Below, piece after piece: positions 1-64,000 of a stretch of 64,000 nucleotides of DNA. A program made the translations under genes and the position numbers. The notes under the pieces are model-generated. The model searched no databases and was not told the origin of the DNA. It was given only the letters and a program-made list of their open reading frames with translations. The stretch comes from Acidobacteriota bacterium (GTDB lineage Bacteria > Acidobacteriota > Terriglobia > Acidiferrales > UBA7541). Position 1 is the stretch's first letter, and every line of letters begins with the position of its first letter. Location: positions 1-64,000 of the forward strand of contig JACQDE010000079.1 of assembly GCA_016201285.1 (NCBI GenBank), given 5' to 3'.

Positions 1-138
1 CTCGTTGGATCGGGGAGTACAATCACGACCGGCCGCATCGCGGGGTGGCAAACCGCACCCCACGGGAGGCCTTCTTGGCTTTCACAGGTGTACTAAAAAA
101 CGAGGCCCTGACTGTCTAAATTAGAAGGGTGCACTACA
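1..138 (+). mobile_element. Right end of an IS3-type insertion sequence
   Basis: The window opens inside a transposase reading frame that stops at 117-119. About 20 bases later the sequence reads GGGTGCACTACA, whose reverse complement begins TGTAGTGCACCC, a TGT-type terminus as found in IS3-like elements. From base 139 the reading frame of an outer-membrane barrel protein takes over without a gap, which places the element edge at about 138. The left end and any target duplication lie outside the window. Confidence 0.6.
3..119 (+). CDS. IS3-family transposase, C-terminal fragment (integrase core)
   Basis: Only the last 38 residues are present. They contain the pattern W-I-x-E-Y-N-x-x-R-P-H followed by R-T-P-R-E-A-F, the usual C-terminal end of the DDE integrase core (rve) in IS3 orfB transposases. 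The protein would cut and join the ends of the insertion sequence. The 5' part, including the catalytic DDE residues, is outside the window, so the element's activity cannot be judged. The frame ends just before the presumed right inverted repeat, the normal arrangement in this family. Confidence 0.75.
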   Translation, partial: RWIGEYNHDRPHRGVANRTPREAFLAFTGVLKNEALTV

Positions 139-462
139 GTTGTCTTCAAATACAAGCTCACAGCGAACCTCATGCCCAAGCTGGAGTATCGTTACCAGCA
201 GTTCGACAACAAAGACTACCAAACGTCGCCCATGACGCCTTATATGGGCTGCATCAGCCCGGCCACCGGCACTCTGGTGAACGGCTGTCCTGTGAGGCTG
301 CTGACCGGCTCGACTTCTCCCAACCCGACTTTCACCCCCAGCCCGTTCTATCCGTACTCCGTGGTTGGCGATACATCGGCGGCCCGGTACATCTTCTTGG
401 GCGTCGATCAACCTTCACACCGCGTCCACATTCTCTCGGCCACGCTCGAATATCGCTTCTAG
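139..462 (+). pseudogene. C-terminal fragment of an outer-membrane beta-barrel protein (MtrB/PioB-like), cut by the IS
   Basis: The frame runs open from the IS edge to the stop at 460-462, with no start codon of its own before an internal ATG at 172. The fragment (about 107 residues) alternates hydrophobic and polar residues like beta strands, has aromatic-rich turns, and ends A-T-L-E-Y-R-F, a terminal phenylalanine beta-signal recognised by the BAM complex. The pattern Y-R-Y-Q-Q-F-D and the ending resemble barrels of the MtrB/PioB group, which hold decahaem cytochromes in the outer membrane; that family call is an inference. The 5' part is lost or separated by the insertion, so the gene is probably dead. 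A terminator follows directly. Confidence 0.55.
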
Positions 463-478
463 CCGGCGGGTCTTTCGA

Positions 479-515
479 AAGGCCGGAGTCCGTTGTTGCG
501 GACTCCGGCCTTTTT
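479..515 (+). terminator. Rho-independent terminator after the barrel gene
   Basis: A perfect 12-bp stem (GGCCGGAGTCCG at 481-492 with its complement at 499-510) closes a 6-base loop and is followed by TTTTTCTTTT. It ends the plus-strand barrel gene. It also lies just past the 3' end of the minus-strand receiver gene and may block read-through from that side too, although the reverse side lacks a good T-run. Confidence 0.85.
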
Positions 516-531
516 CTTTTGGCGAGATCTC

Positions 532-954
532 TCAACCGGCCAGCAGGCGGCGCACTTTTTCCACCAGCAACTGCGCGTCGAACACGGGTTTTTCAAGGTA
601 GTCATCGGCGCCGGAGGCGGCAAGCAGGCGCTCGCGGTCGCCGGACATGGCATGCGCGGTGGCCAGCAGGATGGGGAGCGAGCGGCCCGCGGCGGCCGCG
701 GCGCGCTTCACCAGTTGCGCCAGCTCCACGCCGTCAATCAGCCGCCCTTGCCAATGCGCGTTGGCCAGCGAAACGTCCAGCACCGCCACGTGCACCCGCC
801 CGGCTTCCACATCGGCCAGGATTTGCGGCACGTCCTCCGTCACCACGCACAAGAAATTCCCGGCGCGCTCCAGCGCCATGCGATAGAACTTCGCCACCAG
901 CGCGTGGTCCTCGACGATGAGGACCGTCTTCTGTTCGGACTGGGTGGCGGTCAT
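532..954 (-). CDS. Single-domain response regulator (receiver)
   Basis: The 140 residues form one CheY-like receiver domain with no output domain. The acidic pocket is E15-D16 in V-L-I-V-E-D, the phosphoacceptor is D60 in V-A-V-L-D-V, and the conserved lysine is K122 in L-E-K-P-V. Its ATG overlaps the stop codon of the upstream globin-coupled kinase by 4 bases, so the two are translationally coupled and the kinase is the probable phosphodonor. With no DNA-binding domain, the protein must act by protein contact or as a relay. An Ala-rich loop (about residues 84-90) is a little longer than in CheY. Confidence 0.9.
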   Translation of the reverse strand: MTATQSEQKTVLIVEDHALVAKFYRMALERAGNFLCVVTEDVPQILADVEAGRVHVAVLDVSLANAHWQGRLIDGVELAQLVKRAAAAAGRSLPILLATAHAMSGDRERLLAASGADDYLEKPVFDAQLLVEKVRRLLAG

Positions 955-2279
955 GCAGGCGCCCGCGTCGAGGTTTTTTCCCGCGAGGCCGGAGGCAACT
1001 TCGCCGCTTCCTTACTCGCGAGCGGGAGCGTGAACCAGACCAGCGTGCCGCGGCCGTCCTCGCCGTTCTCCAGGCCGATGGCCCCGCCCATGAGTTCCAC
1101 CAGGCGACGGGAGATGGCCAGGCCCAGGCCGCTACCGCCGTAGCGCCGGCCGGCAGGGGCTTGGACGAATTTCTCAAACACCTCCTCGCGTTTTTCCTCG
1201 GGGATGCCGATTCCCGTGTCCACGACTTCGATACGCAGGAATCCGTTGCCGCTGTGCGCGGCCGGCGCGTCTGGTTTGTGCAAGATTCGAGCGCGGACCG
1301 CAACGCGGCCGGGCGGCTGGTCGGCGGCCGCGGGCGGGGTGAACTTGACGGCGTTGGAAAGCAGGTTCAGGAGAACCTGCCGGAAGCGGACCTCGTCGGC
1401 GCGAACCAGGGGGAGTTCCGTATTGTGCGTCTCGTCGCGCAGTTCGAGATCTTTCTCGGCGGCGGGGATGGTGACCAGGGGCACGGTGGAATCGAGCACG
1501 TGGCGGGGATCCACGTCGTCCACGTGCAGGGCCATGCGGCCGGCTTCGATGCGGCCGATGTCGAGGATGTCGTTGACCAGGCCAAGCAGGTGCTGGGCGC
1601 TGGAGAAGACGTCGCGGAGCAACTCGCGTTCCTCCTCGGGTGTTTTCGTCAGGCCGTCGAGAACGAGCTTGGTGAAGCCGAGGATGGAATTCAGCGGGGT
1701 GCGCAGCTCGTGAGAGATCTGGGCGAGGAATTCGTCCTTGGAGCGGCTGGCCTCGGCGAGGTCGCGGTTGGCGCGCTCGAGCTGCTCGTTGAGCGCGCGC
1801 AGGTTCTGCATCGAGGCGTGCATGTAGGATTCGCACATCAGGTTTAGGTCGAGGTCGAGAATCTTGCTGACGGCGCGGGCGTAGCGCAAGCGGACGTCGC
1901 TGGCGGGGAATTCCAGCAGCAGGCACTCGGAAAAGAACGCGCGCACGATGCCCATGGCGCTGATCACGTACTTCTGCTCGACGCCGGCGCGCACGTGGCG
2001 GTAGCCGACCTGGTAGCGTTCCTCGGAGTAGGGCTGGTCGTAACCGCCGCCGAAGAGGCCCTTGGCCCAGCCTTGCAGCGTCAATTTCAGGCGCGCGATC
2101 TGCGCGTCGCCGCCGCCGAAGACGCGGAAGGCGTTGGGATGCTGGCGAATCTGGGAGTAAAATCGCTCTGCAAGCTCGGGGAGATACTTTTCCATCCGCG
2201 GGCCGATCTGGCGGAGGAGGGCGGCATCCTCCTCGGTGAAACCGAGGTAGCGCTTCATCTCCTGGATGAAGGTTTCCAT
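951..2279 (-). CDS. Globin-coupled sensor histidine kinase
   Basis: The chosen ATG gives 442 residues and starts just before the sensor domain; the open frame extends further upstream but only across the opposite-strand kinase gene. Residues 5-155 match a protoglobin/globin-coupled sensor, with the likely haem-proximal histidine H95 in V-G-Y-R-H-V-R-A-G-V. A short coiled coil (about 155-182) leads to a HisKA domain with H190 in Q-I-S-H-E-L-R-T-P, then a HATPase_c domain with N, G1 (D-T-G-I-G-I) and G2 (G-S-G-L-G-L) boxes. There is no transmembrane segment, so it is a cytoplasmic sensor of O2 or another haem ligand. It overlaps the receiver gene by 4 bases and is transcribed divergently from the second kinase. 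Confidence 0.9.
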   Translation of the reverse strand: METFIQEMKRYLGFTEEDAALLRQIGPRMEKYLPELAERFYSQIRQHPNAFRVFGGGDAQIARLKLTLQGWAKGLFGGGYDQPYSEERYQVGYRHVRAGVEQKYVISAMGIVRAFFSECLLLEFPASDVRLRYARAVSKILDLDLNLMCESYMHASMQNLRALNEQLERANRDLAEASRSKDEFLAQISHELRTPLNSILGFTKLVLDGLTKTPEEERELLRDVFSSAQHLLGLVNDILDIGRIEAGRMALHVDDVDPRHVLDSTVPLVTIPAAEKDLELRDETHNTELPLVRADEVRFRQVLLNLLSNAVKFTPPAAADQPPGRVAVRARILHKPDAPAAHSGNGFLRIEVVDTGIGIPEEKREEVFEKFVQAPAGRRYGGSGLGLAISRRLVELMGGAIGLENGEDGRGTLVWFTLPLASKEAAKLPPASREKTSTRAPA

Positions 2280-2397
2280 ACAGGTCCGTTCCGGGTCCCG
2301 AAGCATCGGAAGATGCGGCTGCCCGAACGCGTTGGAGTAGCACGATGTTAGCACGACTCTTGCAGGGAAGGGATGCAACCCCGATGGGGCGTGACGC

Positions 2398-3468
2398 TTG
2401 AGCGAAGTGCGCGTGAGCTTGCGGCTGAAGGCCATCCTGCCGGTGGCGGCGGTGCTGCTGGCGGGCCTGGTGGTGTTTGTCTGGGTGTCGCTCTCCTTCG
2501 AGGACCCGGAGCGGCGCAGCGTAATCGCGGTGGCTGCGGCCGGCGCGGTGGCCATCTGCGCGGCGCTGCTGGCGGTGCTCGCGGTGCTGGTGCAGCGGCC
2601 GCTGGTCGAGCTGCAGGAGAAAATCGCGCGGCTGCGCGACGGCGACCTGACGGTCTCGGTGAGCTTCGCCGGGCGCAACGACGAGGTCGGCGATCTCGGG
2701 CGCAACTTCAATGACATGGTGCGCCAGTTGCGCGAGAGCCGCGAGGAAATCCAGCGACTGCACCGCACGCAAATGTCTCGCGCCGAGCACCTGGCTACGC
2801 TCGGCGAGCTGGCCGCGGGCCTGGCGCACGAAATCCGCAACCCGCTGGCGGGCATCGCCGGCGTGATTGAAATCATCGGACGCGACCTGCCTGAAGGCAG
2901 CCCCGGCCGCGAAGTGCTCAAGGAAGTGCAGCACGAGGTGCTGCACATCAAGCGCATTCTTTCCGATCTGCTCGACTACGCGCGCCCGCGCAAGCCGAAT
3001 TTCCACCCGGCCGACCTGAACGATACCGCCGAGCACGCTGTGAACCTCGCCCGCCAGCAGGCGCTCTCGCGCCCCGTGGAGATTTCCCTGGAAAAGGCGC
3101 CGGGCATGCCGCCGGTGGAGCACGACGCCGGGCAGATGCAGCAGGTGCTGCTGAACCTGCTGCTGAACGCGCTGCAGGCGATTGACGGGGCGGGGAAGAT
3201 CCGCGTGCAGGTCGTCTCCCACGATAACCAGGCGGTCGTGAGCGTGACGGATACGGGCCGCGGCATCGCGCCCGAACACTTGCCCAGCATTTTCCGGCCG
3301 TTCTTCACCACCAAAGGGCAAGGCACTGGCCTGGGACTTTCGCTGGCGCGCCGCGTGGTGGAAGACCACGGGGGAAAAATTGAGGTGACCAGCCAGCCCG
3401 GCCAGGGCACGCAGTTTCTGATCTGGCTGTCGTTTCGCCGGCCGGCCCCGCCCCCCGCGGCATCGTGA
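2398..3468 (+). CDS. Membrane sensor histidine kinase, NtrB/AtoS-like
   Basis: The protein is 356 residues from a TTG start; a nearby in-frame GTG is possible. Two transmembrane segments (about 10-33 and 42-65) enclose only a short periplasmic loop, so there is no real extracellular sensor. A HAMP linker (about 66-118), a HisKA domain with H144 in L-A-H-E-I-R-N-P-L and a HATPase domain follow (D-T-G-R-G-I and G-T-G-L-G-L). The H-E-I-R-N-P-L motif is typical of kinases paired with NtrC-type regulators, and such a regulator begins 24 bases downstream, so the two form a two-component system. The stimulus is unknown; with so small a loop, sensing may be in the membrane or through partners. Confidence 0.9.
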   Translation: MSEVRVSLRLKAILPVAAVLLAGLVVFVWVSLSFEDPERRSVIAVAAAGAVAICAALLAVLAVLVQRPLVELQEKIARLRDGDLTVSVSFAGRNDEVGDLGRNFNDMVRQLRESREEIQRLHRTQMSRAEHLATLGELAAGLAHEIRNPLAGIAGVIEIIGRDLPEGSPGREVLKEVQHEVLHIKRILSDLLDYARPRKPNFHPADLNDTAEHAVNLARQQALSRPVEISLEKAPGMPPVEHDAGQMQQVLLNLLLNALQAIDGAGKIRVQVVSHDNQAVVSVTDTGRGIAPEHLPSIFRPFFTTKGQGTGLGLSLARRVVEDHGGKIEVTSQPGQGTQFLIWLSFRRPAPPPAAS

Positions 3469-3492
3469 CCATTTCGTAGTACAGTAGAGCCA

Positions 3493-4965
3493 ATGGCCAA
3501 GGAACGCATCCTGATTGTGGACGACGAGCGCCTGGTGCGCTGGTCGCTGCGGCAGAAGTGCGAGGAGTGGGGCTACGTGCCGGTCGAGGCGGAGGACGGC
3601 GGCACGGCGCTGCGCCTGGCGCACAGCGACACGCCCGACCTGATGCTGCTCGACGTGCGCCTGCCGGACATGAGCGGGCTCGAGGTACTCGAGAAGCTGA
3701 AGCAGAGCGGCGACGCCCGCGGCGTGATCATGATGACGGCCGATCCGCAGCTCGACGACGTGAAAGCGGCCATCAAGATGGGCGCGTACGATTTTGTCGG
3801 CAAGCCGCTCGATTTCGACGAGCTGAGCCTGACGCTGCAGAATGCGCTCGAGGCCACGCGGCTGCGCACCGAGGTGGAATCGCTGCGCGGCGAAGTCCGC
3901 CGGCGCACCGGCTACCACGACGTGGTCGGTGTCAGCCGCAAGATGACCGAGCTGATGGGCTTCGTGCGCAAGGTGGCTTCGAGTGAAGCGACCACCATCC
4001 TGATCCAGGGCGAGAGCGGCACCGGCAAGGACCTGATCGCCAAGGCCATCCACTACCAGAGCGCGCGCCAGGACCGGCCGTTTGTGGCCATCAACTGCTC
4101 GGCCATTCCCGAAACGCTGATGGAGACGGAACTGTTCGGCCACGAAAAAGGCTCCTTCACCGACGCCAAGGCCATGAAGAAGGGCCTCTTCGAAGTGGCC
4201 GACGGCGGCACGCTCTTCCTCGACGAAATCGGCGAGCTCTCGCAGTTCCTTCAGGCCAAGCTGCTGCGCGTGCTGGAAGACCAGGTGATCCGCCGGGTGG
4301 GTGGCGTGCGCGACATGCAGGTGGACGTGCGCGTGATCGCCGCGTCGAACCGCGACCTGGAGCGCGCCGTGCGCGAGGGCCACTTCCGGCAGGACCTCTA
4401 TTATCGTCTGGCGATTATTTCGATCTACATCCCGCCGCTGCGCGAGCGCCGCGAAGACATGATGCCGCTGGTGGATTTCTTCATTGACCACTACAACCGC
4501 AAGTTCCGCAAGTCGGTGCGGGGCCTGGCCGACGAGACGCGGCGGCTGCTGCTGAACTACGACTGGCCGGGCAACGTGCGCGAGCTGAAGAACGCCATCG
4601 AGCGCGCCATGATCCTCGAAGAAGAGCCGATCTTGCGGCCGGTGTACCTGCCGTTCTCGGTGGTGCAGCCGCATTCGGGCGTCACCGCGTTCGAGCACAC
4701 CGCGTCGCCGCACGGCGGGGGGCAGCCGCTGGCCGAAGGACGCTGGCTGCCACCGCTCTCGATCCCCGAGGGCGGCACGTCGCTCGAAGAAGTGGAGCGC
4801 GCGCTGGTGGAGCTGGCGCTGCGGCAGGCCGGCGGCAATCAGACGCACGCCGCGCGCCTGCTGGATATCAGCCGCGACGCGCTGCGCTACAAAATGAAAA
4901 AGTTCGGCCTGATGCACGCCGACGAAGAATCCGCCACCGCCGACACTCCCCATTCGGAAGCGTAG
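3493..4965 (+). CDS. Sigma-54-dependent response regulator, NtrC family
   Basis: The 490 residues fold into a receiver (D10-D11, phosphoacceptor D54, K104), an AAA+ sigma-54 activation domain (Walker A G-E-S-G-T-G-K-D at 173-180, Walker B L-F-L-D-E near 241-245) and a Fis-type helix-turn-helix (about 440-472). It should activate sigma-54 promoters when phosphorylated by the kinase encoded just upstream. The loop that normally reads GAFTGA and contacts sigma-54 is G-S-F-T-D-A here (220-225), differing at two of six positions. Variants occur in the family, so activity is not excluded. A long Gly/Pro/Ser-rich linker (about 395-425) separates AAA+ from the HTH. No target promoter can be assigned. 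Confidence 0.93.
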   Translation: MAKERILIVDDERLVRWSLRQKCEEWGYVPVEAEDGGTALRLAHSDTPDLMLLDVRLPDMSGLEVLEKLKQSGDARGVIMMTADPQLDDVKAAIKMGAYDFVGKPLDFDELSLTLQNALEATRLRTEVESLRGEVRRRTGYHDVVGVSRKMTELMGFVRKVASSEATTILIQGESGTGKDLIAKAIHYQSARQDRPFVAINCSAIPETLMETELFGHEKGSFTDAKAMKKGLFEVADGGTLFLDEIGELSQFLQAKLLRVLEDQVIRRVGGVRDMQVDVRVIAASNRDLERAVREGHFRQDLYYRLAIISIYIPPLRERREDMMPLVDFFIDHYNRKFRKSVRGLADETRRLLLNYDWPGNVRELKNAIERAMILEEEPILRPVYLPFSVVQPHSGVTAFEHTASPHGGGQPLAEGRWLPPLSIPEGGTSLEEVERALVELALRQAGGNQTHAARLLDISRDALRYKMKKFGLMHADEESATADTPHSEA

Positions 4966-4966
4966 A

Positions 4967-5500
4967 AGTAGCGCAGCCACTCTTGGCTGCGCTCTGTCCG
5001 CCCAAAAGTAGCACAGGCTATCAGCCTGTGCCCCGTAGGACAAGCTTTCCAGCCCGTCCGCCTCGTAGGGGCGCTGCTTGCCGCGCCCTTTGGAGTGCGG
5101 CGTCTCGACGCCGCTTTTCTTTTCGTCCGAGCAGGTTCGTGTAGCGGCAACCTGCGCGCTCTCGCGCAGGTTGCCTCGCTTTTCAAGTAGCACAGGCTTT
5201 CAGCCTGTGCCCCGGAGGACAGGCTTTCCATCCTGTCCGCCTCGTTGCGGTGCCGCTTTGCTTTGTCATCCTGAGTCCCGATGGTTTTGATCGGGACGAA
5301 GGATCTGCTTTTTCCTGACTTGCTTGTCCCCCTTGCACTGAGCGCAAGGTAGCGCAGGCTTTCCAGCCTGTCCGGCATCCAAGTACTTCGCAGCACCCGT
5401 ACCGCCGCGCTCTCGTCCTGCCTGCCTTGCTTGCCCTTAGGGAAATCTCAGCACCTGTAGCGGCGCGCTTTAGCGCGGCTATTCCTGCTCGCCCGTGCGG
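4967..5500. repeat. Cluster of dispersed palindromic repeats
   Basis: This gene-free stretch is packed with short near-perfect hairpins: AGCGCAGCCA/TGGCTGCGCT (4970-4993), AGCACAGGCT/AGCCTGTGC (5010-5031), a GGACAAGCTTTCCAGCCCGTCC unit (5038-5059), GCGGCGTC/GACGCCGC (5097-5114), GCAACCTGCGCG/CGCGCAGGTTGC near 5145-5174, another AGCACAGGCT unit (5188-5210), GGACAGGCTTTCCATCCTGTCC after it, and a further AGCGCAGGCT/AGCCTGTCC unit near 5350. A GTCATCCTGAGTC... unit starts at 5265. Related units recur elsewhere in the window, so these are dispersed, REP-like sequences. No ORF in the region looks genuine. Confidence 0.8.
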
Positions 5501-5669
5501 CTCGCTTCATGCTGTCCGATCTTCCCCCATCACCCCGTTGCGCCCGCCTCCCCTTTGCCTCTCGCCGGTACTGGTTCGTTTCCGATAAACAGACTATTCG
5601 GCCAGAAGCAACCCCCCATTGGTGCTTGACCGACGCGTCGGACCGAGGTCAAATCGAGCGTGAGGGCAT

Positions 5670-6713
5670 ATGTCAAAATCGCGCGCAGGCTCCGCACTCA
5701 CCGATGAAGGGGTTAATCGTGTAGTCGAACTTATCCGCCCTTGCTTCGACAAATACGTCGCGAAGTATGACCTACACAAATACCCACCCGAGACTTACGA
5801 AGACCTGCTCGTTGCCTTTCGAGAGCCTGAGCAAGTAACCGACGGTGACCTCCGGAAGGCTGTGATTTGGAAGTTCGGTCACATCGGAAAGCGGCGAATT
5901 CCACAGCGCCATGAGGCGCTGATTTCGTCTCTACAGAGTCTGTGGCCAGGTCTGTCGCCGACGCTCATCGGTTCGGCAACACAGGCGTTTACTCGGCTTA
6001 CTGATGTGCTCGGTCGGGCACACCGATTCATTACACTTGCGTTTCTTCTGCATTTGATGAGGCCGACCGAGATTCCCATCATCGACCGGCACAATTTCCG
6101 CGCCATGAACCACTACTTCAGGGCGGTACGCCCCGAGTGGCGTCCGAAATCAGCGCCCTCCACCTTTGACGACTTGGTCATACTCTCTACCTTTGTGAGC
6201 GGGATCAGGTCTTGCTGGGAGACTGTCGACCCAGCGACAGTTCCGTCGGTACGCAACCTCGACCGCTTCCTGATGATGTACGGAAAGATTGAGTTGCAGC
6301 AGCGGAAGAGGCAGTCGGCCACTAGTAGAGCTACCGATGCCGGTTCATCAAGTTCAGCCGGACGCCCCCGCGGTCCCCGGGATACAGATGCGGGCACATC
6401 GGTCAGGCTTCCTCACGGTGGAACCGCAGCGTGTTTTCATGTGAGCAGACTCGTTCAGTATGTGAAGGAGTCTGGGAGAGAGTACATCATACAGGGTCAG
6501 GCCAACTGTGCGTTCTCTGCCCATCGAAAACAGCACTCTCTCAATTTCTGGTTGCGCCAGAATTTCGCAGTCAATCGTGATACAAAACAGGCAGTGAACG
6601 ATGTCGTAGAGCAACTCGTTTTGACTGGGCTATTTGAGACGGGCGAGTTTCTCTGTCCAGACAGCGGACGTCGGTGTAAAGGGATTCGGTTAGTCACCTC
6701 GGAAGAATCTTGA
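5670..6713 (+). CDS. Hypothetical protein, possible HhH-GPD-like N-terminal region
   Basis: This 347-residue protein is not recognised with confidence. Residues 15-215 are helical and contain I-P-I-I-D-R-H-N-F-R-A-M (135-146), which recalls the loop carrying the catalytic Asp in HhH-GPD DNA glycosylases such as EndoIII; D139 would be that residue. No Fe-S cysteine cluster is seen. A low-complexity Ser/Arg/Gly linker (about 218-250) leads to a basic C-terminal part (about 260-347) that could be a small winged helix. GC content and codon use are clearly lower than in neighbours, suggesting transfer. GTGAGG shortly before the ATG is a weak ribosome site. It stands alone between repeats and a long leader region. 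A DNA-repair or DNA-binding role is only a guess. Confidence 0.7.
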   Translation: MSKSRAGSALTDEGVNRVVELIRPCFDKYVAKYDLHKYPPETYEDLLVAFREPEQVTDGDLRKAVIWKFGHIGKRRIPQRHEALISSLQSLWPGLSPTLIGSATQAFTRLTDVLGRAHRFITLAFLLHLMRPTEIPIIDRHNFRAMNHYFRAVRPEWRPKSAPSTFDDLVILSTFVSGIRSCWETVDPATVPSVRNLDRFLMMYGKIELQQRKRQSATSRATDAGSSSSAGRPRGPRDTDAGTSVRLPHGGTAACFHVSRLVQYVKESGREYIIQGQANCAFSAHRKQHSLNFWLRQNFAVNRDTKQAVNDVVEQLVLTGLFETGEFLCPDSGRRCKGIRLVTSEES

Positions 6714-6819
6714 CCTGGTGAAAGTTCCTCTACGTCCATAAGTACAAATGACCGCATAATGCGCTTAACGGAATCTGACCCAATACCGTCTCCCACGACA
6801 ATTGACCCCGAAAAATCGC

Positions 6820-6848
6820 TTGACAAGCAGTTTTCTTATAGCTAAAAT
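6820..6848 (+). promoter_or_regulatory. Strong sigma-70 promoter (TTGACA-17-TAAAAT)
   Basis: TTGACA at 6820-6825 and TAAAAT at 6843-6848 are separated by exactly 17 bases, in an AT-rich patch unusual for this window. Transcription should start near 6855. The next gene on this strand begins at 7086, giving a leader of about 230 bases. Confidence 0.7.
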
Positions 6849-7001
6849 GCAAACGCCTGCTGTCGCTCCTGGCTGTTGCCCTCGCCCAGGCTGCCGAGGA
6901 CTCTCTACCTCAGCCGCAGCACAAATCCATCCAGGCCGCGTCCCGCTCTGCGGGATGAAAAACTTATCGTGTCCCTCATCTCCATGATCCGCAACGGCTT
7001 C

Positions 7002-7032
7002 TGCGTTTTGTTACCATTTGTATCAAAACGCA
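7002..7032. promoter_or_regulatory. Perfect 9-bp inverted repeat in the leader of the zinc-finger gene
   Basis: TGCGTTTTG (7002-7010) and CAAAACGCA (7024-7032) are perfect complements around a 13-base loop. The hairpin ends 53 bases before the next start codon. It could be an operator or an RNA hairpin in the leader; there is no T-run, so it is not an ordinary terminator. Confidence 0.5.
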
Positions 7033-7085
7033 CAACCTCTTCGCTTTCATGGACTTGCGGCATTCGATAACACCCGGGGGTACCC

Positions 7086-7721
7086 ATGTCCGTTCGCTGC
7101 ACTTTTCGCCTCGACAACGGCAAATTCTGCCACCGCTGGGCTCGCAAAGGAGCGCCCTTCTGCTCTCACCACACGCCCGCTTCTCCTCCTGCCGAATCCG
7201 GCGACTCCGAAGAAAACCTCTCTCCTCTCGACCGCCTCAACACCCACGACGATCTGTTCGACGTCGTCCGCGAATCCCTCAACGCCATACGTCTCGGTCG
7301 TCTTTCACCGGGTCGCGCTTACGCGACTGGCTATTTCATTGATCTCTGGATGCGTATCAAGGAGCGCATGGAAAAGGCCGGTCCGGAAACCAAGAAGTTT
7401 CAGAAGCGCCGCATGTTGTCGGATCCCGTCGAGCAGGCAATCTTTGACGTGGTCGCTGAAAAGGTCATTCACGTCATGACCGGAAGGACCATCGAGGAAA
7501 TTGAACGCGACGGTGGCCAGGTTACCCCACAAGGCCAGCCCCATTGGACCGAGCGTCCCCTTGCCGTCATCGACGAAATGCTTGGCGCTCGAGGTGCTCC
7601 CGCGCCTCCATCACCCGGAGAATCGGCGCCAACCGACCCGCGTGATTCTTCGACAAAGTCTCCGCTGCCCAAGAACTGGGGATACGAGAAAGAAGAAAAG
7701 AAAGAGGAACCAAAAAAGTGA
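7086..7721 (+). CDS. Hypothetical protein with N-terminal Cys/His zinc-finger-like motif
   Basis: The 211-residue protein begins with C5-T-F-R ... F-C-H-R-W ... F-C-S-H-H (residues 5-29), a compact set of Cys and His suited to one zinc ion. The middle part (about 48-145) is helical and charged. The C-terminal 50 residues are Pro/Ser-rich and end in a run of Lys and Glu. Short proteins with this N-terminal pattern are, from memory, common and multicopy in Acidobacteriota, with no known function. It is preceded by a strong promoter and a long leader with a perfect inverted repeat. Base composition is lower in GC than the flanking housekeeping genes. A nucleic-acid-binding role is an inference from the zinc motif and basic charge. 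Confidence 0.8.
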   Translation: MSVRCTFRLDNGKFCHRWARKGAPFCSHHTPASPPAESGDSEENLSPLDRLNTHDDLFDVVRESLNAIRLGRLSPGRAYATGYFIDLWMRIKERMEKAGPETKKFQKRRMLSDPVEQAIFDVVAEKVIHVMTGRTIEEIERDGGQVTPQGQPHWTERPLAVIDEMLGARGAPAPPSPGESAPTDPRDSSTKSPLPKNWGYEKEEKKEEPKK

Positions 7722-7767
7722 GGACCTCCAAATGGCCGCAGAAAGCACCGCCCCCTACGACAGTGCC

Positions 7768-7789
7768 GGACAGGCTGGAAAGCCTGTCC
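7768..7789. repeat. Palindromic repeat GGACAGGCT/AGCCTGTCC
   Basis: A 9-bp perfect hairpin of the same family as those at 5.0-5.4 kb. It sits between the convergent 3' ends of two genes, where it may help end transcription. Confidence 0.7.
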
Positions 7790-7846
7790 TACGAACAGAA
7801 AACCTCACGTCAGTCCCGCAAAAAAAAACGCGGGACGGGACGTGAG

Positions 7847-8227
7847 CTACTTTTCGGCGGAGAGGTCGGCTTCGAGTTTTTTGACGGTGGCTTTGAGCCA
7901 GGCGAGGACAGCGGCCTGGACGTCTTCGGGCGAGGAGGTGCGGGAGAGGGATTCGACGGTGTCGCCCTGGGCGTTGAGGGGGATTTTGTGGCAGGGGTCT
8001 TCGTTGCAGCCCTTGAGCTGCTCGGGAACGAAGTCAATCAGGTAGCAGGCGGAGCAGGGATGTTCTTTCTTGTCGTCGCCGAGGCCGAGGTTAAGGCAGG
8101 AGATGGAATCGCGGAAGATGCGCGGCTCGTCGTGGGGCTGGTGGACGGACGGGTAGTATCCGCCCTTTTCAATCACCAGGATTTCCATCTTCAGCGCGTC
8201 GAGCATGGTTTTCTTGTCGAAAGGCAT
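7847..8227 (-). CDS. Conserved hypothetical protein with cysteine-rich centre
   Basis: The 126-residue soluble protein has a GGGGAG ribosome site 8 bases before its ATG. Cysteines lie at about 44 (I-S-C-L-N-L), 58 and 61 (H-P-C-S-A-C), 74 and 79 (G-C-N-E-D-P-C-H), a spacing that could bind a metal or an Fe-S cluster. The C-terminal quarter is a helix (A-W-L-K-A-T-V-K-K-L-E-A-D). No family is recognised. It is followed by a short repeat region and precedes two other minus-strand genes upstream (hemerythrin and TPR), but gaps of over 250 bases argue against one operon. Confidence 0.75.
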   Translation of the reverse strand: MPFDKKTMLDALKMEILVIEKGGYYPSVHQPHDEPRIFRDSISCLNLGLGDDKKEHPCSACYLIDFVPEQLKGCNEDPCHKIPLNAQGDTVESLSRTSSPEDVQAAVLAWLKATVKKLEADLSAEK

Positions 8228-8449
8228 GGCGAGTCTCCCCTCTGGGGCCGGCGGCTGCTCTCCTTCCGGACGAACAGAACCAACGCCTACATCTTAGAGC
8301 AATTCCAAAGCGAATTCCAAGTGGCGGCCCGTCCTACCGCCAGAAGAATTTGTTTGCTCCACATGGAATCACGACAGAAAACTGATCCCTCGTGCCGATG
8401 ATCCCGAAGCCTCGGGACCATCGGGGCTCGGAACGGCAGGCGGGCAGCG

Positions 8450-8490
8450 AAACGGAGAGATTCTTCGCTCCGCTCAGAATGACAAAAACA
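8450..8490. repeat. GTCATTCTGAGCG-type dispersed repeat
   Basis: The sequence GAGATTCTTCGCTCCGCTCAGAATGAC is the reverse complement of a GTCATTCTGAGCGGAGCGAAGAATCTC unit. Close copies or fragments appear near 5265, 30577, 37291, 38222 and 58792. The rest of 8228-8449 shows no gene, only a GATCCCGA...TCGGGACC hairpin near 8400. Confidence 0.7.
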
Positions 8491-8493
8491 CTT

Positions 8494-9012
8494 TCAGGCG
8501 CCGGCGCATTTGCCGGGCGGGCAACAGACGGTCATGGCGGCGAGCAGCTCCGCGTCCTTCTCGGCCGGCAGGTAGCGCGCAACCATGGGGAAGAGCACGC
8601 GGTCTTCTTTGTAGATGTGGTCGCGGAGGAGTTGCCCAAAGGCGCGGCCGGCGCGCAGGAAATTCTGGAAAGATTTCGGCGGAGCGTCGCCCGGGGCAAG
8701 CGCAGCGCCGGCCTGGGCCAGCCGTCCGGCCTCGGCGGTAATGCTGGCGAATTCGCCGCGCAGCACGTCGAGGGGGCCGACGTCGCTCGGGAGGAAGCCG
8801 ACCAGCGCGGGGAAGAGGATGGCGTCCTCCTTACACTCGTGGAGCAGCCAGTCGTTGGCGATGAAGCGCTGAACGCGCGCGAAGGTATCGCCGCGGTCGC
8901 GAGTCCAGCCGCGCTCCCGCTCGACGGAGTCCAGCAGGGCATCGAGCGCGGCGAGGATTTCTTCGGCCGCGCGGTGTTCCTGCAACAAATGCTGGATGCA
9001 CTGGTCTGCCAT
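8494..9012 (-). CDS. Hemerythrin-domain protein with Cys-rich C-terminus
   Basis: The 172-residue protein shows the hemerythrin HHE pattern: L-L-Q-E-H-R near residue 13, then H-E-C-K-E-D (about 58-63) and D-H-I-Y-K-E-D (about 131-137), the His/Glu sets that hold a di-iron centre. Such proteins bind O2, sense redox state or repair iron centres. The last 11 residues read C-C-P-P-G-K-C, an uncommon tail that could bind metal or form a disulfide. Next upstream on this strand, 23 bases away, is the TPR gene, so the two are probably co-transcribed. A second, different hemerythrin-like protein lies at 12.3-12.7 kb. Confidence 0.85.
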   Translation of the reverse strand: MADQCIQHLLQEHRAAEEILAALDALLDSVERERGWTRDRGDTFARVQRFIANDWLLHECKEDAILFPALVGFLPSDVGPLDVLRGEFASITAEAGRLAQAGAALAPGDAPPKSFQNFLRAGRAFGQLLRDHIYKEDRVLFPMVARYLPAEKDAELLAAMTVCCPPGKCAGA

Positions 9013-9035
9013 ACAGCCTGAAGTCCGGCCGGGTG

Positions 9036-9710
9036 TTATTTGCCGGATGCTTTCGCCTGCGCGATCAGGTCGAGCACTTTCTGTCTATCGGAGAACTGCG
9101 GATTGATCTTGAGCAGTTTTTCCCAGGCGGCGATGGCGCCTTTGGAATCGTTCAGGCCGTTGAGCTTTACGACGCCCAGGTTCATCAGCGTGGAGGTGTG
9201 CGCCGGATCCACGGCGAGGCTCTTCTCGTACTCGGCGATGGCTGCCTTGGCGTCGCCGCTGTACCAGTAGGCGGTGCCGAGGTCGGTGCGGACGTTGACG
9301 TCTTTCGGGCGGACCTCGAGGGCGCGCCGGTAGTAGGTGATGGCCTCGGGATATACGCGGTGGTCGTAATAGAGATTGCCGAGCTGGATCAGCACGTCGG
9401 CGTTCTTCGGGTCGGCCTTCAGAGCGGCGAGCATCGGCGCGGCGATGGACGAAAGCGCTTCGGCGGTGGGCGGCGGGCCGCCGGCCGCCGGCATTCCCCC
9501 GACGGGCATTCCTGCCGGGGGCATTGCGGGCGACGCAGCCGTCTGCACCGGCGGCGAGGGAATGGTGGCGGCGGAGCCGCGGAAGAAGTACCCCAGGGCG
9601 GCGCCGACGAGCAGGCAAACCAGCGCGAGCAAGTAGGCTTCGCGGTTGCTCCAGGAGGAGTTGGGTGGTGCCGCTGTTCCGTTGGATGGGGCGCGTCGTT
9701 GTTCGCTCAT
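9036..9710 (-). CDS. Membrane-anchored TPR protein
   Basis: The 224-residue protein has a short cytoplasmic N-terminus, one transmembrane segment (about 25-43), a Pro/Ala/Gly/Met-rich linker (about 50-80) and at least three tetratricopeptide repeats (about 92-215, with motifs such as A-I-T-Y-Y-R-R-A-L-E-V-R-P and A-I-A-E-Y-E-K-S-L-A-V-D-P). The arrangement resembles the TPR part of CcmH/NrfG-like proteins, which act as docking platforms on the outer face of the inner membrane. AGGAAGAG precedes the ATG. It probably heads a two-gene unit with the hemerythrin gene. A sigma-54-like GG-N10-GC element occurs about 170 bases upstream but is unproven. Confidence 0.85.
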   Translation of the reverse strand: MSEQRRAPSNGTAAPPNSSWSNREAYLLALVCLLVGAALGYFFRGSAATIPSPPVQTAASPAMPPAGMPVGGMPAAGGPPPTAEALSSIAAPMLAALKADPKNADVLIQLGNLYYDHRVYPEAITYYRRALEVRPKDVNVRTDLGTAYWYSGDAKAAIAEYEKSLAVDPAHTSTLMNLGVVKLNGLNDSKGAIAAWEKLLKINPQFSDRQKVLDLIAQAKASGK

Positions 9711-10810
9711 TTTCTCTTTCTCTTCCTTGTCCTACTCTCTTTCAGCGGCTGGTGAGCGCCGCTGCGGGCGAGGCAGGCGGAAGAGCTGCCGGGTGGCAGC
9801 CGTCAGTATATCCTGCCCGGCGTCGTCGAGGGCGGGCTTCGATTCGTAGGCGCGCACAGTTTCCATTGGCAGTTCGTTGTGGCACTCAGGCTGCCAAACT
9901 CCGCGCGGGCAGTCGAGACCGCTAATCCAGATTACTGCACCAGATTCAAGGGGTTAGGAGATGGAGATGGGCGGGACATTCGGGGGCTCCAAACTACTGT
10001 TGGGGCATATCCCCCGCGGCAGCGCGGTAAAAGTCCCATCCATCAAGCGATTACGCGAGGGAGATTCGCATAAGAAGCAGAACTGCAAGAAAAAAAGCCA
10101 CTTATTTCCGGCACTTTCCAGCAAGGTTTGGCATTGAGGATGCCCTTTGCTATGTGCAAAGCGTTTTGAATTTGGGTCGGGCGATCGTGAAAAATGTCTT
10201 CCAAACCGCGGGAAGGAGCCAGGAAGACCGCCGCACACTAGCGGGCGCTGGCTCCCTGCTACGCAAAGAGCGGAACAAAACACAGAGGGCGCATCCCGCT
10301 GAGGTCGCCCGGCTCTTCCAATCTCGGCAGCGGCCGGACGAGACGCAGTGGATGAACGTCTCCGCACCCCGGATATCCGGCGCCGCAAGCTGGCCGGAAG
10401 TCTCGGCAGGCCGCTGCCACAATAAAGAAGGGAGTACCCGGAATCTGAATAAGACTCCGGGGTTTGTCGCCGCCGTTCAGGAACCTGCAGCATGTCCTAC
10501 CCTACCTACGCCCAAAATCCTGAGCGCGATCAATCAAATCCGCAGCATGAACCCCCCAGAAATGTTTCTGGGCGGCGGCGGCCCTTCTCCGACGAGTTTG
10601 CGTTCCAGGCGAACACTTCCCCCTCAACTGGGAAAACCAGCAATCGTTTGCCTGGACGCGTTTGGCTCCCCCCGGGGCAATCGGCGTGGATAAAAAGACG
10701 GGCGCGGCGATCCAACGACCGGTTGCCCTGGGGGAGTCAGAACTGGAAATGAGCAAGTAACCTCAGCTATTCTTCCTTCCTTCTAATTTGTGTCGAGGAA
10801 CAACGGAACG
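9711..10810. other. Gene-free stretch of about 1.1 kb
   Basis: No reading frame here has convincing codon use, family motifs or a ribosome site. Visible features are an inverted repeat TTGGCAG (9866-9872)/CTGCCAA (9891-9897); inside it TGGCACTCAGGCTGCC (9880-9895), which fits the sigma-54 GG-N10-GC spacing on either strand; a CTTTGC/GCAAAG hairpin near 10147-10162; and CCGGAATCTGAATAAGACTCCGG near 10439-10461. None matches an RNA family I recognise. The stretch may be decayed coding DNA or hold an unrecognised RNA. Confidence 0.4.
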
Positions 10811-11608
10811 ATGGCGATCCGTATGCCAGCAGAACACGGCGCATGGGGGATGCTGATTGTCCCGTATCTGAGCGCGGCGGCGGTGGCCGGGGAATGGAAC
10901 GTGCCGGTGGTGGTGTGCGGAGCGCTGGCGCTGGGCTTGTTCGTGCTGCGCGGCTCCGCGGACCAGCAGGGCGGATGCGCCGCGCTGAGTAAGCCGGAGC
11001 ACGTGGCGCTCGCAAGTGTGACGCTGGCGCTGGCGGCGGCGCTGGTGTTTGTGTTCGGGCGTTATCAGTTGATCTCCGTGGCCGTGGCCGGGGTGGCGCT
11101 CTATGCGGTACAGGAAGCGGTGGTGCGGGCGCACAACGAGTCGCGGACGGAGAAGCGGAGTCTTCCGGCGGAGATCGTGGGCGTCGTGTTGTTGTCGCTG
11201 GCGGCGCCAGCGGCGTGGATTTCCGCGCGCGGACGCCTGGATGCGACCGGCGTGCAGGTCTGGGCGCTGAACGTGCTCTTCTTCCTTGGCGGCGTGCTCT
11301 ATGTGAAGTACCGCGTGCGCGGATTGCTGGCGCATCGCGAATTTGGGGGCTGGCGCGAGCGGCTGGCGTTTGCCTGGCCGGTGTTCATCTACTACTTCGT
11401 GCTGCTGGCGTTTCTGGCCGCGAGCATTTTCCTACGGGAGCTGTCTGCGGCGGTGCTGTTCGCGTTTACGCCGGGGATCCTGCGCGCCAACGGGCTGCTG
11501 TTCGAGTTGGGCGAGCGGTTCCCGATTCGGCGGCTGGGCTGGATGGAGATTGCGCATTCGGTCGTGTTTGCCGCGCTGCTGGTGATGGCGTATCGGTTGG
11601 CGGGATAG
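10811..11608 (+). CDS. YwiC-like integral membrane protein
   Basis: From this ATG the protein has 265 residues and about eight hydrophobic segments; an in-frame GTG 21 bases upstream is an alternative start. The opening M-P-A-E-H-G-A-W-G-M-L-I-V-P is the hallmark of the YwiC-like family, whose members are polytopic inner-membrane proteins of unknown role, often near nitrate-respiration genes. A charged loop (about 100-118, H-N-E-S-R-T-E-K-R) separates the halves. It stands alone: a long non-coding stretch precedes it and the next gene is on the other strand. Short GAATTCAGAAATC repeats follow the stop codon. Confidence 0.75.
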   Translation: MAIRMPAEHGAWGMLIVPYLSAAAVAGEWNVPVVVCGALALGLFVLRGSADQQGGCAALSKPEHVALASVTLALAAALVFVFGRYQLISVAVAGVALYAVQEAVVRAHNESRTEKRSLPAEIVGVVLLSLAAPAAWISARGRLDATGVQVWALNVLFFLGGVLYVKYRVRGLLAHREFGGWRERLAFAWPVFIYYFVLLAFLAASIFLRELSAAVLFAFTPGILRANGLLFELGERFPIRRLGWMEIAHSVVFAALLVMAYRLAG

Positions 11609-11616
11609 ACCACAAC

Positions 11617-11648
11617 GCAGAATTCAGAAATCAGAAATCAGAAAGAAA
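11617..11648. repeat. CAGAATTCAGAAATCAGAAATC short tandem repeat
   Basis: Tandem copies of an 8-10 base word (CAGAAATC / CAGAATT). The same words recur in tandem at 24913-24952. Both sites are intergenic, just past the 3' end of a gene. Confidence 0.6.
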
Positions 11649-11670
11649 GCCCAAGTGAGGATTGTGTAGT

Positions 11671-11700
11671 GCCGCGCTGCAGCGCGGCATTTTTGTTTTT
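11671..11700 (+). terminator. Hairpin GCCGCGCTG/CAGCGCGGC with T-run
   Basis: A perfect 9+9 palindrome (11671-11688) is followed by ATTTTTGTTTTT. It can end plus-strand transcripts from the YwiC-like gene. It also fits the dispersed palindromic repeat family, preceded by GTAGT. Confidence 0.7.
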
Positions 11701-11738
11701 GGAAAGATGCCTGCATGGAGGCCGCCGCGAAACAACAG

Positions 11739-11788
11739 GCGGCGGGGTAAACCCGCCGCTACAGGGGCGCACACGCAGGTGCGCCCCT
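11739..11788. repeat. Two adjacent palindromic repeats
   Basis: GGCGGCGGGTTTACCCGCC-type hairpin (11739-11760) is followed by AGGGGCGCAC/GTGCGCCCCT (11763-11788). Both end in the GCTAC/CCTACGA signature seen in copies at 25.4, 26.9, 28.9 and 30.5 kb. They lie between convergent genes. Confidence 0.7.
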
Positions 11789-11793
11789 ACGAA

Positions 11794-12264
11794 TTACAGG
11801 GTGAGGAAAAATTCGCGGGGGTCGGCGCCGGGGGAGAAGCCGAGGGAGCGGGCGAGGCGGAGCATGGGGACATTGTCGAGTTCGGTCATGCCCCAGATTC
11901 TTTTGAGGCGTTTGCGGCGGGCTTCGTCGATGAGTTCGACGAGCAGGCGTTTCCCCAGGCAGCGGTTGCGGAAGTCCTGGTGAACGAAGACGGCGACTTC
12001 GGCGGATTCGCCGTCGTCGCAGAGCGCGGCGTGGGCGACGATGCGGCTCCCCGACACGACAACAAAATTCGGAAAGGCGCTCAGATTGTCGAGCCAGAGC
12101 TGCGGCTCTTTGCGCGGGGGCAGGCCGAGGCATGCGCCCTTGGGCTCGAAGTCAAGGTACATGGCGATCAGCGCGCCGCGGTCGTCGGGTGAGGCGCGCC
12201 GGAGCGTGAGTACCGCGTCAGTGGTCTCTGGCGCCGTCGTTGTGATGGTCTCCTGAGCGATCAT
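11794..12264 (-). CDS. GNAT-family N-acetyltransferase
   Basis: The 156-residue protein fits the GNAT fold: strand A-V-L-T-L-R-R-A near residues 17-24, a central strand A-E-V-A-V-F-V (about 87-93), then the acetyl-CoA loop Q-D-F-R-N-R-C-L-G-K-R-L (about 95-106; usual pattern Q-x-x-G/R-x-G/A, with Cys-Leu in place of Gly-x here). The substrate is unknown. Its start codon overlaps the stop of the upstream hemerythrin-like gene by 4 bases, so the two are coupled. The pairing may mean a role in a shared stress response, but the acetylated target cannot be read from sequence. Confidence 0.85.
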   Translation of the reverse strand: MIAQETITTTAPETTDAVLTLRRASPDDRGALIAMYLDFEPKGACLGLPPRKEPQLWLDNLSAFPNFVVVSGSRIVAHAALCDDGESAEVAVFVHQDFRNRCLGKRLLVELIDEARRKRLKRIWGMTELDNVPMLRLARSLGFSPGADPREFFLTL

Positions 12265-12719
12265 AGAAAACCCTGCAGCTCGTGCTCTTCCGCGGTGATG
12301 TGGCGGCGCAGCGCGCGCGAGACCTCGAGTCCCTGGTCCTTCAACTGCGCGACGGCGGCGTCGAGATCCACAGCGTTGGGCAACTCGTCCAAGGCCACGC
12401 AGAAGGCGTTGAGCTGGCCGAACAGCTCGACGTGCTGCCGCTTCATTTCCCGGGTAAACTCGGCGAGCTCGCTACTTACTTCGGCCACGGTGTCGTACAG
12501 CTTGACCTCTTCTCTCATGCAGTGTTCGGGAAGCTGACGGGCGAGTGCCTGGCTGACAGACTTGACCTTGATCACGCTGCACGGATCACTTGTGCTTGCA
12601 GGTCCGAAGCCCATGTGCTCGAGGGCCAAATCCAGTTCGGCTAACTCGTTGAGCATATCCTGGTGTTCGTGGTGGATTCGCTCAGACTCGATGTGGAAAA
12701 TTGGATTCAGCGCTGCCAT
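12261..12719 (-). CDS. Hemerythrin-like domain protein
   Basis: The 152-residue all-helical protein opens with I-E-S-E-R-I-H-H-E-H (about 10-19) and carries further His/Glu pairs at L-P-E-H-C-M-R-E-E (about 64-72), R-Q-H-V-E-L-F (about 93-99) and R-R-H-I-T-A-E-E-H-E-L (about 138-148), consistent with a hemerythrin-like di-iron helical bundle. It differs from the protein at 8.5-9.0 kb in length and spacing. It is the first gene of a two-gene unit with the GNAT gene and is divergent from pyruvate:ferredoxin oxidoreductase across 298 bases, so both promoters share that region. A link to oxygen sensing or protection is an inference. Confidence 0.8.
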   Translation of the reverse strand: MAALNPIFHIESERIHHEHQDMLNELAELDLALEHMGFGPASTSDPCSVIKVKSVSQALARQLPEHCMREEVKLYDTVAEVSSELAEFTREMKRQHVELFGQLNAFCVALDELPNAVDLDAAVAQLKDQGLEVSRALRRHITAEEHELQGFL

Positions 12720-13017
12720 GTTTTCACCTCGCCCAGATTCCTTTTACTGGAGGGGAGCATTTGGCTCTCCAATCCGTGTCCCGGCGGCGGATGACGGTAA
12801 GCCTTGAAGTCTGTACCACTTATCGAGATTCTCCTGCGGGCGCACGGAGCGAGTTGGAGTACGGCTGTGAGGCGAGTGGCGCAGAGCCGTGCGCGATGTC
12901 GCGCTAAAAGCTGTAGAAAAGCTCAGTCGGCAATGGTAACTTGAGCCGTTTCATGTTATTACCGATTGTACTTCTGGAAGAGCATGTGCTTCTCGATACC
13001 CGATGGGAGGGGGCCCC

Positions 13018-16000
13018 ATGGCCAGTTCGTTCTTGACCGAAACGGCGCCTGCGAGTAGTACCCGCAAAGTTCGATTCCCCGGCATCCTGACGACGACGGA
13101 CGGCTCCGGCGCGGTGGTGTGGGTGGATTCGCATATCGCACAGGGGGCCTGCGCCTACCCGATTACGCCCTCGACGCCGATGGGCGACGGCTTCGCCGTG
13201 GAGTATTCGAACGGCAAGAAAAACCTGTGGGGCGAGACGCTGGAATTCCTCGAGCCGGAAAGCGAGCACAGCTCGGCCTCGGCGTGCGAAGGATTCGCGC
13301 TGGCGGGCGGGCGCGTGTCGAACTTCACCTCCGGACAGGGACTAATCCTGATGAAGGAAGTGCTGTACGTGATTTCGGGCAAGCGGCTGCCGGTGGTCTT
13401 CCACATTGGCGCGCGGGCGCTGACGTCGCATTCGCTGAACGTCCACTGCGGACACGATGACGTGATGGGCGTGGCCGACGTGGGCTGGGGCATGCTCTTC
13501 GGGCGGAACGCCCAGGAAGCCGGGGACCTGGCGCTGATCGCGCGGCGCGTGGCGGAGGAATCCGAGACGCCGTTCATGAACATTCAGGACGGCTTCCTGA
13601 CCACGCACACGCTGGAAACGATCCTGCTGCCGGAACCGGAGCTGATGAAAGACTTCGTTGGCGCGCCTGCCGACAAGGTTCGCAAACTTTTCGATCCGAA
13701 GAACCCGGTGATGAGCGGCGTGGTGCAGAACCAGGACAGCTACATGAAGGGCAAGGTGGCGCAGCGGTATTTCTACGACCGCGTGGCGCCGGCTCTGCGG
13801 CGGGCGATGCAGGAATTCGGTGAATTGACCGGGCGGCACTACGGCTTCGTGCGCTCCTACCGCATGGAGGATGCCGAGTACGCATTCGTCGGCCTGGGCT
13901 CGATGCTGGAGACCGCGGAAGCGACGGTGGACTACCTGCGCGGGAAGGGAATGAAGATCGGCGCCGTCCACATCACCAGCTTCCGGCCGTTCCCGGCGCG
14001 GGAGATTGCCGAGCTACTGAAGAACTGCAAGGCGGCGTCGGTGATTGAGCGCTGCGACGTGCCGCTGGCAGAGTCGAACCCGCTGACGACGGAAATCAAG
14101 GCGGCGCTGGCGGACGCCATGGCCGCGGGAACGCTGACGCGCATGCCGGAAATTCTCTCCGGCGTGGCGGGGCTAGGCGGGCGGGACACCCGTCCGGGCC
14201 ACTTCGTCGCGGCCGCGGAAAACATGGCGCGGGGGGCGGACGGGAAGAAGTTCTTCATCCTTGGCGTGAAACACCCGGATGCGATTGAAGGAACCGTGGA
14301 CCCCGACGTGCGCCCGGAGAATGCGTTCTCGATGCGCGGGCATTCGATTGGCGGTTTCGGCTCGGTAACCACGAACAAAGTGATCGCCACGGTGGCGTCG
14401 GACCTGTTCGGGCTGTACGCGCAGGCGTTCCCGAAGTACGGCTCGGAGAAGAAGGGCCTGCCGACGAACTACTACCTGACGCTGGCGGGCGAGCCGATCC
14501 GGTTGCATGCCGAACTGAATGCGGTGGACTTCGTCGCCATCCAGGACCAGAACGCGTTTCTGGGTGGCGACCCGCTCGTCGGGCTGCGCCCGAACGGGAT
14601 CATTTACCTCCAGTCCACACAACCCGCGGACAAGGTGTGGGCCAGCCTGCCGGCGGCGGCGCGGCAGACGATCCGCGAGCGAAAACTGCGGCTGTTTGCG
14701 CTGGACGCGCAGCGCATTGCGAAGGAATCGGCCAGCCGGGCAGATTTGCAGGTGCGCATGCAGGGCATCGTGCTGCTGGGCGCGTTCCTGCGGCTGACGC
14801 CGTTCCGCGAGCGGGCGAGCCTCGACGAGGAGCGCCTGTTCGCCTCGCTCGAAAAGACGCTCAGCAAGTATTTTGGCAAGCGCGGCGTGCGTGTGGTGGC
14901 GGACAACCTGTCAGCGGCGCGGCGCGGCTATTCGGAAGTGGCGGAAGTGATCCCGCCCGCCGCGGAGATGAAGTCCGAAGCGAAAAAGCCGTGGCAATCG
15001 CTGCCGATGGCGGGCGAGCTGATGCCCGAGAATTTCTGCGAGCACATCATCGGCAGCTACGCGCGCGGGCGCGAAACGGACTTGGAGGCGGACGAGCACG
15101 TGGCGCGGAGCCTCATGCCCGCCTCGAGCGCGCTGCACCGCAGCTTCCGCAACCTGGCGCCGGACATCCCCGTTTTCTCCTTCCAGGACTGCGTGGGCTG
15201 CATGGAGTGCGTGAACGAGTGCCCGGACACGGCCATCCTGGCGAAGGTGGTCGAGCCAAACGTGCTGGAAGAAAGGCTGGCGAAAATCGAGCGGCCGGAC
15301 CTGCGCGAAAACGTGAAGCAGTGCTTCTCGACGACCAACAAGTACCACGAGCTGTTCGTGAAGAAGGGCGCAACCGGCGGGCTTTTTGGAATTTTCGTGG
15401 ACGCGGACAAGTGCAAGGGCTGCGGCGAGTGCGTGGTGGCCTGCGGCACGCACAACGCGCTGAAGATGGCGCCCAAGACGGACCTGGACCTGCGCCAGTT
15501 CGACGTGGCCATGGACCTCTACCGGCACCTGCCGGATACACCGGCGAAGTTCATCAACGAGAAAGCGCTGGGCGACATGATGCTGGCGCAGCGTTCGCAG
15601 CTCTATGCCGGCGGCGCGGGCTCCTGTATGGGTTGTGGGGAAGTGACGGCGGTGCGGCAGATGCTGGCGGCGACGGGCTTCGTGTACGGCGCGGAGAACA
15701 TGGGCATCGTGGCGGCCACCGGCTGCAACACGGTGTTCGGCTCGACGTATCCGTTCAACCCGTTCGCGGTGCCGTGGACGAACTCGCTGTTTGAAAACGC
15801 GCCGGCGGACGCCATGGGCGTGCGGCTGCGCTGGGACCAGGAAGGGCACGGCAACCGGCGGCTGTGGGTGCTGGGCGGCGACGGCGCGCTGTATGACATC
15901 GGCTTCGGATCGCTTTCGCGGATGCTGATGAGCGGCATGAATATCAAGGTGCTGATTCTTGATACGCAGGTCTATTCGAACACCGGCGGGCAGACCTCGA

Positions 16001-16551
16001 CGGCGACGTTTACCAGCCAGGACGCGAAGATGGCGGCCTACGGCAAGTCGCAGCCGGGGAAGAAGGAACAGCGCAAGGAAATCGCGCAGATCCTGATGAT
16101 GCACCCCAACGTGTTCGTGGCGCAGACCACGGCGGCGCACATCAACCACTTCTACAAGGCGGTGATGGCGGCGAACGAATATCCGGGCCCGGCGGTGGTG
16201 GTGTGCTACACGAGCTGCATGCCGGAGCACGGCGTGGCCGACGACAAGGCCGGCGTACAGGCGCGCCTGGCGGTGGATTCGCGCACCTTCCCGATGTTGA
16301 TTTACGATCCGCGGAAGGGCGGGAAGATCCGCGAATGCCTGAGCCTGCAGGGCAACCCGGCGATGAAGGAAGACTGGTTCATCGAGCCGAAATCCGGCAA
16401 GGCCGTGGACTTCGTCGCCTTCGCGAAGACGGAAGGGCGCTTCGCGCGGCACTTCGACGCCGAGGGCAACGCGGACGAATCCCTGCTGCAGGCGCAGCAG
16501 GACCGGCTGGCCAACTGGCGGCGGTTGCAGGAGCTGGCCGGGCTGCGATAG
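13018..16551 (+). CDS. nifJ: Pyruvate:ferredoxin (flavodoxin) oxidoreductase
   Basis: This 1177-residue single-chain enzyme converts pyruvate and CoA to acetyl-CoA and CO2 while reducing ferredoxin. Domains run in the expected order: N-terminal pyruvate/TPP-binding domain (Y-P-I-T-P-S-T-P-M near 45), transketolase C-like domain, the gamma-type domain, two 4Fe-4S ferredoxin motifs (C-V-G-C-M-E-C-V-N-E-C-P near 725 and C-K-G-C-G-E-C near 799), a proximal-cluster C-M-G-C-G, and the TPP-binding region G-G-D-G-A-L-Y near 952. Length is normal for the family. I chose the second ATG because GGAGGGGG lies just upstream of it; an ATG 15 bases earlier is in frame. The enzyme is oxygen-sensitive, implying microaerobic or anaerobic metabolism. 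A universal stress protein follows 26 bases later. Confidence 0.97.
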   Translation: MASSFLTETAPASSTRKVRFPGILTTTDGSGAVVWVDSHIAQGACAYPITPSTPMGDGFAVEYSNGKKNLWGETLEFLEPESEHSSASACEGFALAGGRVSNFTSGQGLILMKEVLYVISGKRLPVVFHIGARALTSHSLNVHCGHDDVMGVADVGWGMLFGRNAQEAGDLALIARRVAEESETPFMNIQDGFLTTHTLETILLPEPELMKDFVGAPADKVRKLFDPKNPVMSGVVQNQDSYMKGKVAQRYFYDRVAPALRRAMQEFGELTGRHYGFVRSYRMEDAEYAFVGLGSMLETAEATVDYLRGKGMKIGAVHITSFRPFPAREIAELLKNCKAASVIERCDVPLAESNPLTTEIKAALADAMAAGTLTRMPEILSGVAGLGGRDTRPGHFVAAAENMARGADGKKFFILGVKHPDAIEGTVDPDVRPENAFSMRGHSIGGFGSVTTNKVIATVASDLFGLYAQAFPKYGSEKKGLPTNYYLTLAGEPIRLHAELNAVDFVAIQDQNAFLGGDPLVGLRPNGIIYLQSTQPADKVWASLPAAARQTIRERKLRLFALDAQRIAKESASRADLQVRMQGIVLLGAFLRLTPFRERASLDEERLFASLEKTLSKYFGKRGVRVVADNLSAARRGYSEVAEVIPPAAEMKSEAKKPWQSLPMAGELMPENFCEHIIGSYARGRETDLEADEHVARSLMPASSALHRSFRNLAPDIPVFSFQDCVGCMECVNECPDTAILAKVVEPNVLEERLAKIERPDLRENVKQCFSTTNKYHELFVKKGATGGLFGIFVDADKCKGCGECVVACGTHNALKMAPKTDLDLRQFDVAMDLYRHLPDTPAKFINEKALGDMMLAQRSQLYAGGAGSCMGCGEVTAVRQMLAATGFVYGAENMGIVAATGCNTVFGSTYPFNPFAVPWTNSLFENAPADAMGVRLRWDQEGHGNRRLWVLGGDGALYDIGFGSLSRMLMSGMNIKVLILDTQVYSNTGGQTSTATFTSQDAKMAAYGKSQPGKKEQRKEIAQILMMHPNVFVAQTTAAHINHFYKAVMAANEYPGPAVVVCYTSCMPEHGVADDKAGVQARLAVDSRTFPMLIYDPRKGGKIRECLSLQGNPAMKEDWFIEPKSGKAVDFVAFAKTEGRFARHFDAEGNADESLLQAQQDRLANWRRLQELAGLR

Positions 16552-16577
16552 GGAGTTCAGAAGTGGGGGCGCCAATC

Positions 16578-17480
16578 ATGAAGCGGGCGGGAAGCGAATC
16601 GCGCGTTTCATTGAAGAATATCCTGCTGGCGACGGATTTCTCCCATTCTTCTGACGCGGCGCTGGCGCACGCCGCAACCATCGCCCGGCGCTACGACGCG
16701 AAAATGTTCGTGGCGCACGTGATCCGTCCGGACGCCTACCAGCTCGTGCCGCCCGAGGCCACTACTGTCACCCTGGAACAGACCCGCCGCTACGCCGAGC
16801 AGCAGATGGCCAGCCTGCTGATCTCCGGCCGGCTCCGTGACATCCCGCACCAGGTACTGCTCGGCACCGGCGAGCTGTGGCCGGTGCTTTCGGACATGCT
16901 CAGCCAGCACGAAGTGGACCTGATCGTTGTGGGCACGCACGGGCGCACCGGCGTGCGCAAGCTGCTGCTGGGTTCCGCCGCGGAGGAAATCTTCCGCATG
17001 GCGCCGTGCCCGGTGCTGACGGTGGGGCCGAAAGTGGTTCTGTTGGAAGGCGCGCTGGCGCCGGACCCGCTGGGCCGCAAGCGTTTTCTCTACGCGACCG
17101 ACTTCACCGCGCATTCCGAGCGCGCGGCGGCGTACGCGGTGTCGCTGGCGCAGGAAAATCAGGCGCACTTGACGCTGCTGCACGTGGTGCAGGAAGCCGC
17201 GGACGCCTCACCGCACAACCGCGCGCGCATGGTGGAGTTCTTCCGCAAGCGCCTGCGCGGCCTGTTGCCGGAAGAGGCCGAACTATGGTGCGAGCCGGAA
17301 GTGGTGGTGGAGTTTGGCGAGCCCGCCGACGCCATCCTCAAGGTCGCGGGTGAAACGCAGGCCGAGCTGATCGCGCTCGGAGTGCGGCGCGCGGGAACTT
17401 TTCCGGGCCACTTGCCGCCCGCCACGGCGTACAAGGTAGTCTGCCAGGCGCACTGTCCGGTGCTGACGGTCCGCGGCTAG
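16578..17480 (+). CDS. Tandem-domain universal stress protein
   Basis: The 300-residue protein holds two UspA folds (about 12-148 and 158-298). The first keeps the full ATP-binding pattern G-T-H-G-R-T-G-V-R-K-L-L-L-G-S (about 119-133). The second has a broken one (G-V-R-R-A-G-T-F), so only one half should bind nucleotide. Each half ends in a C-P-V-L-T-V strand. The gene starts 26 bases after PFOR and is probably co-transcribed, which fits reports of Usp proteins induced with anaerobic metabolism. The upstream open frame is only a shadow of PFOR; this ATG is where the domain begins. Confidence 0.92.
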   Translation: MKRAGSESRVSLKNILLATDFSHSSDAALAHAATIARRYDAKMFVAHVIRPDAYQLVPPEATTVTLEQTRRYAEQQMASLLISGRLRDIPHQVLLGTGELWPVLSDMLSQHEVDLIVVGTHGRTGVRKLLLGSAAEEIFRMAPCPVLTVGPKVVLLEGALAPDPLGRKRFLYATDFTAHSERAAAYAVSLAQENQAHLTLLHVVQEAADASPHNRARMVEFFRKRLRGLLPEEAELWCEPEVVVEFGEPADAILKVAGETQAELIALGVRRAGTFPGHLPPATAYKVVCQAHCPVLTVRG

Positions 17481-17498
17481 CTTTCTTTTTGCGGGAAC

Positions 17499-17573
17499 TG
17501 GTAGCGGTACCGGGAATCGAACCCGGGTTTCCAGATTGAGAATCTGGCGTCCTAACCCCTAGACGATACCGCC
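17499..17573 (-). tRNA. tRNA-Glu (anticodon CTC)
   Basis: Read on the minus strand, the 75 bases fold into a cloverleaf: acceptor GGCGGTA with TACCGCT (one G-T pair), anticodon stem CCAGA/TCTGG with loop TTCTCAA (anticodon CTC), T-arm with GGTTCGATTCC, discriminator A and an encoded CCA. It lies 18 bases past the stress-protein gene on the other strand. Confidence 0.95.
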
Positions 17574-17683
17574 ACAGGAGCGCGGGGAGCGCAGGTTGAC
17601 GCGCGGGTCATGCAGAAATGCGCGAAAAGCCAAGTAATTTTATAGCGTGTGAATGCGGTTTTCGTCAAGCTGGCGCCGGCGCT

Positions 17684-18052
17684 TCAGGAATCGTGCGTTT
17701 CGGTGGGCGAAGGTTCGAAGCGCAGGGCCGGAATGCGGCGGAAGGGCCGCAGGGAAAAGAAGCGGCGGCGGCAGGGGTCGCAGCGGTAGGCCGGGAAGTG
17801 CAGCGCGCGCTTGAGGCCGGTGAAGAGTTCCTCGGAGACGCGCTCGCGGGCCACGCGCTGCAGGTCGAGATTGCCGCAGCGGGCGCAGTGGACGTAGATG
17901 AAGTACTGCGCAGGCACCGTCCAGGCGAAAAACCGGATGCCACAGGTGCGGCAGCGCCACGGGCGCAGGGCGAAAAGGCTCCAGAAGTGGTCCTTGATGC
18001 CGCGGCGCTGCGAGCTGCGGCACGACCCGCTATGGCATTTGGGACAGAGCAA
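17684..18052 (-). CDS. Small multi-zinc-ribbon protein
   Basis: The frame shows four CxxC-like pairs: C-P-K-C (residues 3-6) with a nearby Cys, C-R-T-C-G-I-R-F-F, C-A-R-C-G-N and C-D-P-C-R-R-R-F-F, spaced as in stacked zinc ribbons. The repeated aromatic ending R-F-F after two of them suggests an internal duplication. No ATG fits; a TTG directly before the first CPKC gives 122 residues and is my choice, but the start is uncertain. The protein may bind nucleic acid or act as a metal-dependent adaptor. Several other ORFs cover the same bases, but only this frame has the regular cysteine pattern. Confidence 0.55.
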   Translation of the reverse strand: MLCPKCHSGSCRSSQRRGIKDHFWSLFALRPWRCRTCGIRFFAWTVPAQYFIYVHCARCGNLDLQRVARERVSEELFTGLKRALHFPAYRCDPCRRRFFSLRPFRRIPALRFEPSPTETHDS

Positions 18053-18301
18053 TGGCGCGTGACCCCAGGCTGTTGGTGCCGCGCTAGAATACGCGAATTC
18101 GAGAGCGGGCCGCAACCAGGCAGAAAAGCAGTGGCGAGTGACGAGTGGCGAGCAAGCAGGAAGCAGGAAAGTGAAGGAAGAGCGCCGCAGAGACACAAAG
18201 AAAAAAGGAATGACGGATACAACCACCAGTTCTGCATGCTGCTGAAAGCCTGGTTGGGAGCAAGGCTTTGGGAACAATGTGTACAATAGGGGCAAGGAGA
18301 A

Positions 18302-18694
18302 ATGATGGCCGACTACACGGACAAGCACGCCGCCGCCGGGATCAACGCGAAGCTGCCGAAGCTCGATACCTGGCCGAACCACTTCCCCGGGTACGAGATC
18401 ACCATTCGCTTTCCGGAGTACACCTCGGTGTGCCCGAAGACCGGCCTGCCGGACTACGGCACGATCACCATCCAATACATGCCGCGGCGGACGTGTCTGG
18501 AGCTGAAGGCGCTGAAACTCTACCTGCTGGCCTACCGCAACCTGGGAATCTTTTACGAGAACGCGGTGAACCGCATGCTGCGCGACATCGTCGCGGCCAC
18601 GAAGCCGGAATGGTGCGTGGTGCGCGGCGAGTTCACCCCGCGCGGCGGGTTGACGACGACGGTCGAGGCACGCTGGCCGAAGAAAAGGAAGTAG
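18302..18694 (+). CDS. queF: NADPH-dependent 7-cyano-7-deazaguanine reductase
   Basis: The 130-residue protein is a short, single-domain (YkvM-type) QueF, which reduces the nitrile of preQ0 to the amine of preQ1 in queuosine synthesis. The active-site motif T-S-V-C-P-K-T-G-L-P-D is intact, with C44 forming the thioimide and D51 as the acid. The QueF signature L-K-L-Y-L-L-A-Y-R-N-L-G-I-F-Y-E is at about 73-88. AAGGAGA sits 1 base before the double ATG start, so the second ATG may be the one used. No other queuosine gene is near and no preQ1 riboswitch was recognised upstream. Confidence 0.95.
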   Translation: MMADYTDKHAAAGINAKLPKLDTWPNHFPGYEITIRFPEYTSVCPKTGLPDYGTITIQYMPRRTCLELKALKLYLLAYRNLGIFYENAVNRMLRDIVAATKPEWCVVRGEFTPRGGLTTTVEARWPKKRK

Positions 18695-18809
18695 GGAACA
18701 GGCAGACAAGCAAGGCAGCAGGGAGCCGGTAGACAACCCGGGGCAGGTCGGCCATAATCCAACAGAACGGCAATCTTAGGCCCTGGTCCTAAACCCTGAA
18801 GGAGGTTCG

Positions 18810-19670
18810 ATGAGTACGTCCCCTAACGCTCCGGAATCGCAGGAGCATTCCCAGTACGAAGCCGCGTCCACGCCGCGGTGGATCATGATTGTGTTTGCGG
18901 TGGTGTTTGTGCTGATCGGCTGGCTGCTGTACTCGGACTACCAGTCCAAGCAGGCTCTCCAGGCGGAATTGGCCAAGACGAACCAGCGCGCCGACTTGCT
19001 GAATAAGCAACTCGAAGAGGCCAATGGCCGCATCGCGGAGTTGAAGGGTCTGTTGGATGTGACGTCGGAGAAAATCAAGCTCACGCAGGATGAAATCGAT
19101 CGCGCAAAGGTCCTGGCGCAGACCATCCGCAAGGAACAGAAGACCTCGGGCGAGCAACTGGCGGCGCAGATCGGCCAGGTGAAGCAGAGAACCGAGGAGA
19201 GCGCGACCAAGCTGGGCGAGGTCAGCGGCGGATTGGCCGGCGCGAAAACCGACATCGAAGCCACGCGCAAGGACCTCGAAGCGACGAAGGGCAAGCTGGA
19301 GCGTTCCGTGGGCGACATGGGCGTGATGAGCGGGCTGATCGCCAAGAACCACGACGAGCTCGAAGAACTGAAGCGCCGCGGCGAGCGCAACATCTTCGAA
19401 TTCGATTTGCGCAAGTCGAAGACGCCGTCCCGCGTCGGGCCGATCCAGCTCATGCTCACGAAGGTCGATGTGAAAAAGTCGAAGTTCAACGTAGAAGTGA
19501 TTGCCGACGACAAGCGCATCCCGAAGGAAAACAAAACGGTGAACGAGCCGGTGCAATTCTACGTGCGCGGGGCGCGGCCGCCGTACGAGATCGTCGTGTT
19601 CGAGGTTTCGAAGGACCGCGCGGTGGGCTACCTCTCCACGCCGAAGGAGAGCGGCCAGCCGCGGCAGTAG
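18810..19670 (+). CDS. Membrane-anchored coiled-coil protein
   Basis: The 286-residue protein has a short polar N-terminus, one transmembrane helix (about 24-42), a long coiled coil (about 45-190, rich in Glu/Lys/Gln with Leu/Ala heptads) and a beta-rich globular end (about 195-280). GGAGG lies 8 bases before the ATG. Its role is unknown. The layout is that of an inner-membrane anchor whose coiled coil spans part of the periplasm or contacts a cytoplasmic partner. A strong terminator follows, so it is probably monocistronic. Confidence 0.85.
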   Translation: MSTSPNAPESQEHSQYEAASTPRWIMIVFAVVFVLIGWLLYSDYQSKQALQAELAKTNQRADLLNKQLEEANGRIAELKGLLDVTSEKIKLTQDEIDRAKVLAQTIRKEQKTSGEQLAAQIGQVKQRTEESATKLGEVSGGLAGAKTDIEATRKDLEATKGKLERSVGDMGVMSGLIAKNHDELEELKRRGERNIFEFDLRKSKTPSRVGPIQLMLTKVDVKKSKFNVEVIADDKRIPKENKTVNEPVQFYVRGARPPYEIVVFEVSKDRAVGYLSTPKESGQPRQ

Positions 19671-19693
19671 GCGCACCCTCAGCCAGGCATTCC

Positions 19694-19730
19694 GGCCCTG
19701 TTCCCTGCGGGGGACAGGGCCGTGTTGTTT
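19694..19730 (+). terminator. Rho-independent terminator
   Basis: A 12-bp stem GGCCCTGTTCCC (19694-19705) with GGGGACAGGGCC (19710-19721, one G-T pair), a 4-base loop and GTGTTGTTTT after it. It ends the coiled-coil gene. Confidence 0.8.
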
Positions 19731-19803
19731 TCGGAGCCACCGCCGCCGCGGCGGCGCGTCGCGCACGGGGGCGTATGATGGGGACGACTGCAGGAGAGCA
19801 AGA

Positions 19804-20793
19804 TTGAGGGGAATGCGCCGGGCAATTCTGCTGCTTGTGCTTCTGGGCGCACCGGTGTGCGCGCAAAAGCCCGAGCTGCAAACGGACCCGGACTTCCGCC
19901 TGCGGCGCACGGTAGACGTCGTCAACGTGGACGTCGCGGTGACGGACGCGCGCGGGAATTTTCTGCGCGACTTGAGGCGCGAGAACTTCCGCATCCTGGA
20001 TGAGGGCGCCGAGCGGCCCATCACCCATTTTGCATCGGTCGAGGCGCCGGCGCTGGTGCTGGTGCTGGTGGAGACGAGCCCGGCGGTGTACATGATTCAG
20101 CAGCAGCACCTGGATGCGGCCTACGCGCTGCTCGACGGTCTGGCGGCGGACGACTGGGTGGCGCTGGCCACGTACAGCGAGAAGGCGCGGACGGTTCTCA
20201 ACTTCACGCAGGACAAGGGCGCGCTCGGTGGCGCGCTGCGCGGGCTGCGCTTCAACCTCGGCATGGCGGAGCTGAAGTTTCTGGACAGCATGTCCACGGC
20301 GCTGGACTGGCTCGCGCCGCTGCCGGGACGGAAAGCGCTGGTGCTGCTCAGCACCGGGCTCGATGCGGAGCGCGACCGCCGCTGGGCGCCTCTTTCCGAA
20401 AAGCTGCGCGCCAGCGAGGTGAGCGTGTATGCGGTCGCGCTGGGCGGGTCGCTGCGCGAGTATCGCCAAGGGAAGGCGCCCGCGAGCGAAGAATCCGCGC
20501 TGAGCTTCGAGCAGGCCAACCGCGATCTGAAAGCGATGGCGGAGATCACCGGCGGGCGCTCGTATTTTCCGAAGAGCCCGCGCGAATTTGAGGGGATTTA
20601 CCGCCAGGTGTCGAGCGCGCTGCGGCATCAGTACAGCCTGGGGTTTTCGCCGGGGTCGCACGACGGCAGATTTCACAGAATCGAAGTGCAAGTGGTGGAT
20701 GAGAAGGGCCGCGTTGTGGCGCCCGTAGAGAGCAAAAAGGGAAAGCCCGCGTATCGAGTGAGCGCGCGGCAGGGGTATTTGGCGCCGCAATAG
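19804..20793 (+). CDS. Secreted VWFA-related protein, acidobacterial type
   Basis: The 329-residue protein has a signal peptide (cleavage after about residue 20, A-P-V-C-A-Q). It then matches the acidobacterial VWFA-related family (TIGR03436-like): V-D-V-V-N-V-D-V-A-V-T-D near 33-45, R-D-L-R-R-E-N-F-R-I-L-D-E-G, a von Willebrand A core (V-L-V-L-V-E-T-S-P), and the C-terminal Y-S-L-G-F-S-P-G. The usual MIDAS D-x-S-x-S is not conserved here (E-T-S-P-A), so metal binding is doubtful. I chose TTG because AGGAG lies 7 bases upstream; an ATG 9 bases later lacks proper spacing. The function of this family is unknown, but its presence is the best phylum marker in the window. Confidence 0.88.
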   Translation: MRGMRRAILLLVLLGAPVCAQKPELQTDPDFRLRRTVDVVNVDVAVTDARGNFLRDLRRENFRILDEGAERPITHFASVEAPALVLVLVETSPAVYMIQQQHLDAAYALLDGLAADDWVALATYSEKARTVLNFTQDKGALGGALRGLRFNLGMAELKFLDSMSTALDWLAPLPGRKALVLLSTGLDAERDRRWAPLSEKLRASEVSVYAVALGGSLREYRQGKAPASEESALSFEQANRDLKAMAEITGGRSYFPKSPREFEGIYRQVSSALRHQYSLGFSPGSHDGRFHRIEVQVVDEKGRVVAPVESKKGKPAYRVSARQGYLAPQ

Positions 20794-20863
20794 GAAAAGT
20801 CGTGAGTGTCGAGTGGCGAAAAAGAAACCAATCGCCAGCAAGAGGCCGGCGGTACGAGCACCG

Positions 20864-23305
20864 CTACTCGTATTCCCTTTGGATGTCGGCGAGGGAGCGG
20901 AGGCGGGCGTCCGCGAGAGCGAAGACGCTGCCCTCCTCGAACTTGCCATCGGGGCCGCGGTCGCCGGCCCTGACGCCGGTGAGGATCTCGATGCCTTCGC
21001 TGACGCTCGAAACGGGCATGATGTGGAATTGTCCCTTCGTGACGGCTTCGATCACTTCATCGCGCAGCATCAGGTCTTCGACGTTTTCGATGGGGATAAT
21101 CACACCCTGTTTTCCGGTGAGGCCTTTCATGCGGCAGATTTCAAAAAATCCTTCGACCTTCTGATTCACGCCGCCGATGGGCTGGATATCGCCCTGCTGG
21201 TTCACGGAGCCGGTGACGGCGACGTCCTGGCGCAGCGGCAGCCCGGAAAGCGCGGAGAGCAGCGCGTAGATTTCCGTGGAGCTGGCGCTATCGCCGTCAA
21301 TGCCGGAGTAGGACTGCTCGAAGCAGAGGCTGGCGGAAAGCGAGAGCGGCTTGTCCTGGGCGAATTTGCCGCGGAGGAAGCCGGAGAGAATCTGCACGCC
21401 CTTGTCGTGGATGCGGCCGGAGAGATTGGCCTCGCGCTCGATGTTGATGATGCCGGCTTTGCCGAGGGCGACCGAGGCGGTAATGCGCACGGGCTTGCCG
21501 AAGGAGTAGCCGCCGATTTCAAAGACGCTGAGGCCGTTGACCTGGCCGACGCGCTCACCGGCGGTGTCAATCAGCAGGACGCCTTCCTTGATGAGCTCGC
21601 TGAGCTTCGTCTCGTAGAGGTTGTGCCGCTCGATCTTGGAGTCCAGCGCCATGCGGACGTGGCTGGCGGTGACCGGGGTCTCGCCGGACTCGCGGGCGGC
21701 GTAGCAGGCCTCGCGGGCGAGGTCGAAGAGATCGGTGAAGCGCGCGGTGATCTTGCTGCGGCGGCCAGCGAGGCGCACGCCGTATTCGAGCATGGCGGCG
21801 ACAGCGGTGCGGTCGAAGGGACAGAGCTTTTCGTTCTCGCTGAGCTTGCGGAGGTGCCCGCCGTACTGGAGGATGACCTCGTCGTTCATCTTCATTTCTT
21901 CGTCAAACTCGGCGCGCACCTTGAAAATTTTCTTGAAGTCCTCTTCGTAAGCGTAGAGCAGCTCGTACATGTCGCGGTCGCCGATCAGGATGACCTTCAC
22001 GTTGATGTCAATCGACTCGGGCTTCATCGCCGCGCTGGAGACGGGGAAGAACAGATCGAGCGGCTGGATCTCGAGCTTGCCGTGGTTCATGGTGCGCTTC
22101 AGCGTTTTCCAGACGCCGGGCTCGGTGAGCGCGTCGAGCGCGTAGATGATCAGGAAGCCGCCGTCGGCGCGGAGAAGCGAGCCGGCGCGGAGGTCCATGA
22201 AGTCGGAGGTGTAGCCGCCGCGGGTGTCGAACGAGCGCTGGATATTGCCGAATAGATTGACGTAGGTAGGCGTGGTTTCGAAAACGATGGGGCAGGCCTC
22301 GTCGCTGTTGTGGGCCAGGATGACGTTGACGCCGTACACGCGGAAGGGATCGCGCTCGCTCGGCGCGGGCTTCGGGCTGCCGTCGGTGGCTTCGTGCTCC
22401 TCTTCGCCTTCGCGCTCCTTGAACGGGTCGAGGTTGTCGAGGATGTGGTGGCGGACTTCCTCGAGATATTCGGCCAGGTGCACGCCCGGGTATTTCTCCT
22501 TGAGCTCCTCGATGACGCCGTCCACGAGCACGGACGCGGCTTCCTGCTCGAGGTAGCTCATCTCGCTGGCCAGTTCGCGGGAAAGAGTGAGCGTTTTCCG
22601 GTACACGACGGTGAATTCCTGGCGGAACTGGTCGTATTTGCGCTCGAGGTCTTCGGCCAGCCCGGTATCGAGCTTGCCCTCCTGCACCAGCTTGGGGACC
22701 TCTTCGATGGGCACCATCTGGCCTTCGAGCACGGGGAAAATCTCCGGCAGGGCGACGGCGCCCACCTGCATGCGGCCGAGCGCGAACTGCTCGCGGGCGA
22801 TGCGGCGGGTGAAGTCGTCCATCAGCTCTTTTTCGCGGACGGTGAAACGCTCGACGATGCGCGCTTTCTGCCGCTGGAAGGGCTCGCCTTCGAACACCTG
22901 CGGGATGCGCCGGCGGAGGAACTCGATGCCGGACTGCAAGTCCTTCTTGAAGGCGCTGGCCTGGCCGCGGGACAGGGTGAGGAGGCGCGGCCGGTCGGGG
23001 TTCTTGAAGTTGTTGACGTAGCAGCGGTCGGGAGCCGGATGCGTCTCCGGCTGAATCTCCTCGATCATCTGCGCGATCATGCCGCCGCGGCTGGTGCCGG
23101 CCAGCCCGCAGACGAAAACGTTGTAGCCGGGAGCGGCCAGCTCCACGCCCATTTTCAGCGCGCGGATGGCGCGGTCCTGTCCGATCACGCCCTCGAGCGG
23201 CTCCGCCTGCGAAGTGGTGTCCCAGGGGATGCGGGTGGGGTCGCACTGCCAGCGGAGCTTTTCCGCCGGGAGGCCAGCGTGATTCGGTGCGGGTTTGGTC
23301 TTCAT
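20864..23305 (-). CDS. Lon-like ATP-dependent protease (LonB/YcbZ-type) with degenerate Walker A
   Basis: The 813-residue protein combines an AAA+-like region with an S16 Lon protease domain. The catalytic dyad is S673 (D-G-D-S-A-S) and K716 (G-G-V-N-Q-K), 43 residues apart as in E. coli Lon. An insert of mixed helices (about 150-330) resembles the YcbZ/LonB group that lacks the Lon N-domain. The Walker A region reads G-L-A-G-T-S-R-G-G (67-75) and lacks the GK(S/T) of active ATPases; relatives often have GTGRT, so this copy is weaker still. The Walker B-like strand near 390 reads G-G-F-L-I-I-Y. It faces the MFS gene divergently. Substrates are unknown. Confidence 0.9.
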   Translation of the reverse strand: MKTKPAPNHAGLPAEKLRWQCDPTRIPWDTTSQAEPLEGVIGQDRAIRALKMGVELAAPGYNVFVCGLAGTSRGGMIAQMIEEIQPETHPAPDRCYVNNFKNPDRPRLLTLSRGQASAFKKDLQSGIEFLRRRIPQVFEGEPFQRQKARIVERFTVREKELMDDFTRRIAREQFALGRMQVGAVALPEIFPVLEGQMVPIEEVPKLVQEGKLDTGLAEDLERKYDQFRQEFTVVYRKTLTLSRELASEMSYLEQEAASVLVDGVIEELKEKYPGVHLAEYLEEVRHHILDNLDPFKEREGEEEHEATDGSPKPAPSERDPFRVYGVNVILAHNSDEACPIVFETTPTYVNLFGNIQRSFDTRGGYTSDFMDLRAGSLLRADGGFLIIYALDALTEPGVWKTLKRTMNHGKLEIQPLDLFFPVSSAAMKPESIDINVKVILIGDRDMYELLYAYEEDFKKIFKVRAEFDEEMKMNDEVILQYGGHLRKLSENEKLCPFDRTAVAAMLEYGVRLAGRRSKITARFTDLFDLAREACYAARESGETPVTASHVRMALDSKIERHNLYETKLSELIKEGVLLIDTAGERVGQVNGLSVFEIGGYSFGKPVRITASVALGKAGIINIEREANLSGRIHDKGVQILSGFLRGKFAQDKPLSLSASLCFEQSYSGIDGDSASSTEIYALLSALSGLPLRQDVAVTGSVNQQGDIQPIGGVNQKVEGFFEICRMKGLTGKQGVIIPIENVEDLMLRDEVIEAVTKGQFHIMPVSSVSEGIEILTGVRAGDRGPDGKFEEGSVFALADARLRSLADIQREYE

Positions 23306-23471
23306 CGAGCCTTCCTTGAGGGCGCTACTCTAGCACAGGCGGTTTGCGGCCCCCAATCGGTTCGCCAGAGATGCAAGGATGCCGAGCGGGTGCGCGCCAA
23401 GAGTGTATAATTCGGCAGTGTCACGTCCCGGCGAACCGGGGCGCGGGGATTCGCGCAAGACGCTGCCATCC

Positions 23472-24713
23472 ATGGAATCCAATCCCTCCAGCTTCAGCCG
23501 GTACCAACTCCGAATACTCGCAATACTCGCTCTCATTAACTTTGTCAACTTCGCTGACCGGACGGTGGTGCTCCCGCTGTACGAACTGCTGAAGCTGGAC
23601 TTCAGCTTGACGGACATGCGGCTGGGCTGGCTGCAGGCGGTGCTGCAGATCGTGCTCTCCGTGGCCACGATTCCGTTCGCGCTGATGGCCGACCGCTGGA
23701 ACCGCTCGCGGATCATCGCCGCCGGCGTGATGGTGTGGAGCATCGCGACGTTCGCCTCGGGCGCGGCGCAGACCTTCGGGGCGCTGCTGGTGGCGCGCGC
23801 GTTCGTGGGCGTGGGCGAGGCGGCCTACGGCCCGGCGGCGCAGTCCATGATTTCCGGCGCGTTCCCGGTAGCGGCGCGTGCGCGGGCGCAGGCCGTCTTT
23901 GCCGCCGGGATGCTGCTGGGCGGCGCGGCCGGCCAGGCCATCGGAGGGATCATTGACGACCGGGCGGGCTGGGCGCCGGCATTTTTCGTTGTCGGCATTC
24001 CGGGAATGTTGCTGGGCCTGAGCGCGCTGCACCTGGAAGAGCCGCCACGCGGGCCGCGGGATGAGGTGGTGCCGCTCCTCCGGCTGCTGCGCGTGCCGGC
24101 GTTCATCGCGCTGAACCTGTGCGGCGTGCTGCTGACCTTTGCCGCGCTTTCGTTCATCACTTGGGGCCCGACGTTCGCCGAGCGAGAGAAGAACTTCAGC
24201 CTGAGCGCGGCGGGAGTGTGGCTGGGCAGCATCGGCGCGCTGTCGCTGGTGGGCGGCGTGCTCACGGGCGGCTACGTGGCCGACGCGCTGCAGAAGCGGC
24301 TGCACTACGGCCGGATCGTATGCATCGTGGCGGCGATGCTGGCCGCCGCGCCGTTTCTTCTCCTGGCCATCTACAGCGAGGACAAACGGGCGGTGCTGGC
24401 GGGGCTCTTTATCGCGGTGTTCTTCCTGTCGTGGTATCACGGGCCGGTGACGGCGGTGATTCACGACATGATGCCGAGGCGGGCGCACGCGACGTCGGTG
24501 GGGGTGTACATGTTCGTGACGCAACTGGTGGGCGGCACGGTGGGGCCACTGGTGACCGGCCGGGTGAGCGACCTCCACGACCTGAGCGCCGGCTTGAAGG
24601 TCGCCACCGGCGTGCTCGTGCTCGGCGCGCTCTGCTTTCTGCTGGTGATCTACTTCATTCACCGCGACGGGCTGAGGCATCCTTCGCTGGAGATGTATCA
24701 TGCAGAAGGGTGA
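23472..24713 (+). CDS. MFS transporter (Spns/glycerol-3-phosphate-type)
   Basis: The 413-residue protein has 12 predicted transmembrane helices. The MFS loop 2-3 signature is present as A-L-M-A-D-R-W-N-R-S-R-I near 77-88, and a second copy (G-G-Y-V-A-D-A-L-Q-K-R) lies in the other half. The start F-A-D-R-T-V at the end of helix 1 recalls Spinster-like MFS proteins that move lipids or organic anions. The substrate is unknown. Upstream in-frame ATGs exist, but M-E-S-N-P is closest to helix 1. It is divergent from the Lon-like gene and followed by a tiny zinc-ribbon gene 36 bases later. Confidence 0.9.
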   Translation: MESNPSSFSRYQLRILAILALINFVNFADRTVVLPLYELLKLDFSLTDMRLGWLQAVLQIVLSVATIPFALMADRWNRSRIIAAGVMVWSIATFASGAAQTFGALLVARAFVGVGEAAYGPAAQSMISGAFPVAARARAQAVFAAGMLLGGAAGQAIGGIIDDRAGWAPAFFVVGIPGMLLGLSALHLEEPPRGPRDEVVPLLRLLRVPAFIALNLCGVLLTFAALSFITWGPTFAEREKNFSLSAAGVWLGSIGALSLVGGVLTGGYVADALQKRLHYGRIVCIVAAMLAAAPFLLLAIYSEDKRAVLAGLFIAVFFLSWYHGPVTAVIHDMMPRRAHATSVGVYMFVTQLVGGTVGPLVTGRVSDLHDLSAGLKVATGVLVLGALCFLLVIYFIHRDGLRHPSLEMYHAEG

Positions 24714-24749
24714 AGAAAGGTAGCAGGGAGCAGGTGGGAGCCGAGAGCG

Positions 24750-24905
24750 ATGAGTGAGCAAGAAAAGTGCAAGCATCCGCGGAAGCGGGTGATCGCGAAA
24801 GACCAGGACGCCGAGTACGTCGAATGCCTGGATTGCGGCGCGATCCTCGAGGCGGAGGAGTTGCCGGAACCGACGGGGTTTGATGAGTCGTTGTCGGATG
24901 CGTGA
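24750..24905 (+). CDS. Small zinc-ribbon-like protein (51 residues)
   Basis: A short frame with a good start. It holds C7-K-H, then C26-L-D-C29-G, giving a possible zinc site, followed by an acidic tail (E-A-E-E-L-P-E-P). The ATG follows CAGGTGGGAG. Its codon use matches neighbouring genes, and its position right after the MFS gene on the same strand makes co-transcription likely. I do not recognise a family. It could be a small regulatory or assembly protein, or a chance ORF; the Cys pattern favours a gene. Confidence 0.55.
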   Translation: MSEQEKCKHPRKRVIAKDQDAEYVECLDCGAILEAEELPEPTGFDESLSDA

Positions 24906-24912
24906 GGGAAAG

Positions 24913-24952
24913 TCAGAATTCAGAAATCAGAATTCAGAATTCAGAGATCTGA
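24913..24952. repeat. Tandem CAGAATTCAGAAATC repeat
   Basis: Four to five tandem words (CAGAATT, CAGAAATC). Same words as at 11617-11648. Located between convergent genes. Confidence 0.6.
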
Positions 24953-24969
24953 AGACCTGTCAGCAAAAC

Positions 24970-25344
24970 CTAGCGGATTCCGAGAAATTCGATGAGGCGA
25001 AGGACGTCGGCGGCGGAGACGTCGTAGAGGTCACGTTCTTCTTCCTGCTCGAGGCGTTCGCGGAGAGCCTGGGCAGCGATGTGGCTGGCTTCGCGGTCGG
25101 TGAGGTCGCGGCCGGCGCGGGTGCGGAAATCGACGAAAGCGGGATGAGCCAAGCCGACGACCACGCCGCGGCCGTCCACGAAAAATTTCGTGTCAATGGT
25201 GTCGCTGTGGCGCGTGGCAATGCCGTTCCACATGTGCGAGAAGCGGCAGTGGTAGGTCTGATCGGTGAGCTTCGAAGGCACGTCGAACGGCGGCACGAAT
25301 TCGTTCATCGGGCCGGCGTTTGAGATTTTCGCAGCGAGGGCCAT
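24970..25344 (-). CDS. Conserved hypothetical protein
   Basis: From this ATG the protein has 124 residues; a later ATG (M-N-E-F-V-P-P) is also possible, and upstream open frame runs into repeats. It is soluble, with a beta-rich N-terminal half (H-C-R-F-S-H-M-W-N-G, K-F-F-V-D-G-R-G-V-V-V) and a helical C-terminal half rich in Glu/Arg (Q-A-L-R-E-R-L-E-Q-E-E-E-R-D-L-Y-D). No family is recognised. The upstream gene on the same strand is the aminotransferase, about 150 bases away across palindromic repeats, so co-transcription is uncertain. Confidence 0.7.
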   Translation of the reverse strand: MALAAKISNAGPMNEFVPPFDVPSKLTDQTYHCRFSHMWNGIATRHSDTIDTKFFVDGRGVVVGLAHPAFVDFRTRAGRDLTDREASHIAAQALRERLEQEEERDLYDVSAADVLRLIEFLGIR

Positions 25345-25384
25345 AGGAATTAGCTGAGGGACGGCCCACACGGCCGCGCCTAGT

Positions 25385-25490
25385 GAGCTCCGAAAGGTGC
25401 GAGGCAAGCCTCGCACCAAGAAAGCGGCGTCAAGCCGCCGCACTCCAAAGGGGCGCAGCAATCCCGAAGTCTCGGGAGCGCCCCTACGAG
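25385..25490. repeat. Palindromic repeat cluster
   Basis: Contains GGTGCGAGGC/GCCTCGCACC (about 25396-25418), GCGGCGTC/AGCCGCCGC (about 25430-25442) and GGGGCGC...GCGCCCC ending CCTACGAGC. Same families as at 5.0-5.4, 11.7, 26.9 and 30.5 kb. Confidence 0.7.
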
Positions 25491-25491
25491 C

Positions 25492-26694
25492 TTACTTAGC
25501 GCCGACGGCGACGGGTTGCAGGTACGTGCGCACGGCAGCGCCCACGCCGGCGCCGGCCGGAACGTGGAAGCCCTGGTCGAGCAGAACCTTCTCGAACGCG
25601 GCCAGGAACAGCAGGACGTTGTTGCGCTGTGCGGAGAAGCCCATCAGCCCGATGCGCCAGATCTTGCCCTTGACCGGGCCAAATCCGCCGGCGATTTCGA
25701 TGTCGAAGTCGTCGAGGAGCTGGTTGCGCACCTTGAGGTCGTTGACGCCATCGGGGACGCAGACGGCGGTGACGGTGATCAGGCGGTCCTTCGGATTCTT
25801 CACGAACAGTTCCAGCCCCATGGCTTCGACGCCGGCGACGAGCGCCTGCTGGTTCCTGCGGTGACGCTCCCAGCGGGCCTCGAGGCCTTCCTCGAACACC
25901 AGGCGCAGCGCCTCGCGCATGCCGTAGATGAGCGTAATCGGCGGTGTGTGGTGGTAGAGGCGCTCCTTGCCCCAGTAGTTGAGCGCCGTGGTCAGATCGA
26001 AGTACCAGCTTTGCACCGGTGTCTTGCGGTTGCGGAAAACCTCTTCGGCGCGCGAGCTGAGGGTGATGGGCGCCATGCCCGGCGGGGCGCTGAGCGCCTT
26101 CTGCGAGCCGCTGAAGCAGATGTCGATGCGCTGCTTGTCCACGTTGAGCGGGATGCCGGCGAGGGTGGCCACGGCGTCCACAACGAGCAGAGCGCCGAGC
26201 TCGTCGGCCACCTGGCGGAAGGCGTCGATGTTGTGGACGACGCCGGAGGAAGTTTCGCCGTGCGCGAGGCCGACAAACTTGATCTTGCGGCCCTTGCCGA
26301 CGCGGCGGACTTCCTCGGGATCCACGGTCGAGCCGTAGGGCACTTCGATGCGGTGAATTTTTGCCGGCGTGCGCTCGGCGATCACGCCCATGCGTTCGGA
26401 GAAAAAGCCGTTGATGCAGACGATGGCTTCATCACCGGCCTCGAGCGGGTTGAGGACGGCGGCCTCAATGCCGCCGGAGCCGGAGGCGGAAATCGGATGG
26501 GTGACACGGTTCTCGGTCTGAAACGCGAGACGCAACTGGGCCTGGACATCGTCCATCATGTTCTTGAACCACGGGTCCAGGTGGCCCACCAGCGGCGTGG
26601 CCATCGCGCGATACACGCGCGGGTCCATGCTGGAAGGGCCGGGAGTGAGCATCAGGCGGTTCGGGGGAATCAATTCCTTGAGAAGATCGCTCAT
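25492..26694 (-). CDS. Class V aminotransferase, alanine-glyoxylate / serine-pyruvate type
   Basis: The 400-residue PLP enzyme follows the AGXT/SGAT pattern: P-G-P-S at 19-22, S-G-S-G-G near 71-75, D173 in V-V-D-A-V for the pyridine nitrogen, and the PLP lysine K199 in S-G-S-Q-K-A. It transfers an amino group between alanine or serine and glyoxylate or pyruvate, in photorespiratory-type or serine metabolism. GAGGTG is 8 bases before this ATG, which decides the start over an in-frame ATG 27 bases upstream. The transketolase gene is divergent across repeats. Exact substrates cannot be told from sequence. Confidence 0.93.
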   Translation of the reverse strand: MSDLLKELIPPNRLMLTPGPSSMDPRVYRAMATPLVGHLDPWFKNMMDDVQAQLRLAFQTENRVTHPISASGSGGIEAAVLNPLEAGDEAIVCINGFFSERMGVIAERTPAKIHRIEVPYGSTVDPEEVRRVGKGRKIKFVGLAHGETSSGVVHNIDAFRQVADELGALLVVDAVATLAGIPLNVDKQRIDICFSGSQKALSAPPGMAPITLSSRAEEVFRNRKTPVQSWYFDLTTALNYWGKERLYHHTPPITLIYGMREALRLVFEEGLEARWERHRRNQQALVAGVEAMGLELFVKNPKDRLITVTAVCVPDGVNDLKVRNQLLDDFDIEIAGGFGPVKGKIWRIGLMGFSAQRNNVLLFLAAFEKVLLDQGFHVPAGAGVGAAVRTYLQPVAVGAK

Positions 26695-26912
26695 GATGGT
26701 AGCACCTCGAAGTTTGCGCAAATCATCGGCTGAACCAGCAGTAGCGCCTGCGGAGCAGTTTGCCCGGGCGCACAGGTTGGCGGCACCCCTCGGTTGCAGC
26801 CGGGGTGAACCCCTCGTTTACACTCGGGGTAGACGGGCGCCAAGCGGCGCCTTTAGTGTCTCTAAAGAGCACGGTTTGGGTCAACGGTCAAAATGGCCTG
26901 ATGCCTGTGGGA

Positions 26913-26972
26913 TGTAGCGGCGGCTTTACGCTGCCGCAAGGGGCCGCGGCGGGATAAACCCGCCGCTACAAG
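26913..26972. repeat. Palindromic repeats GTAGCGGCGGCTTTACGCTGCCGC / GGCGGGATAAACCCGCC
   Basis: Two adjacent hairpins, one with a TTTACGC-type loop, the second ending CCGCCGCTAC. They sit between divergent genes, near the transketolase promoter region. No further signal was found in 26695-26912. Confidence 0.7.
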
Positions 26973-27066
26973 AGCAGCGAAAAATTCTGTACAATGCCGA
27001 TTCTCGCGAGCGTGCATCAAGATACGCAGGAGAAGATGGATGGCCGCCAGCCCGGAGGGAGCGCCG

Positions 27067-28914
27067 ATGTCTGCCAGCACTGAATTGATCCGAGAAAAGG
27101 CCCGGATGCTGCGCATCCACTCGATGCGGGCGACGACGGCGGCAGGTTCCGGGCATCCCACGTCGTGCCTTTCCGCGGCCGACCTGGTGGCGGGGCTCTT
27201 CTTCCACGCGATGAAATTCGAGAGGCAGAATCCGAACTCAGCGGCGAGCGACCGCTTTGTGCTCTCCAAGGGGCACGCGGCGCCGGTGCTCTATGCGGCG
27301 CTGGCGGAGGCGGGCGTGATCCCGGTGGCGCGGCTGCTGACGTTGCGCGAGTTTTCGAGCGAACTCGAAGGCCACCCGACGCCGCTGGTGCCCGGCGTGG
27401 ACGCCGCAACCGGCTCGCTGGGGCAGGGGCTGAGCGTGGGCGCAGGACTCGCCATCGGCGCGGCGAAGATCGAGAAGAACAATGCGCGGGTCTATGTGCT
27501 GCTGGGCGACGGAGAAATGGCCGAAGGCAACGTGTGGGAAGCAGCGGCGTTTGCGGCGCACTACGCGCTCGACAATCTGACAGCGATCGTGGACGTGAAC
27601 GCGCTCGGGCAAAGCGACCGCACGATGTACCGCCACGATACCGAGGTGTACCGCCGCAAGTTCGAAGCACAGGGCTGGCACGCGGAAGTGATTGACGGGC
27701 ACGACCCCGAGGCCATCGTCGCGGCGCTGGACCGAGCGATGGCCACGAAGGGCCGGCCGCAGGCCATCATCGCACACACGGAGAAGGGCCACGGCATCAG
27801 CTTTCTTGCGGACAAAGACGGCTGGCACGGCAAGGCGCTTTCGAAGGACGAGCTGGCGAAGGCCATCGCGGAACTCGGCGGCGCAGAAGAGCCGGGGATG
27901 ATCGAGCGGCGTTCGAGCGCGCGACAGATGCTGCCGCAGCCGGTGGAGTTCCCCGCGCCCGAGCCGCCAGCGTACAAGCCCGGGCAGATGGCGGCGACGC
28001 GCGAGGCCTACGGCGCGGCGCTGAAAAAGCTCGGCGCAACGAACCCTAAAGTCGTTGCCGTGGACGGCGACGTGCAGAACTCAACCTTCGCGGAGGTTTT
28101 CGGAAAATCCTATCCGCAGCGCTACTTCCAGGGCTACATCGCGGAACAAAACATGGTGAGCGTGGCGGTGGGACTTTCCGCGCGAGGGTACACGGCATTC
28201 GTGGCGAGCTTTGCGTGCTTCCTATCGCGCGCATACGACCAGATTCGCATGGCCGCGGTGAGCCGGAGCAACATCAACCTGTGCGGCTCGCACTGCGGCG
28301 TCTCCATCGGCGAGGACGGGCCCTCGCAGATGGGGCTCGAGGACCTGGCGATGTTCCGCGCGATTCCCGGCGCGACGGTGCTCTATCCCTCGGACGCGGT
28401 GTCCGCGGAACGCCTGACGGAAACGGCGGCGCGGCGCGCGGGCGTCTGTTACATCCGGACGTCTCGGCCGAAGACGCCGGTGATCTACACGAGCGATGAA
28501 GCTTTTCCGGTGCCGGGGTTCAAGGTGTTGCGGCAGAGCGCGAACGACCGCGCCACGGTGATTGCCGCCGGAGTGACGCTGCACGAAGCGCTCAAAGCGT
28601 ACGAGGAATTGAAAGGCCAGGGAATCGCCACCCGCGTGATTGATTTGTACTGCGTGAAGCCGATGGACGGCGCGGCGCTCGGCGAGCACGTGCGCGCCAC
28701 CGGTGGGCGCGTGATAACCGTGGAAGACCATTACCCAGAAGGCGGGTTGGGCGAGACCGTACTGGGCGCGCTGGCCGAGGCGGGCGTGGCGCTGAGCGCG
28801 TACAAGCGGCTGGCGGTGAACGGCGTCCCGCACAGCGGTAAGCCGGACGAGCTGCTCGATGCTTTCGGAATTTCCGCGCGGCACATTACCGCGGCGGTGA
28901 AACAGATTGGATAG
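27067..28914 (+). CDS. tkt: Transketolase
   Basis: The 615-residue enzyme moves two-carbon units between sugar phosphates in the pentose phosphate pathway. It contains G-S-G-H-P-T near 24-29, the TPP motif G-D-G-E-M-A-E-G-N (about 144-152), the pyrimidine-binding domain with Y-I-A-E-Q-N-M-V near 360, and a C-terminal domain (about 480-605). The length and the sequence S-K-G-H-A-A-P-V-L-Y-A resemble the animal/archaeal-type (about 620) rather than the 660-residue E. coli form. GGAGGGA lies just upstream of this ATG, which decides the start over one 27 bases earlier. A palindrome after the stop separates it from the desaturase. Confidence 0.95.
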   Translation: MSASTELIREKARMLRIHSMRATTAAGSGHPTSCLSAADLVAGLFFHAMKFERQNPNSAASDRFVLSKGHAAPVLYAALAEAGVIPVARLLTLREFSSELEGHPTPLVPGVDAATGSLGQGLSVGAGLAIGAAKIEKNNARVYVLLGDGEMAEGNVWEAAAFAAHYALDNLTAIVDVNALGQSDRTMYRHDTEVYRRKFEAQGWHAEVIDGHDPEAIVAALDRAMATKGRPQAIIAHTEKGHGISFLADKDGWHGKALSKDELAKAIAELGGAEEPGMIERRSSARQMLPQPVEFPAPEPPAYKPGQMAATREAYGAALKKLGATNPKVVAVDGDVQNSTFAEVFGKSYPQRYFQGYIAEQNMVSVAVGLSARGYTAFVASFACFLSRAYDQIRMAAVSRSNINLCGSHCGVSIGEDGPSQMGLEDLAMFRAIPGATVLYPSDAVSAERLTETAARRAGVCYIRTSRPKTPVIYTSDEAFPVPGFKVLRQSANDRATVIAAGVTLHEALKAYEELKGQGIATRVIDLYCVKPMDGAALGEHVRATGGRVITVEDHYPEGGLGETVLGALAEAGVALSAYKRLAVNGVPHSGKPDELLDAFGISARHITAAVKQIG

Positions 28915-28920
28915 AACAGC

Positions 28921-28944
28921 AGGGGCACGATATATCGTGCCCCT
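28921..28944. terminator. Perfect palindrome AGGGGCACGATA/TATCGTGCCCCT between convergent genes
   Basis: A 24-base perfect palindrome lies between the stop codons of transketolase and the desaturase. It belongs to the dispersed repeat family (ends CCTACGA). It could work as a bidirectional terminator, though there is no T-run on either side. Confidence 0.5.
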
Positions 28945-28956
28945 ACGAAGAAGGAA

Positions 28957-29799
28957 TCAGGCGCTGGCCGGCGAGTGCAGTACTTCCGCGGGCGGCTGGC
29001 GCAGGTCCCAGACGATGCGGAACCACGAGAGCACCTTGAGCACGTAGTAGGTGCCGTCAATCTCCCACCAGAAAAATCCCTGCCGCGCAGAGGCCATGTA
29101 GTGGTGATGGTTGTTGTGCCAGCCTTCGCCCAGGGTCACGATGGCGAGCCACCAGTTGTTTTTGCTGGTGTCGGTGGTGGGGTAGCGGCGGCGGCCGAAG
29201 ACGTGGGAGAGCGAATTGATGGTGAACGAGCCGTGCCACAGCATTACCGTGCGGACAAAGAAGCCCCAGAGGAGCGCGCCCCAGCCGCCGATGAGGAACA
29301 ACGCGGCGGCGAGAGTGATCGGCGGGACGAGGTGATATTTGTTCAGCCAGCGGAGCTCGCGGTACTTCGCAAAGTCGGCGATCAGCTCGGTGCGCGTCTC
29401 GTTGTATTTGCTGCTGAGGATCCAGCCGATGTGCGACCACCAGAAGCCGAATTGCAGCGGGGAGTGCAGGTCTTCTTCCTGGTCGGAGAAGCGATGATGG
29501 TGGCGGTGATGCGCCGCCCACCAGAGCACGCCCTTCTGCGCCGAGGTCATGGCCATAAAGGCCAGCACGAACTGGAAGGCGCGGCTGGTCTTGAAGGCGC
29601 GGTGCGAAAAGTAGCGGTGGTATCCCGCGGTGACGAAAAACATGCCCACGTAGTACAGCGCCAGGGCAAGAACGATGTGGGTCCAGCGAAAGCCGGTGAA
29701 GAACGCGGCGATGCAGGCCGCGTGGACCGCAAAAAAGGGAAGCGAACGCCAGAACGAGATGCGGTGCTCTCGAGGCACAGCGAGTTCAGCAGTTGCCAT
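28957..29799 (-). CDS. Acyl-CoA / acyl-lipid delta-9 desaturase
   Basis: The 280-residue membrane enzyme has four transmembrane helices in two pairs and the three histidine boxes of the stearoyl-CoA-type family: H-R-Y-F-S-H (61-66), H-H-R-H-H-H (97-102) and H-N-N-H-H-H (228-233). These hold the di-iron site that introduces a cis double bond with O2. The W-D-L-R-Q-P-P ending is common in this group. It sets membrane fluidity and needs oxygen, contrasting with the oxygen-sensitive PFOR nearby. The frame extends upstream, but this ATG is where the family normally begins. It is a single gene, convergent with transketolase. Confidence 0.93.
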   Translation of the reverse strand: MATAELAVPREHRISFWRSLPFFAVHAACIAAFFTGFRWTHIVLALALYYVGMFFVTAGYHRYFSHRAFKTSRAFQFVLAFMAMTSAQKGVLWWAAHHRHHHRFSDQEEDLHSPLQFGFWWSHIGWILSSKYNETRTELIADFAKYRELRWLNKYHLVPPITLAAALFLIGGWGALLWGFFVRTVMLWHGSFTINSLSHVFGRRRYPTTDTSKNNWWLAIVTLGEGWHNNHHHYMASARQGFFWWEIDGTYYVLKVLSWFRIVWDLRQPPAEVLHSPASA

Positions 29800-30029
29800 C
29801 CGGCAATGTTCCTCCGCTCCGCAAATTCCGGAGGTAGTTCCGCTCTTTTTCCGAGCGCGCGCCGGAACTTCCGGGTGACGCCGGGGAAAAGAAATCCGAG
29901 TATAAGCGCCCGAGGATGGCGGGTCAACGAAATCCGCCGCGGTTTTAGAATCCTTCTCACATTGCGTTTCGCTGCGCAATTTCAGAGCGGCTGTGCTATC
30001 GTTTCGCGGCGCGCGTTGCGCAACACATC

Positions 30030-30305
30030 ATGGCTGAAAAACTGGTTCTGGTCGGCATCCTCCCCGAAACGATCGTGATTTCCCCCAGCGAGCAAGTGGT
30101 GTGGGTCTCCGACGCCGGAAGCCTCCGCGTCGAGTTCGATCCCAACCGCTGCCCGTTTCAATCCAATTTCTTTCAAGCGCCCATGGGCATGCGGCTGATG
30201 AGCGGCACGCCGCGTCCCGGCACCAAGCCCGGGTCGTACAAGTATAAGCTCGCTCTCAACGAGCAAATCGTGGGGACGGGCGAAGTGATTCTCCGCGAAA
30301 AGTAG
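30030..30305 (+). CDS. Small cupredoxin-like hypothetical protein
   Basis: The 91-residue protein has no signal peptide and is built of short beta strands (L-V-L-V-G-I-L, I-V-I-S-P-S-E-Q-V-V-W-V, G-S-Y-K-Y-K-L-A-L, G-T-G-E-V-I-L). The pattern E-Q-V-V-W-V near 22-27 and P-G-S-Y-K-Y near 67-72 echo the plastocyanin fold, but the copper ligands His-Cys-Met are not laid out as in blue copper proteins (one Cys, no suitable His). So it is either a non-metal relative or another small sandwich fold. It is divergent from the desaturase. Confidence 0.7.
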   Translation: MAEKLVLVGILPETIVISPSEQVVWVSDAGSLRVEFDPNRCPFQSNFFQAPMGMRLMSGTPRPGTKPGSYKYKLALNEQIVGTGEVILREK

Positions 30306-30629
30306 CGCCCGAAGCCGAGAAGCCGCGCAAGCTCCCGCTCCAGTGGGTATCGGCAGGAATCAAAAAAAATGGACCCAGGGTGGCCGGGGGTTTAGTCCGG
30401 GTGTCTCACAAGATGCGGGCGACCTGCGGGGAACAGAGAGGGCAAAGGATAACGCTGAGGCGCGGAGAGCGCCGAGGAACGCAGAGAAAGGCAAGGCGGC
30501 GCGGAAGCGCCGCACTCCATAGGGCGACCTGCCGGTCGCCCCTACAGGACAGCCGGGGAACAAGGGGCAAGGCGGGAGATTCTTCGCTTCGCTCAGAATG
30601 ACAAGCAAAACCATTTTTTCAGCAACCTG
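30306..30629. repeat. Repeat-filled intergenic stretch
   Basis: No gene is seen. It contains GCGGCGC/GCGCCGC hairpin (about 30495-30515), AGGGCGACC/GGTCGCCCCTAC (30521-30543), a GATTCTTCGCTTCGCTCAGAATGAC unit (30579-30603), and a purine-rich GCGGAGAGCGCCGAGGAACGCAGAGAAAGG run near 30460. Confidence 0.7.
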
Positions 30630-31055
30630 TTAATCGCTGGCGACGGCGGCGCGCAAGTTGGAGACCGACTCGGCCAGGCCGCGGCGCAGCGGCGCGATCT
30701 GGAACGCGGGCACCGGACGGCCCGGAGAAACCGCCATGCCGGCCAGGCGGCGGGGGAAATCCGTGCGCTGGTCCAGCCGCAGGCCGGCCTCGCGGAGCAT
30801 CTCACCGGCCAGGTTGGGGTCGTCACTCCGGTCCACGGCCCAGAACCACAGCCGATCCTCGTTTCGCTGAAGATACTGCATGGACTCCTCGAGCTTCTTC
30901 ATGGCGCGGTCGAAGGAGGAAGCCAGGAAATAGACGGAGAGCACCCAGTCTCTGCGCCCAAAGCTGGCCCGCAGCCGGAGGCAGTACTTGCCACTCTGGT
31001 TCATCTCAATTGCACACAGGTATTCATTTCGCTTCAAGGGCGTCCGGTGAGCCAT
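30630..31055 (-). CDS. Hypothetical protein
   Basis: The 141-residue soluble protein starts with an excellent ribosome site (GGAGG 7 bases before ATG). The N-terminal half has strands (Y-L-C-A-I-E-M, Y-C-L-R-L-R-A-S-F, W-V-L-S-V-Y-F-L); the middle is a helix (F-D-R-A-M-K-K-L-E-E-S-M-Q-Y-L-Q-R); then W-F-W-A-V-D-R. No family is recognised. A leader of about 250 bases separates it from the chaperone gene upstream; the leader contains a GCCCCG/CGGGGC hairpin and a perfect palindrome. It is probably a separate transcript. Confidence 0.7.
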   Translation of the reverse strand: MAHRTPLKRNEYLCAIEMNQSGKYCLRLRASFGRRDWVLSVYFLASSFDRAMKKLEESMQYLQRNEDRLWFWAVDRSDDPNLAGEMLREAGLRLDQRTDFPRRLAGMAVSPGRPVPAFQIAPLRRGLAESVSNLRAAVASD

Positions 31056-31273
31056 ATCAAACCTCCGGGTTCTGTTTCTAACTTATTGACCCGATTGCCG
31101 TTAGTTGTCCTGCGCTGCGTCGGCGGAGTTGCAGCCTGGGGCCCGCCTGATCAGCGGATAGTGACTGGGGAAGTTTTCCGTTCTTGACCTTGCCCCGCTG
31201 GCGACGGGGCCCACGCTGCGGAAGGAAAATGCTACGGCGGAGGGCGCCAAAAGGCAAGCGCAAAATCGCGCAC

Positions 31274-31288
31274 AATAAGTCACTTATT
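31274..31288. promoter_or_regulatory. Perfect palindrome AATAAGT-C-ACTTATT
   Basis: A 7-1-7 perfect, AT-rich palindrome 20 bases past the end of the PpiD-like gene and about 220 bases before the next minus-strand start. It stands out from the GC-rich background and may be an operator, but no regulator can be assigned. Confidence 0.35.
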
Positions 31289-31307
31289 TACAATACGTTA
31301 ACGGCTC

Positions 31308-33230
31308 TTACGCAGGGACATTGAGACGAAGGAGATTCTTCTCGTTGATCTCCAGCTTGCCCCTGCTCCGCATCTCTTTTTCCAGCGACGTGCGGAACGC
31401 TTCGTAGGCCAGCGAGCGCTTGCTTTGCAGGACGGCCTGCTCCATCTCCTTCTTCTGCTTCTCGAAGTCCTCCGGCTTGGCCTCTTCGCGCTCCGCGAGG
31501 CGATAGACCAGCCAGTTGCTGCCGACGGCGGTGGCCGGGCTCGACTGGCCGACGGCCATCCTGAACGCGTCGGCAAACTGCTGAGCGCTGCCCACGCCGC
31601 TGACCGAGCCGATGCGGGCAAAGGCGTCGCTCGTTTTCGCTTCGAGTCCGAGCGCCTTGGCGGCCTTGGCCAGCGCCTCGCCACTGTGGACGCGCTTCGC
31701 GAACTCCTCAGCGCGGGTCTTGGCCAGCTCGACGGACTTTTCCTTGCGGTAGTCGGCGAGCACCTTGTCACGCACGTCAGCGAGCGCAGCCTGGCGGGCG
31801 GTCTGAATTTCTTTGACGGTGAAGACCAGGTAGCCACGCGCGACTTTGATGGGCATGCTGAGCTGGCCCTTATTCAGGCGGAAGAGGGCGCGATCCAGCT
31901 CCGCGTTCGCTCCGCCGAATTCGGGGAGGGCTACTCCTGCCGCCACCGGACCGGCCTCGGCGATGGCGACGCCGAACTGCCGGGCGAACTGCTCGATGGG
32001 CTGGTTGCCGCCCTGGCGGACAGCCGCGGCCATGCGGTCGGCGATTTCATTCGCGGTGCGGTCGGCCTTCTCGTTGGCGAGGATGGGCAGGATGGAGGCG
32101 CGGACTTCCTCAAAGCTCTGCGTGCGCGCGTTCTCGCGGTCCACGACCTTGATGATGTGGAAGCCGTACTGCGTCTTCACCAGGTCGGAAATGCTGCCCT
32201 TGGGCAGGGTGAACGCGGCCTTTTCGAACTCGGGCACGGTCTGCTTGTGGACGATCCAGCCGAGGTCGCCGCCAGCGTCCTTGGTGGAATCCGCGGAGTT
32301 CTGTTTGGCGAGGTCTTCGAACTTTGCGCCGCTCCTGGCCTTCTTCAGCACTGCCTCGGCCTTCCTGCGGATCTCTTCCGCTTCGGCGTCGGTCTTGCCG
32401 ACGGTCTTGAAGAGGATATGGCTGACGCGGGCGCGGTTCTCGATGCGGTAGCGGTCCATGTGGCCGTCGTAGTAGGCGCGGAGTTCCTGCTCGGTGACGC
32501 CGGCGCGCTGGCTAAGCTGCGCGGTATCCACCAGGGCGTAGCGCAGCGTACGGCGCTCGCCGAGCGGGTAGCGCGCCTTGTTCTTCTCAAAGTAGGAAGA
32601 AAGCTCGGTGTCGGAGGCCTGGATGCCCGCGGCGAGCTCTTCAGGCTTCACCAGCGCATATTCGATTTTCACCTTTTCGTTGCGGCGGCGGAATTCCTGC
32701 TGAATTTCGTCGGGCGTGGCGGTGATGCCGTCGGTCACCAGGCGGCGGAACTTGTCCTCGAGCAGCGAAAGGCGGATCAGCTCCTCGAATTCCTCGACGC
32801 TCATGTTGAAGCGCTGCTGGACCTCGGCGGCGTAGCGGTCCATGCCGATGAAGGTGTCGCCGGTGAAGACCACTGGGAGCAGGCGCTTGATGCGGTCGGC
32901 GCGCTCTTCGTCGGTGATGCGGATGCCCATCTTCTTGGCTTCGACTTCGAGCATGCGCTCAAAGACGAGCTGATCGAGCAACTGCCGCGCGTAGAGCCCG
33001 CGCAGCGCGGGGGGAATCTGCTGCTGGCCGGCGATGCGCTGCAGCTTCGTGTTCACTTCCGTGAGCGTGATCTCCTGGCCGTCCACCGAGGCGACGACGT
33101 TGGGCCGCTCGTCAATCGAGCCCACCGGGCCGGGCACCAGCGTGATCACCATCATCAGCGCGATCACGCCGACCACAAACCCCAGGAAAATCCGTACCAG
33201 CGTGGTGTTCTTCTGCAGCGTCTTCAGCAT
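31308..33230 (-). CDS. PpiD/SurA-like peptidyl-prolyl isomerase, membrane-anchored
   Basis: The 640-residue periplasmic chaperone has one N-terminal transmembrane helix (about 12-34), a SurA_N-like helical domain (about 40-190), a parvulin PPIC domain (about 260-365: V-S-H-I-L-F, D-L-G-W-I, Y-G-F-H-I-I-K-V) and a second, weaker PpiC-like/helical region (about 440-620). This is the PpiD layout: one anchor plus chaperone arms around a parvulin domain. It should help fold envelope proteins leaving the Sec channel. In many PpiDs the isomerase domain is inactive; activity here cannot be judged. Single gene with no close partner on its strand. Confidence 0.9.
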   Translation of the reverse strand: MLKTLQKNTTLVRIFLGFVVGVIALMMVITLVPGPVGSIDERPNVVASVDGQEITLTEVNTKLQRIAGQQQIPPALRGLYARQLLDQLVFERMLEVEAKKMGIRITDEERADRIKRLLPVVFTGDTFIGMDRYAAEVQQRFNMSVEEFEELIRLSLLEDKFRRLVTDGITATPDEIQQEFRRRNEKVKIEYALVKPEELAAGIQASDTELSSYFEKNKARYPLGERRTLRYALVDTAQLSQRAGVTEQELRAYYDGHMDRYRIENRARVSHILFKTVGKTDAEAEEIRRKAEAVLKKARSGAKFEDLAKQNSADSTKDAGGDLGWIVHKQTVPEFEKAAFTLPKGSISDLVKTQYGFHIIKVVDRENARTQSFEEVRASILPILANEKADRTANEIADRMAAAVRQGGNQPIEQFARQFGVAIAEAGPVAAGVALPEFGGANAELDRALFRLNKGQLSMPIKVARGYLVFTVKEIQTARQAALADVRDKVLADYRKEKSVELAKTRAEEFAKRVHSGEALAKAAKALGLEAKTSDAFARIGSVSGVGSAQQFADAFRMAVGQSSPATAVGSNWLVYRLAEREEAKPEDFEKQKKEMEQAVLQSKRSLAYEAFRTSLEKEMRSRGKLEINEKNLLRLNVPA

Positions 33231-33413
33231 TCCAGTCGTCTCCGGGCGATCAATCCAAAACCGCCATTATAGGCGAGTCCGACGCGGCTCTCAAGCCTTT
33301 CAGGGATGCCCCCTGGCGTTGCACGCAGCCACACTTTCATTCTCTAATGCGCGCGAAGTGGCGCAGGAAAGCGTTAACCGCCAGTATATTTCTCTTGATA
33401 GTTACTCACCTCA

Positions 33414-33770
33414 TACGTAGGATGCCGCGCCGTTACCTCCACCAGCAGCAACACCTACAAGTTCACCGGCAAAGAGCGCGACACTGAATCCGACAACGAC
33501 TGCTTCGGCGCGCGTTACTACATCTCTCGTCAGGGCCGCTGGCTCACGCCCGATTGGTCCGCCCGTCAGGAAGCAGTCCCGTACGCCACGCTGACGAATC
33601 CCCAGACTTTGAATCTTTACGCCTATGTCGGTAACAACCCGGTGGGACGGACCGGCCTTGATGGACACTCTTGCAGTACGGCAGGATGCAACGAGACCGT
33701 GACCTGCTCCCCTCGAATCGCGTATTTACTTCGGGGGGTAATTTCCCTACCATGTGCAGGCGTGCGGTAG
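33414..33770 (+). pseudogene. RHS repeat-associated core fragment
   Basis: In one frame the bases read Y-K-F-T-G-K-E-R-D-T-E-S ... C-F-G-A-R-Y-Y ... G-R-W-L-T-P-D-W, then L-N-L-Y-A-Y-V-G-N-N-P-V-G-R-T-G-L-D-G-H. This is the conserved RHS core that precedes a variable toxin or tip region in RHS proteins. There is no start codon and no upstream RHS repeat. After D-G-H the frame runs about 30 further residues to a stop. It is a broken leftover of a much larger gene. The short C-terminal extension (with three Cys) is too short to judge. Confidence 0.8.
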
Positions 33771-33917
33771 CCTTTTGCCAAGCTGCGTGCAGGCTACGTG
33801 TTACGGTGTGGCTTGCTCCCGGCGATAAGGGGCACGGGCTTGGAGAGGGGTTCCTCGTCCCGATCAAAAATATCGGGACTCGGAACAAGCGGGAAGGGAG
33901 CCGCTGGGAACGGAACA

Positions 33918-35597
33918 ATGTCCTCTGCTCCGCGATTACGCGTGTTGGAGCCCGGCGGCGCCGAGCGTCAGGTGCCGATCCAGGCCTTTCCGTTCACCAT
34001 CGGCCGCCAGAAGGGCAACGAACTCACGCTCAGTGACACGCGCATCAGCCGCCAGCAAGCCAAGATCGAGTTCGCTGGCGGCAAATACATCCTCGAGGAC
34101 CTCCAGAGCCGCCACGGCACTTTCGTCAACGGCCAGAAGATCTCCGCCCGCCACGAATTGCGCCCGCGGGACACCATCGAGTTCGGCGTGCCCGATTCGT
34201 TCCGCCTGGTTTACGAAGTGGGCGAGGAGACCAGCGTCGCCGACCTGGTGAACCGCGTCGAGGCCACGCCGGCCACCCCGGCCACCTCCCGCGAGTTGTA
34301 TCACCTCGGCGTGCTGCTCGAAGTGGTGCGCGTGATGCACACCAGCCTCGCGCTCGAGGACCTGCTCACCTCCGTGGTGGATGCCGCCATCCAGGTGACC
34401 CACACCGAGCGCGGCGTGCTGTTGCTGCGCACCGAAGGCGGCGAGGAAGGCGAGCTTCACCCCAGCGTGGCCCGCGACCACTGCCGTGGCACGCTCGATC
34501 CCAAAGAATTGCAGATTTCTTCCAGCATCCTGAAGCAGGTGATCAAGTCGCGCCGCGAATTGATTGTGAGCGATCCGGGCGATGCGCTGGGCGCTCTCGA
34601 CCGCCGCCAGCAGGACAGCATGGCGCGGCTCGAACTGCGCACCGTCATCGCCATCCCGCTCGAGAAACTGCCCGTGCTCGGCTCCTCGGACACCACCGTC
34701 TATGGCAAGCCGGCCGAGCTGCTCGGCGTGCTCTATCTCGATAGCCGCGCCGTGGGCAGCGCTTTCTCCGATCTCGGCCGCCAGACGCTCCGCGCGCTCG
34801 CGCTCGAGGCCGCCACCGTCGTCGAAAACGCGCGGCTCTTTTCCGCCTCCCGCGAAAAAGAGCGCCTCGAGCACGAAATGCAGATCGCCGCGGAGATCCA
34901 GCAGCAGCTTCTGCCCAAGTCTTTCCCCGAGGCCAAAGAGTTTTCCATCACCGGGCTGAACATCGCCTGCCAGTCCATTGGCGGCGACTACTTTGACGCC
35001 ATCGGACTTCCCGCGGGGCGCTGCGGCGTGGTGGTGGCCGACGTATCCGGGAAAGGAATTCCCGCGGCGCTGCTTGCCTCCATGCTGCAGGGCGTGTTCT
35101 CGGCCACGGCGGGCATGGATATCGCGCTCAACGCCATCGGCACGCGCGTGAACAAGTACCTCTGCGAGCGCACCGGCGACGACCGCTACGCCACCCTCTT
35201 CTATTCCGTGCTCGATCCCGGCGGCCGGCTCGAGTACATCAACGCCGGCCACGTCTCCCCGCTCGTCCGCACCACCATGGGACAGGTCTATACGCTCGCG
35301 TCGGACAGCTTCCCGTTGGGCATGTTCGACTTCGCCGAATATCACGCCGGCCGGGCCCAGCTCCAGCCCGGCGACTTCCTCATCGTCTATACGGACGGCT
35401 TCTCCGAAGCGCATAACATGCGCAACGACATGTTTGGCGAAAGCGGCCTGCGCGAAATCCTCCGCGGCTTTTCGGGTACCACGGCGCTCGAGCTCTCCGA
35501 TGCCATTCAGGCGGGCGTCCGCCAGTTCACCGGCGGCGCTCCCCAGTCGGACGATATGACCCTGGTCGTAGTACACTACCGGGGATCTTCGGTATGA
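33918..35597 (+). CDS. FHA-GAF-SpoIIE (PP2C) signalling phosphatase
   Basis: From this ATG the protein has 559 residues. Domains: FHA (about 8-100; G-R-Q-K-G-N-E-L near 29-36, S-R-Q-Q near 45-48, S-R-H-G-T-F-V-N-G), GAF (about 130-310), a linker helix, then a SpoIIE/PP2C phosphatase (about 335-557) with the metal-binding G-G-D-Y-F-D and V-A-D-V-S-G-K-G, and Y-T-D-G-F-S-E-A. FHA domains bind phosphothreonine, so the phosphatase should be recruited to a Ser/Thr-phosphorylated partner. In-frame ATGs further upstream would add sequence with no family match. Its last codons overlap the next gene by 4 bases. Confidence 0.92.
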   Translation: MSSAPRLRVLEPGGAERQVPIQAFPFTIGRQKGNELTLSDTRISRQQAKIEFAGGKYILEDLQSRHGTFVNGQKISARHELRPRDTIEFGVPDSFRLVYEVGEETSVADLVNRVEATPATPATSRELYHLGVLLEVVRVMHTSLALEDLLTSVVDAAIQVTHTERGVLLLRTEGGEEGELHPSVARDHCRGTLDPKELQISSSILKQVIKSRRELIVSDPGDALGALDRRQQDSMARLELRTVIAIPLEKLPVLGSSDTTVYGKPAELLGVLYLDSRAVGSAFSDLGRQTLRALALEAATVVENARLFSASREKERLEHEMQIAAEIQQQLLPKSFPEAKEFSITGLNIACQSIGGDYFDAIGLPAGRCGVVVADVSGKGIPAALLASMLQGVFSATAGMDIALNAIGTRVNKYLCERTGDDRYATLFYSVLDPGGRLEYINAGHVSPLVRTTMGQVYTLASDSFPLGMFDFAEYHAGRAQLQPGDFLIVYTDGFSEAHNMRNDMFGESGLREILRGFSGTTALELSDAIQAGVRQFTGGAPQSDDMTLVVVHYRGSSV

Positions 35598-37255
35598 CAA
35601 ACAATCCCAGCTTACCGCTCGCTGCCGCCCGGCCCGCCGGCAATCTTGGATTGCTGAGCGACGCCCTCGGTGCGCTTCGCGCCGGCGCCGATCCGGATTC
35701 TCTCGCGCGGCAGGTGGTCGAGGCAGCCGGACGCTTCGGCCTTTCCGGCGCGCGGCTGTGGCGCCAGCTCGATTCAAGGGCCTCCGTCTGGCAGGAGTCG
35801 GGAAAGATGCCGGCGCCGGACGTGGCCGCTGCCGCACATGCTCTCGCCGGCAAACCGGCCGCCGGCGGCTCTGTCTGGGTTCACGTTTTTGGGGGCGATG
35901 GGCCGTTTCCAATGGTGTTGGAAGCGGCGCCGGCTCAGCCGTTGGACAACGATGCCCGCGCGGTGCTCGCGCTCTTCGCGCGCTTTGCCGGCACGACGCT
36001 GGCCGGCGCCGAGAGCCGCCGCTCCGTCGAGACGCTTTCGAGCATCGTCGAGGCCACCAAGCAGCTCAACTCCACTCTCGACCTCGGTGAGCTGATCAAC
36101 ATCGTCCTGCAGCTGGCCACGCGGGAAACCGGCGCCGACCGCGGTACTGTCTTTCTGGTGGACAAGGAACACGAGGAGATCTGGTCGCTTGTTGGCCTCG
36201 GCCTCGCGCAGCAGGAAATCCGCATCCCCATGACCAAGGGCATCGCCGGCCACGTGGCGCGCACCGGCGAGACGATCAACCTGCTCGATGCCTACGAGGA
36301 CGCTCGCTTCGAGCCGGATGTGGACCGCCGCCTGGGCTATCGCACGCGCACCCTGCTCTGCCTGCCGATCCTTAACAAGGACAATGAAATCGTCGGCGTG
36401 CTTCAGCTCCTGAACAAAGCCACCGGGCCATTCAGCACCGAGGACACGAATTTCCTCCGCGCGCTTTCCATCCACTGCGCCATCGCCATCGAAAACGCGC
36501 AGCTCCACCGCGAATTGCTCAACAAGCAGAGGCTGGAGCGCGATCTCGCGCTGGCCCGCAGCATCCAGCGCGGCCTGCTTCCCGAGCACCCGCCCGCCAT
36601 CGACGGCTTCGACATCGTCGTCTCCCACAAGCCCTCGCAGATGGTCGGCGGCGACTACTACGACTTCATCCCGCTCAGCCCGCAGGCGCTGCTGCTGGTC
36701 ATCGCCGACGTCGAAGGCAAGGGCGTCGCCTCCGCGCTCGTCATGGCCAATTTGCAGGCCACGCTTCGCGCGCTGGTGGTGCACCTGCACTCGCTCGAGC
36801 GCATTGTCGCCTCGGTGAACGACATGATCCTGGCCGATACGCGCGCGCAGAAATACATGAGCATGTTCGTCGGCCTGCTCGACCAGCGCAACCGCACCTT
36901 CCATTACATCAACGCCGGCCACGTGCCCCCGGCCGTGGTCCGCGCGAATGGCGAACACGTTTTCCTGCGCGAGGGCGGAATGGTGGTGGGGATTTTCCCG
37001 GGCGTGGCGTACGAGCGCGGCTACCTGAAGCTTGAGCCCGGCGACGTCTTCGTCGGCTGCACCGACGGCATCACCGAGGCCATGGACGTGCAGTCCAATG
37101 AATACGGCATCGAGCGGCTGGTGGAAACCATCGGCCGCGAACGAAATTCCTCCGCCGAGCGCATCGTGGAAACCGTTCTCTCCGAAGTGGACCGCTTTTC
37201 CCGCGGCGGCCCCCACGAAGACGACCGCATCATCATGGTCCTCAAAGCCCTGTAA
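35594..37255 (+). CDS. GAF-SpoIIE (PP2C) signalling phosphatase
   Basis: The 553-residue protein has a divergent N-terminal region (about 1-140, possibly a degraded GAF), a clear GAF domain (about 150-310; G-I-A-G-H-V-A-R-T-G-E), a helix with R-S-I-Q-R-G-L-L-P, and a PP2C phosphatase (about 330-553: G-G-D-Y-Y-D, I-A-D-V-E-G-K-G, I-N-A-G-H-V, C-T-D-G-I-T-E-A). It is coupled to the FHA-type phosphatase by a 4-base ATGA overlap. Such enzymes usually reverse anti-sigma-factor antagonist phosphorylation, but no anti-sigma kinase or STAS gene is visible here, so the partner must be elsewhere. Confidence 0.92.
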   Translation: MTNNPSLPLAAARPAGNLGLLSDALGALRAGADPDSLARQVVEAAGRFGLSGARLWRQLDSRASVWQESGKMPAPDVAAAAHALAGKPAAGGSVWVHVFGGDGPFPMVLEAAPAQPLDNDARAVLALFARFAGTTLAGAESRRSVETLSSIVEATKQLNSTLDLGELINIVLQLATRETGADRGTVFLVDKEHEEIWSLVGLGLAQQEIRIPMTKGIAGHVARTGETINLLDAYEDARFEPDVDRRLGYRTRTLLCLPILNKDNEIVGVLQLLNKATGPFSTEDTNFLRALSIHCAIAIENAQLHRELLNKQRLERDLALARSIQRGLLPEHPPAIDGFDIVVSHKPSQMVGGDYYDFIPLSPQALLLVIADVEGKGVASALVMANLQATLRALVVHLHSLERIVASVNDMILADTRAQKYMSMFVGLLDQRNRTFHYINAGHVPPAVVRANGEHVFLREGGMVVGIFPGVAYERGYLKLEPGDVFVGCTDGITEAMDVQSNEYGIERLVETIGRERNSSAERIVETVLSEVDRFSRGGPHEDDRIIMVLKAL

Positions 37256-37288
37256 TCTCGTGTTCCAGAGCTAATTGACCCGTACCCA

Positions 37289-37355
37289 GTTGTCGTCATT
37301 CTGAGTGCAGCGTTGCACCGGCAGGTGCGTCGCGAAGCGAAGAATCCGCGTGTCG
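37289..37355. repeat. GTCATTCTGAG-type repeat with inserted segment
   Basis: GTCATTCTGAGTG...GCGAAGCGAAGAATCCGCG matches the dispersed GTCATTCTGAGCG...GCGAAGAATC unit, but the halves are split by about 20 bases (CAGCGTTGCACCGGCAGGTGCGTC). Located between convergent genes. Confidence 0.6.
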
Positions 37356-37385
37356 TGCTCTGTGTCCCGATGCCGCTGTGGCGCT

Positions 37386-38189
37386 TCACGATCCGGTGGA
37401 CGAATACTCCCGCACCCCGCGGTTCCACAGCGCGATCGCCATCGTCAGAAACGTCGCCGCCACCACCGGCACGAGCCACGCATACACGCGGAACTCCGGC
37501 CGGCCCAGCAGCCGCACGCTCGGGTAATACGTCGCAAATCCGAACGGAATAATCCAGCTCAGCAGGAACTGCACGAAGCCGCTGTAGATCGAAAGCGGGT
37601 AGCGGCCGAAGGCGATCAGGTTCCACACCGGCGGGTGCACGCCTACGCGGTCCTCCACCCAGAAGCTGACGCACGTGAGCATCAGAAAGATGGCGACGTA
37701 GATCACCGCGCCGCAGAGCGCGAAGAAAAACAGCAGCACAAACTCCAGCGGGCCCCACGCGAGCTTCAGCCGCGACGCCGCCAGCCAGACGCCGAGCAGT
37801 CCCACGACCACCTCGTGCAGCGACTCGATGCGGAAGACTTCGAAGATCACCTGGTAGAGCGACGCGACCGGCCGCAACAGCACGCGGTCGAATTTTCCTT
37901 CGATGATGAAGTCATTTCCGAAATTATAGAGGTTTAAGCTGACGACGTTGAATAAACCGAAGGGGATCAGCGAAAAGCCGTAGAGGAACAGCACTTCTTC
38001 GAACTTCCACCCGGCGAGCTGCGGCACTTTCTGAAACAACACAACGAGGAAACCAAAGGCAAACGCGGTGGCCAACATACTCGCGCCCGTGCTGATCAGA
38101 AAGTCCGCGCGGTATGCCAGCCGTACTTTGATGAACTGCACCGCGTACGCCACGAGCAACTCAACGTGTTTTCGCACGCCCGGTCCCAC
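37386..38189 (-). CDS. ABC-2 type exporter permease (DUF990/COG3694-like)
   Basis: The 267-residue protein has six transmembrane helices and the pattern of DUF990-type ABC-2 permeases (F-L-I-S-T-G-A-S-M-L near 29-38, F-D-R-V-L-L-R-P-V near 99-107, W-I-I-P-F-G-F-A-T-Y-Y-P near 213-224). It is the last gene of a three-gene unit: ATPase, permease, permease. A gap of 82 bases to the middle gene includes a GTCATCCTGAGG repeat fragment and a GCTGAAAGCTGACTGCTGACAGCT word repeat. Homologous three-gene sets are annotated as uncharacterised or viologen-type exporters; the substrate here is unknown. Confidence 0.88.
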   Translation of the reverse strand: MGPGVRKHVELLVAYAVQFIKVRLAYRADFLISTGASMLATAFAFGFLVVLFQKVPQLAGWKFEEVLFLYGFSLIPFGLFNVVSLNLYNFGNDFIIEGKFDRVLLRPVASLYQVIFEVFRIESLHEVVVGLLGVWLAASRLKLAWGPLEFVLLFFFALCGAVIYVAIFLMLTCVSFWVEDRVGVHPPVWNLIAFGRYPLSIYSGFVQFLLSWIIPFGFATYYPSVRLLGRPEFRVYAWLVPVVAATFLTMAIALWNRGVREYSSTGS

Positions 38190-38220
38190 GTCGTCTCAGC
38201 CTCCCATCACTGTGCCTTGC

Positions 38221-38275
38221 TCTGTCATCCTGAGGATCTCAACGGAGGGCTGAAAGCTGACTGCTGACAGCTCAG
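38221..38275. repeat. Short repeat patch between two permease genes
   Basis: A GTCATCCTGAGGATCTC fragment followed by GCTGAAAGCTGACTGCTGACAGCT. The second word family recurs at 58826-58856. It lies inside an operon. Confidence 0.5.
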
Positions 38276-39105
38276 CCCCCATGGATCGTGATCTTCTTCA
38301 CCGACGCGCGCCACCAGCGGTCCGCCAACCATACCAGCGCCACCACCCACACCCACTGCGTCGTGAGCGCCAGCGCCGCTCCGCCCAGAGTCAGCTTGCC
38401 CAGGTAAATTTGCAGAGGCGTCGAGGCGACGTGCTGGAACGGCAGCCAGGCCATCACCGCGCGCACCGGCGCCGGGAAAAACGCCACCGGGATCAGCAGC
38501 CCGGAGAGCAGCTCGATCAGCCAGTATTTCGCGCGGATCAGCGCGAGGATGGATTTCAGCCGGATGGCGCACGTCCCGATCATGAAGTTGATCGCGCCCA
38601 TCAGAAAAAAGCTGCCCAGCACCGCCGCGGCGAACAGCGCGAAGTGCGCCACCGACGCCGGCATCCGCACGGGGAAGAGCAGCGTGATGACCACGGCTGT
38701 CGGCAAGGTCAGCATCCCCAGGCGAAACGCCGATTCGCCCATCGCCCGCGAAAACCACATCCACTGCACCGAAATGGGCTTAATCAGCTCCATCGCGATC
38801 TTGCCTTCGAGCACCTCGTAGGCCATCTCCTGGTCAATCGTGTTCCAATAGAACGAGCGGATGATCCAGCCGACGGCGACGTAGGTGATCATCTGGCCGA
38901 GATCGTAGCCGGCGATTGTGCCGCCCGCGCCCAGCGACCGCGCCGCCGGCCCGTACACCGCCTTCCAGATGAAGTAATAGACGGTGACGTTGATCAGGTA
39001 GGTGATGATCCCTGTCCAGTAGCGCAGCCGGAACGCCAGGATGTTCACGAACCCCACTCGCGTGAACTCCAGGTACGGAGCAATCGTTTGTGCCAGGGTG
39101 ATCAC
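38272..39105 (-). CDS. ABC-2 type exporter permease (COG4587-like)
   Basis: The 277-residue protein has six transmembrane helices. It opens Y-L-E-F-T-R-V-G-F-V-N-I-L-A-F-R-L-R-Y near 12-30 and contains G-K-I-A-M-E-L-I-K-P-I near 102-112, the same place as the R-V-L-L-R-P motif of its partner. The two permeases are expected to form a heterodimer. Its first codon overlaps the stop of the ATPase gene by 4 bases, so ATPase and permease are made together. Confidence 0.88.
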   Translation of the reverse strand: MITLAQTIAPYLEFTRVGFVNILAFRLRYWTGIITYLINVTVYYFIWKAVYGPAARSLGAGGTIAGYDLGQMITYVAVGWIIRSFYWNTIDQEMAYEVLEGKIAMELIKPISVQWMWFSRAMGESAFRLGMLTLPTAVVITLLFPVRMPASVAHFALFAAAVLGSFFLMGAINFMIGTCAIRLKSILALIRAKYWLIELLSGLLIPVAFFPAPVRAVMAWLPFQHVASTPLQIYLGKLTLGGAALALTTQWVWVVALVWLADRWWRASVKKITIHGG

Positions 39106-40124
39106 GCGCTCACTTCCTTCAGCGCCTCACCCGCGTAGATTCGCTTCACGATTTCCTCAATCGGCTCGTCTTCGATGAGCAGGTCGCGCACTTCGACTTC
39201 GGCGAGGATCTGCCGCAGCAGCTCAGCGGTGGATACTTCGGCGCGGTCAAACACAATGCGGTAGGTAAGGTGGTCCACCGCCTCGATCTTGCGCCCGTCT
39301 TTCTCGAGTACGGCAATCCGCGCCGCCTGTTCGCTGTCCTTGACGACGAATTTCACCTGCTTGGTGCGCAGCAGCTTCTGCTTGAGCAGAGCGAGCGGAC
39401 CGTCGTAGAGCAGCCGCCCGTGGTCAATAATCATGATTCTCTTGCACAACTCTTCGATGTCGTCGAGGTCGTGCGTAGTCAGCAGGACGGTGGTGCGGTA
39501 GCGCTGGTTGATTTCTTTCAGGAATTGCCGGATGTGGTCCTTGGCCACCACGTCCAGCCCGATGGTCGGCTCGTCGAGAAAAAGAATCGGCGGGTTGTGC
39601 AGCAGCGCCGCGGCCAGGTCGCAGCGCATGCGCTCGCCGAGCGAAAGCTTGCGCACCGGCGTGTGCAGGTAGTCGTTGAGTTTCAGCACGGCGTTGAAGA
39701 GTTCCATGCGCTCGTCGTAGTCGCGCTGCGGCACGTCGTAAATCTTCCGCAGCAGCTTGAACGACTCGATCACGGCGATATCCCACCAGAGCTGCGTGCG
39801 TTGCCCGAAGACGACGCCGATCGTCTTCACGTACTGCCGCCGCTGCTTCCACGGGACATACCCGTTCGAGTGGATTTCGCCGCCCGTGGGGACAAGGATG
39901 CCCGTCAGCATCTTGATGGTGGTGGATTTCCCCGCGCCGTTCGGGCCGATGTAGCCGACCATGTCGCCGCGCTGGATTTCGAACGTCACGCGGTCCACGG
40001 CCTGCACCGTCCGGTAATCCCGCTTCACCAGATTCTGGATCGCCCCCCAAACGCCTTCGCGGCGCTTAAAGGTGCGGAATTGTTTACTCAATTCACGGAC
40101 GGAGATCAGAGGCGCGTCAGGCAT
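39102..40124 (-). CDS. ABC transporter ATP-binding protein (COG4586-like)
   Basis: The 340-residue ATPase has Walker A G-P-N-G-A-G-K-S-T (60-68), the signature L-S-L-G-E-R-M-R near 165-172 (variant of LSGGQ), Walker B I-L-F-L-D-E-P near 186-192 and an H-loop T-T-H-D-L-D-D. A C-terminal extension of about 90 residues (from 250) is typical of the ABC-2 exporter ATPases with DUF4162-like ends. It starts an operon with two permeases. A promoter was not recognised in the gap before it, which also holds the other exporter's 3' end. Confidence 0.92.
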   Translation of the reverse strand: MPDAPLISVRELSKQFRTFKRREGVWGAIQNLVKRDYRTVQAVDRVTFEIQRGDMVGYIGPNGAGKSTTIKMLTGILVPTGGEIHSNGYVPWKQRRQYVKTIGVVFGQRTQLWWDIAVIESFKLLRKIYDVPQRDYDERMELFNAVLKLNDYLHTPVRKLSLGERMRCDLAAALLHNPPILFLDEPTIGLDVVAKDHIRQFLKEINQRYRTTVLLTTHDLDDIEELCKRIMIIDHGRLLYDGPLALLKQKLLRTKQVKFVVKDSEQAARIAVLEKDGRKIEAVDHLTYRIVFDRAEVSTAELLRQILAEVEVRDLLIEDEPIEEIVKRIYAGEALKEVSA

Positions 40125-40268
40125 GGGACCGCAATTTTAGCACGCCGGTTGGATGAGGAAGGGAAGCGAACGGGAACATAGAGGGGCGCCCGCCCAGCGC
40201 GGTCTACGTGCGGAACAGCACTTCCTCGCGCTGGAATTGCAGCACCGCCACCGCCAGCGCGATGCCCG

Positions 40269-41408
40269 CTAGAAGGAGGTGGAAAGGAAAACGAGCGCAA
40301 TCGAACCCCAGGGCAAACTCCCGCTCAGGATTTCCTTGGACACCAGGCTGACGTTGAGAATGGGGATCAGCGCGAGCTTCGCATTGAGCTCGATGCCCGG
40401 CAGGATGGACGCGATGGCCGGCACGATGGCCAGCATCATGATCGGGCCGGTGTAGCTCTGCGCTTCCTTGTAGCTCCGCGCGATCAGGGAAATGGCCACC
40501 AGCGCCGCGGCAAACAGCACCGCCAGCGGCAGCACCATCACGAACACCATCAGCACCGATTGCAGGCTGAAGTGCGCGGTGAAATCTTTGGCGACGCCCC
40601 GGGCGGAGGCACTCGGCGCAAATTTCAGCGTCAACGAGTACGACGCCAGCGAGATCACCGCCGTGGTCAGCGACGTCGTCAGCACGAAGAGGAACTTGGC
40701 CATCACCAACTCGCCGCGGCTGACGGCGCTGGCCAGGATGGTCTCCAGCGTCCCGCGCTCTTTTTCCCCGGCGGTCAGGTCCATAGCCGGATGCAGCGCG
40801 CCCACCAGGCAGAAGATGATGATGAAGTACGGAATGATGGCGCCCAGGCGCACTCCGGAGACCTTCTCCGCGCTGGCGACGTTCTGCTCCTTCGTCACCA
40901 CCGGCGTGAGCGCGGCGGCCGGCAAGCCGTGCCCTGCGACGCGCCCCTGCACGACGTCCTTCCGGTACTCTCCCACGATTTCTTCCAGGCTGTGGACGGC
41001 CATCTCCGAGCGCATTTCAGTTTCGTAGTAATAGAGCGTGACGCCCGGCGCCTGTGCGCCGGCGCCGCGCAGGGCCTGCTCGAAGCCCGGCGAGAATTCC
41101 ACCGCGGCGCGCAGCTTCTTGTCGCTGATGCGCTGCTTGTAGTCCGGCTCGGTGGGAACGATTTCGAATTTCCCCGAAGCGCGCAGCTTCCCGGCCAGCT
41201 CCGGCGCTTGCTCCGCTCCCAGCACCATGATCTGCGCCGCTTCCTTCCGGGCTTTTTCGCGAAATCGGCTCTCCAGCCGGCTGAAACCTGTGCTGATCAG
41301 CGGAAACATGATGAGCGGAAAGAGGAGCATGTTGAACAGCGTGCGGCGGTCGCGCAGCATGTCGGTGCGCTCTTTGTTGTACACGACCGCAATGTTCTTC
41401 AGCTTCAT
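40269..41408 (-). CDS. NatB-like ABC-2 permease, truncated at the C-terminus by a frameshift
   Basis: The readable frame gives 379 residues: a first transmembrane helix (about 25-42), a long extracytoplasmic loop (about 43-180) and five further helices. It ends at F-L-S-T-S-F-stop. Shifting the frame by one base at about 40275 continues L-L-A-G-I-A-L-A-V-A-V and R-E-E-V-L-F-R-T to a stop at 40204-40206, which matches the end of the paralogous permease next door residue for residue. So one C is missing from a CC run (as read on the minus strand), removing the last helix. It may be a sequencing or assembly error, a recent mutation or a shifty site. Role: sodium/drug export permease with the partner ATPase. 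Confidence 0.85.
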   Translation of the reverse strand: MKLKNIAVVYNKERTDMLRDRRTLFNMLLFPLIMFPLISTGFSRLESRFREKARKEAAQIMVLGAEQAPELAGKLRASGKFEIVPTEPDYKQRISDKKLRAAVEFSPGFEQALRGAGAQAPGVTLYYYETEMRSEMAVHSLEEIVGEYRKDVVQGRVAGHGLPAAALTPVVTKEQNVASAEKVSGVRLGAIIPYFIIIFCLVGALHPAMDLTAGEKERGTLETILASAVSRGELVMAKFLFVLTTSLTTAVISLASYSLTLKFAPSASARGVAKDFTAHFSLQSVLMVFVMVLPLAVLFAAALVAISLIARSYKEAQSYTGPIMMLAIVPAIASILPGIELNAKLALIPILNVSLVSKEILSGSLPWGSIALVFLSTSF

Positions 41409-41423
41409 GGCGCCCGCGCCTCC

Positions 41424-42626
41424 CTACGACCGGAAGAGGACCTCTTCGCGGTTGAACTGGCGCACCGCGACGGCCAGCGCCAGCGCCGCATAGACGCACG
41501 TGCTGGCGAAGATCAGCCCGATCTGATTCCAGTGGTACTGCCCGGCAAAAATCTCCCTGGCCACCAGGCTGACGTTCAAGATCGGCACCAGCGCCAGCCG
41601 CGTATCCAGCTCCACGCCCGGCAGCATCGAGGCCATGCCCGGCAGGATCACCAGGAAAATCAACGGGCCCAGGTAGCTCTGCGCCTCGCGGTAGCTCCGG
41701 GCAATCAGCGAAATCGCCAGCAGCAGCGCGGAAAACGTGGCCGCGAGCGGCACCACCATCAGGAAGACCACCGCCGCCGATTTCCCGCTCACCGCCAGCA
41801 CAAAGTCCTTTGTCACGCGGGACAGCAATTCCGCGCCGACCAGCACCGAGCCCGAAAACGAGAGCACCGAGAGCGCCGTGGTAACGATGGAAAAAGTCAT
41901 CACCAGCAGGAATTTTCCCAGCACCAGGTCGGTGCGGCGCACCGGGCTGGCCAGAATGGTCTCAATGGTGCCTCGTTCTTTTTCGCCGGCGGTCAGGTCC
42001 ATGGCCGGATACATCGCGCCGGTGAGGCACAGGATGATGATGAAGTACGGCAGCATCATCCCCAGAACGTTTCCGGTGACTTTTTCTGCGGAGGCGACGT
42101 TCTGTTTTTTGGTGTCAAACGCGGTCAGCACGGTGGCCGGCATTTTGGCGGAGGCCACGCGCGCCGCCACCACGCGCTCGTTGTACTCCCCTACGGCAGC
42201 CTGCAGATGGCGCAGCACGTTCTGCGACCGGAACTCGCCTTCATAGTGGTAGAGGATCAGCGTCTGCGGCTCGCCCGGTTTAGTGCGGATGTTTTCCTCG
42301 AAGCCCGCCGGGATCTCCACCGCCGCGCGCAGCTTCTTGTCGTTGATCCGCTGGACGTAATCTTCCGCCGCCGGCACAATTTCGAGCTTCTTGTTTTCCC
42401 GCAGCAGGCGGGCAAGCTCCGGGGCGTGCTCTTCGCCGCGCAGCATCACCGTGGGGCTTTCCCGCGTCGCCTTGCGCACCACCATCGTGGCCAGCGTGCC
42501 GATGCCGAGCATCAGCAGCGGAAACATCAGAATGGGGAGCAGGATGGAGCTGACAATGGTGCGGCGGTCGCGCAGCATATCCGTCAGCTCCTTGCGGTAC
42601 ACGATGCCGATGTTCTGCGCCGCCAT
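41424..42626 (-). CDS. NatB-like ABC-2 permease
   Basis: The 400-residue permease has one N-terminal helix (about 22-40), a large outer loop (about 45-170) and five C-terminal helices, the layout of NatB (COG1668) and related ABC-2 permeases. The motif M-D-L-T-A-G-E-K-E-R-G-T-I-E-T-I-L is at about 208-224. It is a paralog of the next gene (same motif there), so the pair probably arose by duplication and works as a heterodimer. It starts 2 bases after the ATPase stop and ends 15 bases before the next permease: a tight operon. Confidence 0.92.
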   Translation of the reverse strand: MAAQNIGIVYRKELTDMLRDRRTIVSSILLPILMFPLLMLGIGTLATMVVRKATRESPTVMLRGEEHAPELARLLRENKKLEIVPAAEDYVQRINDKKLRAAVEIPAGFEENIRTKPGEPQTLILYHYEGEFRSQNVLRHLQAAVGEYNERVVAARVASAKMPATVLTAFDTKKQNVASAEKVTGNVLGMMLPYFIIILCLTGAMYPAMDLTAGEKERGTIETILASPVRRTDLVLGKFLLVMTFSIVTTALSVLSFSGSVLVGAELLSRVTKDFVLAVSGKSAAVVFLMVVPLAATFSALLLAISLIARSYREAQSYLGPLIFLVILPGMASMLPGVELDTRLALVPILNVSLVAREIFAGQYHWNQIGLIFASTCVYAALALAVAVRQFNREEVLFRS

Positions 42627-42628
42627 GG

Positions 42629-43360
42629 TTATTCCCCGACCACTTTGACAAAAATCTCTTCCATGTCCTGCTCGCCGTAGCGCTCGCGCAACTGGGGCAG
42701 TGTCCCTTCGGCCAGCAGTTTGCCGTTATGGATGATCCCGATCGTGTCGCACAGCTTTTCCACCTCGCTCATCACGTGGGTGGAGAAGATCACCGTTTTG
42801 CCCTGCGCCCGGCATTCGCGAATGAACTGCACGATGGTCCGCGCCGTCATCACGTCCAGGCCGATGGTCGGCTCGTCGAAGATCATCACCGGCGGGTTGT
42901 GCACCAGCGTGCGCGCGATGGAAACCTTCTGCTTCATGCCGGTCGAGAGTTTCTCGCAGCGGCGATCGCGGAATTCGTTCATCTCCAGCCGCGCGAAGAT
43001 TTCGTCAATGCGCTTCTGCAACGCGGCCTCCTCCATCCCGAACAGCCGCCCGAAATACTCAACGAATTCCTTGGCGGTGAGGCGGCCGTAGAGCGCCGTC
43101 GCGGTGGAAAGGAAGCCCACGCTGGCGCGAACTTTTTCGGGATCGTCCACCACATCGTAGCCGGCCACCTTGGCCGTGCCCGCCGTCGGTTGCAGGATGG
43201 TGGCCAGCATGCGCAACGTAGTGGTCTTGCCCGCGCCGTTGGCGCCCAGCAGACCGTAGATCTGCCCGGGTTGCGCCTTGAAACTGACGCCGTCCGCCGC
43301 GCGGATTTCCCCGCGCTTCTTGTCCTTGAAAATTTTGGTCAGACCTTGCGCTTCAATCAT
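42629..43360 (-). CDS. NatA-like ABC transporter ATP-binding protein
   Basis: The 243-residue ATPase has Walker A G-A-N-G-A-G-K-T-T near 38-46, signature L-S-T-G-M-K-Q-K near 137-144, Walker B V-M-I-F-D-E-P and an H-loop F-S-T-H-V. It is of the NatA/CcmA type that drives export with NatB-like permeases, two of which follow in the operon. The ATG at M-I-E-A-Q-G-L is the family's usual start; an in-frame upstream ATG would add 26 residues with no match. A clear ribosome site is missing. Confidence 0.92.
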   Translation of the reverse strand: MIEAQGLTKIFKDKKRGEIRAADGVSFKAQPGQIYGLLGANGAGKTTTLRMLATILQPTAGTAKVAGYDVVDDPEKVRASVGFLSTATALYGRLTAKEFVEYFGRLFGMEEAALQKRIDEIFARLEMNEFRDRRCEKLSTGMKQKVSIARTLVHNPPVMIFDEPTIGLDVMTARTIVQFIRECRAQGKTVIFSTHVMSEVEKLCDTIGIIHNGKLLAEGTLPQLRERYGEQDMEEIFVKVVGE

Positions 43361-43616
43361 CGAGGCACACCCTTTTGTTAGCAACGTCTCGGGAAAACCG
43401 GCCGGTGATACCCCCTTGTCCCATACGCAGGGTAGCACAATAAAATTTCATGCGAAGCGGGGAGAAATCAGATGAGCCCAAAAAACTGCCCGGAGTTCAC
43501 CAGAGAAAGACCAGCGGAGTGGCGCGATAGAGGCGATTTCGGAACTCTTTCTCTCGCCACCCATGTACTGGCCAGGAACTTTCGGCTATGGTTGGTCGAG
43601 CGCGAGGAAATCAGCA

Positions 43617-43876
43617 ATGGTGTTGGATTGGTCAAGATGCCCGGCGGTAGAAAGCGTGCCAGGAAAGGTCAGTGGGGCTTGGGTCTTCCGTGGTACGCGA
43701 ATTCCGGTGGCTGCTGTTTTCGAGAACCTGGAGGACGGCCTCATCTATTCCGCCCGGACGCAACTCCCCAACAGGCCAACGAAATGCGAGAAGAAAACAC
43801 CCCAAAAGTGGACGCGGGCAGAACACTCAAAAGGGTGGGAGCTCCCCCTTTATGGACGTGTCAATCGCGTGCGTGA
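43617..43876 (+). pseudogene. Broken DUF433-family gene
   Basis: The start is typical of short DUF433 proteins: D-W-S-R-C-P-A-V-E-S-V-P-G-K-V-S-G-A-W-V, then F-R-G-T-R-I-P-V and F-E-N-L-E-D-G. After E-D-G only 8 bases remain before F-R-P-D-A-T-P-Q-Q-A-N-E in another frame, which matches the following F-P-G-V-T-x-x-Q part of the family. A deletion of about 19-20 bases would explain both the missing residues and the frame change. DUF433 proteins are antitoxin-like partners in some toxin-antitoxin loci; no toxin partner is left here. The 3' end runs over the end of the BrnA-like gene. Confidence 0.6.
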
Positions 43877-44134
43877 GTCCTTTGCCAGATAGTGCTGATC
43901 CAGGGCATACCGGATCAGGGTTTTTATCACCGCCTGCCTGCTTACGTTCAATTCCTTCGCGGCGCGTTCCAACTCTTCGAGCATGGCTGGCGTGAAATCA
44001 ACATTCACCCGTTGAATGGATTTCATCATCCGCCCCGAATTGGTGAAAAAACGTGAAACATTCTTTCCCTTGTCCGCCAGGCGCGCAATGGCTTCTGCTG
44101 AAGCCGCCCTCACTTTCTTACGAGTTCTTTTCAT
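43850..44134 (-). CDS. BrnA-like antitoxin (ribbon-helix-helix)
   Basis: The 94-residue protein has a basic N-terminal arm and then the MetJ/CopG-type fold: strand Q-R-V-N-V-D-F-T (about 41-48), helix A-M-L-E-E-L-E-R-A-A, turn N-V-S, and helix R-Q-A-V-I-K-T-L-I-R-Y-A-L. It is the second gene of a pair: it overlaps the toxin gene by 17 bases, the order (toxin first) typical of BrnT/BrnA loci. It should neutralise the toxin and repress the shared promoter, where a perfect palindrome is found. The downstream end overlaps the broken DUF433 gene on the other strand. Confidence 0.8.
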   Translation of the reverse strand: MKRTRKKVRAASAEAIARLADKGKNVSRFFTNSGRMMKSIQRVNVDFTPAMLEELERAAKELNVSRQAVIKTLIRYALDQHYLAKDSRTRLTRP

Positions 44135-44396
44135 AAAGCGCTCGCTCCTCCCGGGTCGACTTCCAGAGGGTCACCAAATGGCAGTATTCCCCCTCCTTTT
44201 CTTCCCGGACCTCAAAGATCACCGAATACAGTCGCTCACCCACCCATCCGATTGCCCGGTACTGATGCGGGAGATCGGTACGGCAGTCCAAGTAATAGGG
44301 ATGCGAAAAAACCTCCTGCACCTCCTCGAAGCCGATCCCACGCTTGGGATTTGCTCGCAACCTCCGGCTTTTGCGGAGATCAAAGTGAAATCGCAT
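44118..44396 (-). CDS. BrnT-family toxin
   Basis: The 92-residue protein matches the BrnT (RelE-like fold) pattern: F-H-F-D-L-R-K-S near 3-10, R-G-I-G-F-E-E-V-Q-E-V-F (about 20-31), R-A-I-G-W-V-G-E-R-L-Y-S-V-I-F near 46-60, and the C-terminal W-K-S-T-R-E-E-R-A-L-Y-E corresponding to the R-x-A-x-x-x-E-R-x-x-Y-E end of BrnT. Such toxins are ribonucleases that block translation under stress. The start is unusual: almost no 5' leader fits between the likely transcription start and the ATG. An ATG further upstream would cross the operator and is less likely. Confidence 0.8.
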   Translation of the reverse strand: MRFHFDLRKSRRLRANPKRGIGFEEVQEVFSHPYYLDCRTDLPHQYRAIGWVGERLYSVIFEVREEKEGEYCHLVTLWKSTREERALYEKNS

Positions 44397-44400
44397 TTGA

Positions 44401-44438
44401 GTATAACAGTTATACCATGCTGTGTCCGGGAATGACAA
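44401..44438 (-). promoter_or_regulatory. Promoter and palindromic operator of the BrnT/BrnA pair
   Basis: On the minus strand TTGTCA (44433-44438) and TATAAC (44409-44414) are 18 bases apart, a good sigma-70 promoter. A perfect palindrome GTATAAC-T-GTTATAC (44401-44415) covers the -10 box, the expected place for repressor binding. The start codon comes only 4 bases after the palindrome, so the transcript has an almost absent leader. Confidence 0.7.
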
Positions 44439-44588
44439 CCACCGAGGCAATACAGTTCACGCCGGCTGAGGAGGTTTGCTTCAAAAAGAATGGCGCGCTC
44501 CGCAAACCCAACCGGAGCGCAAAAGTCGCGCCGAGAGCGATTCGAACTCTGCCTACTCTCCAGAAATTTCACTGGAATGCGTGGATGC

Positions 44589-44750
44589 TCAGCCCTTGTG
44601 GCACTTGGGGCAGTGCTTGGCGGCGAAGTTCTCCGGCGTCACCTCAAACATATAGTTGCAGGAGATGCAGACGCGGTGAATTTTCCTGGGCAGCGGCGCG
44701 CCGGGCTTGGCTGCTTCGGTCTTGGTCTCGGAATGATGCGCGTTACTCAT
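44589..44750 (-). CDS. Small zinc-ribbon protein (53 residues)
   Basis: A short frame with R-V-C-I-S-C near 27-32 and H-C-P-K-C near 46-50 forms one zinc ribbon; the N-terminal 20 residues are polar and disordered. AGGGAAA precedes the ATG. The gene lies just downstream of an MFS gene on the same strand, 89 bases away, and ends a block of minus-strand genes. Its role is unknown. Confidence 0.65.
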   Translation of the reverse strand: MSNAHHSETKTEAAKPGAPLPRKIHRVCISCNYMFEVTPENFAAKHCPKCHKG

Positions 44751-44838
44751 GATTTTCCCTTTTTCTCTGCTGCTCGAACGCCATTCTAACAGCAGTGCCA
44801 GCCGCTTTCCAGCCGCCGGTGGCGCTCGCCCCTGAATC

Positions 44839-46083
44839 TTATTGAAGCTTTCGCACTTCCTGAGCGGTGAGCGCAATCCCCGCCATCAGCACCAGCGCAA
44901 AGCCGCTGGAGGCCGCCAGCGCCGTGGGCGCGCCCCACAACTCGGCGAGCGAGCCGATGAGCAGACTCCCCAGCGGCGTGAACCCCAGAAACGCCATGGT
45001 ATGCATGCTCAGCACGCGGCCGCGAATTTCGTCGGGCACAAGTGTCTGGATCAGGCTGTTGACGGTGGCCACCGAGCCGACCACCGCCCCGCCGGCCACG
45101 GCCAACAGAAACATCGAAAGGAGCGGCTGGCGCGAGAGGCAGAAGAGCAGGATGGCGGTGAAAAACAGCGTCGCCGAAAATAAAACGAGGGGGCCGCGGC
45201 GGCGATGTGGCTTCATGGACGCGAGATGTACGCCTCCGAGCAGCGCGCCGAAGCCCGCCGCTCCCATCAGGTAACCCAGTCCCTTCGGGCCGACGTGCAG
45301 CACGTTTTTCGCGAACTCCGGCATCATCACCAGGTAGGGCAGCCCGAACATGCTGACAATCGCCACGATGACGATCAGCAGCAGGATCGTGCGGTTCGTC
45401 CGAACGTAGCGGAAGCCTTCCGCCAGATCCTCGCGCCACGAGTTCGCCGCGCGATCCTCGCGCTCCGGGAAGCGCGTCCGCGCCAGCACGAAAAGCAGCG
45501 GCACGTAACTCAAGGCGTTCAGGTAAAAGCACGCGGCGATGTCGAGTCCCGCGATGGTGAGTCCCGCCAGCGATGGCCCCACCACGCGTGAAAGATTGAA
45601 CTGGATGGAATTCAGCGCGATGGCGTTGAGCGTGTCCTCGCGCTCGACCAGGTCGCGCACCGCCGCCTGATAGCTTGGCGCATTGAGGGCCATGGTGGTG
45701 CCGGCCAGGAACGCGATCACGGTGATGCGCTCCACGGTCGCCTGCTTCATCGTCACCAGCACCGCCAGCGTCAGCGCCAGCAACATCATCGCCGTTTGCG
45801 TCGTCAGCAGAAGTTTCCGCCGGCCGGCGCGGTCCGCAATCACGCCGCCGGGCAGCGAGAAGAGCAGCGCCGGCACCTGCTGCGCGAATCCCACCACGCC
45901 GAGCCAGAACGGCGAGTTCGTCAGCGTCAGCACCAGCCAGCCCTGGGCCACGTTCTGCATCCACGAGCCGATGTTGGAGACGAAGTTGCCCGTCCAGAAG
46001 ACGCGGAACTCGGTATGCCGCAGCGCGCGGAACCATCCGTGCCCCGGCGCCAGCAGTACGTCCAGCGGCAAACGGGCTGTCAT
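44839..46083 (-). CDS. MFS transporter (EntS/MFS_3-like)
   Basis: The 414-residue protein has 12 transmembrane helices, W-T-G-N-F-V-S-N-I-G-S-W-M-Q in helix 1 and the loop G-G-V-I-A-D-R-A-G-R-R-K-L-L near 80-93, typical of the EntS (enterobactin exporter) branch. The substrate is unknown. I chose the ATG with GGAAGG upstream; an in-frame ATG at 46134, one base after the receiver gene's stop, would add 17 Pro/Gly-rich residues and make the two genes tightly coupled. Confidence 0.88.
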   Translation of the reverse strand: MTARLPLDVLLAPGHGWFRALRHTEFRVFWTGNFVSNIGSWMQNVAQGWLVLTLTNSPFWLGVVGFAQQVPALLFSLPGGVIADRAGRRKLLLTTQTAMMLLALTLAVLVTMKQATVERITVIAFLAGTTMALNAPSYQAAVRDLVEREDTLNAIALNSIQFNLSRVVGPSLAGLTIAGLDIAACFYLNALSYVPLLFVLARTRFPEREDRAANSWREDLAEGFRYVRTNRTILLLIVIVAIVSMFGLPYLVMMPEFAKNVLHVGPKGLGYLMGAAGFGALLGGVHLASMKPHRRRGPLVLFSATLFFTAILLFCLSRQPLLSMFLLAVAGGAVVGSVATVNSLIQTLVPDEIRGRVLSMHTMAFLGFTPLGSLLIGSLAELWGAPTALAASSGFALVLMAGIALTAQEVRKLQ

Positions 46084-46135
46084 TGAGTTGGAGCCTTCCG
46101 GTCCTGCGGGCGGAACTTCCGGCGGGATGCCCATG

Positions 46136-46477
46136 CTAAGCGGCCAGGCCTTTGAGAAGGTTTTCCACGCGCGCCACCACGTCGCCCACGGTGACGGGCT
46201 TGCAGAGCACGGCCGCCGCCCAGCCGGGCGCGGGCGCCGCGGGCGAAGTGATCACCACCACGGGCACGCGCCGCGCGAACGGTTCCAGAGCCTCCGGCGC
46301 GCCACGCAGCGACGTTGCGTCCAGCACCACCGCGTCCGGCATCGTGCCCGACGCGCGCGCGCGCGCCGCTTCGTCCGCTGTTTCCATGCCCAGCGCCTCG
46401 AGGCCGTGCCCGCGCAGCTCCGCGCGCACCAGGCTGCGCAGCGTCCAGTCTTCTCCGATCACGAACACGGTTGGCAT
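46136..46477 (-). CDS. Short receiver-domain protein
   Basis: The 113 residues form one receiver domain: acidic pair E9-D10 in V-I-G-E-D-W, phosphoacceptor D53 in V-V-L-D-A-T, and lysine K93 in L-C-K-P-V. It has no output domain. An in-frame ATG 12 bases upstream is also possible. The MFS gene follows directly, so the receiver may influence export, but no kinase gene is near. Many insert residues (E-L-R-G-H-G-L-E-A) are non-standard, and phosphorylation has not been shown for such short forms. Confidence 0.8.
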   Translation of the reverse strand: MPTVFVIGEDWTLRSLVRAELRGHGLEALGMETADEAARARASGTMPDAVVLDATSLRGAPEALEPFARRVPVVVITSPAAPAPGWAAAVLCKPVTVGDVVARVENLLKGLAA

Positions 46478-46640
46478 GATGGGACACATCGGGTTGAAAT
46501 TCGTTCGTGCATCCCGGCAGGAAAGTATAGCATCCACTTGAGCGGCGCGTTTGTGGCCGGGCCGCGTGCGCGCGCCCGGAGGGTCTGCTAGAATGCGGCG
46601 GTTTCTTGAACGCCGCGAAGCGGACGGCGCCCCCATCACG

Positions 46641-47873
46641 ATGAAATTGACCACCAGACGGCTCGTCTTCGGAGTGATCGCCATCGTAATCCTGCTGGTG
46701 ATCGCCCTGCGCTTCACCGGGCGCGGGGCGAAGCCGGAAGTCACCGTCCTCACGGTTGGGCGCGAGAACCTGAGCGCGATGATTGCCAGCAACGGCAAGG
46801 TCGAGCCGCTCGATCCGCACGTATTTCGCGCGCCGTTCGACTCGTTTGTCAGCCGCGTGCTCGCCGTGGAAGGCCACGCGGTGAAGCGCGGGGAGCTGCT
46901 CCTGGAGCTGGAAACCGCGGCGACCGCCGCGGCGCTGGCCCGCGCGAAAGAAGAATTGGTCGCCGCCGAAGAGGCCCTCCGTGCCGCGCGGGCCGGCGGG
47001 CCGGCGGCCGAAGTGGCGCAACTCGAACGGGACCTGCGCACCTCCGATGCCGAGCTCGCCCGCCTCCGGCGCGAGCGCGAGGCGCTCACCCGCCTGCTCT
47101 CGAAGCAGGCCGCCACCCAGGATGAGCTCGACCGCAACACGCTCGAGCTCGAACGCGCCGAAGCGCAGGCCCGCCTGGTCCAGCAGAAAAAAGAGGACCT
47201 CGCGCGCCGCGTGAAGCTCGACCAGGAGCGCGCGGCGCTGCTCGTCGAGCGCGCCCGCAACGATCTCCGCGCACTCGAGGAGAGAATCCAGCAGGCCCGC
47301 CCCACGGCGCCCGCGGACGGCACGCTGTTCGCGTTGCCCGTACGCGCGCGGGATTTCGTCCACGCCGGCGACGTGCTGGCCGAAGTGGCGGACCTGGCCC
47401 GCATCCGCGTCCGCGCGTTCGTGGACGAGCCGGAGCTGGGCGCGCTCGAACCCGGCCAGGCCGTCGAGATTACCTGGGATGCCGCGCCGGGGCGCGTCTG
47501 GAACGGGCGCAGCGAGCGGGTGCCCCGGGCCGTGGTCTCGCGCGGCACGCGCAGCGTCGGCGAAGTGCTCTGCTCGGTGGAAAACGTGAAGTCGGACCTG
47601 ATGCCGAACACCAACGTCAACGTGCTGATCCGGGTCCGCGAGCGGCAGAACGCGCTGGTGGTTCCCCGCGGGGCCGTCCGCGTGGAAGGGAACCGCCGCG
47701 TGGTGTTCGTTCTCGAAGGCAGCCGCCTGCGACAGCGCGAAATCCGTGTCGGCATCGCCAGCGCGGCGAAGTTCGAGGTACTGCAGGGTCTCTCCGAAGG
47801 CGAGCGGGTGGCGTTGCCCGGCGAAGTGATCCTGCGCAACGACCTTGAAGTTTCCGCGATCTCGCCGAAATAG
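46641..47873 (+). CDS. HlyD/MacA-type periplasmic adaptor of an efflux system
   Basis: From this ATG the protein has 410 residues. An N-terminal membrane anchor (about 9-25) is followed by a split biotinyl-lipoyl domain (about 40-95 and 215-250), a long coiled-coil hairpin (about 95-215), a beta-barrel domain (about 260-330) and a membrane-proximal end (about 340-405). This is the adaptor that joins an inner-membrane pump to TolC. The remaining parts (a MacB permease and a TolC-like protein) come 3.2 kb later on the same strand, after two minus-strand genes. In-frame ATGs upstream do not add family sequence. Confidence 0.9.
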   Translation: MKLTTRRLVFGVIAIVILLVIALRFTGRGAKPEVTVLTVGRENLSAMIASNGKVEPLDPHVFRAPFDSFVSRVLAVEGHAVKRGELLLELETAATAAALARAKEELVAAEEALRAARAGGPAAEVAQLERDLRTSDAELARLRREREALTRLLSKQAATQDELDRNTLELERAEAQARLVQQKKEDLARRVKLDQERAALLVERARNDLRALEERIQQARPTAPADGTLFALPVRARDFVHAGDVLAEVADLARIRVRAFVDEPELGALEPGQAVEITWDAAPGRVWNGRSERVPRAVVSRGTRSVGEVLCSVENVKSDLMPNTNVNVLIRVRERQNALVVPRGAVRVEGNRRVVFVLEGSRLRQREIRVGIASAAKFEVLQGLSEGERVALPGEVILRNDLEVSAISPK

Positions 47874-47996
47874 CCAGCAAAAGAATCGGGCCCGGCAAAA
47901 CACTGATCCCGGCGGATTTTGACGCTTCCGTTTTCTAACCCTATAACGCTTTACCTCTGCCACTCTGTCATTCTGCAACCTTGTCTTTTCCCTCGC

Positions 47997-49454
47997 TCAT
48001 TCCACCCTGCACACTCTCACCCTTGCGTTCGCGTAAGGGCACGGCAACTCTGCCGCCGCTGGCTGCTCCAGCACGACCCAGGTGACGCCGTACTTCGCGC
48101 GCAGCCGCACAAAATCCTCCCGCCGGAAAATTTTCCAGCCCTGAACGGTCTCGAACTGCTCCTTCCAATCGCCAGCCAGTGCAGGGAAAAGCGAAGCCAC
48201 CGAGCGGTCCTTTGAGAAGTCCACGAGCATGCTGCGCTCGGCGAGCGCGCGGAATCCGTGGTTGTCTTCTCCGGGGGAATTCATGTGCATCGGATCGAGC
48301 GCAAAGAGCGCGTCGCGCGGCGTGTTGGCGCGGATCCAGGCGAAGGCGTCGAGCCATTCGTTCTGCGCGGCGCGTCCCGGCCATTCAATATGCGGGCTGG
48401 CCGGAAAAATGGCGCGCTGCGCGAGAAACATTCCGGCACAAATGGGCAGGAAAAGCAGCGCCCAGCGCCAGGCGCGGTCGCGCAGAACGCACCGGCCCAG
48501 CAGGCCGCCGCCCAGCAGGAAGAGCAGCACATAAACGAAATGCAGTTCGCGCATCGGCCGGAGCGCGATCAGCGGCTCGAGCTGCGGCACGGTCGTAATC
48601 AGCAAAGCGGCCGCGATGCCCGCCGCGCAGGACGCGGCGAGCCCCGCGCACACGCGCGCCAGCGTGGCCGCGCCGTTTTTCCGGCCCCAGCGCGCGAACC
48701 ACCCGAGCAGCAGCACCGGCCCGTACGCGCCCAGCCATTCGTACCACGTCCATTGCAGCGGAAAATGCTGCCGGCGTGGCCGCACGATTTCCCGCATCGC
48801 TGCGCCCGCCGGCGTCTTCTCCGTGCCCCACAGGAATAGCGCCGCGGGCACTGCCCCGGCTGCCGGTGCGGCGAAGCGCACTTGGAACAGCAAGTGCACC
48901 GCGGCGTAGAGGGCCACCTGCGGATGCGTAATCGCCGTGAGCGCGAGCCAGGCGAGTGCCCGTGGCCGCCGATCGAGCACCGCGCCGAGCGCAAGCAACG
49001 CGAACGCCGTGGCCAGCACGCGCGGGTGCGCGTACTGGTCCACCATCAGCACCAGCGTGCCCGCTACCGGGATGGTCATCAGCGACGCGACCATGGCCAC
49101 GCCTGCCCAGGGCGCCGCTGTGTCCGCAAAACACCGCCGCCCGATCCGCAGGCATCCGAGCAGCACCAGGAATACTGCGGCGCCGTGCCACAGCAACATC
49201 GCCCATTCCAGCGGCAGATGCGAGATGCGGATGGACAACGCGACCATCTCGCCGTACAGCATCCAGTGCGCTTGCGTGAGAAAGAATTGCGCGTCGTGCG
49301 GGAAAAGTGCGGGGTCGAGCGTCTTCTTGATCGCGGGCAGATAGATGGACTGATCTTCCACGCCGAAGTGGTAGCCATGGACGAGCACCGCCGTCGCCGT
49401 CAGCAACAGCAGAAAAGTTATGTCCCGAAAAGTCGTTTTTGGCGTTTCAGCCAC
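47997..49454 (-). CDS. Multi-TM membrane protein, first of a tandem pair
   Basis: The 485-residue protein has about ten transmembrane helices and no known catalytic motif. The N-terminus contains H-G-Y-H-F-G-V-E-D-Q-S-I-Y-L-P-A-I-K near 26-43, the middle V-D-Q-Y-A-H-P-R-V-L-A-T-A-F, and the end a soluble part with G-E-D-N-H-G-F-R-A-L-A-E-R. The layout is like polytopic GT-C glycosyltransferase-type proteins, but no DxD or similar motif can be assigned with confidence. The gene upstream on this strand is a close paralog (same motifs, about half the residues alike by eye). They face the opposite way to the efflux genes that flank them. Confidence 0.75.
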   Translation of the reverse strand: MAETPKTTFRDITFLLLLTATAVLVHGYHFGVEDQSIYLPAIKKTLDPALFPHDAQFFLTQAHWMLYGEMVALSIRISHLPLEWAMLLWHGAAVFLVLLGCLRIGRRCFADTAAPWAGVAMVASLMTIPVAGTLVLMVDQYAHPRVLATAFALLALGAVLDRRPRALAWLALTAITHPQVALYAAVHLLFQVRFAAPAAGAVPAALFLWGTEKTPAGAAMREIVRPRRQHFPLQWTWYEWLGAYGPVLLLGWFARWGRKNGAATLARVCAGLAASCAAGIAAALLITTVPQLEPLIALRPMRELHFVYVLLFLLGGGLLGRCVLRDRAWRWALLFLPICAGMFLAQRAIFPASPHIEWPGRAAQNEWLDAFAWIRANTPRDALFALDPMHMNSPGEDNHGFRALAERSMLVDFSKDRSVASLFPALAGDWKEQFETVQGWKIFRREDFVRLRAKYGVTWVVLEQPAAAELPCPYANARVRVCRVE

Positions 49455-49493
49455 GCGGCCATCCGAATTGCGCTCGTTGATGGGGATGAATTC

Positions 49494-50939
49494 TCATTCG
49501 AGGCGGCAGACCATCACCGTCGGATTGGCGTAAGGACAGTTGAGCCCGGCGACGCCGGGGCGCTCCACGACCACCCAGGTAACACCGTATTTCGCGCGCA
49601 ATTGTTGGAAGCCGGCCAGTTGAAAAGTTTTCCACGCTTCGCGCGCGCGCACTTGATCGCGCCACGCGTAGGCCAGTTCCGGAAAGAGCCCCACCACGCC
49701 GCGGTCTTTGGTGTAGTCGGCCATCATGCCGCGCTCGGCGAACGCGCGAAAGCCGTGATGGTCCTCGCCGGGGCGCTCCATGTGCCGCGGATCGAGCGCA
49801 AGATAGGCGTCGCGCGGCGTGTTTTGCCGGACCCAGTCGAAGGCTTCGACCCAATCGTTCCGCGGAGTGCGGCCCGGCCATTCAATATGCGGGCTGTCGG
49901 GAAAAACGTGCCGCTGGGCGTAGAACATTCCCGAGCAGAGCGGCAAGAACAGCAGCGCCCAGCGCCAGGCGCGCTTCCGCAGCACGAATTCGCCCAGCAG
50001 GCCTCCGCCGAACAAAAACAGGGCAATATACAGCAGGTGCAGCGTGCGCATCGGCTGCAGCGGGATGAATCGGTGCAGTTGCGGCACGCCGTTTACCAGG
50101 AGTCCCGCCGCCACTGTCAGCCCGCCGGAAAGCGCGAGCCGCCGGCAGATGTGCCTCATGGCCGGCGTGCCCCGCTGCTCGCCGAGGCGCGCGAAGCACG
50201 GCAGCAGCGCAATCGGCCCAAACGCGCCCAGCCATTCGTACCAGCGCCACTGAAAAATGAGCCAGTCCGGGCGGGTCGCCAGCAGCTCGCGCCATGCCGC
50301 GTTCGGAGGCGCCCAGTAGGGCAGGTCCGGCATCACCAGCGCCGCCGGTGTCCACCGCGGAACTCTCCACGCCAGCAGTGCCAGGTGGACGCAGCCGAAC
50401 AGCGCGATCTGCGGATGAATCACCCCGGCCAGCGCCACCCAGGCGAACGTGGAGAGCTTGCGGTCGAGCACTGCGCACGCGGCGAAAAGCACCGCGGCGG
50501 TGGCCAGCGTGCGCGGATGCAGATACTGGTCCATCATCAGCATCAGCGTGCCGGCAATGGGGATCGTGATCACCGAAACGACCATCGCCACGCCTGCCCA
50601 CTGGGCCACGCCGGCGGAGAAGCAGCGCCGGCTCAGCCGCAGGCAGCCCCACAGAAAAAGGTAGACGCTCACGAAATGCCAAAGGAACACGACGGCGTCG
50701 AGCGGAAGATGTGTAATCCGAACCGTGAACGCCACGATTGCGATCAGCAGCGTCAGCCGCGTCTGAGCCAGAAAAAACAGCGCATCCCGCGGATAAAGGC
50801 CGGGGTCGAGCAATTTCTTCACCGCCGGCAAGTAAATAGCCTGGTCTTCGACGCCCAGGTGGTAGCCGTGGATGAGAACGACTGCGGCGGTGAGAAGCAG
50901 CAGCAGCGCGAAATCGCGGAAGCTCATTTTGGGAGGCAC
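49494..50939 (-). CDS. Multi-TM membrane protein, second of a tandem pair
   Basis: The 481-residue protein is a paralog of the next gene: H-G-Y-H-L-G-V-E-D-Q-A-I-Y-L-P-A-V-K near 25-42, M-D-Q-Y-L-H-P-R-T-L-A-T-A, and G-E-D-H-H-G-F-R-A-F-A-E-R near the C-terminus are repeated almost exactly. It has about ten transmembrane helices and a soluble C-terminal domain. Its function is unknown. The conserved E-D-Q/D-Q-Y-x-H-P motifs, at membrane edges in both copies, are candidates for an active site. It lies 39 bases upstream of the paralog, so they form one unit. The gene starts 143 bases before the MacB permease, divergently. Confidence 0.75.
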   Translation of the reverse strand: MPPKMSFRDFALLLLLTAAVVLIHGYHLGVEDQAIYLPAVKKLLDPGLYPRDALFFLAQTRLTLLIAIVAFTVRITHLPLDAVVFLWHFVSVYLFLWGCLRLSRRCFSAGVAQWAGVAMVVSVITIPIAGTLMLMMDQYLHPRTLATAAVLFAACAVLDRKLSTFAWVALAGVIHPQIALFGCVHLALLAWRVPRWTPAALVMPDLPYWAPPNAAWRELLATRPDWLIFQWRWYEWLGAFGPIALLPCFARLGEQRGTPAMRHICRRLALSGGLTVAAGLLVNGVPQLHRFIPLQPMRTLHLLYIALFLFGGGLLGEFVLRKRAWRWALLFLPLCSGMFYAQRHVFPDSPHIEWPGRTPRNDWVEAFDWVRQNTPRDAYLALDPRHMERPGEDHHGFRAFAERGMMADYTKDRGVVGLFPELAYAWRDQVRAREAWKTFQLAGFQQLRAKYGVTWVVVERPGVAGLNCPYANPTVMVCRLE

Positions 50940-51082
50940 AGGCCCGGCAATCTATACTGCGTGGCCGTGCTCGTCAAACGAGTTTCGGCGCCGTTCTTGC
51001 GGCAGGTTTGTTATAGTTTCGGCCGGATGCATCCATTCTTCGGGTTGCGCAGTCGAAGAATGGGGGGCAGGAGATCGCATCG

Positions 51083-52282
51083 ATGTTCCGCAGCGAGGTG
51101 TTCCGGGTAGCGCTCGACGCGCTGCGCGCCAACAAAGTGAAGGCGTTTCTCACCATGCTCGGCGTGGTGATCGGCAGCGCCTGCATCGTAATGGTTGTCA
51201 CCGTGGCGCTCTCCGGCAAGCAGTACATCCTCGCGCAAATCGAAGGCGTCGGCGCAAACATCGTGTACGCCGAATTCGTCCGCTCCGGCGCGAAAGACGC
51301 GCTGGTGCTCTCCGACGAGCTTTCCCTGGCGGACATGGAGGCCGTCCGCGCCGGCATCCCGCAGGTGGCGGAAGCCGCGGCCACGCGTGAAATCCCGCAG
51401 ACGGTGGTGGTCGAAGGCGTCGAGCGCCCGGTCGCGATGGTCGGCGTCACCGAAGGCTTTCAGCGCATCCGCAATCTCGTCATTCTCCGCGGCCGTTTCC
51501 TGGACGCCGACGACATGGCCGTGCGCAGCAAGGTCTGCGTCATTACGCAGGAGCTTTCCAATCTGCTCTTTCCCGCCGAAGACCCGGTGGGCCGCAGCGT
51601 CCGTCTGGGCGAGCTGAGCTTCACCGTGGTGGGCGTCTTCCGCGAGCGCGTGGCCACGTTCGGCCAGTCGGAGATCAAGCGGGAATCCGCGGTGATTCCA
51701 TTTCCACTAATGAAGTACTACACCGAGGACTTCGTCCGCGTGCTGTACGCGCAGGCGGCGCGGCCCGAAGACGTCCGATCGGTGACGCGGCAGGTGGAAC
51801 AGGTACTGCGCAGCCGGCACCGCTCGGAAGCGGTGTACCTGGTGCAGAACCTGACGTCGCTGCTCGACGCGGCGAAAAACATTTCCTTCGCGCTCACCAT
51901 CGTCCTGCTGATCATCGCCTTCATTGCGCTGGTGATCAGCGGCATCGGCATCATGAACATCATGCTGGTCACCGTCACCCAGCGGACGCGCGAGATCGGC
52001 ATCCGCAAGGCCATCGGCGCGCGGCGGAAGGAAATCCTCTCGCAATTTCTTCTCGAGGCCTTCCTCATCAGCGGCACGGGCGGCGTCATCGGCATCGTGC
52101 TTGCCGTGATGATCCCGGTGATCATCGAGCCGCTGCTGCCCGGCAATCTGTCCGTGCCTATTTCTGGCATCTCCATCGCTGTGGCGTTTCTGGTTTCCTG
52201 TTTTACCGGCGTGCTCTTCGGCTACCTGCCCGCCGACCGCGCCGCCAGACTCCAGCCAACGGAATCGTTACGCTATGAATGA
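51083..52282 (+). CDS. MacB/FtsX-type ABC permease without its own ATPase domain
   Basis: The 399-residue permease has an N-terminal helix (about 20-42), a large periplasmic MacB_PCD domain (about 45-240) and three C-terminal helices with an FtsX domain (about 275-390; I-S-G-I-G-I-M-N-I-M-L-V-T-V and R-T-R-E-I-G-I-R-K-A-I-G-A-R). The MacB E. coli form has an N-terminal ATPase, absent here, so a separate ATPase must supply energy; none lies between the adaptor and TolC genes. The next gene encodes a TolC-like channel 54 bases later, so this is the inner-membrane part of the efflux system. Confidence 0.92.
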   Translation: MFRSEVFRVALDALRANKVKAFLTMLGVVIGSACIVMVVTVALSGKQYILAQIEGVGANIVYAEFVRSGAKDALVLSDELSLADMEAVRAGIPQVAEAAATREIPQTVVVEGVERPVAMVGVTEGFQRIRNLVILRGRFLDADDMAVRSKVCVITQELSNLLFPAEDPVGRSVRLGELSFTVVGVFRERVATFGQSEIKRESAVIPFPLMKYYTEDFVRVLYAQAARPEDVRSVTRQVEQVLRSRHRSEAVYLVQNLTSLLDAAKNISFALTIVLLIIAFIALVISGIGIMNIMLVTVTQRTREIGIRKAIGARRKEILSQFLLEAFLISGTGGVIGIVLAVMIPVIIEPLLPGNLSVPISGISIAVAFLVSCFTGVLFGYLPADRAARLQPTESLRYE

Positions 52283-52336
52283 CCTTGGCGTGCGGCGGCT
52301 TGACGCCGCTTTGATCTTGCTTTCAGGAGGCGTGCG

Positions 52337-53626
52337 ATGATTCGTTTCTTGTGGCGCTTTGTTTGTGCCATGGCCATTTTCGCCGTCATGGCTGCTGGCG
52401 CTTATTCCCAGGAGCCTTCTGAAAAGCTCACCCTCAAGCGCGCCGTCGAACTCGCCGTGCAGAACAGCGGTGAGGTGAAGCTCGCGCGCGCGCGGCTTGA
52501 CGTGGCCGAGCGCGCCGCCGGCGCGAGCCATTCCGTCTTTCTGCCGAACCTCTACACCGGCTCCGGCGCCGCCTACACAAACGGCTTTCCTCTCGGCGCG
52601 CCGCAGGTGTTCCATGTTTCCTACGTGCAGACGGTTTTCGATCCGGTGTTGCGTGGGCAGTATCGCGCCTCCGAGGCGCGCGCCGAAATTCAGCGCCTTG
52701 AAGCCGACCGCGTCCGCGACGCCGTGATCCTGCGCGCCGCTTCCTCTTATCTCGAGTTGGCCAAGGTGCGCCACTCGCTCCGCCTGCTGCGCCAGGAGCG
52801 CGAAAGCGCGACGAAAATCGCCGGCGTCACCCGCGAGCGCGCCCGCGAGGGATTCGAGCTGGATGTGGAAGTCACGCGCGCGGAGCTGACCGCCGCGCGC
52901 ATCGAGCAGCGCATTTTGCAGCTCGAAGGCCGCGAGGACGCGCTGGAAAACGACCTGCGCAGCCTGACCGGCGCTCCCGCGGGCCGCCGCTTCGAAGTCG
53001 AGGCTGAAGACCTGCCGCCGCAGCCGGAGCAACCCACCGCCGAATTGGTGTCGTTGGCGGTGGCCAACAGCCTCGACCTGAAGCAGGCCGAATTCGAGCG
53101 TCGCGCCCGCGAGCACGTGCTGAAAGGCGAACGCGGCGGCTACCTGCCCACCGTGGATTTTGTGGGGCAGTACGGAATTTTCACGCGCTTCAACAACTAC
53201 GACGATTTCTACCGCCGCTTCGAGCGGCACAACGTCACCATCGGCATCCAGGCGCGCATCCCGATTTTTGCGTCGCGCACGAATTCCGCCGTGAACCTGG
53301 CGCGCAGCGAGCTCACGGCCGCCGAGATCGAAGCCCGCCAGCGCCGCGGCGTGCTCGAAGCGGACGTCCAGCGCCAGGCCCGCCAGGCGCGCACGCTCGA
53401 CGCGGAGCGCGAAGTCGCTCGTCTGGAGCTCAAGCTCGCGCAGGAAAACGTACGCGTGCTGCAGGCGCAGTTCGACGAGGGCCGCGCCAACCTGCGCGAC
53501 CTCGAAAAAGCGCGCCTCGAAGAAAATGACCGCTGGCGCGCCTTTCTCGACGCCGGCTTCGCCCGCCAGCAGGCACGGCTCGAGCTGCTGCGCACCACCG
53601 GCCAGCTCGCGAAAGTCTTCCAATAG
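52337..53626 (+). CDS. TolC-family outer-membrane efflux protein
   Basis: The 429-residue protein has a signal peptide (cleavage near 26, A-Y-S-Q) and the two internally similar TolC halves (about 32-205 and 225-410), each with long helices and a short beta strand region. Typical signatures are A-V-E-L-A-V-Q-N-S-G (about 38-47) and R-A-Q-F-D-E-G-R-A-N-L-R-D-L in the second half (about 378-391). It forms the trimeric channel through the outer membrane and periplasm. GGAGG sits 7 bases before the ATG. It follows the MacB permease by 54 bases and is the last gene of that unit. Confidence 0.92.
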   Translation: MIRFLWRFVCAMAIFAVMAAGAYSQEPSEKLTLKRAVELAVQNSGEVKLARARLDVAERAAGASHSVFLPNLYTGSGAAYTNGFPLGAPQVFHVSYVQTVFDPVLRGQYRASEARAEIQRLEADRVRDAVILRAASSYLELAKVRHSLRLLRQERESATKIAGVTRERAREGFELDVEVTRAELTAARIEQRILQLEGREDALENDLRSLTGAPAGRRFEVEAEDLPPQPEQPTAELVSLAVANSLDLKQAEFERRAREHVLKGERGGYLPTVDFVGQYGIFTRFNNYDDFYRRFERHNVTIGIQARIPIFASRTNSAVNLARSELTAAEIEARQRRGVLEADVQRQARQARTLDAEREVARLELKLAQENVRVLQAQFDEGRANLRDLEKARLEENDRWRAFLDAGFARQQARLELLRTTGQLAKVFQ

Positions 53627-53810
53627 GCACAGGCAGGGGGCAGTGCGTCAGTTTCCGAGTAGCGCGTTATAGCCAAGTGAGCGGCGCCGTGCGTCGAAGA
53701 GCGATTTCTAAGAGCGCGAGCCACAAGGCGGGAGCGATCTGCCCAAGTGGAGGCCAATCCTGCAAACTTCAAAGATTCGACGGCTCCAGCGCGGTGTTGG
53801 GCGGCATCAT

Positions 53811-54695
53811 TCAAGGCTGAACGGCTACAACGCGAAAGCCTATGTGGTCGTAACGCCGCTCGGGTTCGAACCGCAATCGAAAGGCTGACCGGCAGGGCCA
53901 GCCTTCGTCGGCCCAGCACCCGCCCCGGCGAACCCGGGAGAGATCGCCGTGTTCGCTTTTTGTTGCCGAGCTCTTCGCGGAATACAAGTCGGGGTCCGTC
54001 CCTCCCGGCAGCCTCGCGTGGTACCAATCGCGGCACCACTCGAAAGTGTTGCCGTGCATGTCATGCAGCCCCCAGGGGTTGGCGGGGTAACTGCCGACTC
54101 TTGCGGCCCGGTTGAGCGAAGGCCCCTGCTCGGCCCCGTTGTACGACTTCCCCTTGAAGTTCGCCTGTTTGCTGCTGAGCTTGTTGCCAAACGAGGTAGC
54201 CGTCGTCGTCCCGGCTCGGCAGGCGTATTCCCACTGCGCTTCGGTCGGCAGCCGGAACTCCCAATCCTTCGGGAGGACGCCGGATTGGCGGCCGAGTTCG
54301 GTGAGTTTCTGACAAAATGCCTCCGCCTCCGCAAAATTGACGTTGCCAACCGGGAAGTCATCCCCGGCGGGCAACTCCGTCGTTAGTTCGCCAGGCAGCT
54401 TTCCGATGATCCGTTTCCACTGACCCTGTGTGGCCTCGTACTTGGCCATCCAAAAGCCTCTGGTCAGGGTCACCACGACTTGATCTTCCCCCGGTCGCCG
54501 TTCGGGTTCGCCGGGTGGGCTTCCCATGACGAACCGGCCGGGAGGGCACCAGCAGAGCTTGATGGCCTCGACTTCACGCTCTTCGCCGGCGTTCCCGCCG
54601 CGGAAGGACGAAGGCGGCTGCTGGGCCAGCACCGGTCTTGATGCCGCTGCCGCCGCGGTCGCCAGCGCACCGAGAAGTACTGACCGCCGTGTCAT
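53811..54695 (-). CDS. FGE/SUMF1-like sulfatase-modifying-factor protein with twin-arginine signal
   Basis: The 294-residue protein has M-T-R-R-S-V-L-L-G-A-L, a twin-arginine signal, with cleavage after about residue 24 (P-V-L-A-Q). The mature part is a formylglycine-generating-enzyme-like domain: M-A-K-Y-E-A-T near 84-90, R-L-P-T-E-A-Q-W-E-Y-A-C-R-A-G near 146-160, G-L-H-D-M-H-G-N-T-F-E-W-C-R-D-W near 214-229, R-R-G-G-C-W and G-F-R-V-V at the end. Classic FGE oxidises a cysteine in sulfatases, using a conserved copper-binding Cys pair that is not clearly present, so it may be a C-lectin-like relative. No sulfatase gene is near. The start gives the RR signal; frame extends upstream. Confidence 0.85.
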   Translation of the reverse strand: MTRRSVLLGALATAAAAASRPVLAQQPPSSFRGGNAGEEREVEAIKLCWCPPGRFVMGSPPGEPERRPGEDQVVVTLTRGFWMAKYEATQGQWKRIIGKLPGELTTELPAGDDFPVGNVNFAEAEAFCQKLTELGRQSGVLPKDWEFRLPTEAQWEYACRAGTTTATSFGNKLSSKQANFKGKSYNGAEQGPSLNRAARVGSYPANPWGLHDMHGNTFEWCRDWYHARLPGGTDPDLYSAKSSATKSEHGDLSRVRRGGCWADEGWPCRSAFRLRFEPERRYDHIGFRVVAVQP

Positions 54696-55141
54696 TCGGC
54701 TGCCACCGCTTGTCCGGATCTGGCCCAAGATTGCCCCCACTTCTGCGAGCATCACAAATACCGCAATCGCTGCCTAACTTTTGTCTAGGCTGATCTGCAT
54801 AAAACCCAACCCGGTCGGCATAACGGGAAGCACCAATGCCGAGTGGCGGCCCGGCGGCTGTAATGCCGAGTGCGCGGGACTTCTACCACGCGGTCGTAGA
54901 GCCTCGGAGTCGGCTCACCAGGGAACAGCCCCAAAGGTGATCGACGATCGGCCGGGGAGACATTCATGCCGCCTAGTCTTCCCAGGGATCCTTGGAGCCG
55001 GAAAAGGCTAATCTAATTACAAAGCTATTTGAACTGCGATGCAAGTCCAAAATTTCTTAGCCGGGAGGGTCTATTCGCGTATAATGTGTGATTCCGTGTG
55101 CGCGCCCGGCAGGTCGTGGTTTCCGCTGGAGAGGTCGTTCG
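54696..55141. other. Intergenic stretch between FGE-like gene and hpnJ
   Basis: About 450 bases with no convincing gene. The only clear element is the promoter near its right end. A GCCGAGTG... word occurs twice (about 54837 and 54863), and GATCGACGATCGGCC near 54939 is partly palindromic. Confidence 0.5.
55057..55085 (+). promoter_or_regulatory. Likely promoter of the hpnJ unit (TTAGCC-17-TATAAT)
   Basis: A perfect TATAAT (55080-55085) is preceded at 17 bases by TTAGCC (55057-55062), a weak -35. Start of transcription should be near 55092, 50 bases before the hpnJ start codon. Confidence 0.5.
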
Positions 55142-56656
55142 ATGCCATCCGTCATGAAAACGCTGCTGCTCAATCCGCCGAGCTTTGACAAGTTTGACGG
55201 CGGAGCGGGATCACGCTGGCCGGTTTCGCGTGAAGTCGAGTCCTACTGGTATCCCGTGTGGCTCACCTACGCCGCGGGGATGCTGCCCGGCAGCCGGTTG
55301 GTGGACTCCTCGCCGCAAAAGTTCACGCCGCAGATGGTCATCAACCTGGCGAAGGACTACGAGTTCCTCGTCGTGTTCACTTCGACCGTGGGCTTTGAGA
55401 GCGACTGCCGCCTGATTCGCGCGATGAAGGAGCAAAATCCTTCGCTGAAGGCCTGCTTCGTCGGCCCGCACGTAATGAACCAGCCGCACCAGAGCCTGAA
55501 GGCTACCGAAAACCTCGATTTCGTCGTGCGCGGAGAGTTCGACCACGCCATCGTCGAGTTTGCGCAGGGCAAGCCGCTCGCGGACATCCTCGGCATCAGC
55601 TACCGCGCAAACGGGCACATCCTCGACACGATGCCGCGGCCGCAGCTCCATACCGAGGAGCTGGACGCGCTGCCCTTCGCCACCGAGGTGTACAAGCGCG
55701 ACCTCACGATCGAAAACTACACCGTGCCGTTCCTGCTCTACCCGTTCATTTCGCTCTACACCACACGCGGGTGCCCGGCGCTGTGCACCTTCTGCCAGTG
55801 GCCGCAGACGATTTCCGGTCACGCCTGGCGCGTGCGCTCCACCGACAACGTCGTCCGCGAAATCGCGCAAGCCATCCAATTGTTTCCGCAGGCCAAGGAA
55901 TTCTTCTGGGACGACGACACCTTCAACATCCGCAAGGACCGCGTGCTGGACATCTGCGCCAAGTTCAAGCCGCTGAAGTTCCGCTGGTCGTGCAACGCGC
56001 GCGTGCACAGCGACTACGAGACGCTGAAGGCCATGGCTGACGGCGGCGCGCGCTTGTTCATCGTCGGCTTCGAATCCGGCGACGACCAGATCCTGAAGAA
56101 CATCAAGAAAGGCGCAACGGTCGAGATGGCCCGCACCTTCGTGAAGAACTGCAAGAATCTGGGCATCCGCGTACATGGCGACTTTATCCTCGGTCTCCCC
56201 GGCGAAACGAAAGAAACGATGCAGAAGACCATCGACTTCGCCAAGGAGCTCGACTGCGAGACCGTGCAGGTCTCCATGGCCCACGCCTTTCCGGGCACTG
56301 AGCTCTACAATTACCTCGCGGAAAATAATTTCCTGCGCACGGAGGCACTCACCGACGGCAGCGGCCGCCAGCTCCCGCACATGGAGTACCCCGGGCTCTC
56401 GCGCGAAGAGATGCTGGAGGGCGTGCGCCGCTTCTATGACGAGTATTACCTGCGCCCGCGCGTCGCGTGGCGCATCGTCAAGGAAGCGCTGTGGGACAGC
56501 CACGAACGCAAGCGGCTCTACCACGAAGCCGTGGAGTTTTTGCGCTCGCGCGCCGACTGGAAGAAAAAGGCGCGCCAGGGCATGGGCGGTTCCAAGCGCA
56601 TGGTCGGCGTTCCCGCCGCCGTCGAAACCCGCGCCGGCTCCGCGGCCCACGATTAG
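55142..56656 (+). CDS. hpnJ: Hopanoid-biosynthesis radical SAM protein HpnJ
   Basis: The 504-residue protein has a B12-binding-like N-terminal domain (about 5-150) and a radical SAM domain whose CxxxCxxC is C211-P-A-L-C215-T-F-C218. Other family marks are P-V-W-L-T-Y-A-A-G near 38-46, F-W-D-D-D-T-F near the strand after the cluster and G-F-E-S-G. HpnJ makes the cyclitol-ether head group of bacteriohopanepolyols by a ring contraction, together with HpnI and HpnK (known from Burkholderia). GGAGAGG is 7 bases before this ATG. Two small transporters follow after 8 and 1 bases, then hpnI. No hpnK or squalene-hopene cyclase is in the window. Confidence 0.88.
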   Translation: MPSVMKTLLLNPPSFDKFDGGAGSRWPVSREVESYWYPVWLTYAAGMLPGSRLVDSSPQKFTPQMVINLAKDYEFLVVFTSTVGFESDCRLIRAMKEQNPSLKACFVGPHVMNQPHQSLKATENLDFVVRGEFDHAIVEFAQGKPLADILGISYRANGHILDTMPRPQLHTEELDALPFATEVYKRDLTIENYTVPFLLYPFISLYTTRGCPALCTFCQWPQTISGHAWRVRSTDNVVREIAQAIQLFPQAKEFFWDDDTFNIRKDRVLDICAKFKPLKFRWSCNARVHSDYETLKAMADGGARLFIVGFESGDDQILKNIKKGATVEMARTFVKNCKNLGIRVHGDFILGLPGETKETMQKTIDFAKELDCETVQVSMAHAFPGTELYNYLAENNFLRTEALTDGSGRQLPHMEYPGLSREEMLEGVRRFYDEYYLRPRVAWRIVKEALWDSHERKRLYHEAVEFLRSRADWKKKARQGMGGSKRMVGVPAAVETRAGSAAHD

Positions 56657-56664
56657 CCCTCTGC

Positions 56665-57105
56665 ATGACCGCGCACAAAAGGCTTCGGACGAAAACTTAC
56701 GTCCTGCTCGCGTTGATGGTGTTTGCCGGCGCCATCGGCGACGTGCTGCTCAGCAAAGGCGTGAAGCAGATCGGCGAGCTGCACCACTGGACGCTTGCCG
56801 GGCTCTGCGCGTTCCTCTTTCAGGTCTTCACCAACGGCACCGTGTGGCTCGGCGTCGCCTGCCTGATCGGCTACTTCATTTGCTACACGCTCGTGCTTTC
56901 CTGGGCGGACTTCAGCTACGTGCTGCCGGCCTCGGCGCTGGTCTACGTGCTCGTGCCGCTGCTCGCGCGCGCCGTGCTCAATGAGAGCGTGACGCCGCTG
57001 CGCTGGGCCGGCGTGGCGTGCATCTTTGTGGGTGTGATGTTCGTTGGGCTAACGCCGCCGAGCACCACCCAGCCGCGGCGCGATTCCACGGCGGAGCAGG
57101 CCTGA
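56665..57105 (+). CDS. Small EamA/SMR-type membrane protein (hopanoid locus)
   Basis: The 146-residue protein has four transmembrane helices (about 12-30, 53-75, 79-97, 101-130) of the EamA/SMR type: F-A-G-A-I-G-D-V-L-L-S-K-G near 20-32, S-A-L-V-Y-V-L-V-P-L-L near 94-104, and R-W-A-G-V-A-C-I-F-V-G near 114-124. It resembles half of the ArnE/ArnF undecaprenyl-phosphate-aminoarabinose flippase. Its close place between hpnJ and hpnI suggests flipping of a hopanoid or hopanoid precursor, an inference. An open frame upstream is part of hpnJ. The partner gene starts 1 base after its stop. Confidence 0.8.
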   Translation: MTAHKRLRTKTYVLLALMVFAGAIGDVLLSKGVKQIGELHHWTLAGLCAFLFQVFTNGTVWLGVACLIGYFICYTLVLSWADFSYVLPASALVYVLVPLLARAVLNESVTPLRWAGVACIFVGVMFVGLTPPSTTQPRRDSTAEQA

Positions 57106-57106
57106 G

Positions 57107-57478
57107 ATGCGCACGGCACTCTTCGTCGCCATCGTCGTGCTCTCCAGCACGTTTGGGGAAATCGCCGTTACGCACGCGATGAAAATCATCGGCGAAGTTC
57201 ACACCTTCACGCCGCGTGCGATCCTGGGCGTGATGGGCCGCGCCTTCCGTCAGGGGTGGATGTGGACCGGTTTTGCGCTGATGACCGCCGGGTTCTTCGC
57301 CATGGTCGCACTGCTCTCGTGGGAAGACGTGAGCTTCGTGATTCCCGCCACGGCCGCCAGTTACACCGTCGGGGCGCTGGGCGCGAAGTTCCTGCTGCGC
57401 GAAACGGTGAACCGCGCCCGCTGGATCGGCGTGCTGATGGTTTCGATCGGCGTGGCCCTCGTCTGGGCCGGCAAGTAG
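57107..57478 (+). CDS. Second small EamA/SMR-type membrane protein (hopanoid locus)
   Basis: The 123-residue protein also has four transmembrane helices: S-S-T-F-G-E-I-A-V-T-H-A-M-K near 12-25, then F-A-L-M-T-A-G-F-F-A-M-V-A-L-L near 53-67, P-A-T-A-A-S-Y-T-V-G-A near 81-91, and R-W-I-G-V-L-M-V-S-I-G-V-A-L near 105-118. Paired SMR-type proteins usually act as a heterodimer with opposite insertion; the pair here fits that. It starts right after the first one and ends before palindromic repeats. Confidence 0.8.
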   Translation: MRTALFVAIVVLSSTFGEIAVTHAMKIIGEVHTFTPRAILGVMGRAFRQGWMWTGFALMTAGFFAMVALLSWEDVSFVIPATAASYTVGALGAKFLLRETVNRARWIGVLMVSIGVALVWAGK

Positions 57479-57560
57479 CACGTAGCACAGGCTTGTAGCC
57501 TGTGGCTGTCTTCAGGCGGACATCGTGCCGCACAGGCTGTAAGCCTGTGCTACAAAGCAC
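57479..57560. repeat. Inverted pair of palindromic AGCACAGGCT repeats
   Basis: GTAGCACAGGCTTGTAGCCTGTGG (57482-57505) and, 25 bases later, CACAGGCTGTAAGCCTGTGCTAC (57530-57552). Each is a hairpin; together they form a larger inverted pair. They lie between the second transporter and hpnI. Confidence 0.75.
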
Positions 57561-57616
57561 ATTTCCTCGCAGGTGTGCGAGCATCTGTTCCTCGCGAAGT
57601 GTGCGAGAATCTCCGC

Positions 57617-58783
57617 ATGCTTTGGACGGCCCTCCAATGGGTGCTCCTCGTCGGCCCACTACTTCCGTTTCTCTACTATCTCTTCGCAATCATCTGCGCT
57701 CGCCGCTTCTTCGGGACTGCACCGCCGCCCAACTCTGATTTCACACCGCCCGTCAGCATCCTGAAGCCCGTGCGTGGCCTCGACCCCTGCGCCAGCGAGA
57801 ATTTCGCGAGTTTCTGCCGCCTTGACTATCCGGAATACGAACTTCTCTTCTGCGTTGCCGACGCCGATGATCCCGCCGTCCCGGTGATTCAGAAGCTCGC
57901 CGCTGATTTTCCGCAGCGCCGGATTTGCCTCTTTATCGGCGCCGACGCGGTTGGCGCCAGCAATAAAGTGAACAAGCTCTGCCGGCTCGCGCGCGAGGCG
58001 CGGCACGACCTGCTGGTCATCAGCGACAGTGACATCGTTGTCGCGCCGGATTATCTCCGCGCGGTTGTTGCGCCCTTCCGCGACGCGCAAGCCGGCTGCG
58101 TCACTTGCATGTATCTCGGCATTGCCGAACGGCAGCTCGGCGCGGAGCTTGAGGAAATCGGCGCCACGTCGGACTTTTTCGCCGGCGTCCTCGTGGCCCG
58201 CGCGCTCGAAGGCGTGCGCTTCGCCTTTGGCGCCACGATGGCCACCACGCGCCGGCATCTCGCCGAAATCGGCGGCTTCGAGGCGCTTGCCGATTCCTTC
58301 GTGGACGATTTCGAACTCGGCAACCGCATCGCGCGCCGCGGCCACCGGGTCGTGCTTCTCCCGCACACCGTCTGGACCCACTATCCTGCACTCAACCTCG
58401 GCGACTTCCTCCGCCACCGGCTGCGCTGGATGCTCGCCGTGCGCGCCGCCCGCCCCGACCGCTACTTCGGCATGCTCTTCTCGATGGGCCTGCCGTGGAT
58501 CGCCGCTGCTGCCGCAGCCGCCTGTAGCACAGGCACGCTTGCCTGTGCTCCCGCCTTCGGCCTGTACCTCGGTCCGTATCTGGTTCTGCGTCTCGCGATG
58601 GCGTGGGTTGTCGGCGTTTGGGGTTTGAAAGATCCGGTCCTGCGGAAAAAACTCTGGCTTGTCCCGCTTCACGACGCGATCTGGTTTTTCACCTGGGTCG
58701 CGGGCTTTTTCACCAATCGCATCACGTGGCGCGGCACGCCCTTCCGCCTCCGCCGCGGCCGCCTCATCCCGCTCGAAAAATAG
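57617..58783 (+). CDS. hpnI: Hopanoid-biosynthesis glycosyltransferase HpnI
   Basis: The 388-residue family 2-like (ceramide-glucosyltransferase type) enzyme has an N-terminal helix (about 8-28), the nucleotide-binding strand P-V-S-I-L-K-P-V near 45-52, the D-S-D motif in V-I-S-D-S-D near 135-140, and R-H-R-L-R-W-M near 271-277, with hydrophobic segments at the C-terminus (about 290-370). HpnI adds N-acetylglucosamine to the hopanoid polyol before HpnK and HpnJ act. A palindromic dispersed repeat lies inside the frame and codes residues 303-312 ([10 protein letters not shown]) between two membrane segments without breaking it. hpnK is not in the window. Confidence 0.88.
58523..58551. repeat. 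Palindromic repeat inside hpnI
   Basis: TGTAGCACAGGCACGCTTGCCTGTGCTCC holds a perfect 10-bp stem (58526-58535 and 58540-58549). It matches the dispersed AGCACAGGC.../...GCCTGTGC units found between genes at 5.0, 5.2 and 57.5 kb. It is read in frame, in a loop of the protein. Confidence 0.8.
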
Positions 58784-58790
58784 GCAATGG

Positions 58791-58857
58791 CCGTCATCCC
58801 GAGCAAAGCGAGGGATTCCTCTTCTGACCGCTGAATGCTGACGGCTGAAAGCTAAGC
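58791..58857. repeat. GTCATCCCGAGC-type repeat plus GCTGA word repeat
   Basis: GTCATCCCGAGCAAAGCGAGGGATTCCTCT (58792-58821) followed by CTGACCGCTGAATGCTGACGGCTGAAAGCTAAGC. The latter resembles the word cluster at 38246-38272. Nothing else is seen before the tRNA. Confidence 0.6.
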
Positions 58858-58941
58858 ACTTTCCCTCGGTTGACGAATCCCGCCGTCCGCCTACATAATA
58901 GTTCCGGCCGCACTCGCGGCCTTTTCTGTCCCTCCCGCGGC

Positions 58942-59016
58942 TGGGAGGTCGTACAATCGGTAGTACATCAGACTCTGGATCTGATTATCCTGGTTCGAGT
59001 CCAGGCCTCCCAGCCA
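58942..59016 (+). tRNA. tRNA-Gln (anticodon CTG)
   Basis: TGGGAGG pairs with CCTCCCA; anticodon stem TCAGA/TCTGA with loop CTCTGGA gives anticodon CTG; the T-arm reads CCTGG-TTCGAGT-CCAGG; G discriminator and an encoded CCA. It is the left border of a small-gene module: its last 17 bases recur, with one mismatch, at 63290-63306. Confidence 0.95.
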
Positions 59017-59057
59017 AAGTCTTTGATCGCTGCTGCGGCCCAGAACCTCCCGCGAGA

Positions 59058-59180
59058 TCAGTCGCCGTACTTGTCCTGGTTCCACACGCGCTCACGTGGC
59101 GCATCGAAGACGCGCGTGATCACCAGCTCATTCTTTACTTCTCTTGTCACGAGGTTTTCTGCGGCCCTGCTTGCGAACAT
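59058..59180 (-). pseudogene. Truncated SRPBCC (AHSA1-like) gene remnant
   Basis: Forty codons encode N-E-L-V-I-T-R-V-F-D-A-P-R-E-R-V-W and then a stop. This is the start of an AHSA1-type SRPBCC domain, nearly the same as the first and third domains of the large protein at 61.2-62.7 kb. The rest of the gene is missing. It overlaps the ArsR-tail remnant upstream, as in the intact pair, so it is a decayed second copy of that operon. Confidence 0.75.
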
Positions 59181-59292
59181 GTTTCTTCTCCTTTTTCTGT
59201 GCTTTGCGCAAACGCTGATCCAGGCGATCGAAGCTCTCCGTCCAGACGCCGCTGATCGCGCGATGTGTATCGGTAGCCGTGACCGCTGCCAT
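59128..59292 (-). pseudogene. ArsR-type regulator C-terminal remnant
   Basis: Only the last part remains: W-T-E-S-F-D-R-L-D-Q-R-L and K-K-E-K-K-H. The intact ArsR protein at 62.6-63.0 kb ends F-W-E-Q-S-F-D-R-L-D-D-Y-L ... K-K-K-E-K-K-H. The DNA-binding domain is gone. An ATG in the frame is by chance and no function is expected. Confidence 0.65.
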
Positions 59293-59372
59293 TTACACCA
59301 TCTTTGACTCGCCGGTGCAACACCGAGGCGGCCGCGACTACTTCACTTGCAGCGATCTGCGCGCTGGCGCTC

Positions 59373-59747
59373 CTATGCCCGGGGAGCGGAGTTCTCCGGC
59401 TCTAACACCTGGCGAATCTCGGTCTCGCCCTCCCAGCCCGGCCAGTGTTTCTTGTGAAGTTCCATGAAGCGCAGCGTCGCTTCGATCGCCTCTTCCTTCG
59501 TTTTCAACTCAAACATCGCGAACCCGCCGACAACCTCTTTGGCTTCGGTGAAAGGTCCGTCGATCACGGTGACCTGCCCCCGGGAAAGCCGGACGCGGGC
59601 GCCAAGCGTAGTTGGCCCGAACATACCGTTCCCGACCATCGTGCCGGCTTTCGTGGCTTCTTCGCTGAGCTTCGCCACGGCTTCCATGAACTGCTTAGGC
59701 GGAGGGCCCGAGTTCTCGGCGACCTTGACCATCATCATGAATCGCAT
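59373..59747 (-). CDS. YciI-family (DGPF-type) protein
   Basis: The 124-residue protein is a compact ferredoxin-like fold of the YCII/DGPF group: R-F-M-M-M-V-K near 2-8, V-T-V-I-D-G-P-F-T-E-A-K-E near 59-71, G-G-F-A-M-F-E-L near 74-81 and E-I-R-Q-V at the end. Members are often near ECF sigma factors and DinB or SRPBCC genes, as here. The histidine of the classical YciI H-D pair is not evident, so enzymatic activity is uncertain. AAAAGGAG is 8 bases before the ATG. Confidence 0.88.
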   Translation of the reverse strand: MRFMMMVKVAENSGPPPKQFMEAVAKLSEEATKAGTMVGNGMFGPTTLGARVRLSRGQVTVIDGPFTEAKEVVGGFAMFELKTKEEAIEATLRFMELHKKHWPGWEGETEIRQVLEPENSAPRA

Positions 59748-59823
59748 CGTTAAATCTCCTTTTAGTTTTGGGTTGGGAGTTGGGCTTTCCGAACAGTTTC
59801 AACCGGCGGAACCCAGCCTCCAT

Positions 59824-59998
59824 TTATATGTCGAACGAAGCCCCGCGAAATCGGCATCTCGGCCGAAACAGCACCGGCCGGTCCAGCTGCACTTCGATGC
59901 GCGCGCCTTCGCGCATCTCGAGCTCGCGTCCGCCGCGCGCCGCGCCAATCAGCGCCCCGGCGGTGCCTCCCGTGGCCGCGCCGATGGCGGGGTTTCTC
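59824..59998 (-). pseudogene. Glycine-zipper protein C-terminal remnant
   Basis: In one frame the sequence reads A-I-G-A-A-T-G-G-T-A-G-A-L-I-G-A-A-R-G-G-R then E-M-R-E-G-A-R-I-E-V-Q-L-D-R-P-V. This is a glycine-zipper helix and the usual following strand of small envelope proteins, but the N-terminal part and signal peptide are missing. The frame joins the 3' end of the DinB gene directly, so it is a truncated leftover at a rearrangement point. Confidence 0.55.
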
Positions 59999-60493
59999 TT
60001 AGAAACCCTTCTCGTCCGCCGACGGCCCATACAGCGCCGGCACCGGAACGTTGAGTTGTCGCAGGTACATCGTCAACTGTGCGCGATGGTGAAGAATGTG
60101 GTTGAAACACATAATCCGCAGTGCGTCATACCGAGGCATGGAAAAAATCACCTTGCCCTTCTCCTTCAGTGTCCAAATCTGATGAAGCTGCTCATCTGTG
60201 ACGCCCGCCAGCGCGTCGCGCGCTTCCTGGCGAAGCTTTTCAAATGTGTCCAAGAGGTCCGCGCGTTTCTCGACCCTGGGAATATTGACACCCACAATCT
60301 CCAGCTCCGGCATCTTGATCACAACGGTCGTGAATCCCGGCAAAACCGCGACGTGTCCGGCCATCCAGCCCAACGATCCAGACTTCTCGTGCGGTTTCCA
60401 ATCCCATTGGTCTGCAGGAACACGCTCTAGCGTTTTCCGGGTATTGGACATCTCGTGGTCGAATTCACGGGTCAGCAGTTCATTGATTGGCAT
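59999..60493 (-). CDS. DinB-like (YfiT/DUF664) protein
   Basis: The 164-residue four-helix protein carries the three metal-binding histidines expected of the DinB group: H47 in M-A-G-H-V-A, then H131 and H135 in N-H-I-L-H-H-R (three His adjacent), with R-E-F-D-H-E near 9-14. These are metal-dependent thiol or sugar-transfer enzymes; the substrate is unknown. It is divergent from an HxlR regulator 94 bases away, so that regulator may control it. The 3' end abuts the glycine-zipper remnant. Confidence 0.85.
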   Translation of the reverse strand: MPINELLTREFDHEMSNTRKTLERVPADQWDWKPHEKSGSLGWMAGHVAVLPGFTTVVIKMPELEIVGVNIPRVEKRADLLDTFEKLRQEARDALAGVTDEQLHQIWTLKEKGKVIFSMPRYDALRIMCFNHILHHRAQLTMYLRQLNVPVPALYGPSADEKGF

Positions 60494-60548
60494 GGAAGCC
60501 CTCCGAAGGTGAGATCACTTGCATAACGAAAGTCAGTATGCCCATCTT

Positions 60549-60565
60549 ACTTGTGAAATGCAAGT
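60549..60565. promoter_or_regulatory. Inverted repeat ACTTG-N7-CAAGT between DinB-like and HxlR genes
   Basis: A 5-bp inverted repeat in the short divergent gap, followed by TAGACT (60576-60581), a possible -10 for the HxlR gene. It is a candidate operator for the regulator itself. Confidence 0.4.
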
Positions 60566-60587
60566 GCAGACATGCTAGACTGAACAT

Positions 60588-61025
60588 ATGCGGAAGAGGA
60601 AGCCGAGCCCTAAGCGGCGGTCAGGGTGCCCGCTGAATGCTTCCGTGGAGATGCTGGGCGATCGCTGGTCGCTGTTGATCCTCCGCGACATGATGCTGCG
60701 GGGATTCCGGACGTACAAGGAATTCCTGAAGTCCCATGAAGGAATCGCGACGAACATATTGGCAGATCGTCTGCGGAAACTGGAAGCTCATGGAATCATT
60801 ACCACGAAACGAGACCCGGCGGATGGACGAAAGCTAATTTACTTGCTCACCGCGAAAGGAATTGACCTTGCACCGGTGCTCACGGAAATGGTGCTCTGGG
60901 CAGCCCGGCACGAAGAAACCGGCAATCAAGCGCTTGTCCGGCAAATCCAAAACGACAAGGAGCAATTTCTGGCTGCCGTGCGACAACGATGGGCCGAAAA
61001 GACAATCCGTTCGACGGCTAACTAA
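60588..61025 (+). CDS. HxlR-family transcriptional regulator
   Basis: The 145-residue winged-helix protein has the family signature C14-P-L and M-L-G-D-R-W-S-L-L-I-L-R-D near 22-34, E-G-I-A-T-N-I-L-A-D-R-L near 51-62, and a wing K-R-D-P-A-D-G-R-K. Cys14 corresponds to the redox-sensing cysteine in relatives such as HypR and YodB. A basic N-terminal arm (K-R-K-P-S-P-K-R-R) precedes it. It probably senses electrophile or oxidant stress and controls the divergent DinB-like gene. Confidence 0.9.
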   Translation: MRKRKPSPKRRSGCPLNASVEMLGDRWSLLILRDMMLRGFRTYKEFLKSHEGIATNILADRLRKLEAHGIITTKRDPADGRKLIYLLTAKGIDLAPVLTEMVLWAARHEETGNQALVRQIQNDKEQFLAAVRQRWAEKTIRSTAN

Positions 61026-61170
61026 GTCCGAGTGGAACGCCGCGTGAGGCGTTCCGCGTGATCGAATCGGCCGCGGCGCATCGATGATCGCATGAGGACG
61101 AGCTCGGGCTCCGCCGATGTCGTCGCCATTGCCACGCTGCTACTTCTTGCGTCCATGCCTCTTCTCCTCC

Positions 61171-62655
61171 TCATGCCTTCGCCAGATAGTCGGCGAGCTG
61201 ATCCAAGGTTCCGGTAAAGCCCTGCTGCATGGATTTGTGCCCGTCCTCGAAGGTCTTGCGCTCCAACTCGGTCGCATTGATCGGGATGCCCGTAATGGTG
61301 ACCGTCGTCTTGCCTTGATGCTCGGCGAAGGTCAGCACATTCAGCACTTCGAGCGGCCAGTTGGGGGCAAGTGGGTGACGAGTCAGACCACCCGCTTCAT
61401 CCGAAAAGGAAACGGTGAAGACAAGCCGTTCCGGAGCGACGATCTCGCGATAAACAAACTTGCCCCACATTTCTTGGCCGGTCGGTGCGCGCATACCGTA
61501 GTGAAACGCGCCACCGGGGCGGAGATTGAGCTTACCGACCAGCATCGTGAAGCCTTTGGGTCCCCACCATTTTGCCAGGCGCTCAGACTCGGTCCACGCC
61601 TTCCACACGAGCTCACGCGGCGCATCGAAGACGCGCGTGATGACGAACTCACTGTCAGCGGCAGACATCTTCGCCAAATGCTCCGCCAAGCGTTCAAGAG
61701 TCTGTTTCCCGCCCTCGATGGCCCCATACTCCTTGACCACCTTGTCGCGGTCCGCCGCCGACGGGAAGACCATGCGTATGGTGACCTTGGTCTTATCACC
61801 TTGCGCGTCGAAGGTCCACGTCGCCTCAAAATGCGCGCCGGGACCGCCCTTTTTGCCCCCGCCATGGGAATAAACGATACGTTCCGGTTTCACGACCTCG
61901 GTAAAGACGCTCTTGTTGGGATAGTCGGTTCCGTCCGGGCCGCGCATGATGTGTCGCCAGACACCACCCGGCCTCACGTCCATCTCTTGAATCGTGGTCG
62001 TGAAGCCGCGTGGCCCCCACCAATGCACCACGTGTTTCGGGTCGGTCCACGCCTCCCACACGAGCTTCCGCGGCGCATCGAAGACGCGCGTGATGACGAT
62101 CTCTCGGTCGGCGGTGTCCTCGGTGGGATCGCTCTTTCTTTCGGTCATGGTTTTTCTCATTCCTAGAGCCTTCGCCACATAGGCCTCGAGGCGCTCAAGG
62201 CTTTGTGTCCAGCCTGCTTCCATCCCGGCGAGATACGGGGCGGCCTTGGCGGTCCTTTTGACGACGCGCGCCTGCAACGTCTGTGTGGTCTTGCCACCTT
62301 GCTCGGCGAAGGTCACGGTGTGGAGCACTTCAAAGAGCGGATGGCCCTTTTCGTCCAGCGCAGCGCTGGTAAAGACGAGCCGTTCGGGCTCGACGATCTC
62401 CTGATAAACGCCCGTCATCGGATAAACGGTGCCGTCGGGTGCGCGCATGTGAATGAGAATGGCGCCACCGGACCGCACTTCCAACTCGCAGACCGGGTTC
62501 GTAAACCCATCGGGACCCCACCACTGTGCAACGTGCTTTGGATCGGTCCAGGCCTCCCACACGAGCTCGCGCGGCGCATCGAAGACGCGCGTGATGACGA
62601 GCTCCCGCTCGGCGGCGTTCGAGGCGGCGCTAGTTCTTGCGTTGCTGGCGGTCAT
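61171..62655 (-). CDS. Triple SRPBCC (AHSA1-type) domain fusion protein
   Basis: The 494-residue protein holds three tandem SRPBCC domains, starting at about residues 18, 177 and 332. Each opens V-I-T-R-V-F-D-A-P-R and contains W-W-G-P plus a P-E-R-L/I-V strand. They probably bind hydrophobic ligands or chaperone proteins, but no ligand is known. Family members normally have one domain (about 140-160 residues). The second and third domains are preceded by M-T-E-R-K and M-S-A-A-D, so they look like former separate genes fused by loss of stop codons. It overlaps the ArsR gene upstream by 26 bases, an arrangement typical of ArsR-AHSA1 units. Confidence 0.88.
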   Translation of the reverse strand: MTASNARTSAASNAAERELVITRVFDAPRELVWEAWTDPKHVAQWWGPDGFTNPVCELEVRSGGAILIHMRAPDGTVYPMTGVYQEIVEPERLVFTSAALDEKGHPLFEVLHTVTFAEQGGKTTQTLQARVVKRTAKAAPYLAGMEAGWTQSLERLEAYVAKALGMRKTMTERKSDPTEDTADREIVITRVFDAPRKLVWEAWTDPKHVVHWWGPRGFTTTIQEMDVRPGGVWRHIMRGPDGTDYPNKSVFTEVVKPERIVYSHGGGKKGGPGAHFEATWTFDAQGDKTKVTIRMVFPSAADRDKVVKEYGAIEGGKQTLERLAEHLAKMSAADSEFVITRVFDAPRELVWKAWTESERLAKWWGPKGFTMLVGKLNLRPGGAFHYGMRAPTGQEMWGKFVYREIVAPERLVFTVSFSDEAGGLTRHPLAPNWPLEVLNVLTFAEHQGKTTVTITGIPINATELERKTFEDGHKSMQQGFTGTLDQLADYLAKA

Positions 62656-62989
62656 GCTTCTTCTCCTTTTTTTTCAACTCGTGCAGATAGTCATCTAAAC
62701 GATCGAAGCTCTGCTCCCAGAAACGGCGATAGTGCTCCACCCAGTCGGCGACGTCCTTGAACGGAGCCGGGCTCAACGTGCAGACATGGCAGCGACCCTC
62801 GCGCCGCTTCTCGACGAGGCGCGCCCGCTCCAGATAGGCGAGGTGCTTGGAGACGGCCTGCTGCGAGATGCGGAACGGACCGGCCAACTCGCCGACGGTC
62901 GCCGGTCCGTGGGCCAGTCGCCCTAGGATCGACCGGCGCGTCGGGTCGGCCAAGGCCCCCAGCGTCGTGCTCAATATATCCACAACCAA
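62630..62989 (-). CDS. ArsR-family transcriptional regulator
   Basis: From a TTG start (M-V-V-D-I-L-S-T-T) the protein has 119 residues; a GTG 6 bases later is the alternative. The winged helix reads A-L-A-D-P-T-R-R-S-I-L near 11-21, then R-I-S-Q-Q-A-V-S-K-H-L-A-Y-L (about 39-52) as the recognition helix, and wing V-E-K-R-R-E-G-R. No metal-site Cys-x-Cys typical of ArsR/SmtB is seen. Such regulators in front of SRPBCC genes usually repress their own unit. The frame extends upstream, but family homology begins here. Confidence 0.88.
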   Translation of the reverse strand: MVVDILSTTLGALADPTRRSILGRLAHGPATVGELAGPFRISQQAVSKHLAYLERARLVEKRREGRCHVCTLSPAPFKDVADWVEHYRRFWEQSFDRLDDYLHELKKKEKKHDRQQRKN

Positions 62990-62997
62990 ATAGTTGT
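62982..62997. promoter_or_regulatory. Palindrome ACAAC-N6-GTTGT at the ArsR start
   Basis: An inverted repeat covering the start codons of the ArsR gene. The site, at the start of an ArsR-SRPBCC unit, suits an autoregulatory operator; arms are short (5 bp). Confidence 0.4.
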
Positions 62998-63100
62998 ATA
63001 TCCCGGTCCGGAAGTCAAGCGAATTCCCCTGCCCCTCACCACCGGCGTTTCGCGCCCGACTCTGGTACATGGAACGGCGCGCAACACATTCCTTGATCAA

Positions 63101-63329
63101 GCCGAACTATCAGTTCTAGCCCTGAGCCTTCTCATTTGATATCTGTTTGGTGTCTGTTTCTGGAGAGCACGAGCGAGGCTTTCAGGAATTTGCAAGACCT
63201 GATAGACCGGTGCTGACCCGGTGTTTGTCTGTCAGTTAGAAACCATCTGCCGTCACGTCAGAGAGATGCGAATCCGGCCGAGAGTGAACCCAGGCCTCTC
63301 AGCCAATTTTCACTCCCCACGGACATAAC
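63101..63329. other. Intergenic stretch with partial tRNA-like repeat
   Basis: No gene is seen. It includes CCAGGCCTCTCAGCCAA (63290-63306), which matches the 3' end of tRNA-Gln (59001-59017) in 16 of 17 bases and is in the same orientation. The rest, with GTGTTTGTCTGTCAG and AT-richer patches, shows no recognisable signal. Confidence 0.6.
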
Positions 63330-63896
63330 CTACTTCTGCGCCCGACTCGATTCCGCACTCTGTTCCGCGGCGGTGCGCCCGATTCGTCGCAACAGCAGAG
63401 CGAAGCTCAGAGAGATGCACCAATACAGGATGTGCTCAAGCGTGCCGAACACAAGAACAGAAGCCCTGCTGACGCCCTGCAGGATCGGCACCTTGGCCAG
63501 TACCCCCAGCCCATAAATGGCAATCGAATGCGCGGGGAGAGAAAGCAGCACGCCCAGCAACGGGAAAGTCGCCGCCGGACGGCCGGGCAAGCGGAGCGCC
63601 AGCCACCAGAAGGTCGCTGCGAATATACCGAAGAAGAAGCCAAGGAATGGCGCCAGCCAGCGCGCCCAACTCGGAAAGACGTAGCTGGACCAGACGTTCC
63701 AGTAGGCCCACAGCGCGCCCATCCACAGTACGCTCCACACGATTGTGGCAGAAGCCGCCAGGGGCCAGCGGAGCTGCTGGAATCGAGCGGGATGGATACG
63801 CTGTGCCAGGAAAACGAGGAAGCTAAAGTCCACAATGATGAGGACAACCGCGCTCCACCAGAACGTTTCCGAAGTCAGTCGAAGCTGAAAGGGCAT
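63330..63896 (-). CDS. Hypothetical polytopic membrane protein
   Basis: The 188-residue protein has five to six transmembrane helices (about 13-33, 45-68, 78-102, 108-130, 145-168) and no known motif. Trp and Phe are frequent at the membrane edges. It has no close partner in the window; the nearest gene is the ArsR regulator, across the tRNA-like repeat. Function unknown. Confidence 0.7.
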   Translation of the reverse strand: MPFQLRLTSETFWWSAVVLIIVDFSFLVFLAQRIHPARFQQLRWPLAASATIVWSVLWMGALWAYWNVWSSYVFPSWARWLAPFLGFFFGIFAATFWWLALRLPGRPAATFPLLGVLLSLPAHSIAIYGLGVLAKVPILQGVSRASVLVFGTLEHILYWCISLSFALLLRRIGRTAAEQSAESSRAQK

Positions 63897-64000
63897 CGAA
63901 GGGGAATCCTTTGAGGGGCAGCAAGCGACAGGCTCGTGCGATTCACCCCCAAGCGAGCGAGACTCACCCCGTTGGGGCGGGCAATTTGCTTGCCAAGCCG

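Follow-up and report, generated by a model that had tools for sequence, protein, structure and literature searches.

The window, meaning the whole 64,000-nucleotide stretch of DNA that was analysed, carries two hopanoid head-group genes on either side of two small transporter genes, here named SMR1 and SMR2. The four genes are arranged as follows.

55142..56656, + strand: hpnJ, encoding a B12-binding radical SAM enzyme (BHT-glucosamine to BHT cyclitol ether); TIGR03471 684.7 bits, cut-off 577.6; CxxxCxxC motif present as CPALCTFC.
56665..57105, + strand: SMR1, a 146-aa four-helix transporter half, predicted N-in/C-in; EamA PF00892 29.5 bits, cut-off 28.2; AlphaFold pLDDT 85.6; Foldseek EmrE probability 1.00; positive family charge bias.
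57107..57478, + strand: SMR2, a 123-aa four-helix transporter half, predicted N-out/C-out; EamA 19.6 bits (below cut-off); pLDDT 93.3; Foldseek Gdx-Clo/EmrE probability 1.00; negative family charge bias.
57617..58783, + strand: hpnI, encoding a GT21-type glycosyltransferase (BHT to BHT-N-acetylglucosamine); TIGR03472 328.3 bits, cut-off 310; PF13506 148.9 bits.

HpnJ and HpnI are true family members, both scoring above the equivalog cut-offs and HpnJ having the radical SAM cysteine motif; with two four-helix proteins between them, the preliminary description of hpnJ and hpnI flanking two small SMR-type transporters was borne out. All four genes run in the same direction and are separated in turn by 8, 1 and 138 bases. 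The reported gaps of 8 (hpnJ-SMR1) and 1 (SMR1-SMR2) were thus found again, and the tight packing holds for these three genes; hpnI, however, lies 138 bases from SMR2 (96 if GTG 57575 is its start), which is looser than had been worded, and this gap contains a dispersed palindromic repeat.

The lack of hpnK nearby, also reported before, proved to be wider: the whole assembly (93% complete) gave no match to HpnK (TIGR03473), and none was found in the two other genomes of the genus (G051, G052). Elsewhere in the order, an HpnK-like match was present in 76 of 95 genomes, above the cut-off in 6. Other families show the order hpnJ-hpnK-SMR1-SMR2-hpnI, with HpnK at 288-306 bits; the gene inserted between hpnJ and SMR1, considered as a replacement deacetylase, is a bona fide HpnK. 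Because other acidobacterial lineages have hpnK in the same operon as the pair, its absence here is not due to the transporters.

Neither SMR1 nor SMR2 matched the Pfam SMR family (PF00893), and matches at E ≤ 0.01 were obtained for 2 of 68 SMR1 homologues and 5 of 65 SMR2 homologues. EamA (PF00892) was matched by all homologues of both, including 65/65 SMR2 members at E ≤ 0.01. A profile search of the genome itself gave a sole PF00893 match, an unrelated SMR on another contig. Sequence searches of the PDB with the single proteins returned a weak NIPA2 match for SMR2 and nothing useful for SMR1. The resemblance to ArnE/ArnF suggested earlier is real but weak: in NCBIfam, SMR1 scored 25.5 bits against ArnE (NF011625, cut-off 92) and 21.8 against ArnF (NF002816, cut-off 99), and SMR2 scored 18.9 against ArnE (cut-off 92), all far too low for family membership.

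In AlphaFold models compared by Foldseek, both proteins (146 and 123 aa) are of the size class of SMR subunits, which have about 100 residues, and show four transmembrane helices in an EmrE fold. The best PDB matches were EmrE/Gdx-Clo, at a probability of 1.00 and TM-scores to the target of 0.79 (SMR1) and 0.76 (SMR2); these are the only good figures, as the E-values exceed 0.01. The Arg/Lys bias calculated for tight loops was +3.9 for the SMR1 family (n = 138) and -5.5 for the SMR2 family (n = 123), and for wide loops +1.7 and -6.9, respectively. Known paired SMRs have biases of +4/-4 (PMC9574504), and the tight-loop values are in line with these, so that an antiparallel heterodimer fits. SMR1 and SMR2 would then form such a heterodimer, with which the opposite charge biases and the predicted folds agree.

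The SMR family is characterised by a central glutamate in TM1, with asparagine in lipid SMRs. By position alone, EmrE Glu14 is paired with residue 26 of SMR1, which is D in 95, N in 42 and E in 1 of 138 sequences, and with residue 18 of SMR2, which is E or D in all family members except one.

The survey of genome context around hpnI and hpnJ proposed in the preliminary description placed the pair at this position in nearly all acidobacterial loci, and not, as its refutation would have had it, in a minority. The hpnJ-pair-hpnI arrangement was found in 30 of 30 hpnJ loci examined in the order of the window. Among the 80 hpnJ loci of named genomes that came closest (mainly Acidobacteriota, plus Myxococcota and Nitrospirota), 69 have it, and 28 of these read exactly HpnJ-SMR1-SMR2-HpnI. 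Among the 95 genomes of the order, HpnJ and SMR2 occur together in 82, HpnJ alone in 0, SMR2 alone in 3 and neither in 10 (Fisher p about 3e-11, for genomes that share descent and are not independent). In the phylum-wide set SMR1 accompanies HpnJ in 58 of 62 genomes, and SMR2 homologues of many families are 28-56% identical to that of the window. None of the proteobacterial hpnI/J/K loci examined contained the pair; it was also missing from 4 HpnJ genomes of the phylum set and from genomes G490, G491, G492 and G495, and SMR2 was not detected in locus L145. Other apparent exceptions were rejected: L096 and L106 have the pair elsewhere in their genomes, adjoining HpnK, and the genomes of L151, L155, L200, L201 and L206 also hold it elsewhere. 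A 116-aa hypothetical protein encoded 5′ of hpnI in Paraburkholderia was rejected as an SMR on reading its sequence.

Fusions connect the pair with HpnI in particular. On the tree, the in-frame joining of SMR2 to HpnI takes three changes, of which at least two are forced, corresponding to at least two and probably three independent lineages; one such fusion lies at a second locus of the window's own genome. No fusion of SMR1 was seen. As the fused HpnI has a single transmembrane helix ahead of its cytosolic glycosyltransferase domain, SMR2 must end outside, in agreement with its charges. Genus g4 has no hpnJ and has kept HlyD-TPR-MacB-TolC-SMR1-SMR2-HpnI, and the second SMR pairs of genus g2 mostly adjoin HpnI copies. 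It is hpnI, rather than hpnJ, that the pair follows.

From the observed linkage and fusions, the fold predictions and the charge biases, we infer a heterodimer, its transport activity, direction and substrate: SMR1/SMR2 would be an ArnE/ArnF-like heterodimeric flippase for the aminosugar hopanoid made by HpnI, a reading to which we assign a probability of about 0.68. HpnI and HpnJ would act at the cytoplasmic face of the inner membrane, and the sugar head would stop the glycosylated hopanoid from crossing unaided. The pair, with its predicted EmrE/Gdx fold, would receive the lipid from HpnI, a handover that in some species would take place inside a single polypeptide, and carry it across from the cytoplasmic leaflet to the periplasmic one; the cargo may be BHT-GlcNAc itself or a form of it that has been deacetylated or converted by HpnJ. 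The model is ArnE/ArnF, moving undecaprenyl-phosphate-aminoarabinose. Like the pair, these are small four-helix DMT/SMR halves within an operon making an aminosugar-bearing lipid, with weak sequence similarity chiefly in the C-terminal half. The pair differs in its linkage to HpnI/HpnJ/HpnK rather than to Arn enzymes, in the fusion of one half to a glycosyltransferase in several lineages and in often retaining what, by position, would be the acidic TM1 residue. With EmrE and Gdx-Clo, the SMR drug and guanidinium exporters, it shares the predicted fold, four helices and an expected paired assembly, but it differs in its fixed opposite topology, its place within a pathway, the near lack of PF00893 matches and an extra helix between TM1 and TM2. 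A hopanoid flippase was not proposed in any paper that our literature search turned up. The listed domains of the Leptospirillum ferriphilum hopanoid cluster include an EamA-like transporter with glycosyltransferase and B12-binding/radical SAM domains (PMC12654047); compared by this description, the transporter is a name in the domain list, where no pair, partner or function is discussed.

In-frame fusion indicates close physical association, and pair copies mostly track HpnI copies; both would also be expected if the pair were a membrane subunit of HpnI, recruiting or presenting the hopanoid acceptor or anchoring the enzyme with no transbilayer movement. We consider this unlikely, since the pair is missing from the HpnI loci examined in Proteobacteria, so that HpnI in general needs no such subunit, SMR1 is not seen fused, TM1 keeps charged residues (D/N26, E/D18) that, judged by position, resemble those on which SMR transport depends, and HpnL, the alternative, is itself a polytopic membrane protein.

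The pair might instead flip another lipid, such as an undecaprenyl-phosphate sugar, the cargo of known lipid SMRs (PMC9574504), or export a small by-product of the pathway, its co-transcription with hopanoid genes being regulatory. Genomes that lack hopanoid genes carry distantly related single SMRs adjoining ArnT-like and DegT aminotransferase genes; hopanoid specificity is therefore no property of the entire superfamily. Nevertheless, the conserved neighbours of the pair include no recognisable undecaprenyl-phosphate glycosyltransferase or ArnT-like gene, and its phylum-wide co-occurrence with HpnJ/HpnI, the gene order with hpnK and the HpnI fusions indicate a hopanoid product, which makes another cargo improbable. 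That the linkage merely reflects chance inheritance in a single lineage, with no bearing on function, is hardly credible: the sampled genomes are mostly related Acidobacteriota and the proteobacterial loci lack the pair, but it is kept over many families despite the divergence of SMR2, and in Myxococcota and Nitrospirota records, and it persists through hpnI relocation, hpnJ absence, hpnK presence and repeated fusion.

Upstream of hpnJ, the window also contains the parts of a possible onward route.

46551..47873, + strand: HlyD-type periplasmic adaptor, start codon uncertain; HlyD_D23 64.6 bits; conserved cluster 8, 12/21 loci.
51083..52282, + strand: MacB-like permease without ATPase domain; MacB_PCD and FtsX; conserved cluster 4, upstream of hpnJ in 18/21 loci of the order.
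52337..53626, + strand: TolC-family outer membrane channel; OEP PF02321 148.5 bits; conserved cluster 5, upstream of hpnJ in 18/21 loci.

This set often lies upstream of hpnJ in the order of the window. A motif search near the loci for an ABC ATPase to serve the permease found none, save one ORF in L051. HpnN, the known hopanoid shuttle, shares a hopanoid transport role with the pair, for which that role is proposed, and differs in being of the RND family and delivering to the outer membrane; in the 95 genomes of the order it had no match above the cut-off (best 64.5 bits, cut-off 751.85). Since no HpnN was found there, we propose, more speculatively, that the HlyD/MacB-permease/TolC set may carry the flipped hopanoid onward to the outer membrane in the same export route.

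HpnL, an LPG_synthase_TM-type protein of proteobacterial hpn clusters, is like the pair a polytopic membrane protein encoded near hpnJ/hpnI/hpnK, mostly where the pair is missing, but belongs to an unrelated family (LPG_synthase_TM, as in MprF). HpnL-like genes occur in 3 of 4 HpnJ genomes without the pair vs. 2 of 58 with it; every acidobacterial match is under the family cut-off. Judged by these matches, the two distributions appear partly complementary. Strict exclusion was rejected, as 4 genomes carry both the pair and an HpnL-like protein, and 3 of the 8 pair-less HpnJ genomes (the 4 of the phylum set plus G490, G491, G492 and G495) also lack HpnL. A full trans-envelope route apart from HpnN is possible but doubtful: HpnI/(HpnK)/HpnJ would build the head group, SMR1/SMR2 (or HpnL where the pair is missing) would flip it, and a dedicated HlyD-TPR-MacB permease-TolC set would take it to the outer membrane, HpnL then being a non-homologous hopanoid flippase in Proteobacteria.

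Hopanoids are sterol-like lipids of bacteria, and composite hopanoids are used as biomarkers. The pair is a conserved candidate for moving sugar-bearing hopanoids out of the cytoplasmic leaflet, the presumed site of action of their enzymes; it points to a possible role of the orphan HpnL and bears on which acidobacteria produce composite hopanoids. The candidate flippase is directly testable through its naturally fused versions and cultured hosts, among them Granulicella mallensis, G. aggregans, Silvibacterium bohemicum and Edaphobacter modestus.

The hopanoid locus of the window and the export-type genes preceding it comprise the following features:

46551-53626, HlyD adaptor, TolC and a MacB-like permease lacking an ATPase domain, upstream of hpnJ
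55142-56656 (+), hpnJ
56665-57105 (+), SMR1, small membrane protein of 146 AA
57107-57478 (+), SMR2, small membrane protein of 123 AA
57617-58783 (+), hpnI

HpnJ and HpnI both passed their NCBIfam equivalog cut-offs (684.7 over 577.6 and 328.3 over 310), in agreement with the preliminary description, which had placed two small transporters between these genes. The tight packing claimed there holds for hpnJ, SMR1 and SMR2, separated by 8 and 1 bases, but hpnI follows more loosely, after 138 bases. The proposed likeness to ArnE/ArnF exists but is weak (18.9-25.5 bits for SMR1 and SMR2, cut-offs 92 and 99). SMR1 scored above the Pfam EamA cut-off (29.5 over 28.2) and SMR2 below it (19.6). A dispersed palindromic repeat was seen around GTAGCACAGGC (57482-57553, 58524-58551, 5008-5359; 9 matches vs. 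0.8 expected); one copy occupies part of the SMR2-hpnI gap, and a copy in frame within hpnI gives the HpnI protein extra residues.

The conservation of the pair with hopanoid genes is strong and real. When the genome context survey of hpnI/hpnJ loci suggested earlier was run, SMR1 and SMR2 lay between hpnJ and hpnI in 30 of 30 loci of the order as far as the short stretches extend, the set being partly visible in the few whose stretch did not include one partner or in which SMR2 escaped the simple search. Twenty longer stretches, mostly from the same loci plus further genera, gave the same placement; the stretch of locus L046 stops after SMR1. HpnJ was above cut-off in 78 of the 95 order genomes and partial in 4 more, and an SMR2 profile search matched 85. 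Both proteins occurred together in 82 genomes, HpnJ alone in none, SMR2 alone in three (G019, G048, G049) and neither in ten, five of which belong to family f2 and lack HpnJ, and five of which are assemblies 55-73% complete (Fisher p ~3e-11, for genomes that are related and hence not independent). The closest named matches, gp2 and Candidatus Acidiferrales records, suggest a place for the order within Acidobacteriota subdivision 2.

Linkage extends beyond the order. In a phylum-wide set of 396 genomes, 62 had HpnJ and 58 of these 62 had SMR1. Other families show the operon hpnJ-hpnK-SMR1-SMR2-hpnI, with a true HpnK (288-306 bits, cut-off 232.6), and in the large family f4 of the same class the pair is near hpnJ, with hpnI elsewhere. 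Among named genomes, both genes were found in 69 of the 80 closest hpnJ loci listed, including Granulicella mallensis, G. aggregans, Silvibacterium bohemicum S15, strain KBS 83 and Edaphobacter modestus, in which the pair is 5 kb away. Nine of the 80 had neither gene locally, and for five of these nine the pair lies elsewhere in the genome. The 69 also include records that bear the label Myxococcota (L179, L210) or Nitrospirota (L195). In Proteobacteria, the hpnI/J/K loci examined had no pair (Paraburkholderia, Mycetohabitans, Methylobacterium). One locus (L145:11521-13116) has the order hpnJ-SMR1-hpnI with no SMR2 detected, which we read as a deletion or frameshift.

HpnK, described earlier as missing nearby, was found neither in the whole source genome nor in its genus; HpnK-like matches lie elsewhere in 76 of the 95 order genomes, only 6 of them above cut-off. 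The passages concerned in a survey of cultured acidobacterial strains report hpnI and hpnJ without hpnK for subdivisions 1 and 3, and make no mention of the pair genes (PMC5462960). In the source genus, the acetyl group may remain on the head group or may be removed by a different deacetylase.

The pair is also tied to HpnI itself. In-frame fusions of SMR2 to the HpnI N-terminus occur in order genera g10, g12 and g13, in a second, hpnJ-less locus of the source genome (contig 10, L224:7174-10944; MacB-like permease - SMR1 - SMR2-HpnI, the fusion being an open frame of 559 AA), in a genome of another family, G385 (HpnK - SMR1 - SMR2-HpnI), and in Myxococcota record L210. A tree built from 139 SMR2 sequences requires three changes to account for the fusion, at least two of them forced by well-supported branches. 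Genus g4, without HpnJ, retains HlyD - TPR - MacB permease - TolC - SMR1 - SMR2 - HpnI, and in genus g2 extra pairs mostly adjoin extra HpnI genes. This makes the HpnI product, modified or not, a more likely substrate than something HpnJ-specific.

AlphaFold models from alignments of 68 (SMR1) and 65 (SMR2) sequences had mean pLDDT of 85.6 and 93.3, and Foldseek against the PDB ranked EmrE and Gdx-Clo first (probability 1.00, TM-scores to target 0.79 and 0.76), although with E-values of 0.04-0.09. Mean charge bias, computed with the formula of an SMR review, was +3.9 for SMR1 and -5.5 for SMR2 (+1.7 and -6.9 with wider loop limits), and +4/-4 is reported for paired SMRs (PMC9574504). Since the values are close to these, an antiparallel heterodimer would be expected. 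We take HpnI, as other GT21 enzymes, to have one N-terminal TM helix followed by the catalytic domain, which in this type must be cytoplasmic for UDP-GlcNAc use. As a short linker connects the last SMR2 helix to the HpnI TM in the fusions, the SMR2 C-terminus would have to lie outside; this predicted topology agrees with the charge-derived one and thus serves as an independent check.

HpnI transfers GlcNAc onto the hopanoid acceptor BHT, HpnK deacetylates and HpnJ forms the cyclitol ether (PMC12583986). Each of these enzymes would be expected to work in the cytoplasm or on the cytoplasmic face of the membrane. The most familiar SMR pair of this type, ArnE/ArnF, carries an aminosugar lipid outward (PMC9574504), and SMR1/SMR2 is predicted to act similarly on hopanoids. 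As to step, direction and exact substrate, we infer that HpnI would attach the polar sugar head at the cytoplasmic side and the SMR1/SMR2 candidate flippase would receive the product. A transporter half fused to the head-adding enzyme is best explained as a candidate flippase taking that product over, and most probably the pair works as a heterodimeric flippase for glycosylated hopanoids. No publication proposing a hopanoid flippase was found in a search that covered mostly open-access literature, so priority is uncertain; an EamA-like transporter is listed without comment in a Leptospirillum hopanoid cluster (PMC12654047).

Pair-less loci often hold a different membrane protein, HpnL-like and of LPG_synthase_TM type; HpnL function is not established (PMC12583986). 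Across whole genomes of the phylum set, it occurred in 3 of 4 pair-less HpnJ genomes (one match partial) vs. 2 of 58 with the pair (p = 0.001), and outside the class in 3/4 vs. 1/12 (p = 0.03). The gene sits inside the hpnJ/hpnI locus in G123 and G372, as in Betaproteobacteria; among the named genomes without the pair it is present in G492 and G495 and absent from G490 and G491, and four genomes have both pair and HpnL-like protein. With all acidobacterial matches under the HpnL cut-off, the pattern is suggestive of a non-homologous replacement. At L094:7626-9833 (-), in a genome that has HpnL and lacks the pair, an HpnK-like protein ends a long open frame adjoining hpnJ and hpnI.

Single SMR genes were seen in other settings. 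Loci L234, L238 and L241 (families f32 and f43, in genomes that have HpnH and lack HpnJ) carry HpnK and one SMR1-like gene, with HpnI also in L234 and L238; in L238 and L241 an apparent DegT-type aminotransferase follows, and L238 also has an epimerase. These neighbourhoods suggest a different sugar head group. L235 and L236 (family f27, in genomes without HpnH) hold a single distant SMR near apparent ArnT-type glycosyltransferases; this may be a true Arn-type system.

In most order loci the region upstream of hpnJ encodes an HlyD-type adaptor, a TPR protein, TolC and a MacB-like permease that lacks an ATPase domain, and these genes are tightly packed in L045; MacB-like permeases are common in Acidobacteriota. 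Family f4 has similar sets, mostly without the permease, and TolC lies <=2.5 kb upstream in 32 of the 69 named loci. A motif search near the set found no ABC ATPase except one ORF in L051, and a search of the order for HpnN, run without positive control, gave no match above cut-off. A role of the set in onward hopanoid transport is possible. No TPR gene of the set was found in the window, where the set is interrupted between adaptor and permease genes by two tandem minus-strand paralogs (47997-50939) encoding polytopic membrane proteins that contain a DUF6798 stretch. Between tolC and hpnJ lies an FGE-sulfatase (SUMF1-like) gene with a weak TAT signal match (53811-54755, minus strand).
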